From a virus, in IMG/VR virus record IMGVR_UViG_3300042321_002788, positions 1 through 64,000 of that record: a DNA stretch of 64,000 nt, one strand, 5' to 3'. Each line of letters begins with the position of its first letter. Positions within the stretch are counted from its first letter, which is position 1. The position numbers were made by a program, and so were the translations under genes. Positions 1-64,000 of the stretch are shown one piece after another. The notes under the pieces were generated by a model. The model saw nothing but the letters and a program-made list of their open reading frames with translations, did not search any database and was not told where the DNA came from.

Positions 1-1
1 T

Positions 2-577
2 GGAATAAACTGTCTTGACTTGTTTGGTAATATTTTTGGACGTTCTTCATCTTATTATTGGGCAGTTTTGAATTCGCACAGTTTAAGTATTTTCGTTGAT
101 AATTATACTAATAGTAACCAACGGTATAACTTTTTTAGTTGCGGATGGCTAAAAGACCCTTTGTTTACTGCATCGGTTTTTGTTCAGAATGCGTATTTTT
201 TATGGACGCTCGGACCGAGCTTGGATGTAAGAGCGGCCGGCCGTCCATCATTGGCATTTGCAGTGAATAATAGGCAAAACTTTGTGTTACCAACAGCAAC
301 AACTCCAGATCCTATTGCCAATTACCCTGTCTCTTGTCAAACCGCTACCCCCGGAGCTAATACAACAGAATTTTATTTAAGAGATAATGTAGCTCCTAAT
401 AAAGCCGTTGGATATATCCCAAATGTTCTAAAATGTTCTTTAAATCTTTCTGTGGGGGGAACATATCGAAATACAGGGGTTGATCCTGATGGCTCTAATA
501 ATCCTTACTGGAAGTGTGTCGCAAAAATGGGGAACGAATCAATATTAATGAGAGGGTGGGCTACAGGGATAGTTTAG
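2..577 (+). CDS. Tail-tip-region protein, paralog copy 1 (5' end outside window)
   Basis: This is the C-terminal part of a gene that starts before the window: the frame is open from base 2, reading GINCLDLFGN, so the TTG at 20 is an internal codon. The visible part matches the last two thirds of the gene at 1352-2230 almost residue for residue, including SSYYWAVLNSHSLSIF and RAAGRPSLAFAVNNRQ, and stretches of DNA are identical, so the two are recent tandem paralogs. Its stop is one base from the next start at 579, which suggests one operon. I do not recognise the family. The neighbours carry DUF2460/DUF2163-like domains, so a structural tail-tip or receptor-related role is inferred. Confidence 0.75.
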   Translation, partial: GINCLDLFGNIFGRSSSYYWAVLNSHSLSIFVDNYTNSNQRYNFFSCGWLKDPLFTASVFVQNAYFLWTLGPSLDVRAAGRPSLAFAVNNRQNFVLPTATTPDPIANYPVSCQTATPGANTTEFYLRDNVAPNKAVGYIPNVLKCSLNLSVGGTYRNTGVDPDGSNNPYWKCVAKMGNESILMRGWATGIV

Positions 578-578
578 T

Positions 579-1355
579 ATGATCTATTATCACATTTTTG
601 GAACTGCTAGAGAAAAAAGCTTAAATGGGAGTCAAGATAATCCTATATTTTGGCGTACTGGCATACCGATTTCGTGGGACAAAGAACCGACATTAAAGCT
701 TGTTGGTGGAATTAATCTATTTGGTCAATTTTGGAAAATAATTAGCAAATACGGTCAACAAGTAAGTATTTTCTCTATTCCAGAAAATCAGTATAACTCT
801 CGTTACACTGGTTCAATTGCCGACACGATTCCTTTAGAGAGAACCAGTAAAAATTACACTTATTCTGGCACTGTAAGCGAACCCAAAAAACTAGCTTATG
901 ATGTTACAGTAATTGACATTATTCGTGTCATTAATCAAACTGATTTTCCTGATGATCCTTACCCAGTAAATATTCCTGAATTTCCTATTATTCCAGATAA
1001 AGACTATCAAACAGAAATTCAGTTTTCTAATTCTTTACTAGAAAACACAGAAGGGGCAGAACAACGAATAGTGGAATGGTCTAGCCCTATTAGAGTGTTC
1101 AATCTTGCTCGAACTGCATTACAATCTGATGATTTAAATACCATTCTCGACTTTCATGAAGAAATGAAAGGATCAAAAAAAGATTTTCTTTATCGTGACC
1201 TTTCTGATTATCAGGTAAAAGGAATTTATGAATGGCTAATTTATTGTCGATTAAGTAACGATAATGTTAATAGTATGCGCTCTGTAGATACGGTTGGGCA
1301 AATTGTTTATTGCGCTTTTGATATTAATAACTCAGGATTTGATAGAACACCATGA
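579..1355 (+). CDS. Tail-tip protein with a DUF2460-like domain
   Basis: A 258-residue protein. The C-terminal half, from about residue 140 (YQTEIQFSNSLLENTEGAEQRIVEWSS onward, quoted in part), has the DUF2460 pattern: E-Q-R followed by W, then a stretch ending in a Phe/Tyr-rich D-x-S-D segment (FLYRDLSDYQ). DUF2460 proteins follow the tape measure gene in gene transfer agents and siphophages and belong to the distal tail. The N-terminal half is not recognised. The gene overlaps the next start by 4 bases (ATGA at 1352-1355). Its last 18 codons recur, slightly changed, at 2241-2300, which shows that the locus was duplicated and one copy mostly lost. Confidence 0.65.
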   Translation: MIYYHIFGTAREKSLNGSQDNPIFWRTGIPISWDKEPTLKLVGGINLFGQFWKIISKYGQQVSIFSIPENQYNSRYTGSIADTIPLERTSKNYTYSGTVSEPKKLAYDVTVIDIIRVINQTDFPDDPYPVNIPEFPIIPDKDYQTEIQFSNSLLENTEGAEQRIVEWSSPIRVFNLARTALQSDDLNTILDFHEEMKGSKKDFLYRDLSDYQVKGIYEWLIYCRLSNDNVNSMRSVDTVGQIVYCAFDINNSGFDRTP

Positions 1356-2230
1356 ACTTACCTTTAATTAACAATGACAACGCCGGCAATTCTTATTATG
1401 GCTGGACAACTAATAATCTAGATTGGGCTCCAGAGTCTTTGGGATTTACAAACACTCAATGTGCTGACTGGATAAATGGTTTTTTTGGACAAACTTGCGC
1501 TTTCGCAAATTCTACTACATTTAATTTAATTTTACCAGTTAGTTTTGAATCACTAAGTTTGCCTGCAACTGCGTCAAAATTTAGATTTAACAGTCTTGGG
1601 ATAAGTAAGGATATGGGAAACCCTTCGACGACGACGATAGACAGCCGATACTGTGGAATTAACTGTATTGACTTGCTTGTGCGGGTTTTAAACCGTCCTT
1701 CATCTTATTATTGGGCAGTTTTGAATTCGCACAGTTTAAGTATTTTCGTTGATAATTATGTTCCAGGCGACCAACGGCATACCTTTTTTAGTTGCGGATG
1801 GCTAAAAAACCCTTTGTTTCCTGCATCGGTTTTTGTTCAGAATGCTTATTTTTTATGGACGCTCGGACCGAGCTTGGATGTAAGAGCGGCCGGCCGTCCA
1901 TCATTGGCATTTGCAGTGAATAATAGGCAAAACTTTGTGTTACCAACAGCAACAATTCCAGATCCAATTGCCAATTACCCTGTCTCTTGTCAGAGTGCTA
2001 CGCCAGGCGCAAATCTAACAGAATTTTATTTAAGAGATAATGTAGCTCCTAATAAAGCCGTTGGATATGTTCCAAATGTTCTAAAATGTTCTTTACCTCT
2101 TTCTGTGGGGAGAATCTATAGAAATACGGGAATAGACCCAGATGGTTCCGATAATCCGTATTGGATGTGTGTAGCGGAAATTGGGAACGAGCGTCTTTTA
2201 ATGCGAGCATGGGCTGAAGGATTAGTTTAG
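1352..2230 (+). CDS. Tail-tip-region protein, paralog copy 2 (complete)
   Basis: A 292-residue protein and the complete version of the gene cut by the left window edge. The N-terminal 110 residues are rich in Asn, Phe and Trp (NNLDWAPESLGF) with no family I can name. The remaining part is nearly identical to copy 1, except for local differences such as NYVPGDQRHTF against NYTNSNQRYNF. The start overlaps the upstream stop by 4 bases, so translational coupling is likely. Seven or more cysteines and many aromatic residues fit a compact beta-rich structural domain, but this is inference. The pattern of identical and divergent blocks suggests gene conversion between copies. Confidence 0.75.
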   Translation: MNLPLINNDNAGNSYYGWTTNNLDWAPESLGFTNTQCADWINGFFGQTCAFANSTTFNLILPVSFESLSLPATASKFRFNSLGISKDMGNPSTTTIDSRYCGINCIDLLVRVLNRPSSYYWAVLNSHSLSIFVDNYVPGDQRHTFFSCGWLKNPLFPASVFVQNAYFLWTLGPSLDVRAAGRPSLAFAVNNRQNFVLPTATIPDPIANYPVSCQSATPGANLTEFYLRDNVAPNKAVGYVPNVLKCSLPLSVGRIYRNTGIDPDGSDNPYWMCVAEIGNERLLMRAWAEGLV

Positions 2231-2231
2231 C

Positions 2232-2300
2232 ATGGTAAATGGGCAAATTGTTTATTGCGCTTTTGCCCTTAACAACTCAGGATTCGATAGAACACCATAA
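2232..2300 (+). pseudogene. Remnant of a duplicated DUF2460-like gene (22 codons)
   Basis: An ATG one base after the stop of copy 2 opens a 22-codon frame reading GQIVYCAFALNNSGFDRTP. The gene at 579-1355 ends GQIVYCAFDINNSGFDRTP. The order is therefore X1, Y, X2, Y-tail: a tandem duplication of a two-gene unit in which the second Y has been deleted except for its 3' end. It may still be translated but is too short to hold the domain. Confidence 0.7.
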
Positions 2301-2314
2301 ACAGCGATTTTAAC

Positions 2315-3988
2315 ATGACTTCTTTTATCCCAAATGGCAATACCGAATTTTACACAGAAGGAGTACTTTCCCCAGAACACGATGGGGTAAAAACAGAATT
2401 TATTTTGATTAAAAAATATTCCTGCGGCAATAACGTTCATCACAGACCTATTCTTTATCCAGATATTGATAGCCTAAAAATCTATCAAGGAACTACAGAA
2501 ATACCACCGGCAGAATATATAGTAGCTCCTGGTAAAATAGTTTTTAATAATCCGCCTCCTAGTAGCCCCAAATTAACTTGGGAAGGCACTTTTAAAGTAT
2601 TATGTCATTTTGAAGAAGATAAATTAGATTATCAGCCTATCACAAAAAATAGAAATAACGCTATTTTTACTATCCCTAAATTAATTTTACGAGAATCAAG
2701 AATTGAACCTGAAATTGCATTGCTACCTGGTGATGTTTTTTATCCAAATTTAAATCACGATTTTAATTTAAATTTGACTAAAAGGTGTACAATTTCTCCT
2801 AAATTTGAGACAAATATTGTTAGCTTATCTAGTGGAGAAAGAAAAAGATTTTCTCGGAGAAATACTCCCTCTGACATTAGCTCTTTACAACAAAGAAAAA
2901 CTTTATCTCAAAAAGATATTGATTATTTGATTGCCCTATGGTTGTGCGCTAAGGGGTCAGGATCAACATTTCGTTATCCTGATTTAGTTAACGGTTTATC
3001 AATCTTATCCCGGTTTAACTCTGTTTCTTTGAGCTACCAAAACCAAACCTCTTTACAAATTTATTCACTTGGAGAATTACAGATAAGGAGATTTACTGAG
3101 GGAATACAACAAGATTCAGGGTTAGAAGATTCTTTTGCAAATCCTGTTTTAAGGCTTTGTTATTGCGTTTTAATTGAACTTACAAACGGAGAAAAGCTTG
3201 GTTATACAAATTTTTCCCAAGACTTAAAAATTGGTGAAGTAGTATTTCGGGCAAAGCAAGCTCTTGATCCGACTGCAATAGAAAAGCAATTAGGAATACA
3301 ATCGGATAATCAAGAATACAGAGGTGCTTTTAGTGATAATATTGACGAAAATTTACTTTTTTCTGATAAATTTAGAGAAGCTCGAATTATCACAGCAATT
3401 GTTGATTGGCAATATCCTCCTAATTCACTTTTGGATCTTCCAGATGAGCAAATACAAATAGGTTATGTGGGAGAGATTAAATCACTTGGTGGCGAAAGCT
3501 ATACGCTTGAAAATCTTACTGCCTCTAGCATTAATTTAAGGCAAAGTAGAGATGAAAAAACGTCACCTTTTTGCCGATGGGCTTTTGGACAGGATAACGG
3601 TGATAACTCAGGATGCCGTAAACAAGTACCATTTTACGAGACTCAGGTTGCTGGTGTTAGTAGTCGGAGAGACTTTGAGGTGTGGGGAGAATATCAAAAT
3701 CTTGCTTGGGGAAAATGCACATTTACAGACGGGGCAAATAAATCAGCTACTTACGCAATTTACCGAACTGTTTCAATATTTGGAGGTAAAACTCAAATTC
3801 AGTTGTTTACTGAAGCATCTGGTTCCGTAGCTACCCACGATGGCGTAATCCTTACTGCTGGATGCGATAAAACCTACAGTACTTGTAAAAACACTTGGAA
3901 TAATGCTATAAATTTTGGCAATATCCCCAGTTTTGGGAACTTTATGCCTGGGAATGACTTTTTATTAAGCTCTCCAAAGCAAAGTTAA
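2315..3988 (+). CDS. Tail-tip protein, DUF2460-like plus DUF2163/BR0599-like fusion
   Basis: A 557-residue protein with parts of two tail-tip families. Around residues 155-222 a segment SSGERKRFSRR ... GSTFRYPD resembles DUF2460. From about 280 to 430 it resembles DUF2163 (LTNGEKLGYTNFSQDL, then a long region ending IVDWQYP). The C-terminus has the phage BR0599 signature: CRKQVPF, then GCDKT-x4-C and NFGN-x-P-x5-FMPGND. In gene-transfer-agent-like tail modules these proteins lie between the tape measure and the NlpC/P60 peptidase and form the hub or distal tail. A single chain carrying both is uncommon. The start follows the gene remnant and has no strong ribosome binding site. Confidence 0.75.
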   Translation: MTSFIPNGNTEFYTEGVLSPEHDGVKTEFILIKKYSCGNNVHHRPILYPDIDSLKIYQGTTEIPPAEYIVAPGKIVFNNPPPSSPKLTWEGTFKVLCHFEEDKLDYQPITKNRNNAIFTIPKLILRESRIEPEIALLPGDVFYPNLNHDFNLNLTKRCTISPKFETNIVSLSSGERKRFSRRNTPSDISSLQQRKTLSQKDIDYLIALWLCAKGSGSTFRYPDLVNGLSILSRFNSVSLSYQNQTSLQIYSLGELQIRRFTEGIQQDSGLEDSFANPVLRLCYCVLIELTNGEKLGYTNFSQDLKIGEVVFRAKQALDPTAIEKQLGIQSDNQEYRGAFSDNIDENLLFSDKFREARIITAIVDWQYPPNSLLDLPDEQIQIGYVGEIKSLGGESYTLENLTASSINLRQSRDEKTSPFCRWAFGQDNGDNSGCRKQVPFYETQVAGVSSRRDFEVWGEYQNLAWGKCTFTDGANKSATYAIYRTVSIFGGKTQIQLFTEASGSVATHDGVILTAGCDKTYSTCKNTWNNAINFGNIPSFGNFMPGNDFLLSSPKQS

Positions 3989-4069
3989 GTGTTTCTAAAA
4001 AAATTAATTTCAATTCATGAATGACAGTAAAAAACTCTAGAATAGTTTTATTGATGTTTCCCTTTTGCC

Positions 4070-4474
4070 ATGTATTATATTTCTGTTGCCAACCAAAGCC
4101 GTCCCCCCTATGTCGAGAATCACGATTTAAAAATAAATTTTAACGATCTTGGGACTGTCGTTGCTATCGCAATAGCATTACTTAGTATGTTTTCAAGAAA
4201 TACCAAATCACAGGCTAAAGAACTTGACCACGAAACCTTTGAGAAAACATCAAGGAAGATGGAGTCTCTTGAGCAAAAGCTAGAGAAAATGGTTGAAAGA
4301 CTATCAACAGGAATAGAAAAACTGACTATATTAACAGCGCAACTTGACAAAGAGATAAGTCTTATTAAAGCCAAACAAGAAACTTTCTCTTCTATTTCTA
4401 CTCAAATAGAAGGACTTCGCAAAAAACAGGAAGAACTTGATATACGAATCGGAATACTTGAACATAAATCTTAA
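4070..4474 (+). CDS. Holin candidate: one membrane segment plus coiled coil
   Basis: A 134-residue protein with a hydrophobic helix at about residues 26-44 (LGTVVAIAIALLSMF) followed by some 80 residues of charged coiled coil with Leu/Ile heptads. It lies 31 bases upstream of the GH19 endolysin gene. One membrane segment plus a soluble helical tail directly before a lysin is a common layout for phage holins or lysis accessory proteins. No family motif was recognised, so the function rests on position and topology. Confidence 0.5.
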   Translation: MYYISVANQSRPPYVENHDLKINFNDLGTVVAIAIALLSMFSRNTKSQAKELDHETFEKTSRKMESLEQKLEKMVERLSTGIEKLTILTAQLDKEISLIKAKQETFSSISTQIEGLRKKQEELDIRIGILEHKS

Positions 4475-4505
4475 CAGAATTGTCAACTTTACTAACTAAA
4501 TTGCC

Positions 4506-5264
4506 ATGAAATTTTTAACAGCAAATCGCAACACTATTCTAAAATCGCACCTAACAGACTCCAGTTCTGAAAGTCTTCCTCAAGACTTTAGGGCAATCCC
4601 AATCAAAGCTGGACAAAGAGTAATTTATAGTCAGATTCTCAAAAGAGAAAAAAATCACTATTTGCTAGAAATAAAGCCCCCGATTGAGGGTAAATTTAAT
4701 TGGTACGCTTTTGTTGGTCACTTTAACGATCCCAATCCCCCTGTAGTCCCCAAGGATCAAGTTGAGGGTGTGTTTGACAGGCTTAACGATAAAATTACTG
4801 ATTTTCAGTTTCAAAAATTAGATGAGTGCCTTAAGAGATTTAACATTACCACAGTACAAAGAGTTCGACATTTTTTAAGCCAAATAGCCCATGAATCAGC
4901 AGGATTACGGTACATGGTAGAAATCCACGACGGCTCAAATTATGAAGGACGAAAAGACTTAGGGAATACCAGACCTGGTGACGGCAAAAAGTTCAGAGGT
5001 GTAGATGCTCTCCAAATGACTGGCAGAGCCAATTATCAGGCATTTGCTAACTATATAGGCGATCAGCGTGTTATGGAAGGGTGGCGATATGTTAGCGAAA
5101 GATATTTATTTTTACCATCTGGGTTTTGGTGGATGAATAACAAAATGAATGAGTTGTGTGACCGTGGGGCAACCGTTGAACAAGTCACCCGTCGCGTCAA
5201 CGGTGGTACAAATGGACTAGCTGAAAGAAAACGGTATTATGAGAGGGCTTTAAGATTTATCTAA
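4506..5264 (+). CDS. Endolysin, GH19 chitinase-like with wall-binding domain
   Basis: A 252-residue putative peptidoglycan hydrolase. Residues 1-75 form a cyanobacterial wall-binding-like module (TILKSHL ... NHYLLEI ... WYAFVGHF) that is also present in the lysin at 28675-29343. Residues 85-252 match glycoside hydrolase family 19: SQIAHESAGLRY with a candidate catalytic Glu at 130, a second Glu at 139, and FRGVDALQMTGRANY, the conserved R-G-x-x-Q-x-TGR-x-NY motif. GH19 phage enzymes cleave the glycan strands of peptidoglycan. The upstream holin candidate and downstream promoter suggest this ends the first transcription unit. Confidence 0.85.
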   Translation: MKFLTANRNTILKSHLTDSSSESLPQDFRAIPIKAGQRVIYSQILKREKNHYLLEIKPPIEGKFNWYAFVGHFNDPNPPVVPKDQVEGVFDRLNDKITDFQFQKLDECLKRFNITTVQRVRHFLSQIAHESAGLRYMVEIHDGSNYEGRKDLGNTRPGDGKKFRGVDALQMTGRANYQAFANYIGDQRVMEGWRYVSERYLFLPSGFWWMNNKMNELCDRGATVEQVTRRVNGGTNGLAERKRYYERALRFI

Positions 5265-5268
5265 GATA

Positions 5269-5297
5269 TTGACAATTCAAAAAGTAACCTGTAATAT
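5269..5297 (+). promoter_or_regulatory. Sigma-70-type promoter
   Basis: TTGACA at 5269-5274, a 17-base spacer, and TAATAT at 5292-5297. It precedes the small gene at 5320 and lies just after the endolysin stop. The -35 box with its next bases, TTGACAATTC, is shared with the promoter at 14438. Confidence 0.7.
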
Positions 5298-5319
5298 TTA
5301 GTTAAAACTAAAGGTTGTC

Positions 5320-5586
5320 ATGAAAAAAGAATTTCGTCCGTTAATACTAGAGACAGTAGAAAACTATCAAGAATTTGTTAACTGTTACGAGATTACTACA
5401 ATTACTCACTGTCCCCTAGAGGATTGGTATGTAGTGGATGTGACTTCAAAAGTGGGAATTGTAATATCTAATGGTGCGGCTAAGGCTTTAATGGAAGCGT
5501 TAACTACCGATTTATTTTTTTGCAGTGACGACATTGACGAAAGAAAAGTTTTGCGGAGCGATGGAACATTTGCTAGATTCTTTTAA
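5320..5586 (+). CDS. Small protein of unknown function
   Basis: An 88-residue acidic protein with no family I recognise. It has its own promoter (5269-5297) and a strong terminator 27 bases after its stop, so it is probably transcribed alone. The sequence has two Cys pairs well apart (NCYEITTITHCPLEDWYVVD) and a mixed alpha/beta look. The isolated transcription unit between lysis and head genes suggests timing different from the structural genes. Confidence 0.65.
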   Translation: MKKEFRPLILETVENYQEFVNCYEITTITHCPLEDWYVVDVTSKVGIVISNGAAKALMEALTTDLFFCSDDIDERKVLRSDGTFARFF

Positions 5587-5612
5587 TATTTAGATTTCTC
5601 CTTGGGTGATTT

Positions 5613-5648
5613 AAAACAGACCATCAACAAAATGGTCTGTTTTCTTAT
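5613..5648 (+). terminator. Rho-independent terminator
   Basis: A perfect 12-bp stem (AAAACAGACCAT with ATGGTCTGTTTT) encloses a 7-base loop and runs into T-rich sequence. It separates the small gene at 5320 from the portal operon. The A-rich left arm means it could also work on the opposite strand. Confidence 0.8.
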
Positions 5649-5664
5649 ATCATAGAAATAGTAC

Positions 5665-6948
5665 ATGGCAGTTCTAATGGCAAAAAAGAAGAAAAAGGAT
5701 GACAAATTAAGAGGCTCTCAGCGATCCCTTACTTCACCTGGTATCGTGTCAGTATCACGTCGGTACGATTTGGAGATTACGGAAAATCCTATCCGTGATC
5801 CGAGAATATCAAGAGAATTAATCGAACTTAATCAATGGTGCTATGAAGTCATCCACGCCCTTGACATGGCCGCTTCTGATACCTTTGCGTCTGATGATGG
5901 AGACGATCAGGGATGGGTAGTAGCCAAAACCCTTGATGATGAAGAAACTCCTATTAACTCAGAGGTATTTGCCATTGCAGAAGATATTAGGTTAAGAAAG
6001 CAGAATTTTTCAACCTACATGATTGGTGGGGATAGACTCAAGAAAGCCCTAAGATGGGCATTAGGGAAAGGAGAATGTTTTCTAGAATTGGGCATTGAAC
6101 GAGAAGGGTTATCTGCCAACAAGTCTAAAGATTTTGGTGTAGCAAAGACTCTTTATTTACCTACCTTTGAGATGTTTAGAAAAGAAACAGATCAAGGGGA
6201 ACTAATTGGTTTCGAGCAAAGAAAATATGTCTCGGAGTCTGACCCTGATTATTTTTTTGAACCCTATAAAATCTGTCATATTCGCCATGAACCTGATTTT
6301 CTTTATGGTCGCTCTCTTTGGCTAGCTTCTTTAGATGCTTGGGCTGACGTTAAACAGGCTTTTGATAATTTGATTAGGGCATCTAATGACTTAGGAGTTT
6401 CTCCGACTCTGCATATTATGCCAGGTATTTCTACCGAGCAAGAAAGAATTTATGAGCGAGAATTAGAAATCCGTAGAAAAAGCGGAATAATATCCGACCA
6501 TATTCTCAGCTATCCTGGGCAAGATATTCGTAAAATGGCTAATTTTAACTCTGATTTAACAGGGCTAATTGATACTCTTTTGCAATGCCGGTACAAGCTA
6601 ATTATCCCTGGATTCCCGACCTATTTCTTCCCAGGATTAGAATCAAAAGGGGGAACTAAAGAGTTATCCCGGTCGCCTGATCGTCGCTATTCTAGGATGA
6701 GATACGGATGGTGTCAGCTTCTTAGCGGTGCTATCAAACAGGTAATTGACACAGAAATCATTCTCAGAAAAGGATTAGATTTTTATGCCGAAAATGCTAA
6801 AAATAAATATCGGATACTGTGGCCAGAATGGAGTGAATCTATAGATGGTATGTCTGGGGGAGAAGTTGAAGACACTGACTCTGATTTAACCGATGAAGAA
6901 ACTAATAAACAACCTGTTAAAAAAATAAATATAAATCAAAATGATTAA
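5665..6948 (+). CDS. Portal protein
   Basis: A 427-residue protein with portal-like features: a basic N-terminus (MAKKKKKDDK), a central region containing KICHIRHEPDFLYGRSLWLASLD, which fits the portal core motif where the chain is positioned near a gateway helix, and an acidic C-terminal tail (EVEDTDSDLTDEE). Portals form the dodecameric ring at the capsid vertex through which terminase pumps DNA. It is the first gene of the head module, followed by MuF-like, protease and capsid genes, which is the usual order. A second in-frame ATG at 5677 is an alternative start. It overlaps the methyltransferase gene by 8 bases. Confidence 0.8.
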   Translation: MAVLMAKKKKKDDKLRGSQRSLTSPGIVSVSRRYDLEITENPIRDPRISRELIELNQWCYEVIHALDMAASDTFASDDGDDQGWVVAKTLDDEETPINSEVFAIAEDIRLRKQNFSTYMIGGDRLKKALRWALGKGECFLELGIEREGLSANKSKDFGVAKTLYLPTFEMFRKETDQGELIGFEQRKYVSESDPDYFFEPYKICHIRHEPDFLYGRSLWLASLDAWADVKQAFDNLIRASNDLGVSPTLHIMPGISTEQERIYERELEIRRKSGIISDHILSYPGQDIRKMANFNSDLTGLIDTLLQCRYKLIIPGFPTYFFPGLESKGGTKELSRSPDRRYSRMRYGWCQLLSGAIKQVIDTEIILRKGLDFYAENAKNKYRILWPEWSESIDGMSGGEVEDTDSDLTDEETNKQPVKKININQND

Positions 6949-8140
6949 TCAAATTATTCACGGTGATTGTTTTGATGTTTTAAAAAATATTCCTGATAGT
7001 TCTATTGATTTAATCCTAACCGATCCTCCTTATGGACTTTCGTTCATGGGAAAAAATTGGGATCATGGTGTACCTGGTGTACAGTTTTGGATTGAAGCTT
7101 TACGAGTCGCTAAACCAGGAGCGCACCTATTTGCTTTTGGTGGGACTCGTACTTTTCACCGATTGGCAGTAGCAATCGAGGACGCTGGTTGGGAAATCAG
7201 AGATACCATTATGTGGGTCTATGGGTCGGGGTTTCCGAAGTCGCTTGACGTGAGCAAGGCGATTGATAAGATGGCAGGTGCGAATCGGGAGGTGGTAGGC
7301 TCAAAAGAGGTCTCCGATATGCGCGGTGGCAACTTTAAAACATCAAATGGCCGCATATTGGTTAACATCACCGCCCCCGCAACCGAAGATGCCAAACAAT
7401 GGCAAGGCTGGGGGACTGCTCTAAAACCAGCACTCGAACCGATTACGGTGGCTCGTAAACCTCTCACTGGCACGGTCGCGGAGAATGTGTTAGAGCATGG
7501 CACGGGTGCGATTAATATCGATGGGTGTCGTGTGGAGTGTGAAGGTAAGCCAGTTTTCATCAATGGTGTTGAACGTGATAGAAACAGATCAAGTTACGAC
7601 ACTGGTGGCAGTAATCGAACGGGTAAAATAACTACACAAGGCCGCTGGCCTGCGAACCTCATCCACGACGGCAGCGAGGAGGTGGTGGGGTTGTTTCCTT
7701 ATCAGAAGTCAGGCAAGGTTAAACCTCACGTTATAAAGCGTGACAAAACAGTAGTAGATTTTAAGCGTGGGTTGACTCAAAAAACAGGGTATTTTCTATC
7801 TAGCGAAGGCTCTGCCGCCCGCTTTTTCTATTGCGCTAAAGCTAGTAAATCCGAACGCGGTGAAGGTAATACTCATCCTACGGTAAAACCACTAGCATTA
7901 ATGAAATATCTCATAACTTTAGGATTACCTCCGGGTGGGACAGTCCTCGACCCTTTTTGTGGTTCTGGCACTACTGCTTTAGCTTGCAAAGAATTAGGTA
8001 GAAATTATATCTGTATCGAGAAAGAATTAGAATATTATCAGATAGCTTGTAACAGACTAGACCAACCTATAGAACCTATTCCAGATGAACCGATAGAAGA
8101 ACCAGTAGATAATTCTCCATTACAGTTAAAACTGTTTTAA
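6941..8140 (+). CDS. DNA methyltransferase, beta class (N4-C or N6-A)
   Basis: A 399-residue amino-methyltransferase. The catalytic motif TDPPYG is near the N-terminus (residues 27-32) and the AdoMet-binding DPFCGSGTT is near the C-terminus. This order, motif IV before motif I, defines the beta class; whether the target is cytosine N4 or adenine N6 cannot be told. The middle third (about 7200-7750) is clearly richer in G+C than both ends, which suggests that the target-recognition part was exchanged. No restriction enzyme gene is next to it, so it likely protects phage DNA from host enzymes. It lies between portal and head genes and overlaps the portal by 8 bases. Confidence 0.85.
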   Translation: MINQIIHGDCFDVLKNIPDSSIDLILTDPPYGLSFMGKNWDHGVPGVQFWIEALRVAKPGAHLFAFGGTRTFHRLAVAIEDAGWEIRDTIMWVYGSGFPKSLDVSKAIDKMAGANREVVGSKEVSDMRGGNFKTSNGRILVNITAPATEDAKQWQGWGTALKPALEPITVARKPLTGTVAENVLEHGTGAINIDGCRVECEGKPVFINGVERDRNRSSYDTGGSNRTGKITTQGRWPANLIHDGSEEVVGLFPYQKSGKVKPHVIKRDKTVVDFKRGLTQKTGYFLSSEGSAARFFYCAKASKSERGEGNTHPTVKPLALMKYLITLGLPPGGTVLDPFCGSGTTALACKELGRNYICIEKELEYYQIACNRLDQPIEPIPDEPIEEPVDNSPLQLKLF

Positions 8141-8174
8141 ATTTGATAAAATACAGTAAAACCAAGAGATAATT

Positions 8175-8336
8175 ATGACAAATCTAAAAGCTTATGTTGT
8201 TTCCGATTCTAATAATCATGTTCTAGTCGCCAATATGACCGAACTGGAGGTTATTGAAGCTTTAAAAGATGAGGTGTCTAAGCTAAAAGCTCAGATCGGT
8301 GAACTTAACAAAGCAGAAGCAGAAACAGAAGCGTAA
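8175..8336 (+). CDS. Small protein of unknown function (53 aa)
   Basis: A short frame reading MTNLKAYVVSDSNNHV and ending in a charged helix (LKDEVSKLKAQIGELNKAEAE) likely to be a coiled coil. It fills the gap between the methyltransferase and the next small gene, with AGAGATAATT as a weak ribosome binding site. The N-terminal beta-like part plus a C-terminal helix resembles small head or decoration accessory proteins, but no family is recognised. Confidence 0.55.
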   Translation: MTNLKAYVVSDSNNHVLVANMTELEVIEALKDEVSKLKAQIGELNKAEAETEA

Positions 8337-8407
8337 GTGGATTAGGGAACTGTCAAGAGTTATTTCTTGTCAGTCAAGAGTTATTATTTAATTTAAAGAG
8401 AAAATCC

Positions 8408-8632
8408 ATGAATAACAATAACTTTGACGCTATTATCGAAGATTTGAGTATCGAAGACTTGAGAGCCGAATACGCCGAATTAACCGACTCATACGATAAC
8501 CTGATGTTTGATTATGAAACATTAAAATTAAAGATAAAAATGTTAGAAATTAAAAACCGTAACCTAAAAGCTAAACTCAATAAATCAGAAAAAACCCAAG
8601 AATTAGTTTATGACGGATTAGGAGATAAATAA
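8408..8632 (+). CDS. Small coiled-coil protein
   Basis: A 74-residue, highly charged helical protein. Residues 10-70 form one predicted coiled coil (DLRAEYAELTDSYDNLMFDYETLKLKIKM quoted in part: EYAELTDSYDNLMFDYE). A TTAAAGAGAAAA ribosome binding site precedes the ATG. It is one base away from the next gene. Its position before MuF-like and protease genes would fit a scaffold or assembly accessory role, but that is inference. Confidence 0.6.
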   Translation: MNNNNFDAIIEDLSIEDLRAEYAELTDSYDNLMFDYETLKLKIKMLEIKNRNLKAKLNKSEKTQELVYDGLGDK

Positions 8633-8633
8633 C

Positions 8634-8840
8634 ATGACAGATAAATTCAACCCAAAAGATAAAAAGCCAAGTAACCTTACCAAAAAGATGAGTAAAGAAG
8701 AATGGGAAATGCGAAAACCACTGCCGCCAGAAATATTAATTTCTTCTTTACAAGAACCAGTTCATAAAAACATTGGATGCTCTAAATTTGTTAAGGCATC
8801 GAAAAGCCCGATAAAACCATCGAGAGTAGAATTAGAATAA
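8634..8840 (+). CDS. Small basic protein, N-terminus duplicated in next gene
   Basis: A 68-residue lysine- and proline-rich protein beginning MTDKFNPKDKKPSN. The next gene begins MADKFNPEDKNLQP, so the two share a duplicated start region of about 10 codons and then diverge. No family is recognised. It overlaps no neighbour but sits 1 base after the coiled-coil gene, so the cluster is co-transcribed. Confidence 0.6.
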   Translation: MTDKFNPKDKKPSNLTKKMSKEEWEMRKPLPPEILISSLQEPVHKNIGCSKFVKASKSPIKPSRVELE

Positions 8841-8847
8841 AGTAATC

Positions 8848-9018
8848 ATGGCAGATAAATTCAACCCAGAAGATAAAAACCTACAGCCAATTAGTCGGTT
8901 GCTAGGGAGAGCCGAAGTAACAGCCGATGACATCCAAAAAGCTATCGATGACTGGAAAAAGAAACCTCCGGATGATGAATTTAAAAACCTATTAGAACCT
9001 GAAATAAGTTATGAGTGA
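8848..9018 (+). CDS. Small acidic protein of unknown function (56 aa)
   Basis: A 56-residue frame starting MADKFNPEDK, related at its N-terminus to the preceding gene, with a charged C-terminal part (DDWKKKPPDDEFKNLLEPE). The stop overlaps the MuF-like start by 8 bases, so translational coupling is likely. No known domain; probably part of the head-assembly operon. Confidence 0.6.
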   Translation: MADKFNPEDKNLQPISRLLGRAEVTADDIQKAIDDWKKKPPDDEFKNLLEPEISYE

Positions 9019-9655
9019 TTTTTCTTTTAACCCTGCAACTCGACGCTATCGAGACAATCGAACGGGGAGATTTGTCTCCACTGAAAAAGTTAGACAAATC
9101 TCCCAACAAACTATTAATGCCCGTACTCAAAAAACAGATAAACTTACCCGTGACCTTTTACAGAAAAAAATAACTGCCAGCGAGTGGGAAGAAAAAATGT
9201 CTTTCGAGATTAAAAACCTAACTATTCAGCTTTATCGAGTTGGTAAGCCCGATATGACCAATTCTGACTATGGCAGAATTGGTCAGATGCTTAGAACACA
9301 ATACGCACGATTAAGAAAGTTTTCCCGTGATATTATTCTTGGTACTCAATCAGAGGCTCAAATAATCAACCGCTCTAAACAGTACGTTGCCAAGTCTAGG
9401 GAAGCTTTTGAGGAGGGAAGCCGGAGAGGACACGCTCTAGTCAACAAGTGGGAAAAGAGAATAATTACCAAAAAAGAATCTTGCCAAGAGTGTCTTTTTT
9501 ATGAAAGTGCCGGTTGGCAGCCTATCGGAACACTCCCCCGACCGACTGAAAGATGTACTTGCCGGGCTAATTGCGGCTGTTACTTTATTTTTTCTAACTC
9601 TAGGGAACGACCTACCCAGAATATGCTTTCGTTAAACTTTGGCTGGACGAAATAA
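9011..9655 (+). CDS. MuF-like head morphogenesis protein
   Basis: A 214-residue protein. The C-terminal part has the cysteine-rich signature of MuF/SPP1 gp7 minor head proteins: C-x2-C near residue 157, then SAGWQPIGTLPRPTERCTCRANC, where the loss or gain of Cys pairs around a G-x-LPRP core is typical. The N-terminus is basic and helical. MuF proteins sit on the portal and help early DNA entry or head assembly. It lies between portal and protease, the usual place. A weak hairpin follows the stop. Confidence 0.7.
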   Translation: MSDFSFNPATRRYRDNRTGRFVSTEKVRQISQQTINARTQKTDKLTRDLLQKKITASEWEEKMSFEIKNLTIQLYRVGKPDMTNSDYGRIGQMLRTQYARLRKFSRDIILGTQSEAQIINRSKQYVAKSREAFEEGSRRGHALVNKWEKRIITKKESCQECLFYESAGWQPIGTLPRPTERCTCRANCGCYFIFSNSRERPTQNMLSLNFGWTK

Positions 9656-9659
9656 AAAA

Positions 9660-9685
9660 CGCAGGGTATCAATCCTGCGCTGTTT
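9660..9685 (+). terminator. Weak terminator candidate
   Basis: A 6-bp stem (CGCAGG with CCTGCG, loop of 8) begins 4 bases after the MuF-like stop, flanked by A6 upstream and TGTTT downstream. The remaining sequence to 9837 is AT-rich, with GGTTGG/CCAACC repeats at about 9746 and 9778 and no further gene. Confidence 0.4.
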
Positions 9686-9837
9686 CCTCAGCTATACACT
9701 TTCTATGGAGACAAATATTTTGTATTGAAATTTTATATTTATAGGTTGGGCTGGAGACGACACTATTAATATACATCAACCAACCATAAACGTCAAGTCT
9801 TTAGATAGAATTATTTATATAAGTATTTTTTATTGAC

Positions 9838-10557
9838 ATGGAACTAGAACTAACCCGCGCTGAATTAGAGCTATTGCTACAGACCCGTCATCCTACCGAC
9901 GAGGAGATGTCGTTAATCAATCAATTCAAACCCTACGGACTCGATCCGTGGGAATCATCGGAACTGATGCGATTTGCTTTAATTGCTTCAAATAACTTAA
10001 TTCACGGTTCTGGCCAGGTATGGGATAAAAATGTTTTAGAAACCATGGCAGCTAGTTACCCTGGATGCGCTTTGATGCTCGATCATGAGTGGGAAGACCA
10101 GACCAAAACTTTTGGGATGATCTATGATTCTTTTATTTATTCCTTGCCTCGTGTAAGCAAGGAAGGGATAGTGCGAATCCTCGAAAAATCTCCTAATCCA
10201 AGCGAAGATTATCGAATAATCCAAAAAGACGGCTATCATCAGGTCTTGGTCTTTGGATTTACAGAAGCGACTCACCCGATTATTTCAGAAATTTCCTATG
10301 GCAGAAAAGCCGATGTTTCAATGGGGGGAATTTTTTATGGCGAGTCGATTTGTCCTATCTGCGATATTCCTTACAGTGATCCTAAATGTCCCCACTACCC
10401 CCCATATATGGCAGGGCTAGTAGATGAAGAAACGCTAACCCCTTACTATCGCCGTTCTGGAAAAATGGATTCTATCGAATGCAGTTTTGTTGCCAGTGGC
10501 AATTGTCGCCAAGCAAGATTAATAGATTCCCGTCCCAATACTTTTGTTTTTACCTAA
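9838..10557 (+). CDS. Prohead protease candidate
   Basis: A 239-residue protein. LMLDHEWEDQTKTFGMI with His83 and ADVSMGGIF with Ser161 fit the His and Ser positions of herpesvirus-fold prohead proteases (family U35/S78 type), which cut scaffold and capsid N-termini during maturation. A Cys-rich insert (CPICDIPYSDPKCPHY) directly after the Ser motif looks like a zinc-binding loop and is not usual for the family. The gene directly precedes the capsid gene, which carries a long N-terminal scaffold-like segment that would be its substrate. The start ATG at 9838 lies after a 180-base leader. Confidence 0.6.
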   Translation: MELELTRAELELLLQTRHPTDEEMSLINQFKPYGLDPWESSELMRFALIASNNLIHGSGQVWDKNVLETMAASYPGCALMLDHEWEDQTKTFGMIYDSFIYSLPRVSKEGIVRILEKSPNPSEDYRIIQKDGYHQVLVFGFTEATHPIISEISYGRKADVSMGGIFYGESICPICDIPYSDPKCPHYPPYMAGLVDEETLTPYYRRSGKMDSIECSFVASGNCRQARLIDSRPNTFVFT

Positions 10558-10572
10558 AACAGAAAGTTCTGT

Positions 10573-10609
10573 AGTACAATTATATCTAATAGTTAGTGAT
10601 CAGCAATCA
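10573..10609 (+). promoter_or_regulatory. Late-promoter candidate, motif shared with 49141
   Basis: TAGTACAAT, an AT-rich stretch, and AGTTAGTGATCAG lie just upstream of the capsid ATG at 10613. The same two blocks, in the same order, precede the tail-tube candidate at 49180. It overlaps the end of no gene. The spacing of the blocks differs by a few bases between copies. Confidence 0.5.
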
Positions 10610-10612
10610 GTA

Positions 10613-12490
10613 ATGAAAAGTACCCTAAAAGAAATTAAGCGGGTTACTCCCGTAGTTGTTAAAGATTCAGCAGAAGGAAGTGATACTCCTTCTCAAGAAG
10701 AAATCTACACCCTGACTCAAAAAGCCACTTTTCGGGGTGATTTAAAGTTTTCTGAGGGTGGTGTACCAGTTAAAAATTCCGACCCTGATCCCACTCCCGT
10801 CCCAGTCTTTGATCCCAAAGCGATTCAAGAGATTGTCAAAAACACCGTAGCAGAAACCGTAGCTTCAGTAAAGCAAGCGATGGAATCGGAAAAACAATCT
10901 GCATTAGAGTCCCAAAAGCAACAATTTGAAGCTACAAAAGCCACCCTAGAAGCTTCTCTCAATTCTGCCACGGAAGCTATCCAAAAATCTAATGAAAAAA
11001 TTGCTCAACTAGAAACTAAAGTCACTGAGTCAGAAAAAACGATTAATAACTTTGCTGACTTAGGAAAGCTTTACGGTAGCCAAACACCAGAAAAAATGCA
11101 GTTGCCTAACTTCAATAAAACCGTCGCTCATGATGCTGATAAAATTACAGGTGCGCTTGACGAAACCTTTGATTTGATTGAAGACATTCAGAAAAATTCT
11201 GGTGTAATCTATTCGGCTCCTGTAATGGGCGGTAATCAGACAGTAAACCTGTACGATAAAGTACGATTAGATCGCCATGTTAAAAATAACCGGCAACAGA
11301 TTGTTGACTCTTTAGATGATTGGGGCCGCAAACAAGGCTGGTTCAGAGGGACTCGTTCGGCTCCTGTAATGGGCGGTCAAGTTTCAAAAAATAGCCCAAC
11401 GACTGCGGCGGATTTGCCTCCGTTTTTTCTTGACACTTTGTCAGCAATTCTCCGTACAACTCAAATCCCTGGGTTTGCCTTTTGGCAGATTCCTAATTAC
11501 GCATTAGACTTTACGGCTCGTAATGGAACTGTTATCCGAATTCCTCGATTAAATTACCTAACAAGTTCCCCGTCGGTAAGCGATTATCAACTATCAGGAA
11601 AGGGTGAGTATGCTGATCTGACTTCTGAATCAGATAATAATAGTGCGTCTAGCGTATCGGCAGAAATCTTTGAATATGGGCGCGGTAAAGTAGGTGCTTC
11701 TACTGCAATCCGACCTGTTTCTATCCCAACTTTCACTGAATATTTTAGTGCGATGGGAATGATTGATTGGATGCAGATGACGCTGTATAACGACTATGCA
11801 AGTTTTGATAATACCATGATCAAAACGATGCTTGATAGTACGTCACTGCATTTGTATAACAAAAAAGGCAGTCTTGTTACTTCTCCTACTGGATTATCAG
11901 CAACAGGAGATGATGGAACTTTTACCAAAGGATTCTTGCGGCGATTATATCAATACGCCCACGATAACAAGTTCCAGATGTATCCCGACCAGACGTATTT
12001 GCTATTCTTAAATTCGACTCAAATTCTGCAATTAAAAGAGAGTTATAATGACGATTGGCAAGCAAATACGACTCGCGATCTTGACGCTTTACTAAATATT
12101 CTCAATCCATCCTATATTCCCCCTGGGGATACTGGAAGGGTTAACTCGTATTTAGGGTTGGTAGAAAAATTCCATATTTTTGAAACTGGGCAAAGCGTCG
12201 GTGTCGGAGCGGCTGGTCAACCCGGTGTTCAAAGTGAAACATTGGGCGGTTCTTTAGGTGCTAGAACTACCCGTACTGGTTATTTAATTGGAGCCGGTGC
12301 GTTAGGTGTTGGTGTAGGGATGCCGTTTCAAATCACTTTTGATAATGTCACTCAATTTGATCGTCGGATTCGCGCAACTTGGTTAGCGTGGCTCGGCTAC
12401 AAAACTCTTGACGTTGATCCCGTAGGTACTGGGGAAGCCTCTCAGCAGTTACGAGTAGCTGAATTACGCACCCTAGATGTAGCGGTATAA
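10613..12490 (+). CDS. Major capsid protein with fused scaffold-like N-terminus
   Basis: A 625-residue protein. ATG at 10613 is preferred over the TTG at 10544, because the shared promoter motif lies between them. Residues 60-165 form a long coiled coil (ETVASVKQAMESEKQSALES) like the delta/scaffold domain of capsid precursors. The C-terminal 380 residues look like an HK97-fold coat protein (LPPFFLDTLSAILRTTQIPGFAFWQIPNY, quoted in part). The peptide SAPVMGG occurs twice, near the end of the scaffold part and 40 residues later, with identical codons. It follows the protease candidate and would be processed by it. Confidence 0.75.
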   Translation: MKSTLKEIKRVTPVVVKDSAEGSDTPSQEEIYTLTQKATFRGDLKFSEGGVPVKNSDPDPTPVPVFDPKAIQEIVKNTVAETVASVKQAMESEKQSALESQKQQFEATKATLEASLNSATEAIQKSNEKIAQLETKVTESEKTINNFADLGKLYGSQTPEKMQLPNFNKTVAHDADKITGALDETFDLIEDIQKNSGVIYSAPVMGGNQTVNLYDKVRLDRHVKNNRQQIVDSLDDWGRKQGWFRGTRSAPVMGGQVSKNSPTTAADLPPFFLDTLSAILRTTQIPGFAFWQIPNYALDFTARNGTVIRIPRLNYLTSSPSVSDYQLSGKGEYADLTSESDNNSASSVSAEIFEYGRGKVGASTAIRPVSIPTFTEYFSAMGMIDWMQMTLYNDYASFDNTMIKTMLDSTSLHLYNKKGSLVTSPTGLSATGDDGTFTKGFLRRLYQYAHDNKFQMYPDQTYLLFLNSTQILQLKESYNDDWQANTTRDLDALLNILNPSYIPPGDTGRVNSYLGLVEKFHIFETGQSVGVGAAGQPGVQSETLGGSLGARTTRTGYLIGAGALGVGVGMPFQITFDNVTQFDRRIRATWLAWLGYKTLDVDPVGTGEASQQLRVAELRTLDVAV

Positions 12491-12510
12491 ACTTTATCTT
12501 TCTAACAATT

Positions 12511-12735
12511 ATGGCAAGCAAAGAAACCCTCGAAGAAACTTTACCCACTGTGACAGGTGGAACTAAAAACCTTCCCCCGACAAATGGAACCAATGAAGTT
12601 ACTTACGGCAATCTGAAAGCACTAGGTTATCCAGTCTGTAACCGGTGTAAAGGTCAACTCAGAACTGATCTCGATCATCGTCCATTTTGTCCAGTCAAAG
12701 ACACCAGTTGTCCTCTATTGAGCAAAATTTCCTAA
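12511..12735 (+). CDS. Small protein with a zinc-knuckle-like C-terminus
   Basis: A 74-residue protein. The N-terminal half is Thr/Gly/Asn rich and probably disordered. The C-terminal half has CNRCKGQLRTDLDHRPFCPVKDTSCP, where C-x2-C and C-x7-C could bind a metal. It sits between capsid and connector genes, where head-completion proteins with Rho-like or zinc folds occur, but no family is assigned. Its stop TAA shares a base with the next ATG at 12735. Confidence 0.55.
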   Translation: MASKETLEETLPTVTGGTKNLPPTNGTNEVTYGNLKALGYPVCNRCKGQLRTDLDHRPFCPVKDTSCPLLSKIS

Positions 12736-13406
12736 TGATTTTTAGCATCGATGACCTCTCTATTTTCGCACCATCGGTATCTTTATCAGAAGATGCCGTC
12801 ACTGGTGCGATTTACTTTGTTCAATCAATCATTGAAGGCGATAGAGGAGCGGATCGACCCCTAGAGATTACCCGTCATCGGGAAAGACTAAGAGTTAATC
12901 TAAAATTCCAAAATTTTAGATTAACTTATGTCAGTATAAATACTCCACTTATCAGCAATCCTGCTCCGATAATTAAAGCTAGACTAGGCAATATTACCGA
13001 TGGATTTAATCGGGCTATCGTTCCTGATAGTTGGCAAATTTTAGGCTCTAACGACTACATAATCGATATAGACGGGCAAATTCACCTATCTACTGCGATT
13101 GGTAGATCGTGGGGATATGGCGGCTATCGTGGCTACAGTCGGGAACCATATCCTGAGTTTTCTGAGGCTGATGTAGAGTATTCCAGTGGCATTGATTTTA
13201 CCCAAGATGCCCGACAAACAAAAGAGATAAAAGCGGCTTTTGGTCGTGTTTTAGATTGGGTATGTAATACTGGTTCTTTTAAAGGTGTTTCGTCAGTTGA
13301 GTTACCTTTTGAAGAGGCAAAAATCAACTACGGAACTGGTCAACTTGGTACAATTCCTGATGATTTGCTAATGATATTTAAAAAGTATCGCCCAATAAAA
13401 TTATGA
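12735..13406 (+). CDS. Head-tail connector candidate
   Basis: A 223-residue protein. ATG at 12735 overlaps the upstream stop (TAATGA) and is preferred over an earlier in-frame codon. The sequence begins with a helical segment (SLSEDAVTGAIYFVQSIIEGDRG) typical of phage gp6-like connectors, then a mostly beta region and a helical part with the KAAFGRVLDWVC motif. Connectors form a ring below the portal. No domain was named with certainty; placement between capsid and tail genes is the main argument. The next gene overlaps by 4 bases. Confidence 0.5.
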   Translation: MIFSIDDLSIFAPSVSLSEDAVTGAIYFVQSIIEGDRGADRPLEITRHRERLRVNLKFQNFRLTYVSINTPLISNPAPIIKARLGNITDGFNRAIVPDSWQILGSNDYIIDIDGQIHLSTAIGRSWGYGGYRGYSREPYPEFSEADVEYSSGIDFTQDARQTKEIKAAFGRVLDWVCNTGSFKGVSSVELPFEEAKINYGTGQLGTIPDDLLMIFKKYRPIKL

Positions 13407-13813
13407 AAGCGATTTTTATCTGTCCACTTCCGCCGACTCTTAATGAACAAATAAGATACGCTCGTGCAAATAAATTTAAAAGCGCAACTACTAAAAAAGA
13501 ATGGGACTTTAATATACAAAAACTTATTATAGAACAAGAAATTCCATGTTTTCCTGACAAAGTATGGATGCTTTACGAATGGCGAATTAAAAACTTTGGG
13601 CGTGACCCTGATAATGTTTGTGGCAGCGCAAAATATGTTAATGACGCACTGAAAAAGACAGGAGTTATTGTCGACGATAATTTAAAATATATCTATGGAT
13701 ACGATTCAATATTCACAAAATGGACGAAAGACGAATTAAAGTTAACAATTAGCGATAAACCAATTCTAAACAAAATTTTTATAGAGGATGATAATAGCAA
13801 TGTCATATCTTAA
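13403..13813 (+). CDS. RusA-like Holliday junction resolvase
   Basis: A 136-residue protein. PLPPTLNEQIRYA near the N-terminus and GRDPDNVCGSAKYVNDALKK followed by TGVIVDDNLKYI match RusA endonucleases. The acidic residues D68/D70, D81 and D91 are in the spacing of the RusA metal site. RusA resolves branched DNA made by replication and recombination before packaging. It overlaps the connector gene by 4 bases (ATGA), which places a DNA enzyme in a head operon. A short membrane-protein gene overlaps its end. Confidence 0.8.
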   Translation: MKAIFICPLPPTLNEQIRYARANKFKSATTKKEWDFNIQKLIIEQEIPCFPDKVWMLYEWRIKNFGRDPDNVCGSAKYVNDALKKTGVIVDDNLKYIYGYDSIFTKWTKDELKLTISDKPILNKIFIEDDNSNVIS

Positions 13814-13961
13814 ATTAGACCCGTCTATTGTCTGTGTTTTAATTGTTTTCGCCTGCTTGACTCATTCTTTCTTTACTCCTGAAACTACTGACACCTACGG
13901 CAATGTTATCGTAGCAATTGTTTCAGGATACCTCGGCTACCTAAAAGGTTCCGATGCTTAA
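13800..13961 (+). CDS. Small membrane protein (53 aa)
   Basis: A 53-residue frame with two hydrophobic segments, SIVCVLIVFACLTHSFF and NVIVAIVSGYLGYLKG, the second ending in a Gly-rich turn. It overlaps the RusA-like stop by 14 bases and the stop of the convergent minus-strand gene by 4. Two short membrane helices separated by a polar loop would fit a second holin-type protein, but it is far from the lysins. No family is recognised. Confidence 0.6.
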   Translation: MSYLKLDPSIVCVLIVFACLTHSFFTPETTDTYGNVIVAIVSGYLGYLKGSDA

Positions 13962-14392
13962 CTACCCTGATCAAATCTTGCATAAAGTTTAATTCTCCGT
14001 CCTAGTTTTGCGGCAATTCCTAACTGTTGACTTGTCGGGGACTCAAACACATTTAACTGTCTGACAAGACCGATTCTGCCATTAATCGTTACTTGTAATT
14101 CTCCTGTACTCATGATCGGGAACGGGTAATCTTTAGGCTTTACCAATCTTCCCTCAAAATATTCACAATCGAGATAACTACCTTCTTGTACTTCTGCCAC
14201 AGGCGGTTTTGACTGTTGCAACCAACAAGCAATTACTACAGACTCTATAGAAGATGCTCGAATAACTGGATTACCAACGGCATCGGTAGTCATGATAGAG
14301 CCTGTAGCCACAGAAAAGGATAGAGAAGCATTAGCCTTAATTGTGGGATTTTCTAGAAACTTTCCCGCAACTCCAATAGCACTGTCGAACAT
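13958..14392 (-). CDS. Unknown protein, single minus-strand gene in the head region
   Basis: A 144-residue protein (ATG at 14392; a TTG at 14449 is less likely because it would overlap the promoter of the divergent gene). Predominantly beta with a Thr/Val-rich sequence (GELQVTINGRIGLVRQLNVFE) that looks like a structural or sugar-binding beta domain. It is the only minus-strand gene within 13 kb. No family is recognised. The gene is convergent with the membrane gene (4-base overlap) and divergent from 14501. Confidence 0.55.
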   Translation of the reverse strand: MFDSAIGVAGKFLENPTIKANASLSFSVATGSIMTTDAVGNPVIRASSIESVVIACWLQQSKPPVAEVQEGSYLDCEYFEGRLVKPKDYPFPIMSTGELQVTINGRIGLVRQLNVFESPTSQQLGIAAKLGRRIKLYARFDQGS

Positions 14393-14437
14393 TTGTATTA
14401 ATATAAATTTTTCTAATCTTAGTGTATCAAAATTATC

Positions 14438-14466
14438 TTGACAATTCAAGTAAGAAGGCGTATAGT
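14438..14466 (+). promoter_or_regulatory. Sigma-70-type promoter for the host-takeover cluster
   Basis: TTGACA at 14438-14443, a 17-base spacer, and TATAGT at 14461-14466. It points at the cluster 14501 onward (ribbon-helix-helix, NblA, thymidylate synthase, ribonucleotide reductase). It begins with the same TTGACAATTC as the promoter at 5269. Confidence 0.75.
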
Positions 14467-14500
14467 TTGGTTATAGTAAATTTACAGAGGCAAGTACATT

Positions 14501-14761
14501 ATGAGAAACAATTTATCAGAGTCTAAAAACTGGTTAGGTAATCTTTCTGGATCAATTTCTAATGAGGAGGCTTTTGAGAAAGCATTAGAATATGAGCGTG
14601 TTTTTCGTCAGAATGTATCCTCAGAAACTACCTTTTATTCCCTAACAGATGATTTAAGCGATCTTGATTCTTGGACAAGAAACTTAGTGGGGGTTGTTGA
14701 TTTAGTCTCAGAAGACCCCAAAGAATCGTATATTGATTATTCAGTAGAGAAGTATCGGTAA
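14501..14761 (+). CDS. Small acidic protein of unknown function
   Basis: An 86-residue protein, first gene after the strong promoter at 14438. Charged and Ser-rich (SDLDSWTRNLVGVVDLVSEDPKESY). An AGAGGCAAG ribosome binding site is 8 bases before the ATG. First genes of phage early operons often encode host-takeover proteins, but nothing in the sequence names a target. Confidence 0.65.
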   Translation: MRNNLSESKNWLGNLSGSISNEEAFEKALEYERVFRQNVSSETTFYSLTDDLSDLDSWTRNLVGVVDLVSEDPKESYIDYSVEKYR

Positions 14762-14771
14762 GAGCTAAAAC

Positions 14772-14975
14772 ATGAATATCAAACAATTTCAAATAGAGTT
14801 TAGTGGGAAAAGCTCAGAACGTCTTGAAGAAATATCTCAGCAGTTGAATTTATCGGAGCCTGAAATTATTCGCAAAGGATTAAAGTTTATGGCTTTATAC
14901 GCTAAATCTCAGGCAGAAAAAGATACTCGGTTAATACTTGAAAAAAATGGCGATCAAAAAGAGATAATCATCTAA
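14772..14975 (+). CDS. Ribbon-helix-helix-like regulator
   Basis: A 67-residue protein. After a short beta strand (KQFQIEFSGK) come two helices (SERLEEISQQLNLSEPEIIRKGLKFMALYAKSQAE), the pattern of CopG/Arc-type ribbon-helix-helix DNA-binding proteins. These act as dimers on operator DNA. It lies ten bases after the previous gene in the same operon. Likely a small transcription factor; no operator is assigned. Confidence 0.65.
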   Translation: MNIKQFQIEFSGKSSERLEEISQQLNLSEPEIIRKGLKFMALYAKSQAEKDTRLILEKNGDQKEIII

Positions 14976-14990
14976 AAGAGGTGTTATGGT

Positions 14991-15269
14991 ATGGATGCGA
15001 ATCTAATAAAAAACCTTAAAAAAGACTTAATAGAATTAAGAAGTCAAATTTGGGATAAAATGTCGGATACTCAAAAAGAACAATATTATCAAGATGAAGC
15101 TAACAATGCTATCAGCGTTGAAAACATTATTTCTTTTTTTAACAAACATTCTGATAGAATAAAAAAAGAAATTGATAATCCTAATTTTCAAGATTTATTT
15201 GACAGAAGATTAGAGATGAAAATCACTTGTTTTGACAATTTTTGGGAGGAATTAGACAATAGAAGATAA
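14991..15269 (+). CDS. Unknown helical protein
   Basis: A 92-residue charged, helical protein. The ATG at 14991 is chosen over ATG at 14985, which is in a frame that stops at once; AGAGGTGTTATGG provides the ribosome binding site. The 3' end is unusual: the sequence beyond its stop continues as an open frame one register away (15256-15453) without a good start codon until 15313. Confidence 0.6.
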   Translation: MDANLIKNLKKDLIELRSQIWDKMSDTQKEQYYQDEANNAISVENIISFFNKHSDRIKKEIDNPNFQDLFDRRLEMKITCFDNFWEELDNRR

Positions 15270-15312
15270 ATTCACGCTAGAAGATTACATCTATGTTCCC
15301 ATTGAACCAGAA

Positions 15313-15453
15313 ATGGTAAGAAAGCTACTTAAACATCACGGAAAAGACTGGGAACCTTCTGACGAATTTAACAGCTTTTATTGTTACTTAAAACAAACAT
15401 TGAAAGACTTTGGCAATAGATTTAGTCCTCAAAAAGAAGAGTCTGAATTTTAA
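15313..15453 (+). CDS. Small unknown protein, start uncertain
   Basis: A 46-residue frame from ATG 15313 to TAA 15453, but the frame is open from 15256 and the upstream part also looks coding (EDKFTLEDYIYVPIEPEMVRKLLKHHGK). Only ATA or ATT codons could start it there, so either the start is at 15313, a rare start codon is used, or this is a frameshift extension of the preceding gene, whose stop lies at 15267-15269. No family is recognised. Confidence 0.45.
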   Translation: MVRKLLKHHGKDWEPSDEFNSFYCYLKQTLKDFGNRFSPQKEESEF

Positions 15454-15466
15454 CTTAGGAGTAATC

Positions 15467-15670
15467 ATGTCTCAACCTATCGAACTTTCTTTAGAACAGC
15501 AGTTCAATATTCGTTCTTTTCAGATTCAGGTAGAAAAAATGAGTCAGGAGCAAGCGCAGGATTTCCTGATCAAGCTTTACGAACAAATGATGGTCAGAGA
15601 AAATATGTACAAAGCTTTTCTTAAACATCAATGGGGATTAAGTGATAATCCGTGGCAAAAAACAAAGTAA
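15467..15670 (+). CDS. nblA: NblA, phycobilisome degradation adaptor
   Basis: A 67-residue protein reading MSQPIELSLEQQFNIRSF and then QVEKMSQEQAQDFLIKLYEQ and a C-terminus MYKAFLKHQWGL; this is the NblA family across its whole length (usual size about 60). NblA binds phycobilisome subunits and guides them to Clp protease. Phage copies are known from Microcystis phages and are thought to supply amino acids and relieve light capture during infection. ATG 15467 is chosen because TTAGGAGTAATC is a good ribosome binding site and the family starts here. It lies just after small early genes and before dNTP synthesis genes. Confidence 0.9.
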   Translation: MSQPIELSLEQQFNIRSFQIQVEKMSQEQAQDFLIKLYEQMMVRENMYKAFLKHQWGLSDNPWQKTK

Positions 15671-15725
15671 TACTACAGTGCCAGTTATCGGTTATCGGAT
15701 CAATATACACTAACCCAAAAAACCA

Positions 15726-15998
15726 ATGAGAACCATCTGGAAGTACCCTATAGATACAACTCCTTGTTGCGAGATTGAAATGCCTTTAAACGCAAAGATA
15801 TTATGCGTTCAGTTGCAGAATAATATTCCTACACTTTGGGCATTAGTAGAAACAGAAGAACCTAAGAGGATTTTTGATATTTTGACTTACTATACTGGTA
15901 GCTATTGGATAGATAAAAAAGGACAATACATTGAAACTTATCAACTAGCTGGATTGGTATATCATGTATTTGTTAGACCTCATCCTGCATCTCCTTAG
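15726..15998 (+). CDS. Unknown small protein, cyanophage type
   Basis: A 90-residue protein with alternating beta strands (WKYPIDTTPCCEIEMPLNAKILCVQL, quoted in part) ending VYHVFVRPHP. Proteins of this shape, beginning with a W-K-Y-x-I pattern, occur in many phages without known role. A short heptamer-like repeat (AGTTATC, GGTTATC) lies at 15682-15696 in front of it. Confidence 0.55.
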   Translation: MRTIWKYPIDTTPCCEIEMPLNAKILCVQLQNNIPTLWALVETEEPKRIFDILTYYTGSYWIDKKGQYIETYQLAGLVYHVFVRPHPASP

Positions 15999-16084
15999 AT
16001 AAACCTTTCGTATATTTGTTAAAGTTTCTGATCGCATCCCTAATATTTGCCTTTCGTAAAAAATTCTCAAATAAAGAAGGACTT

Positions 16085-16234
16085 ATGGCTATTGCAGAAA
16101 TTGACAAAAGAATATTGATTCTTTTTCAAAAAGTAAGAGAATTGCTTGCCAATAAAAAAGAATCAATCAAAAAAACATTAGCAGAAATAAAATCTCTTGA
16201 ACAAAGTAGAGGTAAAATCAATTATGACTCTTGA
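16085..16234 (+). CDS. Small helical protein (49 aa)
   Basis: A lysine-rich coiled-coil protein of 49 residues (IDKRILILFQKVRELLANKKESIKK). ATG 16085 is preferred because AAGAAGGAC lies 5 bases before it; an earlier TTG at 16016 has none. It overlaps the next gene by 11 bases. No family is recognised. Confidence 0.5.
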   Translation: MAIAEIDKRILILFQKVRELLANKKESIKKTLAEIKSLEQSRGKINYDS

Positions 16235-16367
16235 AGAAATCAACGCAAAACTGGACTTGCTTCTAGAAGAAATAGAAAACTGGAAACCTAAATCTGATTT
16301 ATATCTTAAAGAAATAAAAGCCTGGAAGCAACCAAATCTTAAAGAAAAAGGAAAACCCAATGTTTAA
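16224..16367 (+). CDS. Small helical protein (47 aa)
   Basis: A 47-residue frame, MTLEEINAKLDLLLEE and a repeated W-K pattern (IENWKPKSDLYLKEIKAWKQ). It overlaps the previous gene by 11 bases and the thymidylate synthase start by 8, so it is held in a tight operon. Possibly a small partner of thymidylate synthase, which is only inferred from coupling. Confidence 0.5.
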   Translation: MTLEEINAKLDLLLEEIENWKPKSDLYLKEIKAWKQPNLKEKGKPNV

Positions 16368-17904
16368 TGCGATCTACAAGCCCAATCAGTTGATTTTAGG
16401 CAGTGGCTATATTGCTATCTGTACAGGATGGACTCCTGCTAAGTCAGTAGCCGCAAAACTCGATCCTTCCGATTATGCCGTAATTGGTAATCTTTATAGC
16501 GCATCAAGGGGAATTAACTTTTTGGTTCGCAATTTGTTAGCTAATCCCCACGTTTGCGATCTTGTTGTAATGGATTCAACTCGTGAAGACAAAAATTCTG
16601 GTAGTGTTCAATGCTTGAAAGATTTCTTTGAGAATGGAGTTTGTAAAGGAAAAAATGATGTAGGGAAAGAGTGTTGGGTAATTGATTCTTTAGTGAAAGG
16701 ATATATTGATATAGATATTCCTTTAGAAGTTTTAAATCAATTACGGTCTTCTGTTACTTTAAGAGATAGTCTCACAACTTACGCAATTCTGATGTTGAGG
16801 CTATCAGTTTATGGTGCTAATAAACCGTGGGCAGAACCAATGGTTTTTCCCTACAACGAACCTACATCAGAAGTAAAACCCGGACCACGATATGGTCATC
16901 GGATTGAAGGTAAAACCATTGCTGAAACTTGGATAAAAATATTGCAAAGAATCAAAACTACTGGCACTATCAGACCTACTGGCTATGACGGTAAATGGCA
17001 AGAATTAATCGATTTAATGGCGATAGTTACCGACGAACCAGAAGACTTTTATTTTCCAGAACCTAATTACTTGCCTTTAGATAGAGAATATCTAAAGAAC
17101 TATATCCCACAAATACTTGATGATGCCAATTATCGGGAAGGAGTTAAATATACCTACGGTCAAAGATTGCGATCTTGGTTTGGTCAGGATCAGATTAAAG
17201 CAGTTATCACAAAATTAATCAAAGAAATCGACTCTGCCAGTGCAGTTATGTCCCTTTGGGATAGCGGGAGTGGAAACTATCAAATACTTGCCGAACATGA
17301 TAGTTGGCGTGGACACGATCATAATACAATCGTGCGAGGAGAAAGAAAAGGGGGTGACTCAGATCATAATCACGGCGGTTCACCTTGCCTTAATCACATC
17401 TGGGTAAGAGTAGTAGATAATGAACTGTCTTTAACAGCTACCTTTAGAAGTAATGATATGTTTTCTGCTTGGCCGGCTAATGCAATGGGATTACGGGCTT
17501 TACAGCGTCATATCAGAGATGAAATTGCTAGTCAATCTGAGTACGATTTAACAATAGGTCCACTGATTACTATTAGTCAATCAGCCCATATTTACGATGA
17601 CTGTTGGGAGAATGTCGAACAGTTAATTAACAATCAATACCAATCGATTATTAGTCAAGAGTTTCGAGGCTACAGTGACCCTGCTGGTAACTTCTTAGTA
17701 GAAACAGATGGCAATAATATCACAGTCAGTCAGCTAACCCCTAACGGTGAATTTGTGGAAAATTGGGAAGGTAAGAATCCTTTGAAGCTAATCCGTCAAA
17801 TAATTGCCGATTGTCCCAGTATTCTATCTTTTCATATCGGCTACCTAGCTATAGAAATTGAACGGGCATCTCAACTAAAAACAAATTACACTCAGGATAA
17901 ATAA
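16360..17904 (+). CDS. Thymidylate synthase, two-domain cyanobacterial type
   Basis: A 514-residue enzyme that should make dTMP from dUMP and methylene-tetrahydrofolate. Residues 1-160 (GYIAICTGWTPAKSV, IGNLYSASRGINFLVRNLL) are a DUF4346-like domain found fused to thymidylate synthase in cyanobacteria. Residues 170-514 form the ThyA-superfamily core: Cys343 in SPCLNH is the likely nucleophile, and FRSND (362-366) and WPANA (371-375) are in the substrate-binding region. A His/Asp-rich insert (313-340: HDSWRGHDHN ... DSDHNHGG) just before the nucleophile is unusual. The next gene starts at the adjacent base. It supplies dTMP beside ribonucleotide reductase downstream. Confidence 0.8.
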   Translation: MFNAIYKPNQLILGSGYIAICTGWTPAKSVAAKLDPSDYAVIGNLYSASRGINFLVRNLLANPHVCDLVVMDSTREDKNSGSVQCLKDFFENGVCKGKNDVGKECWVIDSLVKGYIDIDIPLEVLNQLRSSVTLRDSLTTYAILMLRLSVYGANKPWAEPMVFPYNEPTSEVKPGPRYGHRIEGKTIAETWIKILQRIKTTGTIRPTGYDGKWQELIDLMAIVTDEPEDFYFPEPNYLPLDREYLKNYIPQILDDANYREGVKYTYGQRLRSWFGQDQIKAVITKLIKEIDSASAVMSLWDSGSGNYQILAEHDSWRGHDHNTIVRGERKGGDSDHNHGGSPCLNHIWVRVVDNELSLTATFRSNDMFSAWPANAMGLRALQRHIRDEIASQSEYDLTIGPLITISQSAHIYDDCWENVEQLINNQYQSIISQEFRGYSDPAGNFLVETDGNNITVSQLTPNGEFVENWEGKNPLKLIRQIIADCPSILSFHIGYLAIEIERASQLKTNYTQDK

Positions 17905-18303
17905 ATGTCAACACAAATCATCCCAAAAGGACAATCCCTTCCCGACGGCACTTATCTGTATAAATGCCCTTGCTATGTTAATCCTTGCAACCTGTGTTTT
18001 AACGGCGATGAGACTGCTATAATTAACTCTTTAAAGACAGCAAAAGGACAACAATATTATGGCAACTTAAAAGCTTATTTGGCTATAAAAGGACAGATCA
18101 TTATATCTACTGCAAAGTCAATAAAAGAAAAAAATAACGGCAAATTTACAATGATTAATATTACAAAATTAGCTGATACTCTAGGGTTTCCTAGAACACG
18201 AATTAAACCTTTAATAGAATATTTAGAAGAGTGTGGCTTTATAAAAGCTGGAACTTATGATAGACTGAGAATATCAATCAATTGGCAACCGACAAAGATG
18301 TAA
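17905..18303 (+). CDS. Cys-rich winged-helix-like protein
   Basis: A 132-residue protein starting at the base after the thymidylate synthase stop. The N-terminus has a metal-binding-like CPCYVNPCNLC motif. The C-terminal half (KLADTLGFPRTRIKPLIEYLEECGF) resembles a winged helix. It may be a small regulator or DNA-binding protein. No family is assigned. Confidence 0.55.
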   Translation: MSTQIIPKGQSLPDGTYLYKCPCYVNPCNLCFNGDETAIINSLKTAKGQQYYGNLKAYLAIKGQIIISTAKSIKEKNNGKFTMINITKLADTLGFPRTRIKPLIEYLEECGFIKAGTYDRLRISINWQPTKM

Positions 18304-18372
18304 TTACTTCAAATTAAATTACATGGTAAACGGGAAAGAACCGAATGGAAAGGAGTGTTTAATTAAAATAAA

Positions 18373-18606
18373 ATGGAAATAAAGGAATTAAAGCAATTTT
18401 GCTGTGATAGAATTGCTAACGGACATAAAACTATCACTCTAGAAACAGAATCAACTCGATTGCTAGTAAGTCACGGGCCTATTGGAGAACTACTGTGTAT
18501 TAATAAACGAGGCAAGCACGTTGTTTTGTATGATGCTTTAAAAGTTTTACAGTTTCTAGATAAGCTTGAAAATCAAGAAATAAAATCAAAAATTAGGAGT
18601 AAATAA
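18373..18606 (+). CDS. Small unknown protein
   Basis: A 77-residue protein of alpha/beta type (MEIKELKQFCCDRIANGHKTITLETESTR). It directly abuts the next gene (stop at 18606, start at 18607). No family is recognised. It sits between thymidylate synthase and nrdA in the nucleotide-metabolism operon. Confidence 0.55.
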   Translation: MEIKELKQFCCDRIANGHKTITLETESTRLLVSHGPIGELLCINKRGKHVVLYDALKVLQFLDKLENQEIKSKIRSK

Positions 18607-18978
18607 ATGACTAAAAAAGATTTCCCAACACTAGCAGTTCTAAGTATTACTAGCGGGCGATTACTGACACAACCAAAAGACGCAAGCGAAGGTAACGGCT
18701 TTGATCAGATATACGAAGTATTAGAATGGATGACTAACGATTTGCCAAATCGCACCAATTGGGGGCAATTTGCAGTAGAGGCAGTAGAGTGTCAGCAGTG
18801 GATTTATCGACAGCATCCTGAGATTATCGAGGCAGACAAATGGATAGAAAACAAATTGATAGAAAAATGCGAAGCTGAGGACGTGAAAGCTTGCCAAACT
18901 GCAATGCTTGCAAAGTTTGGTGAGACGATCACGTTACAGAAAATTCCACAAGGCTATCACAATTTTAAAAATCTGTAG
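18607..18978 (+). CDS. Unknown protein before nrdA
   Basis: A 123-residue mostly helical protein with several Trp residues (WGQFAVEAVECQQWIYRQHP). It starts at the base after the previous stop and ends 10 bases before nrdA. No family is recognised. Operon position suggests a link to nucleotide synthesis but nothing direct. Confidence 0.55.
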   Translation: MTKKDFPTLAVLSITSGRLLTQPKDASEGNGFDQIYEVLEWMTNDLPNRTNWGQFAVEAVECQQWIYRQHPEIIEADKWIENKLIEKCEAEDVKACQTAMLAKFGETITLQKIPQGYHNFKNL

Positions 18979-18988
18979 GAGTAAATAA

Positions 18989-21241
18989 ATGATTAACGTA
19001 ATTCAAAGAAGTGGAGAAACCCGACCCTTAGACATCCCTAAAATTCGACGAGTAGTTGAATGGGCGTGTGAAGGGCTAGAAGTAAATCCCCTCGCTTTAG
19101 AATCAGGATTAACTTCTCGATTACGAGATGGGATTACCACTAGAGAAATTCAAGACAATTTAGTCAATGTAGCCACGCAATTGTTTTGTGTAGAAGAAAC
19201 TGATTGGAAGTATGTAGCCGGAAGACTTCACATCTGGGGATTATGGAAAGATACAAGGATTAAAAGAGAATTTGGCGGCTATTTATCTCGTACGGTTTTT
19301 AGAAGATTAGAAGGAACCGACTACGCTAAATATGTTCAGTGGCAAGTGGATAGGGGTGTTTATAATTCAAAAATTACTGAAATCTATGACGAAAACGATT
19401 TAAAGATTGCGGGGGATTGGATATACCCAGAATACGATAAAGATTTTGACTACGCTGGTGCAATCATGCTGTCAGAAAGGTATTTGCTTGATTGTGAATT
19501 ACCTCAAGAGGCTTTCCTGACTTGCGCTTTATTGCTTGCGAGTGTAGAGGAAAACCCAGAGAATAGATTAAGAATTGCGTTTCAAATTTACTTAGCTATA
19601 GCTCAAAGAAAAATCTCTTTAGCTACTCCAATTTTAGGCAATCTAAGAACCCCTAATGGTTCTTTAAGTAGTTGCTTCATCGTAGCAATGGAAGACAATC
19701 TAGAGAGTATTTTTAGCGAGATTACTAATACTGCTCGCATCTCTAAGAATGGTGGCGGTGTTGGGGTAAATGTAAGTAGAATCCGTGCCACTGGTAGCTC
19801 GGTTATGGGGAAAGCTAACGCTTCTGGTGGAATTATACCCTGGATTAAATTACTCAACGATACAGCTATTGCAGTCAATCAAGGGGGAAGACGCGCCGGG
19901 GCTGTCACTGTTGGGGTTGATATTTGGCATCTAGACGTGCCAGAATTTTTAGAAATGCAGACAGAAAACGGTGATCAAAGACGTAAGGCTTATGATGTTT
20001 TCCCCCAATTAGTTATCCCCGATGAGTTTATGCGTCGGGTAGTAGATAAATCTGAGTGGACATTAGTTGATCCTTATGAGGTTCGGGCAAAACTAGGGAT
20101 AGAATTAGCAGAATTATGGGGCGAAAAATTTGAAGATGCTTACAAATTAATTGAAGATAATCTAGGGACAGAAATTACTCTCTACAGAAAAGTTAACGCT
20201 AGGGAGTTATTTAAAGGTGTTATGCGCTCTCAAGTCGAGACAGGTATGCCCTATCTTGCCTTCAAAGATACCATTAACCGGGCTAATCCTAATAAACACG
20301 ACGGGTACATCCCTCAAGTTAATTTGTGCTGTGAGAGCTTCTCTAATGTCACACCGGGTAAAACAGCCCATTGCTGTAATTTAGTTAGTCTTAATTTAGC
20401 CAACATTGACACTCTTACTAATTTAGCGGAAATGTGTCATCTTGCTGTTAGAGTGCTTGACAATACAATCGACTTGACTTGTCCCCCGATTGGTGAAGCC
20501 AAAACACATAATGACCGTTATCGCACTATTGGAGTTGGGGTTATGGGATTAGCTGACTGGTTAGCTAAACAAAAATTATTTTATAAAGACTTTAAATCTA
20601 TCAATGATTTATTTGAAAGAATTAGCTATTATTGTACTCACGCTTCGATGAGATTGGCTAAAAAACGCGGTGCTTATCAAGCTTTTTCCAGCAGTGAATG
20701 GAGTCAGGGTAAATTACTAGGGGCTAAACCATTAGAATGGTTCAACGTAAATTCTGATAATACCTATAATTGGCATCAATTAGCCAAAAGTATTCAACAA
20801 TTTGGCATTAGAAATTCCCATATTACTGCTGTAGCTCCCAACACTACTTCTTCCTTAATTCAAGGTTGCACTGCCAGTGTTTTGCCCGTTTTTAAGCGGG
20901 TATTTACAGAAAAGAACTCAAAGGGTGCTATCCCTAATTGCCCTCCTTTTATTAAGGATTTCTTTTGGTATTACCAAGAGAATCAAAATCTTGATCAAAA
21001 GATTGTCGTTCAAGCGATTGCTGAAATGCAAAAATGGATTGATACAGGGATTTCTATGGAATTACTATTTAACCTTAATCAGGGTGTTTATTTTCCTGAC
21101 GAACCTAACCGCGTATTAACAGTTAAAGAAATTTACGAAACTCTAGTTTTAGCGTGGGAATCAGAATGTAAAGCAGTCTATTATGTACGGACTGTTCAGA
21201 AGGATAACTTTAAAGATAGCTGTTCTAGTTGTGCTAATTAA
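18989..21241 (+). CDS. nrdA: Ribonucleotide reductase class I, large subunit
   Basis: A 750-residue alpha subunit (usual size about 760). An ATP-cone lies at 1-90. Redox and radical Cys: SSCFIV (C229), NLCCES with C447 and Glu449 in the positions of the radical Cys and Glu, and AHCCNLVSLNLANID for the second redox Cys. Radical-transfer tyrosines are in KAVYYVRT, and the tail DSCSSCAN is the C-x2-C shuttle. With the beta subunit it reduces NDPs to dNDPs. No intein is present. It follows thymidylate synthase and two unknown genes, and nrdB is 350 bases downstream with one small gene between. Confidence 0.95.
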   Translation: MINVIQRSGETRPLDIPKIRRVVEWACEGLEVNPLALESGLTSRLRDGITTREIQDNLVNVATQLFCVEETDWKYVAGRLHIWGLWKDTRIKREFGGYLSRTVFRRLEGTDYAKYVQWQVDRGVYNSKITEIYDENDLKIAGDWIYPEYDKDFDYAGAIMLSERYLLDCELPQEAFLTCALLLASVEENPENRLRIAFQIYLAIAQRKISLATPILGNLRTPNGSLSSCFIVAMEDNLESIFSEITNTARISKNGGGVGVNVSRIRATGSSVMGKANASGGIIPWIKLLNDTAIAVNQGGRRAGAVTVGVDIWHLDVPEFLEMQTENGDQRRKAYDVFPQLVIPDEFMRRVVDKSEWTLVDPYEVRAKLGIELAELWGEKFEDAYKLIEDNLGTEITLYRKVNARELFKGVMRSQVETGMPYLAFKDTINRANPNKHDGYIPQVNLCCESFSNVTPGKTAHCCNLVSLNLANIDTLTNLAEMCHLAVRVLDNTIDLTCPPIGEAKTHNDRYRTIGVGVMGLADWLAKQKLFYKDFKSINDLFERISYYCTHASMRLAKKRGAYQAFSSSEWSQGKLLGAKPLEWFNVNSDNTYNWHQLAKSIQQFGIRNSHITAVAPNTTSSLIQGCTASVLPVFKRVFTEKNSKGAIPNCPPFIKDFFWYYQENQNLDQKIVVQAIAEMQKWIDTGISMELLFNLNQGVYFPDEPNRVLTVKEIYETLVLAWESECKAVYYVRTVQKDNFKDSCSSCAN

Positions 21242-21298
21242 CCATGAATATCATTTTTTCTGTTATTTTATCAATACTCGAAAAAATAAATAATCATT

Positions 21299-21580
21299 AT
21301 GGCAATAATAATTATTGACTTTCTAGCAACTATTGTATTAAGTATATTTTTACTTTATACTGCTTTAATTTTTGCTGTTGTCTTGTGTAGAGTGTTTTTT
21401 AGATTTAAGACTAATTTAATCTGCACAGTTAAACAATTCAAATACTATTTAACAGATGAATATAATCGGATTAGTTCTTGTAAATATTATAATCCTGAAA
21501 CCCATAAAGATTTTAATTTGAAATGTAGTGTAAATCCCTCTATTTCTTGTGTACAATGTAAAAACTGGGAGCTAAAGTAA
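21299..21580 (+). CDS. Small membrane protein between nrdA and nrdB
   Basis: A 93-residue protein with an N-terminal membrane segment (residues 2-30, IIIDFLATIVLSIFLLYTALIFAVVLC, quoted in part) and a Cys-rich C-terminus (SCKYYNPETHKDFNLKC ... SISCVQCKNW). The Cys spacing could bind metal. It lies between the two ribonucleotide reductase subunit genes, 10 bases before nrdB. No family is recognised. Confidence 0.6.
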   Translation: MAIIIIDFLATIVLSIFLLYTALIFAVVLCRVFFRFKTNLICTVKQFKYYLTDEYNRISSCKYYNPETHKDFNLKCSVNPSISCVQCKNWELK

Positions 21581-21589
21581 AGTAAAACT

Positions 21590-22657
21590 ATGCCATTGAT
21601 CGGTCTTAACAATAAAATGCCCGTTTCCCCGATCTTCAATCTGTCGGGAGATGATGCAATCGAAAACCGTTCGATCTGGTTTGGTAACACTACCAACCTG
21701 ATGCAATTAAACGATGTTCGCTATACTTGGGCTGTAAGTTTGTATCAACAGATGCGTGAGAATTTTTGGATCCCGCAAAAAATAGATATTACTCAAGATA
21801 TAACTGACTATAATAATTTAACTCTTGACGAAAGACGTGCCTATGATGGTATTTTGTCTTATCTAACTTTTCTTGATTCTGTACAAACCTGTAATATTCC
21901 TCACTTAAAATCTTGCGTCACAGCCCCAGAGATCAGCCTTTGTATGGCAGAACAAATCTCTCAAGAGGCTATGCACAATCAAAGTTATCAATACTTGATT
22001 GAGACTATTATTCCCTCAAACAAAAGGGCTGAAATTTATGATTTATGGCGCACCGATAAAGTTCTCAAGGATCGCTGTGAATTTATTGCTAGTTCTTATC
22101 AAAAATATATTGACAGCCCAGCACAGAGTAATTATTTTGGTTCTCTTGTCGCTAATTATATTCTAGAAGGACTGTATTTCTATAATGGGTTCCAGTATTT
22201 TTATAATTTAGCTTCTAGACATCTAATGGCCGGTAGTGCTGACGTTTTCAAAATGATCAACCGGGACGAATTAAGTCACGTCCGTTTGTATCAAAAATTA
22301 ATTATAGAAGCATTGCATCTATTTCCAAAAGAGTCAATTAAAAAAGGTATAGCAAGTTCTTTCTTGGAGGCTGTTAATCAAGAAATTAATTGGTCTAACC
22401 ATATTATCGGTAATCAAATACTGGGCATTACTGAAGAAAGTATAGATCACTATACTAAATACCTTGCCAATATTCGACTAAAAGCCATCGGCTTAAATCC
22501 AATTTTTACCGAGGTCAAATACAAAAAATCTCCCTATTCCCATTTAGAGAAATTCTCTGATACTCAAGGGGAAGGTCACACTAAGTCAAACTTTTTTGAA
22601 GCAACTGTTACCAGTTATGTTATGTCTTCTGGCTTAACGGGATGGGATGATATTTAA
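21590..22657 (+). CDS. nrdB: Ribonucleotide reductase class I, small subunit
   Basis: A 355-residue beta subunit. The diiron ligands and radical Tyr are visible: FLDS (D96), EAMHNQSY with E126, H129 and Tyr133 in the position of the tyrosyl radical, and later EGLYFYNGF and DELSHVRLY for the second Glu and His ligands. A C-terminal tail (SGLTGWDDI) would dock on NrdA. The presence of Tyr in the EXXHXXXY spacing points to subclass Ia/b. It is the last gene of the plus-strand operon before a hairpin at 22692. Confidence 0.95.
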   Translation: MPLIGLNNKMPVSPIFNLSGDDAIENRSIWFGNTTNLMQLNDVRYTWAVSLYQQMRENFWIPQKIDITQDITDYNNLTLDERRAYDGILSYLTFLDSVQTCNIPHLKSCVTAPEISLCMAEQISQEAMHNQSYQYLIETIIPSNKRAEIYDLWRTDKVLKDRCEFIASSYQKYIDSPAQSNYFGSLVANYILEGLYFYNGFQYFYNLASRHLMAGSADVFKMINRDELSHVRLYQKLIIEALHLFPKESIKKGIASSFLEAVNQEINWSNHIIGNQILGITEESIDHYTKYLANIRLKAIGLNPIFTEVKYKKSPYSHLEKFSDTQGEGHTKSNFFEATVTSYVMSSGLTGWDDI

Positions 22658-22691
22658 CAGCATCGCTCGATAAGACAGAAAGCCGTTGATG

Positions 22692-22730
22692 CCACCTTTT
22701 TTTCGGTTGTGCTAAAAGGTGGTTATTATT
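22692..22730 (+). terminator. Terminator between convergent operons
   Basis: A 9-bp stem (CCACCTTTT with AAAAGGTGG, 13-base loop) followed by TTATTATT. It lies between nrdB and the convergent minus-strand tail-fibre operon. The T-run is modest, so it may be bidirectional but weak. Confidence 0.55.
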
Positions 22731-22842
22731 GCCACTCTTGTCTTGCTATGTGATCAATTCTGCTGGTGGAATACTAATTCCAGCTAAGTATTTTCTGTAA
22801 TTCAATTTAAATTCTCCAAATATTTTCTGATTTTATTTTACC

Positions 22843-23619
22843 TTAAATATCAGAAACAAGAGGTGGACGATTTTTAAAAGGGTGATCTGTAATCAACCTT
22901 GAAAGTAAAAGCCCCTGCCATCGATGTGCAAAATAACCTTCTATCTTCTGAATATCTGGTATTGTCCAATTCGTAAAAATTGCTATTTCAGTAAAGCGAG
23001 AAGCAGATGCAAAAAGATTATTATCGCGCTGACCCAAGCATAGCACAGACGTAATATTGTCTTGGCGAGCGGGCGTAGCTTGTACGGCTCTCCCGTTTAA
23101 GTGCGCTCGCGTCACGTTGTTGCCGCTCTCCCCGTAAGCTCCGCCGATAATGCAATTATCGTAAAAAGATTGGGGTGTACCAATCGGCGTATCGGCATAC
23201 GGACCCGTGTCGTTGTTGATGGCTCTTATTGATCCATTAAAAGACAAATGAAGTTCTTGGCAGTTAGAATTAGTTCCATCATTTCTTGACCAAGCAAATG
23301 GAGGCTGAGAATTATTATTTGGATACCCAAAAACGGCAAAAATCGCTATATTTTGTGGTAAGACATTAGTTGTTAATAAAGAGTCATTTACTCCATCAAG
23401 AGCAACACAAGGTCGTCCTGCAAAAGTGTCAGTAATAGGTCGTTTTCCTGCTGTTGGCTGAATCAAATGATTGTTTTGTCCGCTCAAATCATTCCATCGT
23501 GATACAGCATCAGCGACGAGAGTAATAGTTCCACTAAGAGAGGCATCCCACCAACCCAATAATTTAATACCAAGATTAGTAGGTGTCCATAATGGGGGAC
23601 TGGCATTAATTATTAGCAT
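22843..23619 (-). CDS. Lectin-like tail protein (LamG/concanavalin-like)
   Basis: A 258-residue beta-rich protein with the pattern of concanavalin/LamG-type domains: LWTPTNLGIKLLGWWDA, DLSGQNNHLIQP, FAGRPCVALDGVNDSL, and the C-terminal helix-like DIQKIEGYFAHRWQG, common in phage and cyanobacterial adhesion proteins. It is the last gene of a minus-strand tail-fibre operon. A G+C-rich patch (about 23020-23225) covers part of the domain. Probably a receptor-binding or decoration protein. The gene upstream (23628-23858) is a shorter relative. Confidence 0.65.
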   Translation of the reverse strand: MLIINASPPLWTPTNLGIKLLGWWDASLSGTITLVADAVSRWNDLSGQNNHLIQPTAGKRPITDTFAGRPCVALDGVNDSLLTTNVLPQNIAIFAVFGYPNNNSQPPFAWSRNDGTNSNCQELHLSFNGSIRAINNDTGPYADTPIGTPQSFYDNCIIGGAYGESGNNVTRAHLNGRAVQATPARQDNITSVLCLGQRDNNLFASASRFTEIAIFTNWTIPDIQKIEGYFAHRWQGLLLSRLITDHPFKNRPPLVSDI

Positions 23620-23627
23620 TTTTAAAA

Positions 23628-23858
23628 TTACAGACCTTTAAAAATCGCTATCAAATTAATTACTGCTTTTCTAAAGAAAGCAAATACTTTTTGTAGAAAA
23701 TGCTGATTACTTCCACCTTTTAAGATAAAAATACTATTATTTTTATCGCAACCAAAAGTAGTATTATCAGTAGCGTCAAACCAGAGATAAAGTCTTTTAG
23801 ATTTTAGTTCTACTGGTGTCCACAATTGCGATTTTTGTGATTTTTTAGATTCAAACAT
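23628..23858 (-). pseudogene. Truncated lectin-like paralog
   Basis: A 76-residue frame whose residues 12-50 (LWTPVELKSKRLYLWFDATDNTTF) match the start of the lectin domain in the gene at 22843-23619 (LWTPTNLGIKLLGWWDASLSGTI). The similarity stops there and the C-terminus is short, basic and hydrophobic. It looks like a gene cut after its first 40 domain residues. Because the frame is intact it could still be expressed. Confidence 0.55.
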
Positions 23859-23877
23859 AACAAAACTCCGACAAGAA

Positions 23878-24312
23878 CTAATTATTAAAAACCGCAGACA
23901 CTTTGAGAATATTTTGATTCAACAATTGAGCTAACAGATTCTCGTCATTAAATTGCTGTGTTACTGCCTGCAAAATATCCGATTCAGAAATCGGATTTAA
24001 TTTATCTCCAATATTAATAGAAAGCGCAAGTCTTGGAGCTTCCCCAAACACTGCTGCCGTCATTCCCAATTTAGCTACATTCAGCTTGACATAGGGATCA
24101 AAAACAATCATTTCTGATAGAATCCTTTTGTAAACATAAAATCGGACAGATTTATCATCGACTAAATTAGGCTTGATTTCACTATCAAAAAAAGCTGAAT
24201 TAGTTGACATTTCATTGAAAGCCCCAGAAACATTTGTTAATGCAATTTGGTATCTTTCAATATATTCGGGACTATTTAAAAATAAGCTTTGAGCAGTTAA
24301 ACTATTAGGCAT
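23878..24312 (-). CDS. Unknown tail-operon protein
   Basis: A 144-residue protein with a mixed helical/beta character (SEIKPNLVDDKSVRFYVYKR ... MTAAVFGEAPRLALSINIG). It abuts its upstream neighbour: its start is at 24312 and that gene ends at 24313. It is in the minus-strand tail-fibre operon. No family is recognised. Confidence 0.55.
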   Translation of the reverse strand: MPNSLTAQSLFLNSPEYIERYQIALTNVSGAFNEMSTNSAFFDSEIKPNLVDDKSVRFYVYKRILSEMIVFDPYVKLNVAKLGMTAAVFGEAPRLALSINIGDKLNPISESDILQAVTQQFNDENLLAQLLNQNILKVSAVFNN

Positions 24313-24723
24313 TTAAGTTAGCGATGCTGTTTCGCGGAAAATTAACAAAAAAGGGATACTCAATGGTCCACCAGTAACGCTGGTAATATCGAATCGAATT
24401 TCTTGAGCAGTAGTAATAATTTGTCCTTGTCCAGATACTGTAAAATTAGCCCGGGCGGTAGTAAGAGATAGATTAGATAGTCCTGGTATTGCCCCAAAAG
24501 AAACACCACTACCAAAGCTAAAAGTTATTGTAGCACTTCCTACGGTTGTGCGTAAATTTCGCACTTCTAAAAGAGTAATTTCTCTTAGAAAAGAAGTAAC
24601 AGGAATCTGCTCTGTAGCAGAAATGTTCCTAATAGTTACTTTTTCATCTTGCAACCGACTAGCAACCCATCGGGCTGTAGTAATCGAATCTAAAGTGTCA
24701 GTAGGCCCAAGAAATTCTTTCAC
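24313..24723 (-). CDS. Unknown beta-rich tail-operon protein
   Basis: A 136-residue protein, Thr/Ser/Gly rich and beta-dominated (TTVGSATITFSFGSGVSFG), as expected for a virion surface protein. Four bases from the tail-fibre gene upstream (24728). No family is recognised. Confidence 0.55.
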   Translation of the reverse strand: MKEFLGPTDTLDSITTARWVASRLQDEKVTIRNISATEQIPVTSFLREITLLEVRNLRTTVGSATITFSFGSGVSFGAIPGLSNLSLTTARANFTVSGQGQIITTAQEIRFDITSVTGGPLSIPFLLIFRETASLT

Positions 24724-24727
24724 AATA

Positions 24728-25537
24728 CTAAGCTAGTAATTTGGCTACAAATCCATTCACAGGAGGTACTGCTGTAGAGGCAAAAGTTAGACGGATTGAA
24801 GTATTACTCAATCGTTCCGTAAAAACTCCTACAGTATCTCTATTACCGCTATTGCGAATTACTTCTACGCTGGGATTAGTATCAGTCAGGGTATGTGTGA
24901 TCACAAACACCGTATTAGTGCCATCTCCAAAAGGATTAGTAGTTACTGATCGCCGTCTTCCGGACCAACTGGCAAGCAAGGAAGGGGTGACATATTTGGC
25001 TGTGTCTGTTCCCGCTTCTAGTTCGGCTAAAGTAGCACGCTGTACTTTACCCGATGTGGTTTCACTTGCGTCAGGAACTCCGGCCCCATGAACTTGCCAG
25101 ATTACAGGAGAAGTTCCCAAAGTCACGGATTGAGTAATCTGCCTGTAAGTCACGCCCTCATCGTTATTCCCACTACCAGAGGCAACAGTTACAATCGCGT
25201 TTCTGAGTTCGGCTCCTGTACTAGCGTCAGCAGTGCGGGTAGCTGCAACAGAAGCTCCGTTCCAATTATAAAGTCCGTTCTCTGTGTTATTAGTTTGATT
25301 TGCGGCAATAAAGCGAGAATTGGCTAAACTCATAGTTACCCCACCAATTGTCGAGCCAGGAGCATTTAAATTGATATTTGATGGGGCAGAAGCAAATACT
25401 GCGTCCTTGTAATCAAACCCTTCCAGAAGAGCATTTAAAGTACCAAAATTGACCAAATCGTTAGGATTTTCTGGGGCAACAGAAGCCCGAATTTTTCCTT
25501 TAAATTCAGTGTCAGACCAAAATTCAATAAAAGTCAT
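24728..25537 (-). CDS. Tail fibre protein
   Basis: A 269-residue protein with tail-fibre hallmarks: FDYKDAVFASAPSNINL and MSLANSRFIAANQTNNTENGLYNW are the repeated KD-x-V-x-ATT/NGLY pattern seen in many fibres, and DASETTSGKVQRATLAELEAGTDTAKYVTP is a common fibre shaft motif. The C-terminal part (VITHTLTDTNPSVEVIRNSG) could be a receptor-binding tip. Centre of the minus-strand operon. Gene symbol not assigned. Confidence 0.8.
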   Translation of the reverse strand: MTFIEFWSDTEFKGKIRASVAPENPNDLVNFGTLNALLEGFDYKDAVFASAPSNINLNAPGSTIGGVTMSLANSRFIAANQTNNTENGLYNWNGASVAATRTADASTGAELRNAIVTVASGSGNNDEGVTYRQITQSVTLGTSPVIWQVHGAGVPDASETTSGKVQRATLAELEAGTDTAKYVTPSLLASWSGRRRSVTTNPFGDGTNTVFVITHTLTDTNPSVEVIRNSGNRDTVGVFTERLSNTSIRLTFASTAVPPVNGFVAKLLA

Positions 25538-25539
25538 AA

Positions 25540-25986
25540 TTACCTCGATAAAATTGCATAACCACTAAAGGGACTACTGAAAATAATTTGAGTAGTATTT
25601 AAAGAAAGGTTTTGTACAAAAGCTTCTATTTTTACTCCTCCTGAACTAAAAACTTGAGTCTGTGGCTCAAAGCCTAAATTATGAATAATTGTCCAGGTTG
25701 CAGATGCAGGCGATTGAGTATGCTTGTAAAAAGCACTTCCCTCTCCCGGTAGTCCAGGAGAACCCCGAACATCAACAGCAGAGCTAATTGAAGAAACTAG
25801 CCCAGACGGTCCAATATAACCACCCGTTGCTGGAGGAGTACCCGAACCTCCTACCCAATTAACTACCTGAAAAACCCGGCGATTACCATCAGTAACTAGG
25901 GACAAAACAGGCGACCATCCAGCACCTCCAAGAGTAGCCGAAACAATTACTTGCCTAGAACTTCCAGTTATTTCAATTGGCATCAA
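25540..25986 (-). CDS. Tail fibre-like protein
   Basis: A 148-residue Gly/Ser-rich protein ending with TWTIIHNLGFEPQTQVFSSGG, a motif (W-x-I-x-HNLG-x-P) that recurs in phage fibre tips. The start overlaps the stop of 25983-26534 by 4 bases. Probably an accessory fibre subunit. Confidence 0.65.
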   Translation of the reverse strand: MMPIEITGSSRQVIVSATLGGAGWSPVLSLVTDGNRRVFQVVNWVGGSGTPPATGGYIGPSGLVSSISSAVDVRGSPGLPGEGSAFYKHTQSPASATWTIIHNLGFEPQTQVFSSGGVKIEAFVQNLSLNTTQIIFSSPFSGYAILSR

Positions 25987-26534
25987 ACTTCCCCCCTAAC
26001 GACTACGGGAATTAAATCTAGTCCTAAAGGTTCAACAACGAGCCGATTAGCAATAGTTTTAGATGCCTCTAAGTCAGCTTGCCAGTAATCTCTTCCCACT
26101 TTTGGCTGTCCGATTTCTTTAAAAGAGACAGGAGTAACGTCCATCTCAGCAGTGATATTGCTATCGATAATTAAATGAAAATAAGTATAATTTTGATATT
26201 CAATTGGGTCTTCTCCCTCTTCATTAGCAGGTAAAATAAAATTGCCAAATTGCAACCCATCGATCCGACCGACTGCCATGCGATCTTCTCCAAATTGCTT
26301 TGCTACATAAAAATTAATGTTCCATGTAGTAAAATCTCCCTGAATAAAAAACTCCTCATCCCAAGTCGAACCCTTTTTAATCTCAATAACAATTTCACTG
26401 GCAATCGTAGGATACGATTGCCCTTTAAGAAAATAGTTACCAGTAAGGACTTTTTGAGCCATCGATGAGGTGCGTACTGTTTCTTGTATTATATCTTGAA
26501 TTTTCTTTTTTGAGATATAATAAAAAGTAATCAT
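25983..26534 (-). CDS. Unknown tail-operon protein
   Basis: A 183-residue protein, first gene of the minus-strand fibre operon. ATG at 26534 has AAGG 8 bases upstream; an internal Met at 26462 is the alternative start. The central region is beta-rich (EIVIEIKKGSTWDEEFFIQGDFTTWNINFYV, quoted in part), resembling baseplate or fibre-base proteins. No family is assigned. A hairpin lies in front of it. Confidence 0.55.
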   Translation of the reverse strand: MITFYYISKKKIQDIIQETVRTSSMAQKVLTGNYFLKGQSYPTIASEIVIEIKKGSTWDEEFFIQGDFTTWNINFYVAKQFGEDRMAVGRIDGLQFGNFILPANEEGEDPIEYQNYTYFHLIIDSNITAEMDVTPVSFKEIGQPKVGRDYWQADLEASKTIANRLVVEPLGLDLIPVVVRGEV

Positions 26535-26553
26535 ATTTATACCTTATACTACT

Positions 26554-26592
26554 GCGCTCTTTTATACCACCCAAGAGTGCGGTTATTTTTTT
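26554..26592 (+). terminator. Orphan hairpin with T-run
   Basis: An 8-bp stem (GCGCTCTT with AAGAGTGC, one G-T pair, 11-base loop) followed by GGTTATTTTTTT on the plus strand. No plus-strand gene lies between nrdB and this site. A second weaker hairpin with a run of eight T lies at about 26651-26678, 50 bases after TTGACA at 26596, so a short plus-strand RNA is possible. Alternatively it is a 5' leader structure of the minus-strand fibre operon. Confidence 0.4.
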
Positions 26593-26729
26593 GTCTTGAC
26601 AATTCTATTAAGACTGTGAGAGAATTTTTTTAGAAGATTGATATGGGTAGCCGCTCTCTCGTAGGGCGGTATTTTTTTTATTTATTTGTACTATATATAC
26701 TACAGATACTACGGAGCGATTGTTCTTTT

Positions 26730-27393
26730 GTAATTTGATTGTAGATAAGGTTATTAACAATCAAAACCTTTACAGGGTATAGGTTTTAGGCTTTGTTGAT
26801 AATGTTGATGCTCTATAGAGAGAAAAAAGATAAAGAAGATGTATAGCAAAGTCAGCAATAAAAGTGATTAAACGCAAAACTGGCTCCATTGACAAAAAGC
26901 TGTATTTTGGGCTAACTAGAGGATTTTAGAGGTGAGAAGTGGTTCATCGCTAATCTGTTCTTTTTGTATTTGATTGTAGATAAGGTTATCTACAATCAAA
27001 ATCCTTACCCCGACTAGGTTTTAGGCTTTGTAGATATTGTTGATGCTCTATAGAGAGAAAAAAATAAAGAAACCAAACAAGGTCAGCAATAAAAAGAAAC
27101 AGGCTCAACAGTAAAACAAAAAAAATACACACGGGGTAATTATTAACAATATCTACAAAGAAGTAAAAAAAGGATGAAAGCTATATATATTAACACTTTC
27201 ATCTTTTCTATCTTTGTAAATACCCTTATTTACAATCTATTTACAAACTAACAATCTAATTAATCGAGGTCAGCAATAAAAACATAAAAAATCCTGACAC
27301 GGGAATAAGGCTAACAACATCAACAAAGTCTAGAGCCTATATATATCAAGACTTCCATTGTTAATATCCTTATCTACAATCTAATTACAAACC
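26730..27393. repeat. Hairpin-repeat array 1 (four units, noncoding)
   Basis: No gene between 26535 and 27512. Four copies of an about 85-bp unit lie at 26730-26812, 26967-27048, 27138-27247 and 27311-27393. A unit reads (in one orientation) ATCAACAATATCAACAAAG, a short variable hairpin, GATTGTTAATAACC, then TTATCTACAATCT. The first two face opposite to the last two. The hairpin stem differs between units but stays paired, for example AAAACCT/AGGTTTT, GATGAAAG/CTTTCATC and AAGTCT/AGACTT. Between units lie TTTTTATTGCTGAC and CTCTCTATAGAG. A mirror-image array is at 40301-40764. TTATCTACA is one base from a DnaA box, so an origin is one option. Confidence 0.75.
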
Positions 27394-27400
27394 AACAAAC

Positions 27401-27429
27401 AAAAAACCCCTGTAGAGACTACAGGGGTT
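27401..27429 (-). terminator. Rho-independent terminator
   Basis: A perfect 11-bp stem (AACCCCTGTAG with CTACAGGGGTT, loop of 3) followed on the minus strand by TTTTTTGTTTG. It terminates transcription of the regulator-like gene (27967 to 27513) before the repeat array. Confidence 0.85.
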
Positions 27430-27512
27430 AGCTTTATCAGTTATGTACCAGTTATGGTGTCAATTTCTGTTTTTTATTTTAGCAGTAAACAACCTTGTTT
27501 ATTGATTTTCCC

Positions 27513-27725
27513 CTAATATCTCCCCATTAACTCGATTTGTTCCTCTAGAGTAGAGTTCTCGCTCTCAAGCTTTTTAATTTGGTCTTTTAAGCCGAGGATT
27601 TCATCGATATAGCCAACTTCTCGATAATCCAATTCGTCGATTTTGGCAGTCAATTTAGAAGGAATAAGCGAACGCCCAACTGCATTACTTTTAGGGCTAG
27701 TTCGTGATTGTCTTTGATTAACCAC
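27513..27725 (-). pseudogene. Coiled-coil tail of the regulator-like gene, other frame
   Basis: A 70-codon frame overlapping the end of 27650-27967 in another register. From residue 20 it reads LIPSKLTAKIDELDYREVGYIDEI, then a coiled coil (LKDQIKKLESENSTLEEQIEL). The intact paralog at 39548-40252 has LGVRLFLHTLAG followed by a coiled coil at the same place. So this is most simply the 3' end of the same gene after a one-base frame change near 27655, not an independent gene. Its own ATG at 27725 lies inside the upstream coding region. Programmed frameshifting cannot be excluded. Confidence 0.55.
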
Positions 27726-27967
27726 TGACAGATTAAATTTTCTGGTATCAACGCAACACCTTGTAACCCGCCTGCTGTCTCGATTTGAGCTTGATCAAGA
27801 CCCTTTTCACGCAAACCACTCATGGTCAAACGGCGAGAAATAGTCGAAGGTATTTTCCCCGACATCCGGGCATATCCACTAATTGAGGCAAAGCTCTCAC
27901 CAGTCTCGGTATTAATAATTAATTCAATACCATCGTGATCGAAACGTTGTAAACTAGAATTAGCCAT
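27650..27967 (-). CDS. Cyanobacterial phage-regulator-like protein, truncated
   Basis: A 105-residue protein closely related to 39548-40252: both start LQRFDHDGIELII, then TGESFASI-x-GYARM-x-GK and GLQGV-x-LIPE-x-LI-x-W. FASI-GYARMSGK followed by a helix suggests a helix-turn-helix-like reader; similar proteins are scattered in cyanobacteria and their phages, with antirepressor-like organisation, but the function is not established. The frame ends early at LGVRLFLLN, and the missing coiled-coil part continues in another frame (27513-27725). A conserved hairpin precedes it at 27986-28001. Confidence 0.6.
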   Translation of the reverse strand: MANSSLQRFDHDGIELIINTETGESFASISGYARMSGKIPSTISRRLTMSGLREKGLDQAQIETAGGLQGVALIPENLICQWLIKDNHELALKVMQLGVRLFLLN

Positions 27968-27985
27968 GATTTATTGTGGTTAGTC

Positions 27986-28001
27986 CCCCGTTAACGCGGG
28001 G
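27986..28001 (-). promoter_or_regulatory. Leader hairpin shared with the 39.5 kb paralog
   Basis: CCCCG and CGGGG pair around a 6-base loop, 18 bases before the start codon at 27967. The paralogous gene has CCCTCG and CGAGGG around the loop TTGACG at 39498-39515, with matching flanks (AATATGCCC before, GGACTAACCA after). The stem bases differ but still pair, which argues for a functional RNA or operator structure. Confidence 0.6.
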
Positions 28002-28029
28002 CATACCAATATTATACCGTATTTAAAAT

Positions 28030-28269
28030 ATGCCTGACAAATTTGACGGGTGTGGTGGGTATTCAGCAAAAATTGACCGATTACCGGGTATTCCTCCTGA
28101 TTTCAAGTCGAATGTCGTCAAACCACCACAATCTAGGGTTATTGTTTTACTGAAAACCAGAGAGATCAGAGAAATCCCCGATGATCAGCTAGAGTCTTTC
28201 CTTGAGGAAAACCAAAATTTAATTCAAGATCGACAATCACCCAGAAAAAGACCGATTAGAAAACTTTAA
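28030..28269 (+). CDS. Small unknown protein
   Basis: A 79-residue protein, with an N-terminal CGGYSAKIDRLPGIPPDF segment and a charged C-terminus rich in Arg/Lys (SPRKRPIRKL). Divergent from the regulator-like gene at 27967 (about 60 bases apart) and five bases upstream of the PadR-like gene, with which it is probably co-transcribed. No family is recognised. Confidence 0.5.
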   Translation: MPDKFDGCGGYSAKIDRLPGIPPDFKSNVVKPPQSRVIVLLKTREIREIPDDQLESFLEENQNLIQDRQSPRKRPIRKL

Positions 28270-28273
28270 AGCA

Positions 28274-28567
28274 ATGACAAACAAAGAAATCCTTGTTTTG
28301 CAGACTCTTTACAATAAAGAATTGTCAGGATTGCAGATAATTGAATCTATAGCTAATACTAAAGGTAGAAGCCTTGATATTGGCTCGTTTTACCCTGTAT
28401 TTCAGAAATTAGAGGAAAAAGGACTCATTAAATCTCGATGGGGAACCGAGCGATCTAACGATAGAGCCGGTGCTAGAAAAAGATACTATCGACTTACCCA
28501 ATCAGGAGAAAAATCCCTTGCTGATATTCAAGGATTTGATAATTCTCTTAATTGGAATTTTACTTGA
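28274..28567 (+). CDS. PadR-like transcription regulator
   Basis: A 97-residue winged-helix protein. SGLQIIESI ... SFYPVFQKLEEKGLIKSRWG, then RKRYYRLTQSGEKSL is the PadR pattern: helix-turn-helix, recognition helix and the beta wing with K-R-Y-Y-x-LT-x-x-G. The DNA-binding part is complete; the C-terminal dimerisation helix of larger PadR proteins is absent, as in short PadR-s1 types. Probably represses a promoter nearby; the divergent regulator module at 27.9 kb is a candidate. Confidence 0.8.
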   Translation: MTNKEILVLQTLYNKELSGLQIIESIANTKGRSLDIGSFYPVFQKLEEKGLIKSRWGTERSNDRAGARKRYYRLTQSGEKSLADIQGFDNSLNWNFT

Positions 28568-28571
28568 TTAA

Positions 28572-28644
28572 TGTGGGGTCTAGGAGTCGAACCTAGTGTT
28601 TTAGGCTTATGAGGCCTATGTGTAAGCCATTTCACTCACCCCGC
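28572..28644 (-). tRNA. tRNA with anticodon CAT (Met or Ile2)
   Basis: The minus strand folds as a 73-base tRNA: acceptor GCGGGGT with ACCCCAC (one C-A mismatch at pair 2), D arm GTG/CAC with loop AAATGGCTTA, anticodon stem TAGGC/GCCTA with loop CTCATAA, and T arm CTAGG/CCTAG with TTCGACT. No CCA is encoded, as in cyanobacteria. CAT reads Met, or AUA if the C is modified to lysidine; the sequence alone cannot separate these. Confidence 0.85.
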
Positions 28645-28674
28645 TTTTATATTAGCGCATCAAAAAACAGAATG

Positions 28675-29343
28675 TCAAGTGTATTGTACTGATAAGTTTA
28701 CTGTTTTTTGTTCCCGACCTAAACCAACCAAATAACCAACTATTTGGTTATTAAAGACTTGACTGTTTCTAACTACAATACAGCCCGCGCTTCCAGGTAC
28801 ATTAGCGTCTCGATGTAATCCAAGTTCTGATCGAGAAAACCCTGATCCTTTGTAAGGATCAGGCGTAATATGAAAAAACATCCCCTCAACACCTTTTGTA
28901 TTTAACCAATACCCCTTAGTATTGATTTGCCAATGATTTCCTTCTGGTATTTGTCCCTTGCCTACAATTTTTTCGGCACCTCGGTATTGATACCCAATTG
29001 AGCCACTGGTAGCCACTACTTCAATTGCTTTATCATTTCCTCGATAAAATTGCAAAATTCCTTCAATCAACTTAGGAGATCGACTTACAGGAAACTTAAA
29101 AACGGCTGTCACGGGTAAGGTATTAGGTAAATCAGATAAATCCCAATGCGGCTTGAATATCCACCAATCACCTGCGCTGTAGCTAAGTTTTACTTGAATG
29201 TGCAATCCATATTCAGATAAAACTTTATCTACAGGATAATTTCGATTTTTTTCTACAAAAATTAACTGATCTTCTTTCAAATCAGACACTTGCTCTGGAG
29301 TTTTTTTCAGATAAGTGTTAAATATTGCTGTAATTTGCTTCAT
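28675..29343 (-). CDS. YkuD-like L,D-transpeptidase or lysin
   Basis: A 222-residue protein. Residues 8-70 (TYLKKTPEQVS ... DWWIFKPHW) are the same wall-binding module as in the GH19 endolysin. Residues 90-215 resemble YkuD enzymes: GLHRDANVPGSAGCIV has His177 and catalytic Cys188 in an H-x8-G-S-x-G-C order, as in the H..SHGC motif. YkuD proteins form or cut L,D-peptide bonds in peptidoglycan. It may be a second endolysin or act early in cell-wall exclusion or entry. It is on the minus strand, far from the lysis cassette, with a Xre regulator gene upstream. Confidence 0.65.
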   Translation of the reverse strand: MKQITAIFNTYLKKTPEQVSDLKEDQLIFVEKNRNYPVDKVLSEYGLHIQVKLSYSAGDWWIFKPHWDLSDLPNTLPVTAVFKFPVSRSPKLIEGILQFYRGNDKAIEVVATSGSIGYQYRGAEKIVGKGQIPEGNHWQINTKGYWLNTKGVEGMFFHITPDPYKGSGFSRSELGLHRDANVPGSAGCIVVRNSQVFNNQIVGYLVGLGREQKTVNLSVQYT

Positions 29344-29378
29344 TTGTCCTAGCCTACATTTTCCTTAATTCTAGCTTT

Positions 29379-29582
29379 TCAATCAATCCAATAGACAATT
29401 TCGTTAGGCTGTATCTCGTACCTATCACAGATTGTTTCTAAGACAGTGATAGATGGTAAGTGATTAGGATTCCGAGATAGCTTGTATCCCGTGGACATCG
29501 CAATCCCTGTTTGCTGAATGAATTTATAGACTGTGATGCCTCTAGATTCTGTAAATTCCTTGACTCTGTTTTTTAGTACCAT
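29379..29582 (-). CDS. Xre/Cro-type repressor
   Basis: A 67-residue helix-turn-helix protein (VYKFIQQTGIAMSTGYKLSRNPNHLPSITVLETIC, quoted in part). Only the DNA-binding domain is present, as in Cro-like proteins. The gene is divergent from 29746 with a strong plus-strand promoter between them at 29635, the arrangement of a genetic switch. The YkuD gene lies downstream in the same direction. Confidence 0.8.
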   Translation of the reverse strand: MVLKNRVKEFTESRGITVYKFIQQTGIAMSTGYKLSRNPNHLPSITVLETICDRYEIQPNEIVYWID

Positions 29583-29634
29583 TGTATTAGTTTTGTGTCT
29601 CTATAATTTATTATAACTTTTTTTGGAATAATGC

Positions 29635-29664
29635 TTGACAATATTACTGACTTTACGGTAATAT
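29635..29664 (+). promoter_or_regulatory. Promoter between divergent Xre gene and 29746
   Basis: TTGACA at 29635-29640, an 18-base spacer, and TAATAT at 29659-29664. It points away from the Xre gene towards the 30-33 kb genes. TTACGGTAA, a short palindrome, lies directly at the -10 side and could be part of an operator. Confidence 0.65.
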
Positions 29665-29745
29665 ACAGATATAGAGAAAGACGACCACTCCCAACTCCAA
29701 ATTAGTGTGATCGCCTTTCCGTCAACCCTTATCAGGTCAAAAGCC

Positions 29746-30183
29746 ATGTTAGCATCCAATTCTCTTTCTGTCAAATCTAATTGCGTCCCCGTTATGTCTG
29801 GCAATTTCACTATGATTGCCAGAGGTCAAAAGCACCAGGTTTCTCTTAAAGTGTGGGGAGAAGGACGGATTACCACTCTCCGAGTTATTTGTCAGCAAAC
29901 TGGTAAAGAATGGTTTTTCGATACCTTTAATGGCAAGTTAAGCCGTGGTTTCAGTCCTGACGGAAAACTCCCCAACTGCGAATTACCTGAGATTAAATTT
30001 CAACCCGTCAAAAAATCTTTTGTTATTTCCCCTACGATGGGATTCGTGGATTGCGGAGGGCGTTGCTACGAGATTCCTAGTAATGAATCTACAGACGATT
30101 TTATTTATGATGATACTGAGCCGTCGGATTTAAGTCGGTACAGCGAACCAACGACCGACCCGACGACATGGCAAGAGTTTTAA
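29746..30183 (+). CDS. Unknown protein, first gene after the Xre switch
   Basis: A 145-residue protein. ATG 29746 is chosen over a GTG at 29707, as AGGTCAAAAGCC gives a modest ribosome binding site. The middle is beta-rich (KVWGEGRITTLRVICQQTGKEWFFDTFNGKLS, quoted in part) and the C-terminus is acidic and Thr-rich (TEPTTDPTTW-like). Position after a repressor-controlled promoter suggests an early gene. No family is recognised. Confidence 0.5.
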   Translation: MLASNSLSVKSNCVPVMSGNFTMIARGQKHQVSLKVWGEGRITTLRVICQQTGKEWFFDTFNGKLSRGFSPDGKLPNCELPEIKFQPVKKSFVISPTMGFVDCGGRCYEIPSNESTDDFIYDDTEPSDLSRYSEPTTDPTTWQEF

Positions 30184-30189
30184 TATACC

Positions 30190-30208
30190 AGTTATCAGTT
30201 GTCAGCTA
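30190..30208. repeat. AGTTATC heptamer repeat (and list of others)
   Basis: CAGTTATCAGTTGTCAG precedes the ribosome binding site of 30235. Runs of the same heptamer, usually two to four tandem copies, also lie at about 30499-30530, 31424-31450, 31944-31971, 38301-38332 (opposite strand), 43853-43870, 44109-44133, 46069-46085, 46826-46840 and 47090-47105. Nearly all sit in the gap directly before a start codon. Short tandem heptamers of this kind are common between genes of cyanobacteria. Confidence 0.75.
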
Positions 30209-30234
30209 ACAATTATTTAGGAGTCAAAAAAAAA

Positions 30235-30486
30235 ATGAAGGGTATTCGCATTGAAGGTTTTTCTCCGAGGTCAGGCGACAAAATTGCTGTTATTGTCAGT
30301 ACGAAATACATACTATGTGTTTTAGATACTTACGAGAATTTATTACCTTGTCCGCAAATTGAAAACACTAAACAATATTGTGTAATATTCGACGATCCAA
30401 TTGCATCATATTCAGTCATTACAACACTTGAATTATCGCCGGGACTAAAAGACTTGCTGCAAGAATGGTTTTCGGGTAGTTTGTGA
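30235..30486 (+). CDS. Unknown protein (83 aa)
   Basis: An 83-residue protein starting at the ATG that follows TTAGGAGTC, a strong ribosome binding site. Beta strands at the N-terminus (KGIRIEGFSPRSGDKIAVIVSTKY, quoted in part) and a short C-terminal helix. Heptamer repeats lie before and after it. No family is recognised. Confidence 0.55.
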   Translation: MKGIRIEGFSPRSGDKIAVIVSTKYILCVLDTYENLLPCPQIENTKQYCVIFDDPIASYSVITTLELSPGLKDLLQEWFSGSL

Positions 30487-30555
30487 TTAATAAATTAGTC
30501 ATCAGTTATCAGTTGTCAGTTATCAGTAAACAGCAACCTATTAAGAGTAAAAACC

Positions 30556-30939
30556 ATGACTATTATCAACGCTACCCCCCACAACATCACCATATTAAAC
30601 AAAGCTGGCATCACCCAAGATGAAAAAAAACAGTTTCTGGGAAACAAAGAGGCGATTGTGGTTCTCAAGGAAATCCCAGCATCCGGGATTCTCCCGCGGG
30701 TCAAAATGTCCAACGAACCCGCAGAACCCATTGACGGTATCCCAGTAGAAACCGTTATCTACGGGGAGATCGAGGGACTCCCTAAGTATCAGGAGGAGGT
30801 GTACTATATTGTCTCAGGATTAGTGGCGGCGGCCGCTAGCAGACAAGGACGGACGGACTGCCTTGCCCCTGGTGCAATCGTCCGGGATGAGTCTAACCCC
30901 TCGAACGTTCTAGGGTTCTTGTTCTTGCAAAAGCCCTAG
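30556..30939 (+). CDS. Unknown phage protein, NATPHNITI type
   Basis: A 127-residue protein reading TIINATPHNITILNKAG, then PASGILPRVKMS and an Ala-rich LVAAAASRQGRTDCLAPG. Small proteins with this N-terminus (N-x-TPH-x-I-x-I) and an LPR motif are common in phages and bacteria with no known role. It is G+C-richer than its neighbours towards the 3' end, suggesting transfer. Heptamer repeats lie directly upstream. Confidence 0.6.
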   Translation: MTIINATPHNITILNKAGITQDEKKQFLGNKEAIVVLKEIPASGILPRVKMSNEPAEPIDGIPVETVIYGEIEGLPKYQEEVYYIVSGLVAAAASRQGRTDCLAPGAIVRDESNPSNVLGFLFLQKP

Positions 30940-31070
30940 CCGATCCGAAACGGGAACCTTTCCCGTATGCCTAGCGGCTCAATTCTAGGCACTGATGAGG
31001 ATAGAAAGAGTTACGGCTATCCTAAAATGGGAGGTGCAATTCCTCTCTCTACAAACCGATATATTTGAAC

Positions 31071-31343
31071 ATGAACATGAACGAGGAATCTAGAAAAATA
31101 CTAGGAACAATTGCAAGGCTAGAGAACGTATCGTATCTTTTGATTGCTATCTTAATCGGAATGGTAGTGTTTGGCGTAGGTCAAACACTCCACAAAGCTA
31201 ATCACTACCTTGCATCACAAGGACACGAAAACCCAAAAGTACTATTGCTTCCATCTTGGAGGTGTGGAACATTTACCGAATTGAATTTCCGTCAGAACGA
31301 CGGAAATAGAGGATATTTGTGTGTAAAACAGATAAAGAGGTAG
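31071..31343 (+). CDS. Small single-pass membrane protein
   Basis: A 90-residue protein; start at ATG 31071 or 31077. A membrane segment (SYLLIAILIGMVVFGVGQTL) is at residues 20-41. The C-terminal part has two Cys (WRCGTFTE ... GYLCVKQ) and could be periplasmic. No family is recognised. Confidence 0.55.
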   Translation: MNMNEESRKILGTIARLENVSYLLIAILIGMVVFGVGQTLHKANHYLASQGHENPKVLLLPSWRCGTFTELNFRQNDGNRGYLCVKQIKR

Positions 31344-31472
31344 GTTGTCCAATCAGTACTCAACGAAGTGAAACCTAATAAGATGATGCTGTAGCAAATG
31401 CAGATTGGCGCATAAAAGATTAAGGTTATCAGTTATCAGTTATCAGTAAACAAATTATTTAGGAGTAAAACA

Positions 31473-31937
31473 ATGACAATGATGGATATAGGACAATTCC
31501 CTAAGATTAACTCAGCCCCGCAAGAGTTCAAGTTAAACTGGTACAAAACAAAGTTAATTTATCCTTTTAAATACTCAGAAGGAGTTCATTATTTTATTCA
31601 AAAGGATCAAAAATGGATAATCGACGAAATTGCTAAATGGGTAAAGGAAAGAAAACATCGCAAAGAAGATTATCCTTTAATTATTGACTGGAGACTAAAA
31701 ATAAGTTCAAATTCAGATCATTTTGCTACACTAACCTGCGAAAATCGCCAAAATGCCGACTTTAAGTTTGCCTTTTTTGCATTTTTCCCAAATACTGATA
31801 TTGAGTTATTCTACGATGGTAATCCCATAGACGAAGTAAGCTTTTGTTTGTTTGATATAGCCGGTTCTAAACCGGAATTAATGCTTGAAGAAGAATGGAT
31901 GTATTTACGCAGTATTGCATCAAGATTATTTACTTAG
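31473..31937 (+). CDS. Unknown protein (154 aa)
   Basis: A 154-residue protein with a strong TAGGAGT ribosome binding site and heptamer repeats 25 bases upstream. Mixed helical/beta (WIIDEIAKWVKERKHRKEDYPLIIDWRL, quoted in part). Phe-rich centre (FKFAFFAFFPN). No family is recognised. Confidence 0.55.
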   Translation: MTMMDIGQFPKINSAPQEFKLNWYKTKLIYPFKYSEGVHYFIQKDQKWIIDEIAKWVKERKHRKEDYPLIIDWRLKISSNSDHFATLTCENRQNADFKFAFFAFFPNTDIELFYDGNPIDEVSFCLFDIAGSKPELMLEEEWMYLRSIASRLFT

Positions 31938-31993
31938 TTTCGATCAGTTATCAGTTATCAGTCATCAGTCAATAACCATCAACCAAATAAAAA

Positions 31994-32545
31994 ATGAAAC
32001 CTTTACATAAATTAGGCAAATATCACAATCTAGACAAGCTAAACAAGATAGTAGAATTGAGCAGTTCTACTACCTTTTCTGCAAGAGCAAAACACAATTG
32101 GGTTAACAATCCTTTTTCAGAGTTGTTTGATCCTTATTCTCTATGGTGGACATTGGGGTTAGAATGGCACACTGACGACATTGATGAAGATAAAAAATAT
32201 TCAATTATTTTAGTTGTTGAGAGTGACAACTATAAATTATACGCTTCTACAGTAAACAATAATACTTTAGAAAAACTCCTGAAAGATTATACTCCCTTTA
32301 AAAGTATGGATGATCAAATAAACTCTTTATTAGTCCAAAGAAAAGATACTCAAAAATTAGTCTTAAAAACGGGAGATATTTTACTACTGGACATATCCTG
32401 CTACCATAAGCTGGAAAACACAAAAAAAACAGAAGACCCTTTTATTTTTATTACCTTAGATATTGATTTTATTCCAAGAGGCAAGGAAGCAGTCAAGGTT
32501 GTCAATTATTTTGTTCACGATTTTTTTGTAATCAATGAGGAGTAA
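31994..32545 (+). CDS. Possible 2-oxoglutarate/Fe(II) oxygenase-like protein
   Basis: A 183-residue protein. GLEWHTDDIDEDKKYSIILVV, then LKTGDILLLDISCYHKLE has an H-x-D near the centre and a His about 90 residues later after a GDILLLD strand, the layout of the iron ligands in small 2-oxoglutarate dioxygenases. The basic residue expected after the last His is only loosely placed (IPRGKE). So the fold is plausible and the activity is unproven. It ends where the LuxR-like gene begins: GAGGAG in its last codons is that gene's ribosome binding site. Confidence 0.45.
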   Translation: MKPLHKLGKYHNLDKLNKIVELSSSTTFSARAKHNWVNNPFSELFDPYSLWWTLGLEWHTDDIDEDKKYSIILVVESDNYKLYASTVNNNTLEKLLKDYTPFKSMDDQINSLLVQRKDTQKLVLKTGDILLLDISCYHKLENTKKTEDPFIFITLDIDFIPRGKEAVKVVNYFVHDFFVINEE

Positions 32546-32549
32546 AACA

Positions 32550-32900
32550 ATGGGAGAAGAAATTGAAGAATGTATGTCTCCAAGCCAGCATCATTTTTGG
32601 CTTTGCTGGTATCAATTATCTCTTTTAGAGAAAAAAATCTGTTTTTATTTTCTTTGTGGGTTTGATAACAAAGAAATTGCTAAAAAACTTTTACTAAAAA
32701 CTGAAATAGTAAATGATTGTACGACGGCAATTTTAAAAAAATTTAATATTTCGACTCAACCTAAGTTTATGTTCTTTTTCTATCAGCATACGGGATGGGA
32801 TATAGCCAAAGACATGATTGACGATGACGAAAAAGAACAATGCGCTTTATGGGGTGTTCAAAAATGTCTAATTCCGGCTGAAATATGGAAAAATATGTAG
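32550..32900 (+). CDS. LuxR-type helix-turn-helix protein
   Basis: A 116-residue protein. LSLLEKKICFYFLCGFDNKEIAKKLLL, then TAILKKFNIST follows the LuxR/GerE helix-turn-helix (LT-x-RE, G-x-x-N-EIA-x-x-L, KL-x-V). No receiver domain is attached. ATG 32550 is preferred, with AGGAGT directly upstream. The C-terminus (TGWDIAKDMIDDDEKEQ) is acidic. Probably a phage transcription factor. Confidence 0.65.
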   Translation: MGEEIEECMSPSQHHFWLCWYQLSLLEKKICFYFLCGFDNKEIAKKLLLKTEIVNDCTTAILKKFNISTQPKFMFFFYQHTGWDIAKDMIDDDEKEQCALWGVQKCLIPAEIWKNM

Positions 32901-32914
32901 TTTAACGAAAATCT

Positions 32915-33193
32915 ATGACTAATACTATCGAAAATAAATATACATCAAATTTTGTGTCTCCGCCGGGAAAAACCCTTGCTAAAATCCTAAAAGAAAGAAA
33001 AATAACTAAAACTGAATTTGCTAGTCGCATGGAGTTGCCGAAAAAGACTATTAATCAACTCATAAAAGGTAAGGCAGAAATTACTGTTTGTATTGCTTAT
33101 AAAATGGAATTAGCTTTAGGCGTACCTTCTGCTCGTTTCTGGATAGAGTGCGAAAGACTTTATCGAGAGTCTCTAGTAAATCAAATTGATTAG
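32915..33193 (+). CDS. HigA-type Xre antitoxin-like regulator
   Basis: A 92-residue helix-turn-helix protein with the HigA/VapI pattern: SPPGKTLAKILKERKIT, a helix-turn-helix (TEFASRMELPKKTINQLIKGKAEI), then A-x-x-LG-VPSARFWI-x-CERLY. HigA proteins pair with HigB toxins, normally encoded upstream. The upstream gene is LuxR-like, not HigB, and no toxin is visible, so it is an orphan antitoxin, possibly a decoy against the host toxin or a plain regulator. Confidence 0.75.
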   Translation: MTNTIENKYTSNFVSPPGKTLAKILKERKITKTEFASRMELPKKTINQLIKGKAEITVCIAYKMELALGVPSARFWIECERLYRESLVNQID

Positions 33194-33222
33194 AATATTT
33201 TTACAACTGTTAACGAGGATTT

Positions 33223-33420
33223 ATGAATCTGTACCTAATTAGAGATTCAGTTACATCATTTGGTCTTCTTATTGCAGCAGAATCAGAAACAGAGGCTATC
33301 TGGCATTGGTGCATCTATTTTCATAGCAATAACGACAATCCAATCGAAATAGAAGAAATTAACATTAATACTTCTGGTATCGTTTGGAAATGTGGATGGA
33401 CTACTGATACTAACCCCTAA
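33223..33420 (+). CDS. Small unknown protein
   Basis: A 65-residue protein (MNLYLIRDSVTSFGLLIAA ... WKCGWTTDTNP) with a good AACGAGGAT ribosome binding site. Its stop overlaps the terminase stop by 11 bases, tail to tail. Proteins with this start (a strand ending in AA-x-SE-x-EAI) are known as small phage hypotheticals. Confidence 0.6.
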   Translation: MNLYLIRDSVTSFGLLIAAESETEAIWHWCIYFHSNNDNPIEIEEININTSGIVWKCGWTTDTNP

Positions 33421-36286
33421 AACCGCTCCTAAACCGATTAACAGGAGCAGAAGTAATAATCGTGCTAATAACCTTTTCATGTCCCTGAAACTCATTTTCA
33501 AGGGAATAAAATGCTCCCGATAGGCTATCTACAATGTCATTGGTCGGAGGTGTTTTCTTACTGCCATCAAAACCCTGACAGGCATTTAAAAACCGAGTGT
33601 TCCACGTCCCATCTCTTAAGATAAAGATTTGTCCCCGACTAGCTGCCGTGGCTACTGGTAAAGCTCGTGTTAGCTTATCCCCTTGAGGTGCTATCGCTCT
33701 AATATCATGATTCGGATGATTTTCCCTAATTACATTAGTAATGGTATTCTCAACAAATTTACCGCTCGACCCCCCTTCTTGCTCCCATCTTACAGCTACA
33801 GTTTTCCCATCCAATTCAGCAGTATTTTTAAGCATTAATTCCACTTCCCCGACCTTTTTCTGCTCACAGATATTATCGGCAATCACATAAGTAAATTCCT
33901 TAATCTCAGTTGAATCTGACAGTGTATTTTTAACTCTTTGGTATTTATAAACAAGAGTCCCACTGGTGTAACAGTGATAGTTTTCAGCATTTTCTTTAGC
34001 AGTTGCCGCTAAATCCCAAAACCTCACTTTACCTATTAACTTCCAATCATCGGGTACTTTATCGAGAATCTCAAACCAAGTCCGATCAAATACCGTACCA
34101 GCTTCGTATTTAACTTTCCAGTTACCCCTGAGAAGTCTTTCCCGCTCAATAGGATGTAAAGCGTAAAGGTTAGCCAAATAGGTAGGGTTAACCCTAATTA
34201 AAGCTGGATTATCAAAAATCGTAGCTGGAATAAAAGTAAAACTCTTAATCAGTTTATCTGGTGTAATATTAGTATCTATATTTGATAAAAACTTTTCTCT
34301 TTTATCTTTAGGAATAAGGTCAAAAAGTTCATCTTTAAGACTAAATTTATCGATTAGTTCTTCTTTAGTATCAGCCCAATGGACTACACCTCCTTGCCTA
34401 ACAAAATATCGAACTATTCCCCCTCTTTCTTCAATAGCATACCCAGTCTTAGGGTCGATCCACCAAGAGATAAAACTAGCTACCCAAGAGTCAGCGTCAG
34501 GGTTACAGGTTGCCCTAACTGCGGGTTTAATGCCTGATACCGAACGGTTTCTAGAGAGAAGATAGAAAAATTGCTCCTCTGTAAAGTGAGTTAATTCATC
34601 AAAACCTATCCTTGCAATTTGTCCCCCTTGATAAACATAGACAGTTTTTTCGTATTGTAAATGTCTAAAAGATATTTTCGATCCAAATGGAAATCGCCAC
34701 CCCGGAGGCTTTTCAATAAAATTACCTTTCACTGCTTGATAGATTTTTTGGCTTTCATCTATTAGTCCACCCGCTTGAGTAAATTCAGGATACGTCCGAC
34801 GAAATATAACAGCCCGATAGTCAGGATTGCTAATAAATTCTTGACGGGCAAAATCAATTAATAGCCCGGCACTATTATGCGTAACTATATAATCATCTGT
34901 TAAATAAAGATGATTTGGATTGCTAACAGTAATACAACGAGCGTAATCAATTTCAGTTGGTTCGATAGAAACAATTCTTTTACCCGGCCAACTTGATCCC
35001 CCATTAAATTGTCCAAGCATTTTCGCTCGTTCAACTTTACGCGGCAAACTAAAAAGTAATTCAAGGTGATTTCCCTCAACAGCCACGACGTAAGCTGTAC
35101 GACCATCTAAATGCTCCTCTTTATATCTATATTTTGGTTGTCTTTTCGTAATCTTAGCCATATAACCCAAAGAACGAACCAAAGAAGCTACCTGAATAGC
35201 CAAATCTTTACTGGTTGTGCAATAGGAAACTTCTCTTTTTTTGTCTCCAACAGTTCCATCTGTATCAAAAAGACCTTGAGCAAACGCATAACGAAAATCA
35301 AGAGATGCCGATAAATAGCCGTCGGGAAATACTTTTTCCCACGCTCTTTTTCCTTTATATTCATTGTTGCTTATCCAAGACTTAACCCATTGAACTTTTG
35401 TCGCGTTGACGGATAAAACTTCTAAACGGTTATCTTTTATTGGTGTTCGTGTTTTAACGGTAGCTTCTTTCCCTAAAATATCAACGAGTTTATCAGCAAT
35501 AAATCTATCAGAAGTTGTTACGATAATTGAATCACTACAATAAGAACCATCGCCTATTAAACAACCGTAGAAATAGGCTCTGCCAGTATCAGACCTGTTA
35601 AGTGCCGTAAATTGCAATGGCGCGTTAACTGGAACAATAAACCGTCTTCCTTTGCTAATCTCAGTAATCAACCAATTAGTATCCCTAACCCTTGCTCTTG
35701 TAATGTAATTAGTATTCCATCCTCTAGGTGTCAGATTCTCCTCAATTCGATTAATCCCGTTACTGGACTTCCTGCGGCTATTACGGCGAGATTCCCAAAA
35801 AGACCATAAATGATCGCCACAGCATTCTGTACTTGTACCGTCTTCAAAAGAAACCCGATAAAATTGTTTGAATCCCTGTTCGTGAATTTGGATGATTTCT
35901 TGATACTGACCATCAGGATTCATAATCTTATCCCCGACTTTAAGATCAGAGAAGTCGATCCATTGACCGCTCCATCCCAAGACCTTTGAATCTTTCATTT
36001 GTGATTCATTAAAACTACTATTATATGATAATAGTCTTTTCCCTAAAAGCGCATCCGCCATAGAAAGCATTTTATCTCGAATCGCTTTTCCTGTCTTGGA
36101 TGCACGCCCTGCTTTTCCACTTCCTGCGCCTCCGCCATAGAAGATTACATCAGCGTCAATTTCCCCAAATAAAGCTTGTTTTCCCTCTTGTAATTGAGGA
36201 AAAACAATTTCTTCTTTGGTGTTAACAAGTCGATATTTTTCGGTCGCTGTTTTTATCTTAGATAGATTTCTATAAGATAGTTTCAT
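33410..36286 (-). CDS. terL: Terminase large subunit with intein
   Basis: A 958-residue precursor; removal of the 413-residue intein (residues 59-471) leaves 545, normal for TerL. The ATPase Walker A is split by the intein: GGAGSGK (52-58) before and SAGLLID after. Walker B is IGFDELTHF. The nuclease domain has KVRFWDLAAT, then RWEQEGGS and NDIVDSL as the acidic RuvC-like motifs. TerL cuts concatemers and pumps DNA into the prohead through the portal, which here is 30 kb away on the opposite strand. TerS overlaps its start by 17 bases. Without splicing the ATP site cannot form. Confidence 0.95.
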   Translation of the reverse strand: MKLSYRNLSKIKTATEKYRLVNTKEEIVFPQLQEGKQALFGEIDADVIFYGGGAGSGKAGRASKTGKAIRDKMLSMADALLGKRLLSYNSSFNESQMKDSKVLGWSGQWIDFSDLKVGDKIMNPDGQYQEIIQIHEQGFKQFYRVSFEDGTSTECCGDHLWSFWESRRNSRRKSSNGINRIEENLTPRGWNTNYITRARVRDTNWLITEISKGRRFIVPVNAPLQFTALNRSDTGRAYFYGCLIGDGSYCSDSIIVTTSDRFIADKLVDILGKEATVKTRTPIKDNRLEVLSVNATKVQWVKSWISNNEYKGKRAWEKVFPDGYLSASLDFRYAFAQGLFDTDGTVGDKKREVSYCTTSKDLAIQVASLVRSLGYMAKITKRQPKYRYKEEHLDGRTAYVVAVEGNHLELLFSLPRKVERAKMLGQFNGGSSWPGKRIVSIEPTEIDYARCITVSNPNHLYLTDDYIVTHNSAGLLIDFARQEFISNPDYRAVIFRRTYPEFTQAGGLIDESQKIYQAVKGNFIEKPPGWRFPFGSKISFRHLQYEKTVYVYQGGQIARIGFDELTHFTEEQFFYLLSRNRSVSGIKPAVRATCNPDADSWVASFISWWIDPKTGYAIEERGGIVRYFVRQGGVVHWADTKEELIDKFSLKDELFDLIPKDKREKFLSNIDTNITPDKLIKSFTFIPATIFDNPALIRVNPTYLANLYALHPIERERLLRGNWKVKYEAGTVFDRTWFEILDKVPDDWKLIGKVRFWDLAATAKENAENYHCYTSGTLVYKYQRVKNTLSDSTEIKEFTYVIADNICEQKKVGEVELMLKNTAELDGKTVAVRWEQEGGSSGKFVENTITNVIRENHPNHDIRAIAPQGDKLTRALPVATAASRGQIFILRDGTWNTRFLNACQGFDGSKKTPPTNDIVDSLSGAFYSLENEFQGHEKVISTIITSAPVNRFRSGFRG
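34874..36112 (-). other. Class 3 intein with LAGLIDADG endonuclease
   Basis: A 413-residue intein inserted between Lys and Ser of the Walker A loop. The first intein residue is Ala, not Cys or Ser, so the normal first splicing step is impossible. The class 3 signature is present: Trp103 in block B (CCGDHLW), Cys393 in block F (YARCITV), Thr411 in block G (IVTHN), with Asn413 and the +1 Ser. KVGDKIMNPDG is a block A-like segment set 50 residues in, so the N-terminus is longer than usual. FYGCLIGDGSY and FAQGLFDTDGTV are the two LAGLIDADG motifs of a homing endonuclease. Confidence 0.9.
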
Positions 36287-36959
36287 CTTCTAAATTACCT
36301 TTATCTGTTGGCTGTCCTATCAGGTTCCCGTCGGGGTCGATTGCGGCCAACCCATTTTTTTGTAAAATACTAATAGCATATTCTACAGTGTCAAGCCCTA
36401 ATGCCTTTTCTACTATTTCCGTGACAGCTTTAGTCATGATCACAGCGTCTTTATGACTCCAATTACCGTTAGGATCATCTAGCGAACGATTGTTTATCTC
36501 TTCGCTTTTTTCGAGTGTTCTAAACGCATTCCTTATGCTTTTATCTGTTATTTGCTTTAAAATTCCATCTCTATAAGCCTCTTGATCTTGTATCTTTTTA
36601 AGCCAATATGCTTTAGCTCGATCTTCCCATCGATACATTTTATAGGCTAATTGCCATTGTTCCGGAATAGTAATACTGCGTTTACTTTCAGTTTTTGGAA
36701 TATCTTCACCTGCCGACGCAGCGCAATCATTAAAAGCACGATTTAATGATCTGTACCCCGCGGGAAGATGGACATAAAAAGCTTGAAATTTTTCAAACCA
36801 TTGGGCCATTTCGTAGGGTTGTCTTTCCCAAATGGGATAATGCCCAAACTCGATAGGTACGTTTGGTATTAGATTATCAAACCGACTAGCCTTGCCTGAT
36901 ACAGGGCTTTTAGGGGTTGGCGTTGAGTTATTTGGGGGTACTTTTTTTCGTCTTGGCAT
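36270..36959 (-). CDS. terS: Terminase small subunit candidate
   Basis: A 229-residue protein directly upstream of and overlapping terL by 17 bases. Basic, Pro-rich N-terminus, then YRWEDRAKAYWLKKIQDQEAYR and helical regions suited to oligomerisation (VIMTKAVTEIVEKALGL). TerS rings bind the phage pac or cos site and recruit TerL. The helix-turn-helix is not obvious, so position is the main evidence. Confidence 0.65.
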   Translation of the reverse strand: MPRRKKVPPNNSTPTPKSPVSGKASRFDNLIPNVPIEFGHYPIWERQPYEMAQWFEKFQAFYVHLPAGYRSLNRAFNDCAASAGEDIPKTESKRSITIPEQWQLAYKMYRWEDRAKAYWLKKIQDQEAYRDGILKQITDKSIRNAFRTLEKSEEINNRSLDDPNGNWSHKDAVIMTKAVTEIVEKALGLDTVEYAISILQKNGLAAIDPDGNLIGQPTDKGNLEDETIL

Positions 36960-37222
36960 TAAATTAAAATGTAATCTCCATTAATCAATATTATGCCAAA
37001 TTGATAAGTTTTGTGCCGTGTAAACAAAAAATAAACCGATAAAATTAAGTTGATCTAAAGGGAGAACCTTTTATAGTAGTTAAAAATGCTTAGTGATATT
37101 CTCAACGGTGATAATCAATAAGAATGGACGTATAACAACCAAATATGCTGAAAATCGGCAATAAATCGGATACTCAATCAGTCCAGTACAAAAGTATCCA
37201 CAGTGACACTTGATAAACTGTC

Positions 37223-37249
37223 ACTCTTTGGTAATTGTTACCAAAGAGT
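37223..37249. repeat. 12-bp inverted repeat over a stop codon
   Basis: ACTCTTTGGTAA and TTACCAAAGAGT, separated by 3 bases, form a perfect hairpin that contains the stop codon of 37238-37621. A second inverted repeat (AGTGACA/TGTCACT) precedes it at about 37201-37224. There is no T-run on the minus strand. The rest of 36960-37237 holds no gene that I can see. Confidence 0.65.
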
Positions 37250-37621
37250 TCGAGTATTGTATCTTTCATAGTAGCTACCTTCCACTAAAAAGTTTGAAGC
37301 TATTGCCACGACCAGCATAAAAAGATCATGGTTTTCTGAAAGACATTTAGGAATAGAAATGCCTGTTACTATTAAAAACATATTTGTTGCTATATTGAAT
37401 TTAAGCTGATCCAACCAATTACGTTTTTTAATTGGGTTTTGTATGTTACTTAGCACTAAATCCATTTTACCATTCTTGATAGTTTTATCATAAAAATTTT
37501 TCAATACCGTTGATTTAGGGTTTTGCCTTGCTTCGTTTACTAAATCATTAACATATTTCTTGGCTTCATCAGGTAAATTAAGAAATTTGTCTTGAACTTT
37601 CATTGCGCGTTGAATATCCAT
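37238..37621 (-). CDS. Membrane protein of unknown function
   Basis: A 127-residue protein with two membrane segments near the C-terminus (FNIATNMFLIVTGISI and LFMLVVAIASNFLVEG). The N-terminal 75 residues are helical and charged. The stop lies within a 12-bp inverted repeat. No family is recognised. It ends a minus-strand run from 38658. Confidence 0.6.
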   Translation of the reverse strand: MDIQRAMKVQDKFLNLPDEAKKYVNDLVNEARQNPKSTVLKNFYDKTIKNGKMDLVLSNIQNPIKKRNWLDQLKFNIATNMFLIVTGISIPKCLSENHDLFMLVVAIASNFLVEGSYYERYNTRTLW

Positions 37622-37649
37622 AAATTTAGAACCTGTAAACTTAGGTTTA

Positions 37650-37910
37650 TTATATCAAATTATTTCGTTTTAGATAATCTGTGTAAACGTCTGTTCCCAT
37701 TATTTTCAAAAAATCAATGCAGTCGTTTACATAAAGCCCGTAAGCGGGAACCGCGTCCCAATAATGATAAAAATGATAAAGGTCAATAACTTTGCTGCCT
37801 AAAGTGTACAAAGTCTCTCCTGTAATTCTATCATCAATCTCTTTTACAATTGTTTCGATTTTTTTAACCGATGCAATTTCGCCAGCAAAGATGTTTTTTA
37901 TTAATCGCAT
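37650..37910 (-). CDS. Small unknown protein
   Basis: An 86-residue protein rich in Tyr and Asp (VIDLYHFYHYWDAVPAYGLYVND). Its start adjoins the stop of 37911-38246. No family is recognised. It may belong with its neighbour, which has a zinc ribbon. Confidence 0.5.
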   Translation of the reverse strand: MRLIKNIFAGEIASVKKIETIVKEIDDRITGETLYTLGSKVIDLYHFYHYWDAVPAYGLYVNDCIDFLKIMGTDVYTDYLKRNNLI

Positions 37911-38246
37911 TTATTTAAACCAGACAAACCTGTGATGGCAGTCCTGACAATAAAATTGCCTATTTCCTGCTTTAGTATCGGGTAATTGGTGAAGATTGTG
38001 ACTGTGGCACTTGGGACAATGTTTTTCCTCTGGGGGAAGCGATTCCCCCAATTCCAAACACCGATAAACTTTATAAACGGCGCGGCGGACTTGTTCTTGT
38101 TGCACGCCTAACTTTTCGGCTAATTTTTTACTAGCTTTGTACCGATAAAGCTTGTGCTTTTCGGTAAGGGGCAAAGGAAGAATTCCGTAGAAATCAGCCC
38201 ATGCCCGATAAATGTTAGCTTGTCTTGCTGTAATTGGCATGATCAA
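37911..38246 (-). CDS. HTH plus zinc-ribbon protein
   Basis: A 111-residue protein. Residues 5-65 (ITARQANIYRAWADFYG ... LGVQQEQVRRAVYKVYRCLELG) match the helix-turn-helix-like protein at 39033-39278. The C-terminus has CPKCHSHNLHQLPDTKAGNRQFYCQDCHHRFV, the InsA-type zinc ribbon of IS1-family proteins. No transposase follows. The pairing of a DNA-binding N-terminus with an IS1-like ribbon suggests a DNA-binding regulator. Confidence 0.65.
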   Translation of the reverse strand: MIMPITARQANIYRAWADFYGILPLPLTEKHKLYRYKASKKLAEKLGVQQEQVRRAVYKVYRCLELGESLPPEEKHCPKCHSHNLHQLPDTKAGNRQFYCQDCHHRFVWFK

Positions 38247-38300
38247 AACTGTAATACTTCTAATAATCTTCTCTCAATTGCTGAAAGTCAATCAAGCCTC

Positions 38301-38332
38301 TGATAACTGGTAACTGATAACTGATAACTGAC
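38301..38332. repeat. Heptamer repeat, reverse orientation
   Basis: TGATAACTGG then TAACTGATAACTGATAACTG: four or more tandem copies of the AGTTATC heptamer read on the minus strand. It lies right after the stop of the minus-strand gene 38332-38658. Confidence 0.75.
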
Positions 38333-38658
38333 TAAGTGTAATCATAAAGCATTTCATTATATTCTTTTTGAGCTTCGTTAATAAGTTGAAAAAGATTTTC
38401 ATTTACTTCTAGCCAGTAGTCCATCCGATCAGTTACCCTTTGATTAGTTTCCAAATCTGTCACGATTTCAGGCTCGTATTTAAGATGTACTCCATTCCAT
38501 AATCTATTTTTCCCATAGCCCTTTAAACCACCAGTCTCTTTTTTTAGAAATAATAAATATTGTACTTTCTCTCTTTTGAGAGATAGTCCCTCATCTGGCC
38601 AAGAAACTGGAAAAGTTGAGTATTTCTCTGTGATTAATTTTGTTTCTAGCGTGTTCAT
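38332..38658 (-). CDS. Unknown protein (108 aa)
   Basis: A 108-residue protein, helical with many Tyr and Leu residues (VTDRMDYWLEVNENLFQLINEAQKEYNEML, quoted in part). ATTTTGATC region upstream gives only a weak ribosome binding site, but an AGGAGATC lies 12 bases from the start. No family is recognised. Confidence 0.5.
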   Translation of the reverse strand: MNTLETKLITEKYSTFPVSWPDEGLSLKREKVQYLLFLKKETGGLKGYGKNRLWNGVHLKYEPEIVTDLETNQRVTDRMDYWLEVNENLFQLINEAQKEYNEMLYDYT

Positions 38659-38773
38659 TTTGATCTCCTATTTGTCCATACTTTAATCTAATCACCTATT
38701 CTGACATCGTGGGGGTTAGATTATGCCACTTTATAAAGTGTCACACTTTGCCAACTATCTGAAAATTATCATG

Positions 38774-38988
38774 ATATATTTAAAATATAAGCACTAAACC
38801 AAGTGCATCCATTAATTAGAGCCTCCATAAGCTACTGGGCGGATCAGTAACCGATTTGAAATAGTAGTCGGCTGGTGAGACTGGTTAATGAGTCGTTCTA
38901 AGCTTGCTGGTGTAATTCCAGTAACCGATTTGAAATAGTAGTCGGCTGACGCACGCACTTGGTCTAGTGCTTATTACTTTAAATATAT
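38774..38988. ncRNA. Structured element: long closing stem, two 30-base repeats
   Basis: About 33 bp of imperfect inverted repeat (38774-38806 with 38955-38988), including a 20-bp core with one mismatch (left core ATAAGCACTA, AACCAAGTGC), encloses 148 bases. Inside are two exact 30-base direct repeats (38845-38874 and 38919-38948), 44 bases apart. Each contains ACCGA ... TCGG that can form a hairpin, and each follows a smaller hairpin (ACTG/CAGT or CTGG/CCAG). CATTAATTAG (38810) can pair with CTGGTTAATG (38881). No open frame explains the sequence. Candidates: a structured RNA, a short mobile inverted-repeat element or a minimal two-repeat CRISPR-like unit. I cannot match it to a known family. 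Confidence 0.65.
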
Positions 38989-39032
38989 TCTTAGTTACTC
39001 TAGCGATTTACTGTCACTGGATTTGGGCAAAA

Positions 39033-39278
39033 GTGATAACACCTAGACAAGCCTACATCTATCTGGTGTGGGCAAAAAACAATAATCTTGACCCAGTGCC
39101 TGTTACTTCCCGGCATCGGAACTATCGCTTTAGAGTGGCATCAACTACAGCAGAATTAGGAATAGGTAAAGAACGAGTTAGACAAGTTCTGGCTAAAGTC
39201 CTTGAACTGCTATCAAAAGGAAACCAAATTGAGGAGGCAACCGACCTAATACTACAAGAGTACAAAAAATTTAATTAA
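39033..39278 (+). CDS. HTH-like protein, paralog of the 37.9 kb gene without ribbon
   Basis: An 81-residue protein from GTG 39033 (ITPRQAYIYLVWAKNNNLDP), chosen because it aligns with the start of the gene at 37911-38246. An earlier GTG at 38967 lies inside the inverted repeat of the structured element and is less likely. ELGIGKERVRQVLAKVLELL has a helix-turn-helix look. It lacks the zinc ribbon of its relative. The structured element lies directly upstream and a strong terminator directly downstream. Confidence 0.5.
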   Translation: MITPRQAYIYLVWAKNNNLDPVPVTSRHRNYRFRVASTTAELGIGKERVRQVLAKVLELLSKGNQIEEATDLILQEYKKFN

Positions 39279-39280
39279 TC

Positions 39281-39308
39281 AAAACCCGTCAATTGATTGA
39301 CGGGTTTT
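39281..39308 (+). terminator. Rho-independent terminator
   Basis: A perfect 13-bp stem (AAAACCCGTCAAT with ATTGACGGGTTTT) with a 2-base loop, two bases after the stop of 39033-39278, ending in TTTTTA. Confidence 0.85.
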
Positions 39309-39310
39309 TA

Positions 39311-39345
39311 GTTAATATTGCTAACAGATTGTTAGCAATATTAAC
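39311..39345. repeat. 16-bp perfect inverted repeat
   Basis: GTTAATATTGCTAACA and its exact complement around GAT. It follows the terminator. Next to it (39346-39400) lies a decayed copy of the array unit (AAAGTATTGATATATATA ... TTTGTTGCTACTGTTAA), so it marks the beginning of the second repeat module. Its origin or operator function is unknown. Confidence 0.75.
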
Positions 39346-39429
39346 AGTGAAAAGTATTGATATATATACGTTTTATTAGTTTGTTGCTACTGTTAATAGG
39401 TTTTCCGATTCTCGTTTTTTTGTGTCCAG

Positions 39430-39463
39430 ATTCCCTAATATAGAAAATTCTATATTAGGGAAT
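39430..39463. repeat. 16-bp perfect inverted repeat
   Basis: ATTCCCTAATATAGAA and its exact complement around AA. It lies 85 bases upstream of the regulator-like gene at 39548. The arms are AT-rich and could bind a dimeric regulator or form a cruciform. Confidence 0.75.
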
Positions 39464-39497
39464 AATTGATTATTTAATGTAGTACAACATTAATATG

Positions 39498-39515
39498 CCC
39501 TCGTTGACGCGAGGG
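39498..39515 (+). promoter_or_regulatory. Leader hairpin, paralogous to 27986-28001
   Basis: CCCTCG and CGAGGG around TTGACG, 32 bases before the start at 39548. The flanks AATATG before and GACTAACCA after match those in front of 27967 on the other strand, while the stem bases differ in a paired way. Confidence 0.6.
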
Positions 39516-39547
39516 ACTAACCAAGTCAACCTACTGTAGAGGCTAAT

Positions 39548-40252
39548 ATGGCTGATCTAATTTTACAACGTTTTGATCACGACGGCATCGAGCTAATTAT
39601 CGACACTCAGACCGGTGAAAGCTTTGCCTCAATCAAAGGATATGCTCGTATGCCTGGGAAAAGCCACAACGCTATCACTATGCGATTAAACCGGCTATCT
39701 AAAGAAGATAGCAAGGGGGTAACTTCTGAATCTCCAAATCACCCTCAAATTCAAACAGGGAGCGGGTTACAAGGGGGTAACACAATGGGGTTAGGATTAG
39801 GATTGCTAAAACAGGCTCAAATTCAAACAGAGGGCGGGTTGCAAGGGGTCTATCTAATCCCAGAAGACCTAATCTGTAAGTGGTTGCCAAAGGATAATCC
39901 TGAGTTAGCCTCTCAAGTGCTTAAGCTAGGAGTCCGATTATTCCTTCACACATTAGCTGGTTTTTGCGTCAAGAGCGAGGCAATTAAAGAGGTAAGGCAA
40001 CTTGAGAGCCAAATCGTCAAACTAAGCGAAGAGAAGCAAATACTAGAGGAGTTGATCAAAACTCAAAAGATTATGATCGCTGACTTTAGCAGTAAAAACT
40101 CGATGCTTGACTATAAGCGGCTAGTGATCGAAGAATTACACGCTGAAAAAGAGCGCGATATAGCTAAATTCAACCTACTCGAAACCGAACGAGAAAAAGC
40201 ACGGGGATGGCGAGGCGGTCGAATGCTCATGAGAAACGATAAAAAACGGTAA
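39548..40252 (+). CDS. Cyanobacterial phage-regulator-like protein, full length
   Basis: A 234-residue protein. The N-terminal 60 residues (LQRFDHDGIELIID, FASIKGYARMPGKSHNAITMRLN) resemble a helix-turn-helix reader; residues 100-145 hold GLQGVYLIPEDLICKWLPKDNPELASQVLKLGVRLF, quoted in part; residues 150-215 form a coiled coil. The family is scattered through cyanobacteria and phages with no proven function; antirepressor-like roles are a guess. Compared with the truncated paralog at 27650-27967 it has an insert of about 25 residues flanked by repeats of QIQT-x-x-GLQG. A terminator and hairpin array follow. Confidence 0.65.
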   Translation: MADLILQRFDHDGIELIIDTQTGESFASIKGYARMPGKSHNAITMRLNRLSKEDSKGVTSESPNHPQIQTGSGLQGGNTMGLGLGLLKQAQIQTEGGLQGVYLIPEDLICKWLPKDNPELASQVLKLGVRLFLHTLAGFCVKSEAIKEVRQLESQIVKLSEEKQILEELIKTQKIMIADFSSKNSMLDYKRLVIEELHAEKERDIAKFNLLETEREKARGWRGGRMLMRNDKKR

Positions 40253-40269
40253 AAATACCTAAACCCATA

Positions 40270-40299
40270 TAAACCTCCTATGGACTTATAGGGGGTTTA
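40270..40299 (+). terminator. Rho-independent terminator
   Basis: A 12-bp stem (TAAACCTCCTAT with ATAGGGGGTTTA, one G-T pair, loop of 6) 17 bases after the regulator-like gene. It matches in position the terminator at 27401-27429 of the mirror module. Confidence 0.75.
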
Positions 40300-40300
40300 T

Positions 40301-40764
40301 AGTTTGTTGGTTTGTAAATAGATTGTAGATAAGGTGATCAACAATAAAAAGCATTGATATATATAGGTTTCAGACTTTGTTAGTATTGTTACTCTATTTC
40401 CCCGTGTCAGGATTTTTTATCCTTTTCTTATTGTCCAGTTTGTTTATCTCTCTTTATTTTTTTCTCTCTGTATAGAGTGTCGACAAGATAAACAAACCTC
40501 GAAATCTATACTCCGCAAGGATTTCGATTGTTAATAACCTTATCTACAATCTATCTACAGACTAACAGACTTATTGCTGACTTTGGTTTTTTCTTTCTAT
40601 TGCTAAACTTAGTTATCTCTCGCAGTCTTTTTATTGTCCAGCCTGGTATATTTTCTTATCTTTTCTTTTTCCCTATAAACCATTGACAACGTTAACAAAG
40701 CCTAAAACCTTTGCGGAGTAAAGGTTTTGATTGTCGATCACTTTATTAACAATCTATCTACAAT
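40301..40764. repeat. Hairpin-repeat array 2 (three units, noncoding)
   Basis: No gene between 40253 and 40876. Units lie at about 40310-40390, 40480-40560 and 40682-40764; the first is reversed with respect to the other two. Stems again vary but pair: AAAACCTTT with AAAGGTTTT and GAAATC with GATTTC. Read from 40301, the sequence (GTTTGTTGGTTTGTAA onward) matches the reverse complement of 27400 downward for about 120 bases, including the CCCCGTGTCAGGATTTTTTAT-like stretch. The array thus mirrors array 1 across 13 kb. Confidence 0.75.
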
Positions 40765-40783
40765 GGTAACAAGTAAATATACT

Positions 40784-40847
40784 TAGTACAAACGTTCAGA
40801 AATAATTCTCCCACATACTTGACTTTATTGGGGGAATGATCCACAAT
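40784..40847 (+). promoter_or_regulatory. Promoter-operator element, copy 1 of 4
   Basis: TAGTACAAACGTTCAG, then an inverted repeat TTCTCCCA (40806-40813) with TGGGGGAA (40829-40836), -35 TTGACT (40819-40824) and, after 17 bases, CACAAT (40842-40847). The inverted repeat surrounds the -35 box, so a bound repressor would block polymerase. Other copies are at 42168, 42658 and 43869. The TAGTAC part resembles the left half of a cyanobacterial LexA box. Confidence 0.7.
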
Positions 40848-40876
40848 AGAAAGTAACCAAAACACACAACGACGAC

Positions 40877-42109
40877 ATGAACACCTTACAAACTAAATTA
40901 GCTCGATTGGAAGCTCAACTTAAGATTACAAAAGGCAATCGTGCCAAAGCTAAGATTGTTATAGAAATTCTAAAAGTAGAATCAGCTATTGAGCAATTCA
41001 ATCTAGAGCAAAAAGAAATTACCCTAACATGGGAACAACAAAGATCATTAAACGCACTGACAGGAGGACAATTTATTTTTCAATTATTAACAGAAGAATC
41101 TAAAAAACAGTTATTAGAGATTGTTAGCGAATTAGAAGACTTAGAACGTGAAGAATATCGAGATAAGTGTACTGGGAAGGGACTCTGGAAAAAACCTAGC
41201 GAAGCTTCTATAAAAAGATCGGAGAAAAGATCAAATAAATACAGACTTTTAAGAGAAAGAGTTAGTAAATTAGAATTAATTCAAGAGAAACCAGCAGAAA
41301 TCAAAAATATAACTGTTAAAATCCCTGTTAGTGTTTCTACCCTTAAAAAACACTGCAAAGTACCATCTCCTGAACGGACAGACAAAGAAATTATTGACGG
41401 ATGGAAGTATTCTTTAGCTGCCCAATCAATGCAAAGAGACTTTAAAACACAAAAAGATATTCAATGGGGGGATCGCCATCTCCTTCTACAGGTAGTTTAC
41501 TGGGTTGATCAATACCAACAAGAAATGGATAAAAGGGGATTAACAGAAAAATACTGTCTATGGATCGAGAAAAAACAAGCATTTAAAGACGAGTTTTATC
41601 GAAAACCAGAAAAGACAATTAATAAATCTAAGGATACTCAAGTCAATATAACCGAAACTCAAGCAATTGAACCTAGAACTAAACAATTAGAATTAAATCT
41701 TTTTGGTGAGATGCCATGCGTAAATAAGTTTCAAGAAGTAATCGATAACACAAAATTTACCAAACAGACCATATCTATTCTAAACAGAGAAGGTGAAACT
41801 AGAAAAGTAAAAGGAGAAGCTTTGGGCGATTATCTGATTTCTGCGGGAGGAAATGACGCTTACTGCATTTATCACATCCCAACAGGATTAAAAATAATGT
41901 CTAGTGTAGGATTTAAAACTAGAAACCCAGTTAAGTATGAAAATCTAAGCGAAAAAGAAGCGGCTAGGTTAGCTGTCAAAAAGTTAGTCGCCGCTAACAT
42001 TGACATTCCAGGTTCTTACTTAGAATGGAATAAGTATAGCGCAATTGAAAAAGCAAAAATAGGGCAAAACATCATAGATGCTTTTGATGACAAGGCTAAA
42101 GCTTCATGA
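40877..42109 (+). CDS. Unknown 410-residue protein
   Basis: A 410-residue protein of unknown family, starting 30 bases after the first promoter-operator element. Residues 1-130 are coiled coil. The middle (SPERTDKEIIDGWKYSLAAQSM) and the C-terminus (EGETRKVKGEALGDYLISAGGNDAYCIYHIPTGLKIM, quoted in part) look globular. It could be a large regulatory or DNA-binding scaffold protein. A strong terminator follows. Confidence 0.6.
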   Translation: MNTLQTKLARLEAQLKITKGNRAKAKIVIEILKVESAIEQFNLEQKEITLTWEQQRSLNALTGGQFIFQLLTEESKKQLLEIVSELEDLEREEYRDKCTGKGLWKKPSEASIKRSEKRSNKYRLLRERVSKLELIQEKPAEIKNITVKIPVSVSTLKKHCKVPSPERTDKEIIDGWKYSLAAQSMQRDFKTQKDIQWGDRHLLLQVVYWVDQYQQEMDKRGLTEKYCLWIEKKQAFKDEFYRKPEKTINKSKDTQVNITETQAIEPRTKQLELNLFGEMPCVNKFQEVIDNTKFTKQTISILNREGETRKVKGEALGDYLISAGGNDAYCIYHIPTGLKIMSSVGFKTRNPVKYENLSEKEAARLAVKKLVAANIDIPGSYLEWNKYSAIEKAKIGQNIIDAFDDKAKAS

Positions 42110-42134
42110 GTACACTTATCGCTTAGTCAGCAAT

Positions 42135-42165
42135 AAAAAACGCTTAACTAAGCTAAGTGTTTTTT
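42135..42165 (+). terminator. Rho-independent terminator
   Basis: A 12-bp stem (AAAAAACGCTTA with TAAGTGTTTTTT, one G-T pair, loop of 7), 26 bases after the stop of 40877-42109 and immediately before the second promoter-operator element. Confidence 0.85.
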
Positions 42166-42167
42166 AT

Positions 42168-42226
42168 TAGTACATCTGCTCAAAAATAATTCTCCTATAT
42201 ACTTGTATTTTATGGGAGAATAATAT
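42168..42226 (+). promoter_or_regulatory. Promoter-operator element, copy 2 of 4
   Basis: TAGTACATCTGCTCA, an inverted repeat TTCTCCTA with TGGGAGAA around TTGTAT, and TAATAT at 42221-42226. The left arm has one change (TTCTCCTA). With this -10, RNA would start near 42233, so the start codon of the downstream gene is probably 42299, not 42230. Confidence 0.65.
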
Positions 42227-42298
42227 GGGATGAAAACAATCGGCCAAATCAAAACGGGGAATTATCTCCGTTTCATATTAACACTAACAAAAACCACT

Positions 42299-42679
42299 AT
42301 GATTTTAATCTTGTCTCTTAAATTAGAAGATTTTGAGGTTTTAAAATCTTCTATTCAGAAAATCGACAACATTGACACTAACTTAAGTCTTGTTAAGCTA
42401 CAAGATTACTCTTTATCGGGCATAGGTTTGACAAGAGTAGCTTTAATCTGTGATAAGCCTCCTCAGATAATCGCAAAAAAAGGAATCAACTTTTCTACAG
42501 AAGCAATTATCCCTGAAACCAAATACTGTGCTGCCTGCTTAGTTTTGGGTAAATTTACGGCACTTAATGCCCGAAACAATTCTGGGTATTGTTTAAAACA
42601 TCGAGAACTCGATCCTAAACGAAAACAGGATCAACACCAACGCTACCAACAAAGACGTAGTACAAATGCTCAGAAATAG
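42299..42679 (+). CDS. Unknown protein with Cys/His tail
   Basis: A 126-residue protein from ATG 42299; an in-frame ATG at 42230 would fall at or before the likely RNA start. Between them is a 9-bp hairpin (AAACGGGGA/TCTCCGTTT, 42254-42275), possibly an attenuator. The C-terminus has YCAACLVLGKFTALNARNNSGYCLKH, C-x2-C and C-x2-H that could bind zinc. It carries the third promoter-operator copy in its 3' end. Confidence 0.5.
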   Translation: MILILSLKLEDFEVLKSSIQKIDNIDTNLSLVKLQDYSLSGIGLTRVALICDKPPQIIAKKGINFSTEAIIPETKYCAACLVLGKFTALNARNNSGYCLKHRELDPKRKQDQHQRYQQRRSTNAQK

Positions 42680-42721
42680 CTCTCCCATATACTTGACTTT
42701 ATTGGGAGAATTTTGTAAGAT
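42658..42721 (+). promoter_or_regulatory. Promoter-operator element, copy 3 of 4
   Basis: TAGTACAAATGCTCAG, CTCTCCCA with TGGGAGAA, -35 TTGACT (42693-42698), 17 bases and TAAGAT (42716-42721). It overlaps the end of the previous gene and drives 42756. The LexA-like part (AGTAC-N4-GCTC) is one base from the box consensus. Confidence 0.7.
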
Positions 42722-42755
42722 AAGACTAGGCAAACAGACACAAGAGGACAAAAAA

Positions 42756-43847
42756 ATGACTTCAAATATCGAACTTTACGAAAAAGCCACAATTATCAGG
42801 CTTTTCCAAAGCACCCTCAATCAAATTAACCAAGAGTGTTTCGGAGAAAAATTGTCAGTCACCGATAACGGTGATTATGTTACGGTCAAAACGCAAGGGT
42901 TATTTGTTGCAAATTATGACATCCAAAAGCTTTGGGACGCACTAGAAAACTATGATCAAGATAACTGTGTTAAATTTGATAATTTGTGGGATTCTCTTGA
43001 TAATTGCAAATACACCCTTCCAGAAAATCAGGAAACTGAAAATGAGTTAAAGACCGATGATGAGTTATCTTTTTCTGAAAAAAGACAGGTTGCGCTCGTT
43101 CATTGGTTGTTTGATGAACCTGGCCTAGAATACCAAGAGTTCAATAAAGCATGGATTGAAAAGGAAAACTTAAAGCGGGAAAATTTTGAATTGACTCAAT
43201 CTATTCAAGAGATGCACAATCTCAGACAGCGTGAGATTAAAGAAGTATCTGAGATTATTAACCACTTGACGGCTTGTATTCATGAATTAAAACAGGACAA
43301 AGAGTTCAATAAAGCATGGATTGAAAAGGAAGCCTTAAAACAACGAATACATGATCTTGAATGCACAGTTTTTCTACTGCAAAAAGAAACAAATCAAATA
43401 ACAGTTCTAAACGAATCTGTTACTCAATTACATACTCGTATTTATCAACTGGAACAGGAAAATAAGCGACTAAAAAGCAGTCAATTAGAAGCCAAACCAG
43501 AACCTAAGCTAGATAAAAAACCGATGTCTAAAAAGCCTAAGTTTAAACTGCCAGAAAACTTTGCTGACTACCAGCAAGAGTGTGATGGCTTGATCGATGC
43601 CTTATCCTGTTTTTACAATATCAAAAAAGGTAAATGGGGAAAAGACATTCTCCAGTTTATTCTTACTCCCAACGATACCGAGAAAGCAAAGCATCCATAC
43701 CCTGATAAGTGGAAAGCAGGGCTATATTTACAGTCTGGAGTAGCCTGGACAGTCGATAAAGTCAATTTGTCTGACCCTGATGAATGGTCAGACTGGTTTA
43801 TGGATGTCAACGACTTCGCTGACGCTAACGACATAGAGATTAGTTAG
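42756..43847 (+). CDS. Unknown coiled-coil protein with internal repeat
   Basis: A 363-residue protein; ATG 42756 follows AAGAGGAC. Residues 120-270 form a long coiled coil with an internal repeat (EFNKAWIEKENLK and EFNKAWIEKEALK, about 60 residues apart, with identical DNA around them). The C-terminal 90 residues form a separate acidic domain (PENFADYQQECDGLIDALSCFYNIKKGKWGK, quoted in part). No family is recognised. Confidence 0.6.
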   Translation: MTSNIELYEKATIIRLFQSTLNQINQECFGEKLSVTDNGDYVTVKTQGLFVANYDIQKLWDALENYDQDNCVKFDNLWDSLDNCKYTLPENQETENELKTDDELSFSEKRQVALVHWLFDEPGLEYQEFNKAWIEKENLKRENFELTQSIQEMHNLRQREIKEVSEIINHLTACIHELKQDKEFNKAWIEKEALKQRIHDLECTVFLLQKETNQITVLNESVTQLHTRIYQLEQENKRLKSSQLEAKPEPKLDKKPMSKKPKFKLPENFADYQQECDGLIDALSCFYNIKKGKWGKDILQFILTPNDTEKAKHPYPDKWKAGLYLQSGVAWTVDKVNLSDPDEWSDWFMDVNDFADANDIEIS

Positions 43848-43868
43848 CTTCTAGTTATCAGTTATCAG

Positions 43869-43932
43869 TAGTACATCTGCTCAGAAATAATTCTCCCATA
43901 TACTTGACTTTATTGGGAGAACGATCCACAAT
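43869..43932 (+). promoter_or_regulatory. Promoter-operator element, copy 4 of 4
   Basis: TAGTACATCTGCTCAG, TTCTCCCA with TGGGAGAA, -35 TTGACT (43904-43909), 17 bases and CACAAT (43927-43932). Its downstream flank (ATAGAAAGTAA-CAAAACACAC) matches that of copy 1, giving about 95 bp of shared sequence. It drives 43966. Confidence 0.7.
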
Positions 43933-43965
43933 AGAAAGTAATCAAAACACACGAGGTACTAAGTC

Positions 43966-44109
43966 ATGTCTAACGCTAAACAACCAATCGAAACAACACA
44001 AATTCCTGAAATTAAAAAGGCTCAAATTTTCTACGAAGAGATTGAGCAAATAACTCAATCTTTAAATCAGAAAGTACAAACAGTGCTAGACAAATATCCG
44101 ATGCTGTAA
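43966..44109 (+). CDS. Small helical protein (47 aa)
   Basis: A 47-residue frame (MSNAKQPIETTQIPEIKKAQIFYEEIEQ ..., quoted in part) starting 33 bases after the fourth promoter-operator element. Helical, acidic centre. The conserved promoter suggests it is real despite its size. The 213 bases that follow hold a heptamer repeat and the next promoter but no other gene. Confidence 0.55.
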   Translation: MSNAKQPIETTQIPEIKKAQIFYEEIEQITQSLNQKVQTVLDKYPML

Positions 44110-44260
44110 TCAGTTATCAATTATCAGTTGTCATCCGCCAAAAAGTGTGTGATTACTTTATTGGCTTGATTTTCCAAGATTTTTGGCAGTTCTGCGATCA
44201 GTGTAACCATAGGTAAATCTACGAACTACAAAAAGATAATAAAAAAGTTTGACAAACTAC

Positions 44261-44300
44261 TTGACACGAAAACATATCCCTGTTATATTGGGTATATACC
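44261..44300 (+). promoter_or_regulatory. Promoter with operator-like repeat, copy 1 of 3
   Basis: TTGACA (44261-44266), 17 bases, TATATT (44284-44289). ATATCCC and GGGTATAT flank the -10 box. The same arrangement is at 44960 and 45384. Confidence 0.7.
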
Positions 44301-44322
44301 AAAACACACAAAAGAGGTTACG

Positions 44323-44940
44323 ATGAAATTTAACAGACAGGCACCTGGTCACTACGTTGCAGTAGCAGAAAAAGTTGAAATTAAAAAAGGTATTGGTGTC
44401 AATAAAGATAAATGGTTCTGTTATTTTCCTGATGGTAAAGTATCTTACCGCCGTAGCTATGAAGCGGCTAAGGCTTGGTCAGAAAAATATATAGGGCAAC
44501 CACAAACAAAACAATTTCAACCTACACCTAAAAAATCACAACCATCTTTAAAAACACTACTTCAGCAAAATTTAAGCTGTGTAAGAGGTGTAGAACCTTT
44601 AGGATGTTTTAATAGTGGACGCGCTGCCGCAATTGTTCATCTGTCTGTAAATGATAAATCTTTTTATGTAGTTGGCTATGATGAGTGCATAGAAGATACC
44701 ATTTTCAAAATCAGAAAAAATCTTCGGGCTGGCATTTTAGATAATTCCTATGAGGCTAATTCTCATACATATTTAATTTTTGAGAATTTTTCTAAAGCCG
44801 AAAAAGCTTATCGTAGCATGGATAACAAAATGAGAGAAAGAAACTTAGCTGATTTGAAAGTTATCAAAGAAGCTAAAGAAAAAGCTAAACAAGGAGACAT
44901 AGAGGCTATGTTTACACTAGGAGACTACGGGGTTATTTGA
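44323..44940 (+). CDS. Unknown protein (205 aa)
   Basis: A 205-residue protein. The N-terminus (GHYVAVAEKVEIKKGIGVNKDKWFCYF, quoted in part) is beta-rich. The middle (RAAAIVHLSVNDKSFYVVGYDECIED) may be a small alpha/beta domain. The C-terminus is a charged helix with a Sel1-like ending (AKQGDIEAMFTLGDYGV). It has its own operator-type promoter. No family is recognised. Confidence 0.55.
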   Translation: MKFNRQAPGHYVAVAEKVEIKKGIGVNKDKWFCYFPDGKVSYRRSYEAAKAWSEKYIGQPQTKQFQPTPKKSQPSLKTLLQQNLSCVRGVEPLGCFNSGRAAAIVHLSVNDKSFYVVGYDECIEDTIFKIRKNLRAGILDNSYEANSHTYLIFENFSKAEKAYRSMDNKMRERNLADLKVIKEAKEKAKQGDIEAMFTLGDYGVI

Positions 44941-44959
44941 AAAATATTTTCCAAACCCC

Positions 44960-44997
44960 TTGACAACATACAAACATATCCCCTACAATGGGGATAT
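44960..44997 (+). promoter_or_regulatory. Promoter with operator-like repeat, copy 2 of 3
   Basis: TTGACA (44960-44965), 18 bases, TACAAT (44984-44989). A perfect inverted repeat ATATCCCC/GGGGATAT has the -10 box as its 6-base centre. This is the clearest operator of the three. Confidence 0.75.
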
Positions 44998-45026
44998 AGA
45001 GAAACAAACACAAAGGAGATAAGCAG

Positions 45027-45203
45027 ATGCCTAACAGAAAAAAACGTACAATAGAAATACAAATTGAATACAAAAAACAAAGACTTTCTGTAGTTGAATT
45101 ACAAATTAGAAAACACCGAAATCCTGGTAAATACAAAAAAGAAAGAGACTTGATTTTGTCTGAAATTGAAAAAATGGAAGCCTTAATTAATGCAATGTCC
45201 TAA
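45027..45203 (+). CDS. Small basic helical protein (58 aa)
   Basis: A 58-residue, Lys/Arg-rich helical protein (MPNRKKRTIEIQIEYKKQRL) with AAAGGAGAT as ribosome binding site and its own promoter. It overlaps the zinc-ribbon gene by 14 bases. Could bind nucleic acid; no family is recognised. Confidence 0.6.
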   Translation: MPNRKKRTIEIQIEYKKQRLSVVELQIRKHRNPGKYKKERDLILSEIEKMEALINAMS

Positions 45204-45387
45204 ATGCCAATCACAGAGAATCTCTAAAAAGGGATTCTCTGTGTCAGGAAAACAGCGTTATCGCTGTAAAGACTGCAATCATCATTTTACTGGTAATCCA
45301 GCAGGAAAACCCTCCCACCCTGATTCAATGACTAACGCCGAAAGATGTCGGCGTTATCGGTTGAAAAAAAAACAAAAAAACACTTGA
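45190..45387 (+). CDS. IS1 InsA-type zinc-ribbon protein, orphan
   Basis: A 65-residue protein. CPKCQSQRISKKGFSVSGKQRYRCKDCNHHF is the four-Cys zinc ribbon of IS1 InsA-like proteins, followed by a basic tail. No transposase or helix-turn-helix is attached. The coding DNA contains two perfect hairpins of 9 bp (CAGAGAATC with GATTCTCTG, and TAACGCCGA with TCGGCGTTA). The same ribbon type ends the gene at 37911-38246. Confidence 0.65.
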   Translation: MQCPKCQSQRISKKGFSVSGKQRYRCKDCNHHFTGNPAGKPSHPDSMTNAERCRRYRLKKKQKNT

Positions 45388-45421
45388 CACGAAAACATAT
45401 ACCTGTTATATTGGGTATGTA
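45384..45421 (+). promoter_or_regulatory. Promoter with operator-like repeat, copy 3 of 3
   Basis: TTGACA (45384-45389), 17 bases, TATATT (45407-45412), with ATACC and GGGTAT around the -10 box. It begins within the stop codon of the zinc-ribbon gene. The sequence is almost identical to copy 1. Confidence 0.7.
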
Positions 45422-45444
45422 CCAAAAAACCAAAGGAGTTCATC

Positions 45445-45735
45445 ATGGATCGCATTCAAGAAATTCTTTCTTTACTAGAAAAAATTGAAATCGAAAAAGC
45501 CATCTTAGACCAAAAAAAATCTGAGCTAATGGCAGAATATAAACACCACAAGGAACACCACAAGCGAATCGCATACCATAATGTCAACATCCAGCTATTC
45601 CGTGTGCAGTGTCAGCTAATTGATTTACGAAAAGCTGACGAAAAATGTTCATTGGTCTATGATGTTTTGCTCGACAAGCGGGCAAAGCTAGATAAACAGC
45701 TTGCCGATCTAGATAAACAGTTTGCTAACAGTTAA
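45445..45735 (+). CDS. Coiled-coil protein
   Basis: A 96-residue, entirely helical protein (ILSLLEKIEIEKAILDQKKSELM; C-terminus KRAKLDKQLADLDKQFANS). It has an operator-type promoter and a CAAAGGAG ribosome binding site. The size and all-helix fold loosely recall accessory proteins of diversity-generating retroelements, but no specific match is seen and I do not call it that. Confidence 0.55.
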   Translation: MDRIQEILSLLEKIEIEKAILDQKKSELMAEYKHHKEHHKRIAYHNVNIQLFRVQCQLIDLRKADEKCSLVYDVLLDKRAKLDKQLADLDKQFANS

Positions 45736-45747
45736 TAAAGTAGTTTA

Positions 45748-45767
45748 GCCGGCTAATATTAGCCGGC
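45748..45767. repeat. 20-bp perfect palindrome
   Basis: GCCGGCTAAT followed by its own complement ATTAGCCGGC. It lies directly before the AGGAGGG ribosome binding site of 45784. It may be an operator or a leader hairpin. A T-run is missing, so it is not a terminator. Confidence 0.7.
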
Positions 45768-45783
45768 ATTAGGAGGGAATCTC

Positions 45784-46017
45784 ATGCAATTTTTAATCGC
45801 AGTCCAGGATCATGAAGGCCGTTGGCATAAGAAAGGATTCGTTACCTTTAATCGGCGGTGTATTCCAGATTCTCGCCTAAAAGATTTTTTTCCCCCAAAT
45901 ACTAGAGGGTATGAGAATCTTTTAAAATCTTGTCGGTTTTTGGCGGGAGATAAAGCTGCTCAGTCGGTGGATTGGCAGTATCGATCTTTGATGGTTCGTA
46001 CTCACAAAATAGATTAA
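45784..46017 (+). CDS. Small unknown protein
   Basis: A 77-residue protein (MQFLIAVQDHEGRWHKKGFV) with an excellent AGGAGGG ribosome binding site. Basic. No family is recognised. The palindrome upstream could control it. Confidence 0.55.
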   Translation: MQFLIAVQDHEGRWHKKGFVTFNRRCIPDSRLKDFFPPNTRGYENLLKSCRFLAGDKAAQSVDWQYRSLMVRTHKID

Positions 46018-46106
46018 GTCGCGTGTGATTGTTAGCAATTTTACTCAAGACTAAAGATTGTTTGTAATCAGTTATCAGTTATCATCAACTATTTGGGATT
46101 AACAAA

Positions 46107-46820
46107 ATGAACCAATTTACAGAAAAACTACCCAATCAAGTCACATTAGAGATGGTAAGCTTACCAGCAGGTAAATTTCTCATGGGTTCTTCTGAAAGCG
46201 ATGATGAAAAGCCTCAACACCAAGTCAAAGTAAACAGTTTTGCCATTGGCCAATATCCCATTACTCAGGAACAATATCAAAAAGTGATGGGAACCAATCC
46301 TTCTTACTTTAAAAATAATCCCCAAAATCCGGTAGAAAAGGTTAGTTGGGACGATGCTCAAGCCTTTTGTAAAAAATTGAGTCAGCTAACAGGGAAAACC
46401 TATCGCCTACCCACAGAAACTGAATGGGAATACGCTTGTCGGGCGGGGACAACTACTCGCTATTATTTCGGTGATGATGCTAATCAGTTAGGAGATTACG
46501 CTTGGTATGATGGAAATTCTCAAGGGACAACTCATCCTGTGGGACAGAAAAAGCCCAATGGTTGGGGACTCTATGACATGAGTGGCAATGTTTGGGAGTG
46601 GTGCGAAGACGATTGGCACGATAACTATATCGGAGCGCCGACGGATGGATCGGCGTGGTTTATCACGAATGATAATCGTTCTCAGTCTCGTAAGTGTCTG
46701 CGCGGCGGTTCTTGGAGCAGCAACAACCCTAATGGCTGCCGTTCCGCTTTCCGTCTCTACAACGTCCGCCGCGACTACCGCTACATCTATCTCGGTTTTC
46801 GGGTTGTCTGCGACAATTAG
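46107..46820 (+). CDS. FGE-sulfatase-domain protein with retroelement-type variable end
   Basis: A 237-residue protein of the formylglycine-generating-enzyme (C-type lectin) fold: MVSLPAGKFLMGSSESD, QEQYQKVMGTNPSYF, YRLPTETEWEYACRAG, GLYDMSGNVWEWCEDDW, LRGGSWSSNN and GFRVVC. In cyanobacterial diversity-generating retroelements this fold is the usual variable protein and the C-terminus carries ligand-binding variable codons. Here CRSA is followed by F-R-L-Y-N-V-R-R-D-Y-R-Y-I-Y, encoded almost only by NNC codons, as expected from adenine mutagenesis of AAC. No reverse transcriptase or template is in the window. Active-site Cys for formylglycine formation is not evident. Possibly a surface-binding protein. 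Confidence 0.85.
   Translation: MNQFTEKLPNQVTLEMVSLPAGKFLMGSSESDDEKPQHQVKVNSFAIGQYPITQEQYQKVMGTNPSYFKNNPQNPVEKVSWDDAQAFCKKLSQLTGKTYRLPTETEWEYACRAGTTTRYYFGDDANQLGDYAWYDGNSQGTTHPVGQKKPNGWGLYDMSGNVWEWCEDDWHDNYIGAPTDGSAWFITNDNRSQSRKCLRGGSWSSNNPNGCRSAFRLYNVRRDYRYIYLGFRVVCDN
46731..46817 (+). other. Candidate DGR variable region
   Basis: Codons at 46749-46787 read TTC, CGT, CTC, TAC, AAC, GTC, CGC, CGC, GAC, TAC, CGC, TAC, ATC, followed by TAT and CTC. Replacing variable positions with A gives runs of AAC, the usual template codon. The region is much richer in G+C than the rest of the gene and the surrounding DNA. The 3' end (GGTTTTCGGGTTGTCTGC) would be the place of the initiation sequence. Confidence 0.75.
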
Positions 46821-46860
46821 CCGAGTAATCAGTTATCAGCAAATTAATAGGAGTAAAAAT

Positions 46861-47046
46861 ATGCTACAAAATATAGCAACTTATCGACTAAATTTTCTAA
46901 AAATGTCCGAATTAAGAAAATTGGCATCTGAGTATGGACTTCCAAAGCAACGATGGAACCGCTCAATTTTAATCGTTAAACTCAGTAAAATTGTTGACTG
47001 GACGACACTACCAAAGCCTAACATAGTTATTGACTATTTTAGCTGA
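46861..47046 (+). CDS. Small SAP-like protein (61 aa)
   Basis: A 61-residue protein; ATG 46861 follows ATAGGAGTAAAA. FLKMSELRKLASEYGLPKQRWNRSILIVKL resembles a SAP-type helix-hairpin-helix (L-x-x-LA-x-x-Y-GL), a DNA-binding motif. The open frame running upstream of this ATG is a shadow of the variable gene. Heptamer repeat directly upstream. Confidence 0.55.
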   Translation: MLQNIATYRLNFLKMSELRKLASEYGLPKQRWNRSILIVKLSKIVDWTTLPKPNIVIDYFS

Positions 47047-47132
47047 TAAAATTCAGTTATGCCCTATAGAAATGAGTTATTAAATTAGTTTATCAGTTAT
47101 CGGTTGTTAGCAACGAATCAACGGGAGTAATT

Positions 47133-47411
47133 ATGCTATCATTTCAAGAGTTTCAATCTGTAGTTACGCAAAAGTTTCCTCATTGTAATTGGATATTTGA
47201 GCAACATAAAGTTACTCTTATAGGAGAAGAGTATCTTGCAAACATTACAGACAGTCGAATAATAATTTCCTTTTCTTGCCAGTATCAAAGTTGGTCAGTT
47301 GGGTTATTAAGTGAAAACAGGGAATATGTTCAAAGTTGGCAGTACGCACACGCTAAATCTTTTGTTTTGATATGCATTCAAATTGAGCGAAATATTCAAC
47401 TAAAGTTTTAG
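47133..47411 (+). CDS. Unknown protein, tandem paralog A
   Basis: A 92-residue protein starting MLSFQEFQSVVTQKFPHC. The next gene starts MLSFQKFQSTIKENIPYY and has the same length and strand layout, so they are tandem duplicates. ACGGGAGTAATT is the ribosome binding site and a heptamer repeat lies before it. No family is recognised. Confidence 0.6.
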   Translation: MLSFQEFQSVVTQKFPHCNWIFEQHKVTLIGEEYLANITDSRIIISFSCQYQSWSVGLLSENREYVQSWQYAHAKSFVLICIQIERNIQLKF

Positions 47412-47447
47412 TTTTATTAGGATTGTCAATAAATCAACAGGAGTATC

Positions 47448-47720
47448 ATGCTATCATTTCAAAAGTTTCAATCTACAATCAAAGAAAATATTCCCTATTA
47501 TCTTTGGGAATTTGAGCAAAATCAATCTTCTGACAATAATGGCGAATATCGAGCAAAAATAAAAAATTCCCAGATAGGAGTACGTTATCTTTGTCGATTA
47601 AATAAGTTTATCGTTATTTTGCAAAATAATGATAAAGACTATGGCGATCAAACAACTATAGCTACAGACTTAAGGTTTGTTCACGATGCCGTCGTGAGCT
47701 ATATTCAATTAGAGTTTTAG
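47448..47720 (+). CDS. Unknown protein, tandem paralog B
   Basis: A 90-residue protein, paralog of 47133-47411 with low but full-length similarity. CAGGAGTATC precedes the start, a copy of the upstream ribosome binding site. Four bases from the next gene. No family is recognised. Confidence 0.6.
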   Translation: MLSFQKFQSTIKENIPYYLWEFEQNQSSDNNGEYRAKIKNSQIGVRYLCRLNKFIVILQNNDKDYGDQTTIATDLRFVHDAVVSYIQLEF

Positions 47721-47724
47721 TGTA

Positions 47725-48219
47725 ATGATTAGATTTTACTGGAATGATAAATTAGTGTCTTATCACGAGACACAAGAGGAAGCTTTTGAACAAGGATTTA
47801 AGTATTTACATCAGCATCCTGCGTCGCCTGATTTTAAGCGTATGCCTCATAGACAGTGTTCATTCGTAGACACAACAGAAATCGATTGGTGGAAACATTC
47901 AAAAATTCTTTTTGAACGGTTTACTGATTGGATTTGCCATAAGCGGTATTCTGATAATGGAGGCGTACTTATGGACATAAAGCGTATCCTTTCAGAAATA
48001 AAAAGAAAAGGGTATTTATCTTTAGACGATATAAATCAACTAATAGAGATTAACTCATACTTCTTAAATAACTTTGCAAGGTGCTATAAATTAACTCCAG
48101 AAGAGGTAAAAGTGTTAGCATCTGAAAGAAAAGTAACGTTTAACATGGTTTTTGAGTACATAGAAATTGATTATTCGGCATTAGCGCATTGGTTACGCAA
48201 ATCAAAAATCACTCCCTAA
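47725..48219 (+). CDS. Unknown protein (164 aa)
   Basis: A 164-residue protein in two parts: residues 1-75 (RFYWNDKLVSYHETQEEAFEQGFKYL, quoted in part) and a helical C-terminal part (SLDDINQLIEINSYFLNNFARCYKLTPEEVKVL, quoted in part) that looks like a small helix-turn-helix. Last gene of the accessory region before the tail module. No family is recognised. Confidence 0.55.
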   Translation: MIRFYWNDKLVSYHETQEEAFEQGFKYLHQHPASPDFKRMPHRQCSFVDTTEIDWWKHSKILFERFTDWICHKRYSDNGGVLMDIKRILSEIKRKGYLSLDDINQLIEINSYFLNNFARCYKLTPEEVKVLASERKVTFNMVFEYIEIDYSALAHWLRKSKITP

Positions 48220-48242
48220 AACCAATAAAAATAAATTGTTAT

Positions 48243-48275
48243 AATAGCTGTAAGGATAACTTACAGCTATTTTTT
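48243..48275 (+). terminator. Terminator-like hairpin directly before the tail operon
   Basis: An 11-bp stem (AATAGCTGTAA with TTACAGCTATT, loop GGATAAC) followed by TTTT, ending one base before the ATG at 48277. A -10-like TATAAT lies at 48240-48245 at its left edge, and AAGGA, the only ribosome-binding-like sequence for 48277, lies in the loop region. It may terminate upstream transcripts and also control translation of the first tail gene. Confidence 0.65.
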
Positions 48276-48276
48276 A

Positions 48277-48675
48277 ATGATTAACTGGAATCTAGGAAAA
48301 GACTTAGCTACTGAAGCTTTTGGGGAAATGGTGTCCGAGTTTGCCCAAGAAATTAATTTTCAGATAGAGGATACTAAATGGAACTGGCCGCGGGAAACCG
48401 TGCGTCAAAACGGTAGTGTAGTTGGCTCACCCCGGGACATTGTAGATACAGGTGAGCTAAAAAATAGCCAATTTATTGAAGATGTATCGGATACCTATAA
48501 AGTAATCGGTTACACGGCTGATCATGCCGCTCTTGTCCATGAAGGGTATCAAATAGAGCGTAACGATGGGACGGTGACAGATGTTCCCGCCCGACCTTTT
48601 ATCGACACGGCTATAGAAGACTATAATCCAATTGAGGCTTATAGTGAAATCTTAAAGGAAAAATTAAATGAGTGA
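48277..48675 (+). CDS. Tail completion protein, HK97 gp10-like
   Basis: A 132-residue protein. PRDIVDTGELKNSQ, YTADHAALVHEGY and DVPARPFIDTAIED match the HK97 gp10 / phage minor tail family (R-x-x-D-TG-L-x-x-S, A-x-x-VHxG, PARPF). These proteins join head and tail or complete the tail. It is the first gene of the tail module; no normal ribosome binding site is seen before the start, only the hairpin loop. It overlaps the next gene by 8 bases. Confidence 0.75.
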   Translation: MINWNLGKDLATEAFGEMVSEFAQEINFQIEDTKWNWPRETVRQNGSVVGSPRDIVDTGELKNSQFIEDVSDTYKVIGYTADHAALVHEGYQIERNDGTVTDVPARPFIDTAIEDYNPIEAYSEILKEKLNE

Positions 48676-49117
48676 ATCAGAATTAAGAGATATTTTATTA
48701 AGCATTAGAAACAATTTAAAGATACTTATCGGCACTGACTTAGGTAAATACGAAATAACAAGCCCTACAGGGCAAAATTTAAAAGAAATTGATGCTATTT
48801 GGGTAGAGCCTCCTGAATTACCCCCTAACTATAAAGTAAAACCTAATAGCGGCATCGAAGCAATTATTCAAAGAGAGCCTAATCCTTATCACGAAAATTT
48901 ACTAGGATATACCGTAGGTATAAACAACTATTGCATTACCTTGAAACAATACAATCTAGAGAAATCCCTAACACCAGTGATTGAAACACTTAAATCTTCT
49001 CGCTACTGGAATTTTCTAGATCAGCCTCGCCTAACCTCCTATACCAAAACCTCCGAGGGGATTATCAGACCAAAAGTGACCTTTAAAATCACTACTGCTA
49101 GGCTTTTAGACTTCTAG
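48668..49117 (+). CDS. Tail terminator-like protein
   Basis: A 149-residue protein between the gp10-like gene and the tail-tube candidate, the standard place for the tail terminator (gpU-like). The alpha/beta sequence (LRDILLSIRNNLKILIG; IWVEPPELPPNYKVKPNSGIEAII, quoted in part) and length agree, but no motif is decisive. A shared motif (late promoter candidate) follows the stop. Confidence 0.55.
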   Translation: MSESELRDILLSIRNNLKILIGTDLGKYEITSPTGQNLKEIDAIWVEPPELPPNYKVKPNSGIEAIIQREPNPYHENLLGYTVGINNYCITLKQYNLEKSLTPVIETLKSSRYWNFLDQPRLTSYTKTSEGIIRPKVTFKITTARLLDF

Positions 49118-49140
49118 AGTACACATTTACTAATCTTTTA

Positions 49141-49178
49141 TAGTACAATATAACTAGAAAAGTTTAGTTAGTGATTAG
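49141..49178 (+). promoter_or_regulatory. Late-promoter candidate, motif shared with 10573
   Basis: TAGTACAATATAACTAG, then AGTTTAGTTAGTGATTAG just before the ATG at 49180. Together with the site in front of the capsid gene it is the only other occurrence I find of TAGTACAAT followed by AGTTAGTGAT. Both precede the genes expected to need the most protein. Confidence 0.5.
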
Positions 49179-49179
49179 A

Positions 49180-49911
49180 ATGTCCAATCAGATTTTAGAG
49201 TTGAATCGGAGTGACAACCTCACCCCTAGCCGTGATACGCGATTTTTTATCTCTAGCCCTTATGGTTTTGGAGAGGAACCTTCCACACGAGTAGCCGATT
49301 TAGGTGGTGCAATCGTCTTAGGTGATTCCACTCTTACCGTGGCAACTGGGGGTTTTGGCCGAATTTTATATGCTGGCACTTTAATTTATGTGGGGACTGC
49401 CGGTGATTATGTAATTGTCCGAACAAAAACGACAACGCTAACTCAGACAGCAATCCAGATCGAACCTTCCAAAATTGCTGCTGCCCTTGCGACTCCCGCT
49501 CAAAAATGCACGATTAAATCCTGGGTTCCTTTTGTGAGTGCCAAGACCTTTAACGTTGACACCTCCTCTACTGAGGTTACTGATTCCGTCTTTGGTGAAA
49601 GGGCGGTGGAGAAATTTATCTCCGAAATCATGAGTACTGGGTCGGTATCGGGTCCGCTTGTATTTGGTGATCCTGGATATGAAATCATAAAGGCCGCAGA
49701 GCAAAAAGGTGATCGAATTTACCTTGAAATTGTCTATATGGGACAGCGCGGCGGCTTAGGTTTTCAGACAAATGTTAGCCAAAATGTTAGTGGTGAAAAA
49801 GGTAATTTCCTACAAGGAAACGTAACTCTAACTATTAGTGGCAATGTGTTTGATATTAAACCGATGGCAACGTCGCCATTCCCTCCTAATGTAGCTGATG
49901 ACCTCAATTAA
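49180..49911 (+). CDS. Major tail (tube) protein
   Basis: A 243-residue protein; ATG 49180 directly follows the shared promoter motif. Beta-dominated (SLTVATGGFGRILYAGTLIYVG-like, KTFNVDTSSTEVTDSVFGERAVEKFISEIMSTGSVSG, quoted in part), with the order of the tail-tube family: N-terminal sheet, SVFGERAVEK loop and FQTNVSQNVSGEKGNF before the end. It lies between terminator and chaperone genes, the universal order of siphophage tails. Tube subunits stack as hexamers to form the tail lumen. Confidence 0.65.
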   Translation: MSNQILELNRSDNLTPSRDTRFFISSPYGFGEEPSTRVADLGGAIVLGDSTLTVATGGFGRILYAGTLIYVGTAGDYVIVRTKTTTLTQTAIQIEPSKIAAALATPAQKCTIKSWVPFVSAKTFNVDTSSTEVTDSVFGERAVEKFISEIMSTGSVSGPLVFGDPGYEIIKAAEQKGDRIYLEIVYMGQRGGLGFQTNVSQNVSGEKGNFLQGNVTLTISGNVFDIKPMATSPFPPNVADDLN

Positions 49912-50179
49912 AATAGTTAAACTCCTTGTTGATGAAGACCAAGAGGTAATGCTAGTCAATTCTAGAATAATCAATAATTACCTCTGGTTTTCTTTCGGTA
50001 CGTTTGATCGAGAAATAAGTCAACAAGAAAAGATATTAATTGAACCACCAGACGGAACAAAAAACCAAGAAAGAATACAGGTATCTGTGATCATTGATCC
50101 TCTGTGGCTCAATACTGAACAAAGTGCAAAAAGAAATCAAAAGGTAAAAATAAATGGCGAAGTTAAGCATTTTAGGTAA
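49898..50179 (+). CDS. Small tail-module protein
   Basis: A 93-residue beta-rich protein (IKIVKLLVDEDQEVMLVNSRI) overlapping the tube gene by 14 bases and the chaperone gene by 26. No family is recognised; placement suggests a tail accessory protein. Confidence 0.55.
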   Translation: MTSIKIVKLLVDEDQEVMLVNSRIINNYLWFSFGTFDREISQQEKILIEPPDGTKNQERIQVSVIIDPLWLNTEQSAKRNQKVKINGEVKHFR

Positions 50180-50939
50180 ATTGAAGTTTAATGAAACATT
50201 CTTTTTCCCTTTAAAAAAAGAATGGATTTTTTACATTGAAGACAATGATGCTTTACTAGAAAAGATAGACACAATTGCTACAGAAGAAAATGGGGAAATT
50301 GGGATTAAGTTCTTAAAACGATACGGGATTAATCCAAAGGAAAATGAAACAGTCAAGGAATACTTAGAGGCACGGGAAAAAGCTGACAAAGCTTATCTTG
50401 AGAAAATTAAAGCTATCGGGCAAAAAACGGGACTATCCACTGCTGAAATTGAAGGAGTAGTAGTTAACGACGGTTCGATCCGAGAACGAATTGAACAGGT
50501 CATGGTTGATGCCCTTGACGGGGTAAAATCTGACAGCGTAGAACAAAAAGTAGAAACCGCCGCTATCGTACAGCAATCAATTTTAAATAATCGCAAAAAA
50601 ACAAGAGAACTAACAAGAGAATCTATAGAACTTGTAGAGCCTTATCTTGATGAATTAAACGCTTTATTTAAGGATCGGGAAACAACTTATGAGACGTACA
50701 ATAAAGCCTTATTAGCTAACTTTCTTGGAAGTCCTCGACGGGTAGTTAAACTTAAAGATAAATCTTCTGTTGATTTCACCATACAAGACATTAATGATAT
50801 GTCTCAATTTATGGTAGTAAAACTCTATCAAGACTATCTCTGGCAAGACATAACTCAGTGGCAAAACCCAGAAACTGAGAAACCAGGGACTGAAAAATCA
50901 GAATCAGAATCAACGGAGGATGACGAAAAAAACGAATAG
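50154..50939 (+). CDS. Tail assembly chaperone, short form (gpG-like)
   Basis: A 261-residue protein, mostly helical (YGINPKENETVKEYLEAREKADKAYLEKIKAIGQK, quoted in part) with an acidic Ser/Glu-rich end (ETEKPGTEKSESESTEDDEKNE). It lies between tube and tape measure genes and ends at a slippery site (A AAA AAC at 50927-50933), as in lambda G/T. The zero-frame stop is TAG at 50937. The short form binds the tape measure before polymerisation. Confidence 0.75.
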   Translation: MAKLSILGKLKFNETFFFPLKKEWIFYIEDNDALLEKIDTIATEENGEIGIKFLKRYGINPKENETVKEYLEAREKADKAYLEKIKAIGQKTGLSTAEIEGVVVNDGSIRERIEQVMVDALDGVKSDSVEQKVETAAIVQQSILNNRKKTRELTRESIELVEPYLDELNALFKDRETTYETYNKALLANFLGSPRRVVKLKDKSSVDFTIQDINDMSQFMVVKLYQDYLWQDITQWQNPETEKPGTEKSESESTEDDEKNE

Positions 50940-50978
50940 ATGACGCAATTAATGCGCGGTTAGAGGCAATTGCTAACC
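50915..50978 (+). promoter_or_regulatory. Programmed -1 frameshift signal
   Basis: GGAGGA at 50915-50920 (an internal Shine-Dalgarno-like stimulator), the slippery heptamer A AAA AAC at 50927-50933 in the zero frame (codons GAA AAA AAC), and a hairpin GGTTAG/CTAACC at 50958-50978. A -1 slip joins the zero frame to the open frame ending at 51385. Confidence 0.85.
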
Positions 50979-51385
50979 CCATTAATTGGGAAGAAATCTA
51001 TTACAAATGGTGTGCATGGGGATTATCTATGGAAGAGTGGGAAGAATGGCCAGACTGGTTAATCCTAAAAAAATATTCAGGGATTCAAAAAGTCAAATGT
51101 GAAGAGATTAATTCACTATCAGACACAGTCAGTCAGATTGCCGCCATGGTTAACATTTACTTAATGGCTCAATCAAAAGAAAAATCACAGTCTCAACCTC
51201 CAAAACCCAGTGATTTTCTTCCTTTCCGGTTTAAAGAAAATAAAAAATATTTTCTTGATCAAGAAACCGCTCAAATTCTGTTAGAAGCCATGAAAGCTGG
51301 ACAAGTGCCAGTCTTCGCCACTCAAATAATAGTCGATTGCGGACTATACGACGAAATAATTCAATTAGTAGGGGAGAAAAGCTAA
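50933..51385 (+). CDS. Tail chaperone -1 frame extension (T-like)
   Basis: After the slip the ribosome reads RIDDAINARLEAIANPINWEE and then YYKWCAWGLSMEEWEEWPDW, giving 150 further residues and a 410-residue fusion. The aromatic N-terminal part is typical of T-like extensions. This frame has no start with a ribosome binding site of its own; ATG 51029 is internal. Its stop overlaps the tape measure ATG at 51385 (TAATG). The fusion protein recruits tube subunits along the tape measure. Confidence 0.8.
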   Translation, partial: RIDDAINARLEAIANPINWEEIYYKWCAWGLSMEEWEEWPDWLILKKYSGIQKVKCEEINSLSDTVSQIAAMVNIYLMAQSKEKSQSQPPKPSDFLPFRFKENKKYFLDQETAQILLEAMKAGQVPVFATQIIVDCGLYDEIIQLVGEKS

Positions 51386-54300
51386 TGTCTTTATCACTTG
51401 GTACTTTAGAAATCGGTCTAGGGCTAAATACAGCCCAATATGATAGCGGTATCAAATCGGCTAAAGACCAGCTTTCTTCTTTAGAAGATCATGCCCAAAA
51501 AATCACTAGAGACATAGAATGGTCTCTTAAGCAAAGTATTCCTAAGTTAACAATTGTTCCAGTAGTAGATCATCGCCCATTGCATGGTTTAAATAAACAT
51601 TTATCAGAAAAAGAAAAACACATTGATCGAGTTAGTAAAAAAGTTATCAGGATTAAAGTTGATGACAGTGAACTACAAGAAATAGCAAACAAAACAGTTA
51701 TAGTTCAGGCATCAGTTCAATCTAAAGGTTCTAGCCAAAAATATTCTAATGAGATTAAACAAAAAGTAGAAGTATCTATCAAAAATGCAAATCTTGAATT
51801 ATTAACAGAAATTAAAGCGGTTACAAAAGAAATTAAAGAAGTTGTTAAATCTGTTTCTAGATTAAAGCCTACAGCTATTGGAACTATAAGCAATTCTTTA
51901 ATACAAGGAATTGGATTTAATTTGACTAAAAGTTTTAGTCAAGGATTTGAACAAAGTTTTACTAAAAAAACTGGGTTTAACTTTGAATCCGCTGGGCAAA
52001 AAACTGGAAATATAACTGCTAGTTCTGTACAGTTTGTTCAACCAGTATTAAATAAACTTGTTGATACTTTACAAATAAAAATAGATAAAATAACAGGCAG
52101 AGATAAACCGATTGGAGAACGAATATTAACTGCATCAGAAACTTTCCAAAAAATACAAACCAAGATAGGAGTTTCTAATAATAATCCTTATACTCAAAAA
52201 TCTATAGATAATTCGATAGCAAGTTTTCAAAATATGCTCAGTGTTTTAGGAAGTGGCGAATTTTCAAAATTTCCAGAAGCATCTCAAAAAGCAATAACTT
52301 CACTAACAGAGTTATTAAACCTTATATCTTCCGAAAATGACTTAGGTGAGCTTACTAAAGATTTAGCAGATTTATTAAAAATAACAATTGCTTTTAGTGG
52401 AAAAGATTTTTTACAAATTATTAAACAATCTCACTCTCTTTTGAAAACTCAAAAAGCTTTAGAGGGAAGTAGCGCAGAATTTATCGGAGCTTTAAAGCAA
52501 GCAGTATCAGAGCAAAAAATTATTGAACAAGGATTTAGATTAATTGCAAGAGAAAATCATAAATCATTTTTTGTTAACGATGAAGGTAAATATATTGGAA
52601 CCGACAATGTAGGTGGTCGAGTGATCGGATTTACAGCCACACCAAAACAATCAATGCCTGGTGTTGGGCAAGATATTTATGAAATTGCTTTTTCTCTAGA
52701 TTCTCAGTTTTCTAGTCTAGGGGATGCAGCGCAATTAACAAAAAAAGAAGTAATTCAGCTAAAAAACTCTGTGTCTGAGTTTTTTAATAAGTTTGTAAGC
52801 AATACTAATGAAGCTATATTAACTGCATCGCCAGAAAATGCAGATCAAAAAGGAAAAAGACGGGGATCAATTTATCAACGATTTGGGTTTGTTCCTGAAG
52901 GAGAAGGTAATCGTTTAGTAGCGCAAATTTCTTCTAGAAAAATTGTTGAGCCAAACTTAAAATTTAATTTAAAACAGAATGAACAAGTTACTCAAATAAG
53001 TAAACAGATTGAACAAAGATTGACAACTACTTTAGGTACGTTCGATAATTTATTTCAGCATAGTATTTCACAAGCTATTCAATACGCTAAATCTATAATT
53101 GTTGGAAGCGAGTTAATTCAACAAGATTTAGAGCAACTTCAAAAAGAAGCCCAAAACGCTGAATATGATGATTCACCCGCAATACAATCTCAAAATAAAA
53201 TAAATCAAAATTTAAAAAACTTACAGGCAAGGATAAAACAAAGCAAAAGACTACAAAACGATCCTATTTTACGGGATTTTTCTAAAATAGACATAACAAA
53301 TATAGATACTCTTGTACCAAAAGAACAATTAGCAAAAATTGCATTAAAAATTACTAAAATCACAGAAAATGTGCCTAAAGAAATTGTTAAAAAATTACTT
53401 GAGCGTGTTGCACAATTTCAGCCAGAAGAAATAATTGATCCTACACTCTTAGGATCAATTATTTCTTCATTAACAAAAGATATACAAACTCAATTAACAG
53501 GAGTAACACCTCAATTAAAAATGTTCGGTAGTGGTGTTAATTCAAATTATCTAAATTTATTACCAGAAAAAAAACGAGAATCATTTCTTAAAAAACAAAC
53601 AGAATACGAGCAAGCATTAATTAAATACGAGCAGACCAACAATCCAGAAGCCAAAATACCGACCCCTCCACAGTTAAGCAAGATTGATAAACAGACAATT
53701 GCTAAAAACCTTAGAATTGAAGACGTTCAACGCGAAGTTTCCTATGTTATTCAAAATGCTAACACTTTAAGAAAAGCGTCTCAAGATGCTATTGATCGAG
53801 TTAATAATTTATTAGCTAAAGTGCCAAAAAACGAAAGATTTGGGCATCCATTAGCGTCATTAAAAGGGAACCTTACTCAACTTAAAGAATCTGCCGAAAA
53901 TGTTAATCCTATTTATGATTTAAAAAAATTAGGTGTAAATAAAGAAATTCTTGACGCTATTGACGTTAAATCTCAAGTAATACCAGAAATGACTGATACT
54001 GGTTCTAGTATTGTCTCTGGATTAGTACAAGGATTAAATAGTAAATTAGCAGAACTTGAGACTGTTTCAATAGACATTGCCTCTATTCCACTAGAAATAA
54101 CCAAACAAATCAATAAAATACAGTCGCCTTCTAAAGAATTTGAAAAAGTAGGAAAAAATATAGTTGAAGGTGAAATTAAAGGAATTAAGTCAAAAGAAAA
54201 AGACTTACAAGCGACGATGGCTATCATTGCTAAAAATATGATAGAAAATCGTTATTTGGCAACTAAAAATCCTGTAAACATCGATCCGTTTTTTCCTCAT

Positions 54301-57300
54301 CAAATAGAAGCGTATCAAAAACAATCATCAAATACTTTTATTGGGGACATCCAATTAGGGCAAGAAAAAATACAAGGCGTTTCATATCAAAGTCAATCTA
54401 TTTCTCAAGTCAATCAAAAAGCTATTAACCAAAGACTAGCGTTAGAAGCCGAAAATGAAGCAAATAGAAAAGCTACTAATAAAGCATTAACTGAAGCATC
54501 TAAATATACTGCAAAAATACGAGAACTGTCTGAGAAAGATGCGGAACGTACTCGTAAACATAAAGCAGAAAAAGAAGCATGGGCAAAATTATGGACAAAT
54601 CATGAAGCGCAGAAAAAAGCTAGTACACAACAGCTAGTTCCTGTTATAGCATCCACTGAAACACTAGGTAACAACAAAATAAAAACAGAAAAGACAGAAG
54701 AAGAACTTCCTCTTTATACACCGTCTTCTATTGTAGAAAAAAAGGTTCAAGTATTAAAAGAATCTGGGCAATCTACTAATAAAATTGAAAAAATGTTAGC
54801 AGAATCTGCTAAAAAGTCTGAAGAGTTATTTTTAAAAGAAATGACAAAACGTTCAGCTAAAAAAGCGGAAGAAATTTATGCTAAAACTATTAAGGAATTT
54901 AAACAGAAAGCTTTACCGCCTGCTATTAATCTTGGTTCAATTCCTGATCCTTGGACAGAAGCATCTACAGGTGGTGCAGATGGGCAACCTCCTAAACCCC
55001 CTATCAACCGACCTGTTGCTTCATCTGATCCCGAACCCGAACCAAATAAACAGGTAAAATCGGCAAGCAAGATAATTCAGAATATAGACAATCCTACTCA
55101 ATTACAAAAAATAGGTAAGGCATTTGAAGCAATTAAAAATCAGTTAAATAACTTGCCTGAACCTATTAAACGAGTCTTGCTTGGAGCAAGAACACTGTTA
55201 TCAGCTTTTGCTGGTTTTCAAATTCTTCAGCAAGCCGGTGTGTTTTTTCGACAATTTACCACTGATTCTTTTCAAGCAGCATTAAACATGGAGCGGCTTG
55301 AAACAGTCTTAAATTTCTCAACTGGAAATGCTGAATCTTCTCTTGCTAAATTAAAGATACAAGCTGACCGATTAGGAATATCATTTTTATCTTCTGCCAA
55401 AAATTATCAGCAGTTTAGTGCTTCTGTAATAAATACGCCATTAGAATTTCAAAAAGATAAAATTTTTGAAGGAATAACATTAGGATTGGCTACTAGAGGT
55501 GCTAGTTCTCAACAGCAAGACAGAGCTTTACTAGCCATTACTCAGATAGCTAGTAAAGGTCGTGTTTCAATGGAAGAACTTAACTCTCAGTTAGGTGAAG
55601 CAATGCCAGGCGCGTTACAGATTGCTGCTCGTTCTATGGGATTGACTTCTCAAGAATTTATTAAATTAGTTGAATCAGGATCTATTTTAGCAGAAGATTT
55701 GCTACCTAAACTAGCTACACAGATTAACTTAGAAAGTGCTGGTGGACTTAGTGTTATTGATGATACTGCTTTTGCTCAAGTTGCCAGAGTTCAAAATCAG
55801 ATAGAATTGCTTCGCATTTCATTAGGCGAATCTTTATTAAACGCTTCTAAATTAGGATTACCATTAATAACAAAAGGACTAGAAATATTAACGAAAAATG
55901 GTCAGTCGTTAGCTACTGTATTGACATCTATTGGTGTTGTTAGTGCTGGCGGTTTTATTATGGTTTTAAAAAATATCGGACTTATAGACTTAGGATTAAA
56001 AGCACTGGGAGTTACAGCGGCATCTACTCGTGGGGCAATATCTCAGATTGGAGTAGGACTACTTAAAGGACTAGGATGGACTGCTTTAATTTATGGTGTA
56101 ATGGAAGCTTTTAAAGAGCTTTATCAGTACATCAACGCAGGCTCCGAAGAGTCTAAACGATCTCTTAAATCAACTCAAGAATCGTTACAAGAATTGAGAA
56201 GATTACTAGAGAAACCTTTGCCTACACCTAAAGCTTCTACTGTTATAACTGATAGTGCAACCGCAATTCAGCGATTTAAAAACAACAGAGAAAGAGATAA
56301 AAGCTTAGAATTTACTGCGGGGGGACTCATTGATACGACACAAATTTTAAGATTATCAACCGATACATTCAGTGATACAAAGATTATTGAATTTACGGGT
56401 AAACTTGACACATTGCGGCAAAAAGCAAAAGACCTCAAGATAGATGAAATCATAGCTAGTGGAGATGCTGACGTTAAAAAAGCTACATCTGTTCGTCAAG
56501 AAATTGCGAAAGTAAACCAAGAAATACAAGCTTTAACGGAAAAATACTTTCCTCAAATTGGGCTTATTGTTAATGAGATAGCATCTACAGAAGAAAGAAT
56601 TACAGCAATTAAAAAAGTTTTAGATGATCCAGGGTCTTCTAATTCCCAAAAAGATAATGCTAGTATCCAGCTAGAAATTGCTGAAGTTCAACTTAGAAAA
56701 TTAAAAGAATCGCAAGAAAAATATAACGAAGCAGTCAAAGAGAATTTAGTCAACTATCAACGATTAACAGAACAAATAAATAAAGTAGCAAGAGCTTTAT
56801 CTAATATTGAATTTGTCTCTAGTGGTCGAACTATTTTGTCTGAAACAGATATTAAACGACAAGTTTTATCTGGGAACCTGAAGCCGTTTGAAATAGACTT
56901 GACCGTTAGAGAACAGAGCCTATCTATTGTCAAGGATCAGTTTAATTCGCTTAATGGATTATTAGCAACCAAAGAAAAAGAATTACAAAACACCCTAACA
57001 GATCAAATTAATCAGCGAATAACTGAGTTAATGCCTGAATTAAATGGAATAGATTTTAGAACGGCATTACAGCAGGGAAGTGTGTCACCAGAAGCTATAG
57101 GTGATCGGTTACAACAGTTGGGAGATCAAGCGCCTTTTGAATTAAACCAGGTATTAGAAACAGCTAAACAGCAAGCATCTATTAGACGACAAACTTTAAC
57201 TATTGATAAATCAATTGTTGATACAGAACTAGAAATTGCTAACGCTAGACGAGAGCGTGCAAGAAATGCCAGACAAGCATCAATAGTCGGTGCCAATGTC

Positions 57301-60300
57301 AACGAGAGAATTGCTACTTTAAGGCAATTACCCTTTGGGGGGCCAGCCGCTTCCTATCGGGATGCCTTATCAGAAGTTCGCAACCAAGAGAGATTGTTAG
57401 GAGAGGCTTATCGTCGATTAGAAAGTGCGTCAGACGACCCTAATGTGATTCAGCAAGAGGTTGATAATACCCGATTAGCCCTAGAACAAGCCCGCGCTAA
57501 CCTATTACAGCAACAAACATCACTACAAGACTATTACCGCAACCTTGACCGTCAGATAATCGACTTTAATCGTCAGATTAAAGATTACAGGAGACAGATT
57601 GAAGACGCTCAACTGTCAGCTTTTAGAGAAAATCGTTCCCTATCTGAAAGTTACACTGATTTAGTCAGGGAACTCGATAAGAACCTCTTAAATGCCCAAA
57701 ATCAGCTACTGGATGCGACCGATAGAATCAGGGTACAGCAAGTTAAAAATCGGTTATTGATACCCGGTACAAGCGACGCTGGCAAAGAATTAGGTGACAT
57801 TTTCCTAGAATTTGTGCAGGGACAAGCTGATATTGCTAGTCGCGGACGCACCTTCCAATCCCGAACCGAGGAGATAGAAACTTCCTATATCTCTACTCTA
57901 AGAAATATCCGTAACTTACAAGAGCAACAGCAAGAGGCTGAAAGAAACCGACTAAAAACGATTGAGGATATTAAACGGACTCAGGAAGACCTCAATCGTA
58001 CTCTAGCTGATTTAATCCGACAAACCAATAAAGAATTAGGCTTTATTCCCCAATCAATCAAGGATATTGTCACAAATCTTAATACACTTCCAGAACCAAT
58101 TAAATTAATCAATTCTGAGTTAGTGGCTATTCCCCCAAATATTAAGACTTCTGGAGAAGACTTAATAAAAAGTATAGAAGAAACTGCGGAGGGAATTAGA
58201 AAAGCTAAGGAAGGTTTGATACTACCAGCACCTAATAATTTCACCCCTGCTCCTGTGTGGAATGGGGGAGGGTTTTTACCACCGCCACCGCCACAGTCGT
58301 CTTCAATTCCCAAAGGGTTAACACCACGCGGTCAAGAATTATCTCAGCATTTAAACAATCCTCGCGTCAAAGCCTTTCTTGATGTTATTGCTTACGCAGA
58401 AGGTACTGCCAAGATGCCAAATCAGGGATATAACACCCTTTTTGGCCATGGACAATTTAGTTCTTTTGCAGACCATCCACGCCAAAGAATTCCGTTTGGA
58501 TCAACCAGTTCATCGGCATCTGGAAGATACCAGATCATGGATTTTACATGGAATGAAGAAAAAGCAAAATTAGGATTAAAAGATTTTTCTCCTGTCTCTC
58601 AAGATTTAGTCGCATTAAGCCGTATTCTAATGAGAGGTGGATTGGACGAGCTTCTTAAGGGAGATATTCGTGGGGCAATTAACGCAACCCGCAAAGAATG
58701 GGCATCTTTCCCAGGGGCTAATTACCCAGGGCAAGGTATGAAACGGATGGAAGACCTGTTAAAGGTTTACGATCAGTCTTTGCGAAAATACCAACCAAAT
58801 GCCCCTCGTACTCAATCCGAACTAGACGCACTGCGATATGACGGCAATCCTGCTAACAGTGGAGCATCAAACCGTATTCGACAAATCAGAAGAAATCAAG
58901 GCGGTTCACCCACTCTATCAACTTCCACTCCTAACCCTTCTCCATCGGTTCAGCAACAAATCACCAACAGATTACCAAAAAATATTCAATCTGTTTTAGT
59001 TCAAGAAGTTGGCGGAAAAACTGTATATTCTAAAAACGCTCAAACACCCCCAGCGTCACCAGCTAGTACAATTAAAGTCATTATTGCTGATTTGATTGCC
59101 AAAGAAATAACAAGCGGAAAACTTTCCTTAAAAGATGCTATCGCCATAAAATTGCCTTTGGTTGATCCACACGGACAATTAAAAGCCAATCAAGTTAAAA
59201 CAGTTGAACAGCTAGTACAGTTAATGCTAGAAAAGTCAGATAATACGGCAACTAATGTTTTAATTGATCGGCTAGGTGGGCTAACCAAAGCTACAGAATT
59301 AGCCAGAAAAGAAGGTTATAAAAACACTACTATTTCTAGGTATTTAAATATACCAGGCAGTGGAACTCCAAACATTTCAACAGCACAAGACGTAACGTTA
59401 GCTATGCAGTCTTTAATTAAAAATCAAAATCCTGCAAGTCAATTAGCTGAACAATCTCTGAGACAAACAAGAAATTTTAAGTATAATAATGAAATCGGCG
59501 GAAAAATTGGAAATAACTCTAAAGTTATTGGTAACGTTGGACTGGTAAACATTAATGGGAAAGAATATATTGTAACTGCTTATGCAAACATTAACGGCAA
59601 TCAACTAAATAATCGAAAAATAATAACTAATGCTACTAATGCAATTAGCCAATCCATTAAAGACTCCACCTCTAACCCTTCTCCTGCCCGTGTTTTAACA
59701 AAAGAAGAAACAAAAGAAGGAAAAGGCGGTCCAGAATTTAGTAGTCCTCCACCTATAGCCCAATTACCGGCTCTACCTAATCAAAACCGAGATAATTTCT
59801 GGGATGCCGATTTACCACCGGTTCTCAAAGAAAATCCGATTAACTTCCAGAGTCCTAATTTACCTCCCGTTCCCAATCTTCCTACGGGTAATCTTGGCGC
59901 ATCGGCTGATCAAATTCGCAACGCTGAAACAGCCAACCAAAACGCTGAGGAGTTTTCAAGACGGCTAGAAGAGCAACAAAATCTAAACAATGCTCTTGAC
60001 AGATCAATGAAATTTAGACGGCAGCAAGAGGAAGATGCCCGTGCATTAGAACGCACTTTAAGAGATGCTTCCGAGAATGTCGCTGATTTGACTATCAACT
60101 CTAAAGGGTATCTGACAGTACAAGAAGAAATTAATAAGAGTGCTACAGAAGTCTCTCGACAATATCGCTCTCAGATTGAATCACTAGAAGACCAGCGACG
60201 GACTTTACTTTTAAATGCTGAGGCTCAACAAAAATACAGCGACGCGATAAAAGAAATCTTAGGAGAATTTCAAAGAAAAGGTATAGCTCTCCCCCCTGAA

Positions 60301-61566
60301 TTTCTCAAGAAAATGACAGATAGTATTGATGCTTTAGCTAAAAACGCTGAATTAGCTAAAGAACAGGTAACAATTCTTGATCAAGCAATTGAACAATTAG
60401 GCAGAAATCAGGGAGTAGCTACCTTAGAAGCATCATTTAGAAAAACCAGAGATACAGTCAGGAGTATTCGTGATCGGTTAAATGATTTAACTATCCAAAG
60501 AATGCAACTAGAATTTCAGTCTGGTTTTGGATTATTTGATAATTCTGCTATCCTTGCCGAACGTATTAGCCTACAAAAAGAAAAAGAGGAACTAGAGGAT
60601 TATTTAGAACCGTACAAAGACTTGCCACAGTACGCTGAATATGTGGCTAATATTCGCTCGGAATGGGAAAAACTTACAGAATTAAGATTAGAACGAGCGG
60701 AGTTAGACGCTTCCCCAAATCGTGGCGCAGCTGAAAGCTTTTTCTCTGACATTAGAGAAGGAAAAGGAATAGGATCAGCTTTTAGTAGTCTTGGATTAAA
60801 TATTATGACAAAATTTGTTGAGGGTATTACCAAGCCTGCTATTGATGCTCTAACTTCTGCTATCGATGGATTTACAAAGCCAATTACTCAAGCTTTTGAA
60901 TCGCTATTTAATGCAATCATCGGGCCAGTAGGCAATTTCTTCACTAACGCTCTAAACAGTATCTTTAAACCAGCAGGTAACATCTTTTCTTCTATTTTTG
61001 GTGGCGGTGGCGGAGGTGGCTTATTTAATGGACTACTTAGCGGAATAACAGGGATTTTTAGTGGAGGACTTGGGGGACTTGGTTCGATTGGATCACTTGG
61101 TAGTGTAGGAGCCTCTAGCTTTGCTTCTGCTCCGGCTTCTGCCTTTTCTCTAGGTACAGGATTCAGCCTATTTAGTGATGGTGGGAAAGTTGGAGATGCT
61201 AATGTTCCGATAGAGAAAAATATCATTTCAGCTTTTCAGCGCGAACGAGCAATGTCGGGAGGCCGAAAACCTCGATTAATCGTAGCCAATGAAGATGAAT
61301 TAATTCTCAACCCTAAAGAAACAGAAGCCTATCTAGACTACAGAAATAATGCTCCTATTAAGAACTATGCTAATGGAGGATTTGTCGGGGGTAAGCCTAA
61401 TTACTCCACAACCTCAAATAACAATAGCTCTAATCAGTCTTTGGTAATTAATAACACCAATAACGTGACTGTAGAATCACGGAATGATATGGGTTATAGT
61501 TTGAATCAATTGAAAGAACGGGAAAATACACAAAATGAACGAACTAAAAAACGATTCTTTGGGTAA
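51385..61566 (+). CDS. Tape measure protein with lysozyme and beta-lactamase-like domains
   Basis: A 3393-residue protein; ATG 51385 follows AGGGGAGAAAAG. N-terminal SLGTLEIGLGLNTAQYDSG and a TMP_2-like region (residues 1300-1440: MERLETVLNFSTGN, MEELNSQLGEAMPGAL) mark it as tape measure, followed by membrane-prone helices (1510-1580). Residues 2316-2468 match lambda gpR-type lysozyme (AFLDVIAYAEGT, SASGRYQIMDFTW). Residues 2530-2765 match a serine beta-lactamase/DD-peptidase fold: S2561-T-I-K, S2618-D-N, K2707-I-G. The rest is coiled coil with a Gly-rich end and KRFFG terminus. At about 0.15 nm per residue the tail would be up to 500 nm. It overlaps the NlpC/P60 gene by 32 bases. Confidence 0.9.
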   Translation: MSLSLGTLEIGLGLNTAQYDSGIKSAKDQLSSLEDHAQKITRDIEWSLKQSIPKLTIVPVVDHRPLHGLNKHLSEKEKHIDRVSKKVIRIKVDDSELQEIANKTVIVQASVQSKGSSQKYSNEIKQKVEVSIKNANLELLTEIKAVTKEIKEVVKSVSRLKPTAIGTISNSLIQGIGFNLTKSFSQGFEQSFTKKTGFNFESAGQKTGNITASSVQFVQPVLNKLVDTLQIKIDKITGRDKPIGERILTASETFQKIQTKIGVSNNNPYTQKSIDNSIASFQNMLSVLGSGEFSKFPEASQKAITSLTELLNLISSENDLGELTKDLADLLKITIAFSGKDFLQIIKQSHSLLKTQKALEGSSAEFIGALKQAVSEQKIIEQGFRLIARENHKSFFVNDEGKYIGTDNVGGRVIGFTATPKQSMPGVGQDIYEIAFSLDSQFSSLGDAAQLTKKEVIQLKNSVSEFFNKFVSNTNEAILTASPENADQKGKRRGSIYQRFGFVPEGEGNRLVAQISSRKIVEPNLKFNLKQNEQVTQISKQIEQRLTTTLGTFDNLFQHSISQAIQYAKSIIVGSELIQQDLEQLQKEAQNAEYDDSPAIQSQNKINQNLKNLQARIKQSKRLQNDPILRDFSKIDITNIDTLVPKEQLAKIALKITKITENVPKEIVKKLLERVAQFQPEEIIDPTLLGSIISSLTKDIQTQLTGVTPQLKMFGSGVNSNYLNLLPEKKRESFLKKQTEYEQALIKYEQTNNPEAKIPTPPQLSKIDKQTIAKNLRIEDVQREVSYVIQNANTLRKASQDAIDRVNNLLAKVPKNERFGHPLASLKGNLTQLKESAENVNPIYDLKKLGVNKEILDAIDVKSQVIPEMTDTGSSIVSGLVQGLNSKLAELETVSIDIASIPLEITKQINKIQSPSKEFEKVGKNIVEGEIKGIKSKEKDLQATMAIIAKNMIENRYLATKNPVNIDPFFPHQIEAYQKQSSNTFIGDIQLGQEKIQGVSYQSQSISQVNQKAINQRLALEAENEANRKATNKALTEASKYTAKIRELSEKDAERTRKHKAEKEAWAKLWTNHEAQKKASTQQLVPVIASTETLGNNKIKTEKTEEELPLYTPSSIVEKKVQVLKESGQSTNKIEKMLAESAKKSEELFLKEMTKRSAKKAEEIYAKTIKEFKQKALPPAINLGSIPDPWTEASTGGADGQPPKPPINRPVASSDPEPEPNKQVKSASKIIQNIDNPTQLQKIGKAFEAIKNQLNNLPEPIKRVLLGARTLLSAFAGFQILQQAGVFFRQFTTDSFQAALNMERLETVLNFSTGNAESSLAKLKIQADRLGISFLSSAKNYQQFSASVINTPLEFQKDKIFEGITLGLATRGASSQQQDRALLAITQIASKGRVSMEELNSQLGEAMPGALQIAARSMGLTSQEFIKLVESGSILAEDLLPKLATQINLESAGGLSVIDDTAFAQVARVQNQIELLRISLGESLLNASKLGLPLITKGLEILTKNGQSLATVLTSIGVVSAGGFIMVLKNIGLIDLGLKALGVTAASTRGAISQIGVGLLKGLGWTALIYGVMEAFKELYQYINAGSEESKRSLKSTQESLQELRRLLEKPLPTPKASTVITDSATAIQRFKNNRERDKSLEFTAGGLIDTTQILRLSTDTFSDTKIIEFTGKLDTLRQKAKDLKIDEIIASGDADVKKATSVRQEIAKVNQEIQALTEKYFPQIGLIVNEIASTEERITAIKKVLDDPGSSNSQKDNASIQLEIAEVQLRKLKESQEKYNEAVKENLVNYQRLTEQINKVARALSNIEFVSSGRTILSETDIKRQVLSGNLKPFEIDLTVREQSLSIVKDQFNSLNGLLATKEKELQNTLTDQINQRITELMPELNGIDFRTALQQGSVSPEAIGDRLQQLGDQAPFELNQVLETAKQQASIRRQTLTIDKSIVDTELEIANARRERARNARQASIVGANVNERIATLRQLPFGGPAASYRDALSEVRNQERLLGEAYRRLESASDDPNVIQQEVDNTRLALEQARANLLQQQTSLQDYYRNLDRQIIDFNRQIKDYRRQIEDAQLSAFRENRSLSESYTDLVRELDKNLLNAQNQLLDATDRIRVQQVKNRLLIPGTSDAGKELGDIFLEFVQGQADIASRGRTFQSRTEEIETSYISTLRNIRNLQEQQQEAERNRLKTIEDIKRTQEDLNRTLADLIRQTNKELGFIPQSIKDIVTNLNTLPEPIKLINSELVAIPPNIKTSGEDLIKSIEETAEGIRKAKEGLILPAPNNFTPAPVWNGGGFLPPPPPQSSSIPKGLTPRGQELSQHLNNPRVKAFLDVIAYAEGTAKMPNQGYNTLFGHGQFSSFADHPRQRIPFGSTSSSASGRYQIMDFTWNEEKAKLGLKDFSPVSQDLVALSRILMRGGLDELLKGDIRGAINATRKEWASFPGANYPGQGMKRMEDLLKVYDQSLRKYQPNAPRTQSELDALRYDGNPANSGASNRIRQIRRNQGGSPTLSTSTPNPSPSVQQQITNRLPKNIQSVLVQEVGGKTVYSKNAQTPPASPASTIKVIIADLIAKEITSGKLSLKDAIAIKLPLVDPHGQLKANQVKTVEQLVQLMLEKSDNTATNVLIDRLGGLTKATELARKEGYKNTTISRYLNIPGSGTPNISTAQDVTLAMQSLIKNQNPASQLAEQSLRQTRNFKYNNEIGGKIGNNSKVIGNVGLVNINGKEYIVTAYANINGNQLNNRKIITNATNAISQSIKDSTSNPSPARVLTKEETKEGKGGPEFSSPPPIAQLPALPNQNRDNFWDADLPPVLKENPINFQSPNLPPVPNLPTGNLGASADQIRNAETANQNAEEFSRRLEEQQNLNNALDRSMKFRRQQEEDARALERTLRDASENVADLTINSKGYLTVQEEINKSATEVSRQYRSQIESLEDQRRTLLLNAEAQQKYSDAIKEILGEFQRKGIALPPEFLKKMTDSIDALAKNAELAKEQVTILDQAIEQLGRNQGVATLEASFRKTRDTVRSIRDRLNDLTIQRMQLEFQSGFGLFDNSAILAERISLQKEKEELEDYLEPYKDLPQYAEYVANIRSEWEKLTELRLERAELDASPNRGAAESFFSDIREGKGIGSAFSSLGLNIMTKFVEGITKPAIDALTSAIDGFTKPITQAFESLFNAIIGPVGNFFTNALNSIFKPAGNIFSSIFGGGGGGGLFNGLLSGITGIFSGGLGGLGSIGSLGSVGASSFASAPASAFSLGTGFSLFSDGGKVGDANVPIEKNIISAFQRERAMSGGRKPRLIVANEDELILNPKETEAYLDYRNNAPIKNYANGGFVGGKPNYSTTSNNNSSNQSLVINNTNNVTVESRNDMGYSLNQLKERENTQNERTKKRFFG

Positions 61567-61966
61567 TCAAATTGTTACCGAAGCTCTTGAATGGCTCGGT
61601 ACTCCTTGGTTTCATGGTCAATCGCTTAAAGGGATTGGAACCGATTGTGTAGGATTTATTGCTGGCGTAGGGATTGAAGTCGGATTCTTGCCCCATGATT
61701 TCATTATTGAAAACTATGAACGGATTCCCCGGAATAACTTCTTAGTCAAATTTCTTGATCGGTTACTAGATAGAGTTGAAGGTGATTTGTGTAAAGGAGA
61801 TATTTTGATGTTTCGTAAGTCAGGAGTAAATGGTCATGTGGGGATTTATCTGGGAGATAGTGAGTACATTCACGCTGACTCAATAAATGGCGTGATGAGG
61901 ACTTATATTCATGAATACCCGCCTGTACTAATTTATCGAGTACCTACTTTAGGAGTGGTAAAATAA
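61535..61966 (+). CDS. NlpC/P60 peptidase, tail-tip
   Basis: A 143-residue cysteine peptidase. TDCVGFIAGVG (Cys38), GHVGIYLGD (His101) and YIHADS (His113) are the NlpC/P60 catalytic residues. These tail-tip enzymes cut peptide stems of peptidoglycan during DNA entry. The start overlaps the tape measure end by 32 bases, and the order TMP then NlpC/P60 is usual in gene-transfer-agent-like tails. Confidence 0.85.
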   Translation: MNELKNDSLGNQIVTEALEWLGTPWFHGQSLKGIGTDCVGFIAGVGIEVGFLPHDFIIENYERIPRNNFLVKFLDRLLDRVEGDLCKGDILMFRKSGVNGHVGIYLGDSEYIHADSINGVMRTYIHEYPPVLIYRVPTLGVVK

Positions 61967-62001
61967 TAGAAAGCTACCTTTATCCCTTTGCCCCAAACAG
62001 A

Positions 62002-62682
62002 ATGACAACGACATTTAGAATAGTACAACAATTTTTAGACTCTGGCGATAGTGATAAAGCTAGAGAAGAAATTGATAGAGCTTTCCGCAATCTGAGAAAG
62101 GTAGATAGTCATGTTAGAGAGTTTGCCGCTCTGTTGGCACTGGGATCGATCGAAGCTTTAGAAATCGGCTTAGGAGTATTGGGACGTAAGCTTCTACAGA
62201 ATGACAGCGAGATTAATAATGAGGTTATTTGGTTATTTATTGCGTCAATTTTATCTCGCAATAGTATTCCCTCTGATAGTCCATCTAGAATCAGCCTACT
62301 TGTTCTTACCGCTTCTGTCAATAGTTGGGAATTACCAATTTTTGCGCTTCTTGCCCCTGCCCTCGACGCTTTTTTTAAAGTTAGTCTTGCGGACGGAACC
62401 CCTTTAATTGCCGAACAAACTCTTGATTTTTTGACCACTTGGGGAAGAATTTATGCTAAAGCACCTCATGTCAAAACACAGCTTCAAGAACTTCAATCTC
62501 TTAGTAATAATCTATTAGAGCAAGTAGATGACTCAGAGTTAAAAGCTGAATGGTCAGAGGGAATTAATATATTTTTTGAAGAAGCCAGTACAGCCAAATA
62601 TTCCGATAGTAATGTTTTTTCTGATAGTGGAGAATTGATTAAAAAAATTTATTCGTTTTTGGATCGTGAAAAGTTAGAATAA
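62002..62682 (+). CDS. Unknown helical protein after NlpC/P60
   Basis: A 226-residue, almost entirely helical protein, Leu/Ala/Ser rich (HVREFAALLALGSIEALEIGLG), resembling helical-repeat proteins. Acidic C-terminus. No family is recognised. It may be a tail chaperone or accessory protein. ATG at 62002 has AACAGAATG context and no strong ribosome binding site. Confidence 0.5.
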   Translation: MTTTFRIVQQFLDSGDSDKAREEIDRAFRNLRKVDSHVREFAALLALGSIEALEIGLGVLGRKLLQNDSEINNEVIWLFIASILSRNSIPSDSPSRISLLVLTASVNSWELPIFALLAPALDAFFKVSLADGTPLIAEQTLDFLTTWGRIYAKAPHVKTQLQELQSLSNNLLEQVDDSELKAEWSEGINIFFEEASTAKYSDSNVFSDSGELIKKIYSFLDREKLE

Positions 62683-62708
62683 GTTTACACAATAGAGGAG
62701 GATTGATT

Positions 62709-62930
62709 ATGTCCTGGTTAGATAGATTAAAACAAGAGAAAACGGAGCTTAAAGAAAGGCTGACTGCCTTAAACAAGGCGTTGGAATCGTCACATGAAAG
62801 CATTTCATTAGAGCAACTAGCTCTTTTGGAACAGCAATCAGAGGCAATGCAAACGTATTTAGATATTTTGGTAAAGCGTTTATCGTTAATAGAAAGCGCC
62901 AATTCAAAAATGAAGTGCATCAATGTCTGA
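62709..62930 (+). CDS. Small coiled-coil protein
   Basis: A 73-residue helical protein (MSWLDRLKQEKTELKERLTALNKALES, quoted in part) with a strong GAGGAGGATTG ribosome binding site. It is the last plus-strand gene before the convergent host-specificity gene. The 117 bases between hold a small CCTC/GAGG hairpin only. Confidence 0.55.
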   Translation: MSWLDRLKQEKTELKERLTALNKALESSHESISLEQLALLEQQSEAMQTYLDILVKRLSLIESANSKMKCINV

Positions 62931-63047
62931 TGATAATTCATAGAATACCTCAAAAGAGGTTCGATAGTCAAGACATTTTCGAGGACGATGATTAATTAAT
63001 TCTACAGCTTTTTGAATTGGCGTAGTCCCTAATGGTCTTGATTCCAG

Positions 63048-64000
63048 TCAAATAATCGTTGCCAGTGATTCTTTAAAAGGCACTGGATAGCTTGAATTTT
63101 GAAAAACTCGTACTGTGTAAGCCGATTGGACTGACCCCCAATCGGCTATTTGTTGTGCCTCTGTGTAAACGACGCTTCGGGCTGACAATACTGACCATTC
63201 TCGTTTTATTGTGTCCCCATCGTAAATTCTGACTACATAGCTGTCCAACTCTCCTGCTGCGTAAGCAATATCAATATAGTCGATCCAACGACCATCTAAC
63301 CGCGTCCGTCGATACCAAGTAATAATTAAATCGTTGTTATCTTTTTCCCCTCTTACAGCACAAGGGAAAGGCTTTAATCCTTCTAAGGTGATTGTGTGAG
63401 AGACTTCCTCCTCTATATCAGTTTCAAGTAATCCATTAGGGACTACTTTTAATAAATATTCTCGATTAATATCAGAAAGATTTAAGGGGTATCGAACTAA
63501 ATAATTAGTCAGTAACACGAATTTTTCTCCTATTATATGCCTAGAGATAGCCGGTTCAGTTCCTTTGACTCCACGAATTGTATATGAAATATCAAAGGTT
63601 AGGGGATTGTTGGACACAATAGCAGCATTTTTAAAAGCTATAATTTCTCCAGTAGAAAACCAACCTAATTGTTTGCCTGATAGAAATGTTTCAAGAGTAA
63701 CTGGCTCTAATTGCCCTGAATTCATGCTTACTCGTATCCAATTTGAATCGTCAATAAAACTAGGAGAAGCGTTGTTAAAATTTGGGGAGAAGCTTAATAC
63801 AGTACCAGTTACGCTGTTGGCAACATTGCCAATAGCAAAATCATAGCTTAATCCGTTGTCATCAGAATAAAATAATGCTCCTCTGTTAAAACTAGAGTTA
63901 CCTTCAATCGCCACATAAATTCCCATGTCTGCATCTCGGCTACTAACTATTGGGCATTCAATAGGAATAGCGTTAGCGCGTCCGTAGGGACGAGGAATGT
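63048..64000 (-). CDS. Tail-tip / host-specificity protein (5' end outside window)
   Basis: The C-terminal part of a minus-strand gene; the frame is open to the edge (IPRPYGRANAIPIECPIV before the internal Met at 63926). Features of the gene-transfer-agent gp15/host-specificity (TIM-barrel tail-tip) family: a GWFSTGEIIAFKNAAIV segment, YTIRGVKGTEPAISRHIIGEKFVLLT, and ITWYRRTRLDGRWID followed by YVVRIYDGD, a fibronectin-like beta domain. It is convergent with the tail operon, an inverted orientation compared with most relatives. Confidence 0.75.
   Translation of the reverse strand, partial: IPRPYGRANAIPIECPIVSSRDADMGIYVAIEGNSSFNRGALFYSDDNGLSYDFAIGNVANSVTGTVLSFSPNFNNASPSFIDDSNWIRVSMNSGQLEPVTLETFLSGKQLGWFSTGEIIAFKNAAIVSNNPLTFDISYTIRGVKGTEPAISRHIIGEKFVLLTNYLVRYPLNLSDINREYLLKVVPNGLLETDIEEEVSHTITLEGLKPFPCAVRGEKDNNDLIITWYRRTRLDGRWIDYIDIAYAAGELDSYVVRIYDGDTIKREWSVLSARSVVYTEAQQIADWGSVQSAYTVRVFQNSSYPVPFKESLATII

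Follow-up and report, generated by a model that had tools for sequence, protein, structure and literature searches.

An FGE-like phage gene whose hypervariable end was probably made from Microcystis retroelement templates

We examined the gene at positions 46107 to 46820 of the window, the whole stretch of 64,000 nucleotides analysed here, which represents bases 1-64000 of an 82,806-bp viral record. The encoded protein matches the FGE-sulfatase family (PF03781, E 2e-58), and its best solved match in both sequence and fold is variable protein 1 of Treponema denticola (TvpA, 2y3c), the target of a diversity-generating retroelement (DGR). Like the window protein appears to be, TvpA is a DGR-diversified FGE-like lectin; it is bacterial and longer than the phage protein. 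An AlphaFold model of the window protein has moderate confidence overall and low confidence in the variable region (VR) itself, with a good match at the level of the fold. The VR sits at the 3' end of the C-type-lectin/FGE ligand-binding domain. Between the motifs RGGSW and GFRVV, 20 of 28 codons end in C (NNC), versus 34 of 198 in the remainder of the gene (Fisher 1e-8), which confirms the hypervariable, NNC-rich end that an earlier note on this DNA had described. The boundaries given in that note (46731-46817) have to be extended, as similarity to Microcystis template repeats (TRs) runs from 46701 to 46811. The features are:

46107-46820, plus strand: FGE/C-type-lectin variable-protein gene (237 aa; PF03781), with 82% identical Microcystis homologues
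46701-46811, plus strand: DGR-type VR, the part alignable to host TRs (111 bp), scored for A versus non-A mismatches to TR1
46701-46715, plus strand: 5' conserved border CGCGGCGGTTCTTGG, where template similarity starts
46701-46736, plus strand: 5' part of the VR, which bears a type C template fingerprint (TR4 in L251) and one extra AAC-type codon
46737-46811, plus strand: 3' part of the VR, with a TR1/TR3-like fingerprint and 0 non-A mismatches to an inferred unsampled template
46794-46811, plus strand: 3' conserved border GGTTTTCGGGTTGTCTGC, the end of template similarity in the window gene
46812-46820, plus strand: phage-type 3' end GACAATTAG, in place of the tail (e.g. GTATTCGGGAGAACTCT) that VRs beside host reverse transcriptases (RTs) have in common with their TR

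Catalytic FGEs carry a cysteine pair five residues apart (Cys336/Cys341 in the human enzyme). Reading the window protein, C211 and C235 are the only cysteines past RGGSW, and the catalytic pair of true FGEs appears to be absent, going by active-site positions known from general background. Short TAATCAGTTATCAG-type repeats lie on either side of the gene (46060-46090, 46824-46845, and 47085-47105). Repeats of this type are also found downstream of many phage FGE genes and may mark recombination points.

A DNA pattern search of genome contigs recovered AAC-rich copies in Microcystis. In Microcystis genomes and plasmids, a TR that is near-identical to the window VR and built of AAC codons adjoins genes for an RT and Avd. 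The locus L060 is laid out as follows:

L060, 364-705: Avd (PF22296, NF033474)
L060, 1433-2491: RT (PF00078)
L060, at about 2520: TR

Pfam and NCBIfam models confirmed bAvd/Avd and RVT_1 in the Microcystis locus, where Avd, an AAC-rich TR, and an RT occur together as a host DGR. The earlier note had proposed a search for an A-bearing template beside an RT, and Microcystis has one, complete with Avd gene. Loci like L060 were identified in L107, L251, and plasmid p1FD4, and L249 comprises an RT and a template; as grouped here, the host template loci with RT and Avd are L060/L248, L107/L250, L249, L251, and plasmid FD4. Plasmid p1 of NIES-2481 also carries a template. The Microcystis RTs are 66-99% identical to each other, and a full-length RT of this type is encoded in only 4 of 12 Microcystis species genomes. 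Homologues of the phage FGE protein occur in all 12, at 7-17 per genome (best identity 82-83%). We infer that bloom-forming Microcystis is the host of the window phage, based on these homologues (82% identical), the Microcystis templates, and the Microcystis-phage relatives of the FGE gene. A tail-region protein of the window had no match among isolate phages. As a detail of template structure, TR1 (L060 near 2520-2640) has extra bases, TCGCAGTGAGCCTGCCGAATCTGC, between its 3' border and tail, which TR2 does not have.

The closest template to the window VR is TR1, from which it differs at 16 of 31 template-A sites and at 4 of 77 other sites. Three of the four non-A mismatches disappear if the first ~33 nt are taken from a second Microcystis TR type; a mosaic of host TRs with one breakpoint (type C / TR1) leaves one non-A mismatch, and a template inferred from L171, L192, and L197 leaves none. 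The AAC run of the window VR has one extra codon. The exact template was not found in 293 genomes of the order, plasmids, and phage records, for which the mosaic was the best match. The predicted template would consist of a type C 5' third followed by a TR1/TR3-like part with TTCCGCTTACCGT, and would end in GTAGTCTGC.

We then compared 71 distinct viral VRs with five Microcystis templates by alignment. Changes are present at 1096 of 2087 template-A sites (52.5%) versus 346 of 5308 other sites (6.5%), a contrast that is somewhat favoured because the scoring tolerated A mismatches and the best of the five templates was chosen. Ungapped comparisons of same-locus lineages, of near-identical phages, and of Ma-LMM01 with MaMV-DC are independent of that A-tolerant scoring. 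In sister phages the FGE gene occupies the same syntenic locus as in the window, beside tail genes that are 4.5-6.4% divergent. Across six lineages at this locus (the window, L008, L034, L174, L171, and L023), 25 of 27 template-A columns are variable versus 7 of 66 others (Fisher 3e-14); the columns are not fully independent because the lineages are related, and the flanks and non-A columns provide an internal control. The mean pairwise difference is 54% at template-A sites and 3.8% elsewhere. In the phages L225 and L226, all 76 non-A sites agree with a host template and 12-13 of its 29 adenines are changed; the two VRs differ from each other at 11 A sites and no others, and their flanks are ~99% identical. 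Several sister-phage VRs likewise have 0-1 mismatches to host templates over 76 non-A sites. Phages of the group L185 to L233 have VRs that are distinguished by up to 17 A sites and 0-4 non-A sites (upstream flanks mostly 97-99% identical), and the VRs of Ma-LMM01 and MaMV-DC differ at 15/29 A and 7/79 non-A sites (flanks 2-7% different). Several template types are represented among the phage VRs. The variation is thus concentrated at template adenines, the pattern for which the earlier note had suggested examining related phages, and its interpretation of host retroelement-type variation is supported. Composition alone could give NNC codons, and ordinary diversifying selection or codon bias would then account for the gene end with no retroelement involved. 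We assign this explanation next to no weight, since an RT adjoins a template whose variable positions are A and the template type fixes the non-A positions; codon bias as the only cause is ruled out by the A-specific changes in the 71 viral VRs and the six same-locus lineages.

No RT had been seen in the window from its letters alone. An RVT_1 search of the entire 82,806-bp record, window included, agrees, and the ORFs of the last 18.8 kb (64001-82806) include no RT-like gene. The same model, which does find the Microcystis RTs, had no match in any of 50 related records, five of which are isolates whose genomes were deposited as complete (Ma-LMM01, MaMV-DC, MaMV-DL02, MaMV-DH01, and Mic1). Among 2.9 million viral contigs the core template had no exact match, and no RT of the Microcystis type was identified, the search returning 233 more distant relatives of which the best is 45% identical. 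A complete phage DGR of the BPP-1 type, with RT, Avd, and template in the phage, was not found. Many of the records are fragments, and such DGRs do occur on Microcystis plasmids, so a DGR of the phage's own could lie beyond the records sampled, or on a phage-plasmid that accompanies it; the searches of the complete-deposited isolates, of the rest of the 82.8-kb record, and of the viral contigs make this very improbable. Considering both the A-specific variation from host templates and the searches for RT and template in the phages, the variation of the phage VR appears to derive from a host retroelement. Of the three options in the earlier note, a retroelement carried elsewhere in the phage is disfavoured, and a host element acting in trans and a captured variable gene are only partly separated. 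Two further features were observed in this record: a TnpB-like gene beyond the window (L300:4705-6606; record 68705-70606, minus strand), also found in L192, and an intein-like insertion with LAGLIDADG homing-endonuclease domains in the terminase large subunit gene (33410-36286, minus strand), the start of which is near-identical in L034.

The 3' end of the VR bears on how host-made variation reaches the phage. The VRs examined beside an RT (L249, L250, and L251) have ~15-25 further bases in common with their own TR, past the TGC at which similarity ends in the window. We refer to these bases as an IMH-like tail, by analogy with the element of the Bordetella phage (PMC3240598), and their function is putative. 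The tail, as a candidate 3' recognition element, is absent from the window VR and from 65 of the 71 distinct viral VRs; L192, L194, and L197 have it, as do the VRs beside host RTs. The phage L192 is a sister of the window phage (tail genes 95-97% identical) and carries, close to its tail genes, an FGE gene (L192:7448-8401) whose VR retains the full host-type tail, GTATTCGGGAGAACTCTCTAACCC. Intact tails are also found in FGE genes of the Mu-like prophages L194 (3468-4460; Mu transposase domains are present in L194) and L197 (8258-9247), whose VRs differ at 19 of 29 template-A sites. Downstream of the window VR, a search for a BPP-1-like GC-rich hairpin gave at best a 5-bp stem. GC-rich stems of at least 7 bp follow only 3 of 71 viral and 4 of 59 host VRs, so the hairpin is not a feature of the Microcystis DGR family either, and it was rejected as a shared feature, being conserved in neither host nor phage. 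One phage, L217, does have a GC-rich hairpin, CGAGGGG(CTGATT)CCCCTCG, downstream of its VR, and belongs to the group with the cleanest A-only variation.

Host DGRs might also retrohome directly into the window copy during infection, the short border GGTTTTCGGGTTGTCTGC sufficing for recognition. In favour of this, most diversified phage VRs are tail-less, yet in several of them 75-76 of 76 non-A sites agree with host templates, and template similarity ends at the identical base in unrelated phage genes. In the laboratory, RT, Avd, and template supplied in trans from a plasmid do retarget a phage-borne VR in the Bordetella phage BPP-1, a system that requires the analogous element and a hairpin (PMC3240598). 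The window has neither of these, VRs beside host RTs all have the longer tail common to their TR, and the mosaic of template types and a VR that is almost constant in seven contigs also count against current direct targeting, which we consider unlikely for this copy.

The same constancy could indicate that a host variable gene was captured long ago and that its VR now changes by ordinary mutation only. The window VR is identical in four other contigs and one base different in two more, and the MaMV-DC VR equals that of five other isolates despite diverged flanks; MaMV-DC and CH01 have identical VRs with 18/500 upstream differences. From the near-constancy across the seven contigs and the MaMV-DC/CH01 pair we conclude that turnover is slow. 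Against a frozen capture, sister phages at the same locus repeatedly differ at template adenines, with similar flanks and non-A sites, several template types occur among the phages, and near-identical phages such as L225 and L226 have differences confined to adenines. We regard it as distinctly improbable, more so than direct targeting.

In our preferred reading, the gene belongs, as a phage-borne copy, to the Microcystis DGR variable-protein family, its hypervariable end having probably been made by adenine-specific mutagenesis from host TRs and having most likely reached the window copy by recombination. The template repeats, RT, and Avd are found not in the phage but on chromosomes and plasmids of Microcystis. 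When an RT-bearing host is infected or lysogenic, its machinery would vary phage and prophage copies that keep the full tail, presumably by retrohoming in trans into phage DNA, with the sister phage L192 and the Mu-like prophages L194 and L197 as example substrates. VR cassettes would then move among host, prophage, and phage copies by recombination via the conserved 15- and 18-bp borders, and the present window VR would have been acquired by one such transfer. These two steps are proposed because the window copy is tail-less and static, and mosaics and shared VRs occur, yet tail-bearing phage copies exist. For the window copy, import or shuffling of host-made VRs seems likelier than current direct targeting, given its missing tail, its mosaic template, and its near-constancy. 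Mosaic template types are found in the VRs of both the window and L008, and identical VRs occur with different 3' contexts in the phages L007/L008 and L017/L021. In genomes of different Microcystis species, L269/L270 and L271/L272 have identical or near-identical VRs with different 3' ends, as if the cassettes had been moved by recombination. No pair of phage and host VRs was alike beyond chance among 19 sampled host VRs, so we did not observe import from host genes directly. A GTT/GTA difference at a template adenine separates the window from L002/L006; we did not take it for fresh mutagenesis, because it is located at a recombination junction.

As known so far, DGRs are cell- or phage-encoded and vary targets of their own genome. 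Here, several phage families carry the target alone, with template and RT in the host. Cyanobacterial DGRs are known to serve remote variable proteins (PMC7517822), which like the window protein have a C-type-lectin/FGE domain with the VR at the 3' end and template and RT elsewhere. Those targets lie in the same cellular genome as the DGR, whereas here a virus carries the target and its host the template and RT; in that survey, no cyanobacterial DGR was definitively assignable to a prophage (PMC7517822). The BPP-1 DGR similarly introduces A-specific variation at the 3' end of a phage gene with a C-type-lectin fold (Mtd), but BPP-1 supplies RT, Avd, and template from its own genome and targets a tail protein; the Microcystis phages encode none of the three components. 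The survey of Roux et al. (2021) was by its authors' account unable to detect remote targets. In the literature searched, which left subscription journals and preprints mostly outside, we found no report of phage targets served by a host DGR. If our reading is correct, retroelement hypervariation would be a resource common to virus and host, and would explain a hypervariable gene family of Microcystis phages otherwise annotated as "kinase" or hypothetical. The system would also offer a direct test of trans-genomic DGR action.

Given the nearby tail genes, we considered a virion role for the FGE protein in receptor binding. In Ma-LMM01, gp054-gp063, which include the VR gene gp062, form an early-expressed block (PMC5780444), and this argues against a virion role for the Ma-LMM01 relative. 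The variable protein adjoining TR3 in Microcystis combines CHAT, NB-ARC/NACHT, and FGE-VR domains, and resembles DGR-diversified putative antigen sensors with STAND/NACHT domains, for which trans-acting components within a genome have been proposed (PMC10907252). Unlike these sensors, the phage copy is a bare FGE domain with no effector. Because the host protein with this architecture adjoins TR3, the phage FGE could possibly act as a decoy or competitor of host CHAT/STAND-FGE sensors. More speculatively, lytic phages and host might have one mutator in common, the host DGR varying CHAT/STAND-FGE immune-type sensors and the bare, early-expressed FGE domains of Microcystis phages, perhaps acting as decoys or competitors of those sensors, being varied from the same templates; we hold this combined scenario only tentatively. 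It would imply an arms race in which the parasite exploits the diversity generator of its own host. Among host FGE genes, one long reading frame (L268; G051:C165:10913-14875) contains several tandem FGE copies, each with its own VR, and the copies examined end in GTCCCCAATGTGACATC with no tail.
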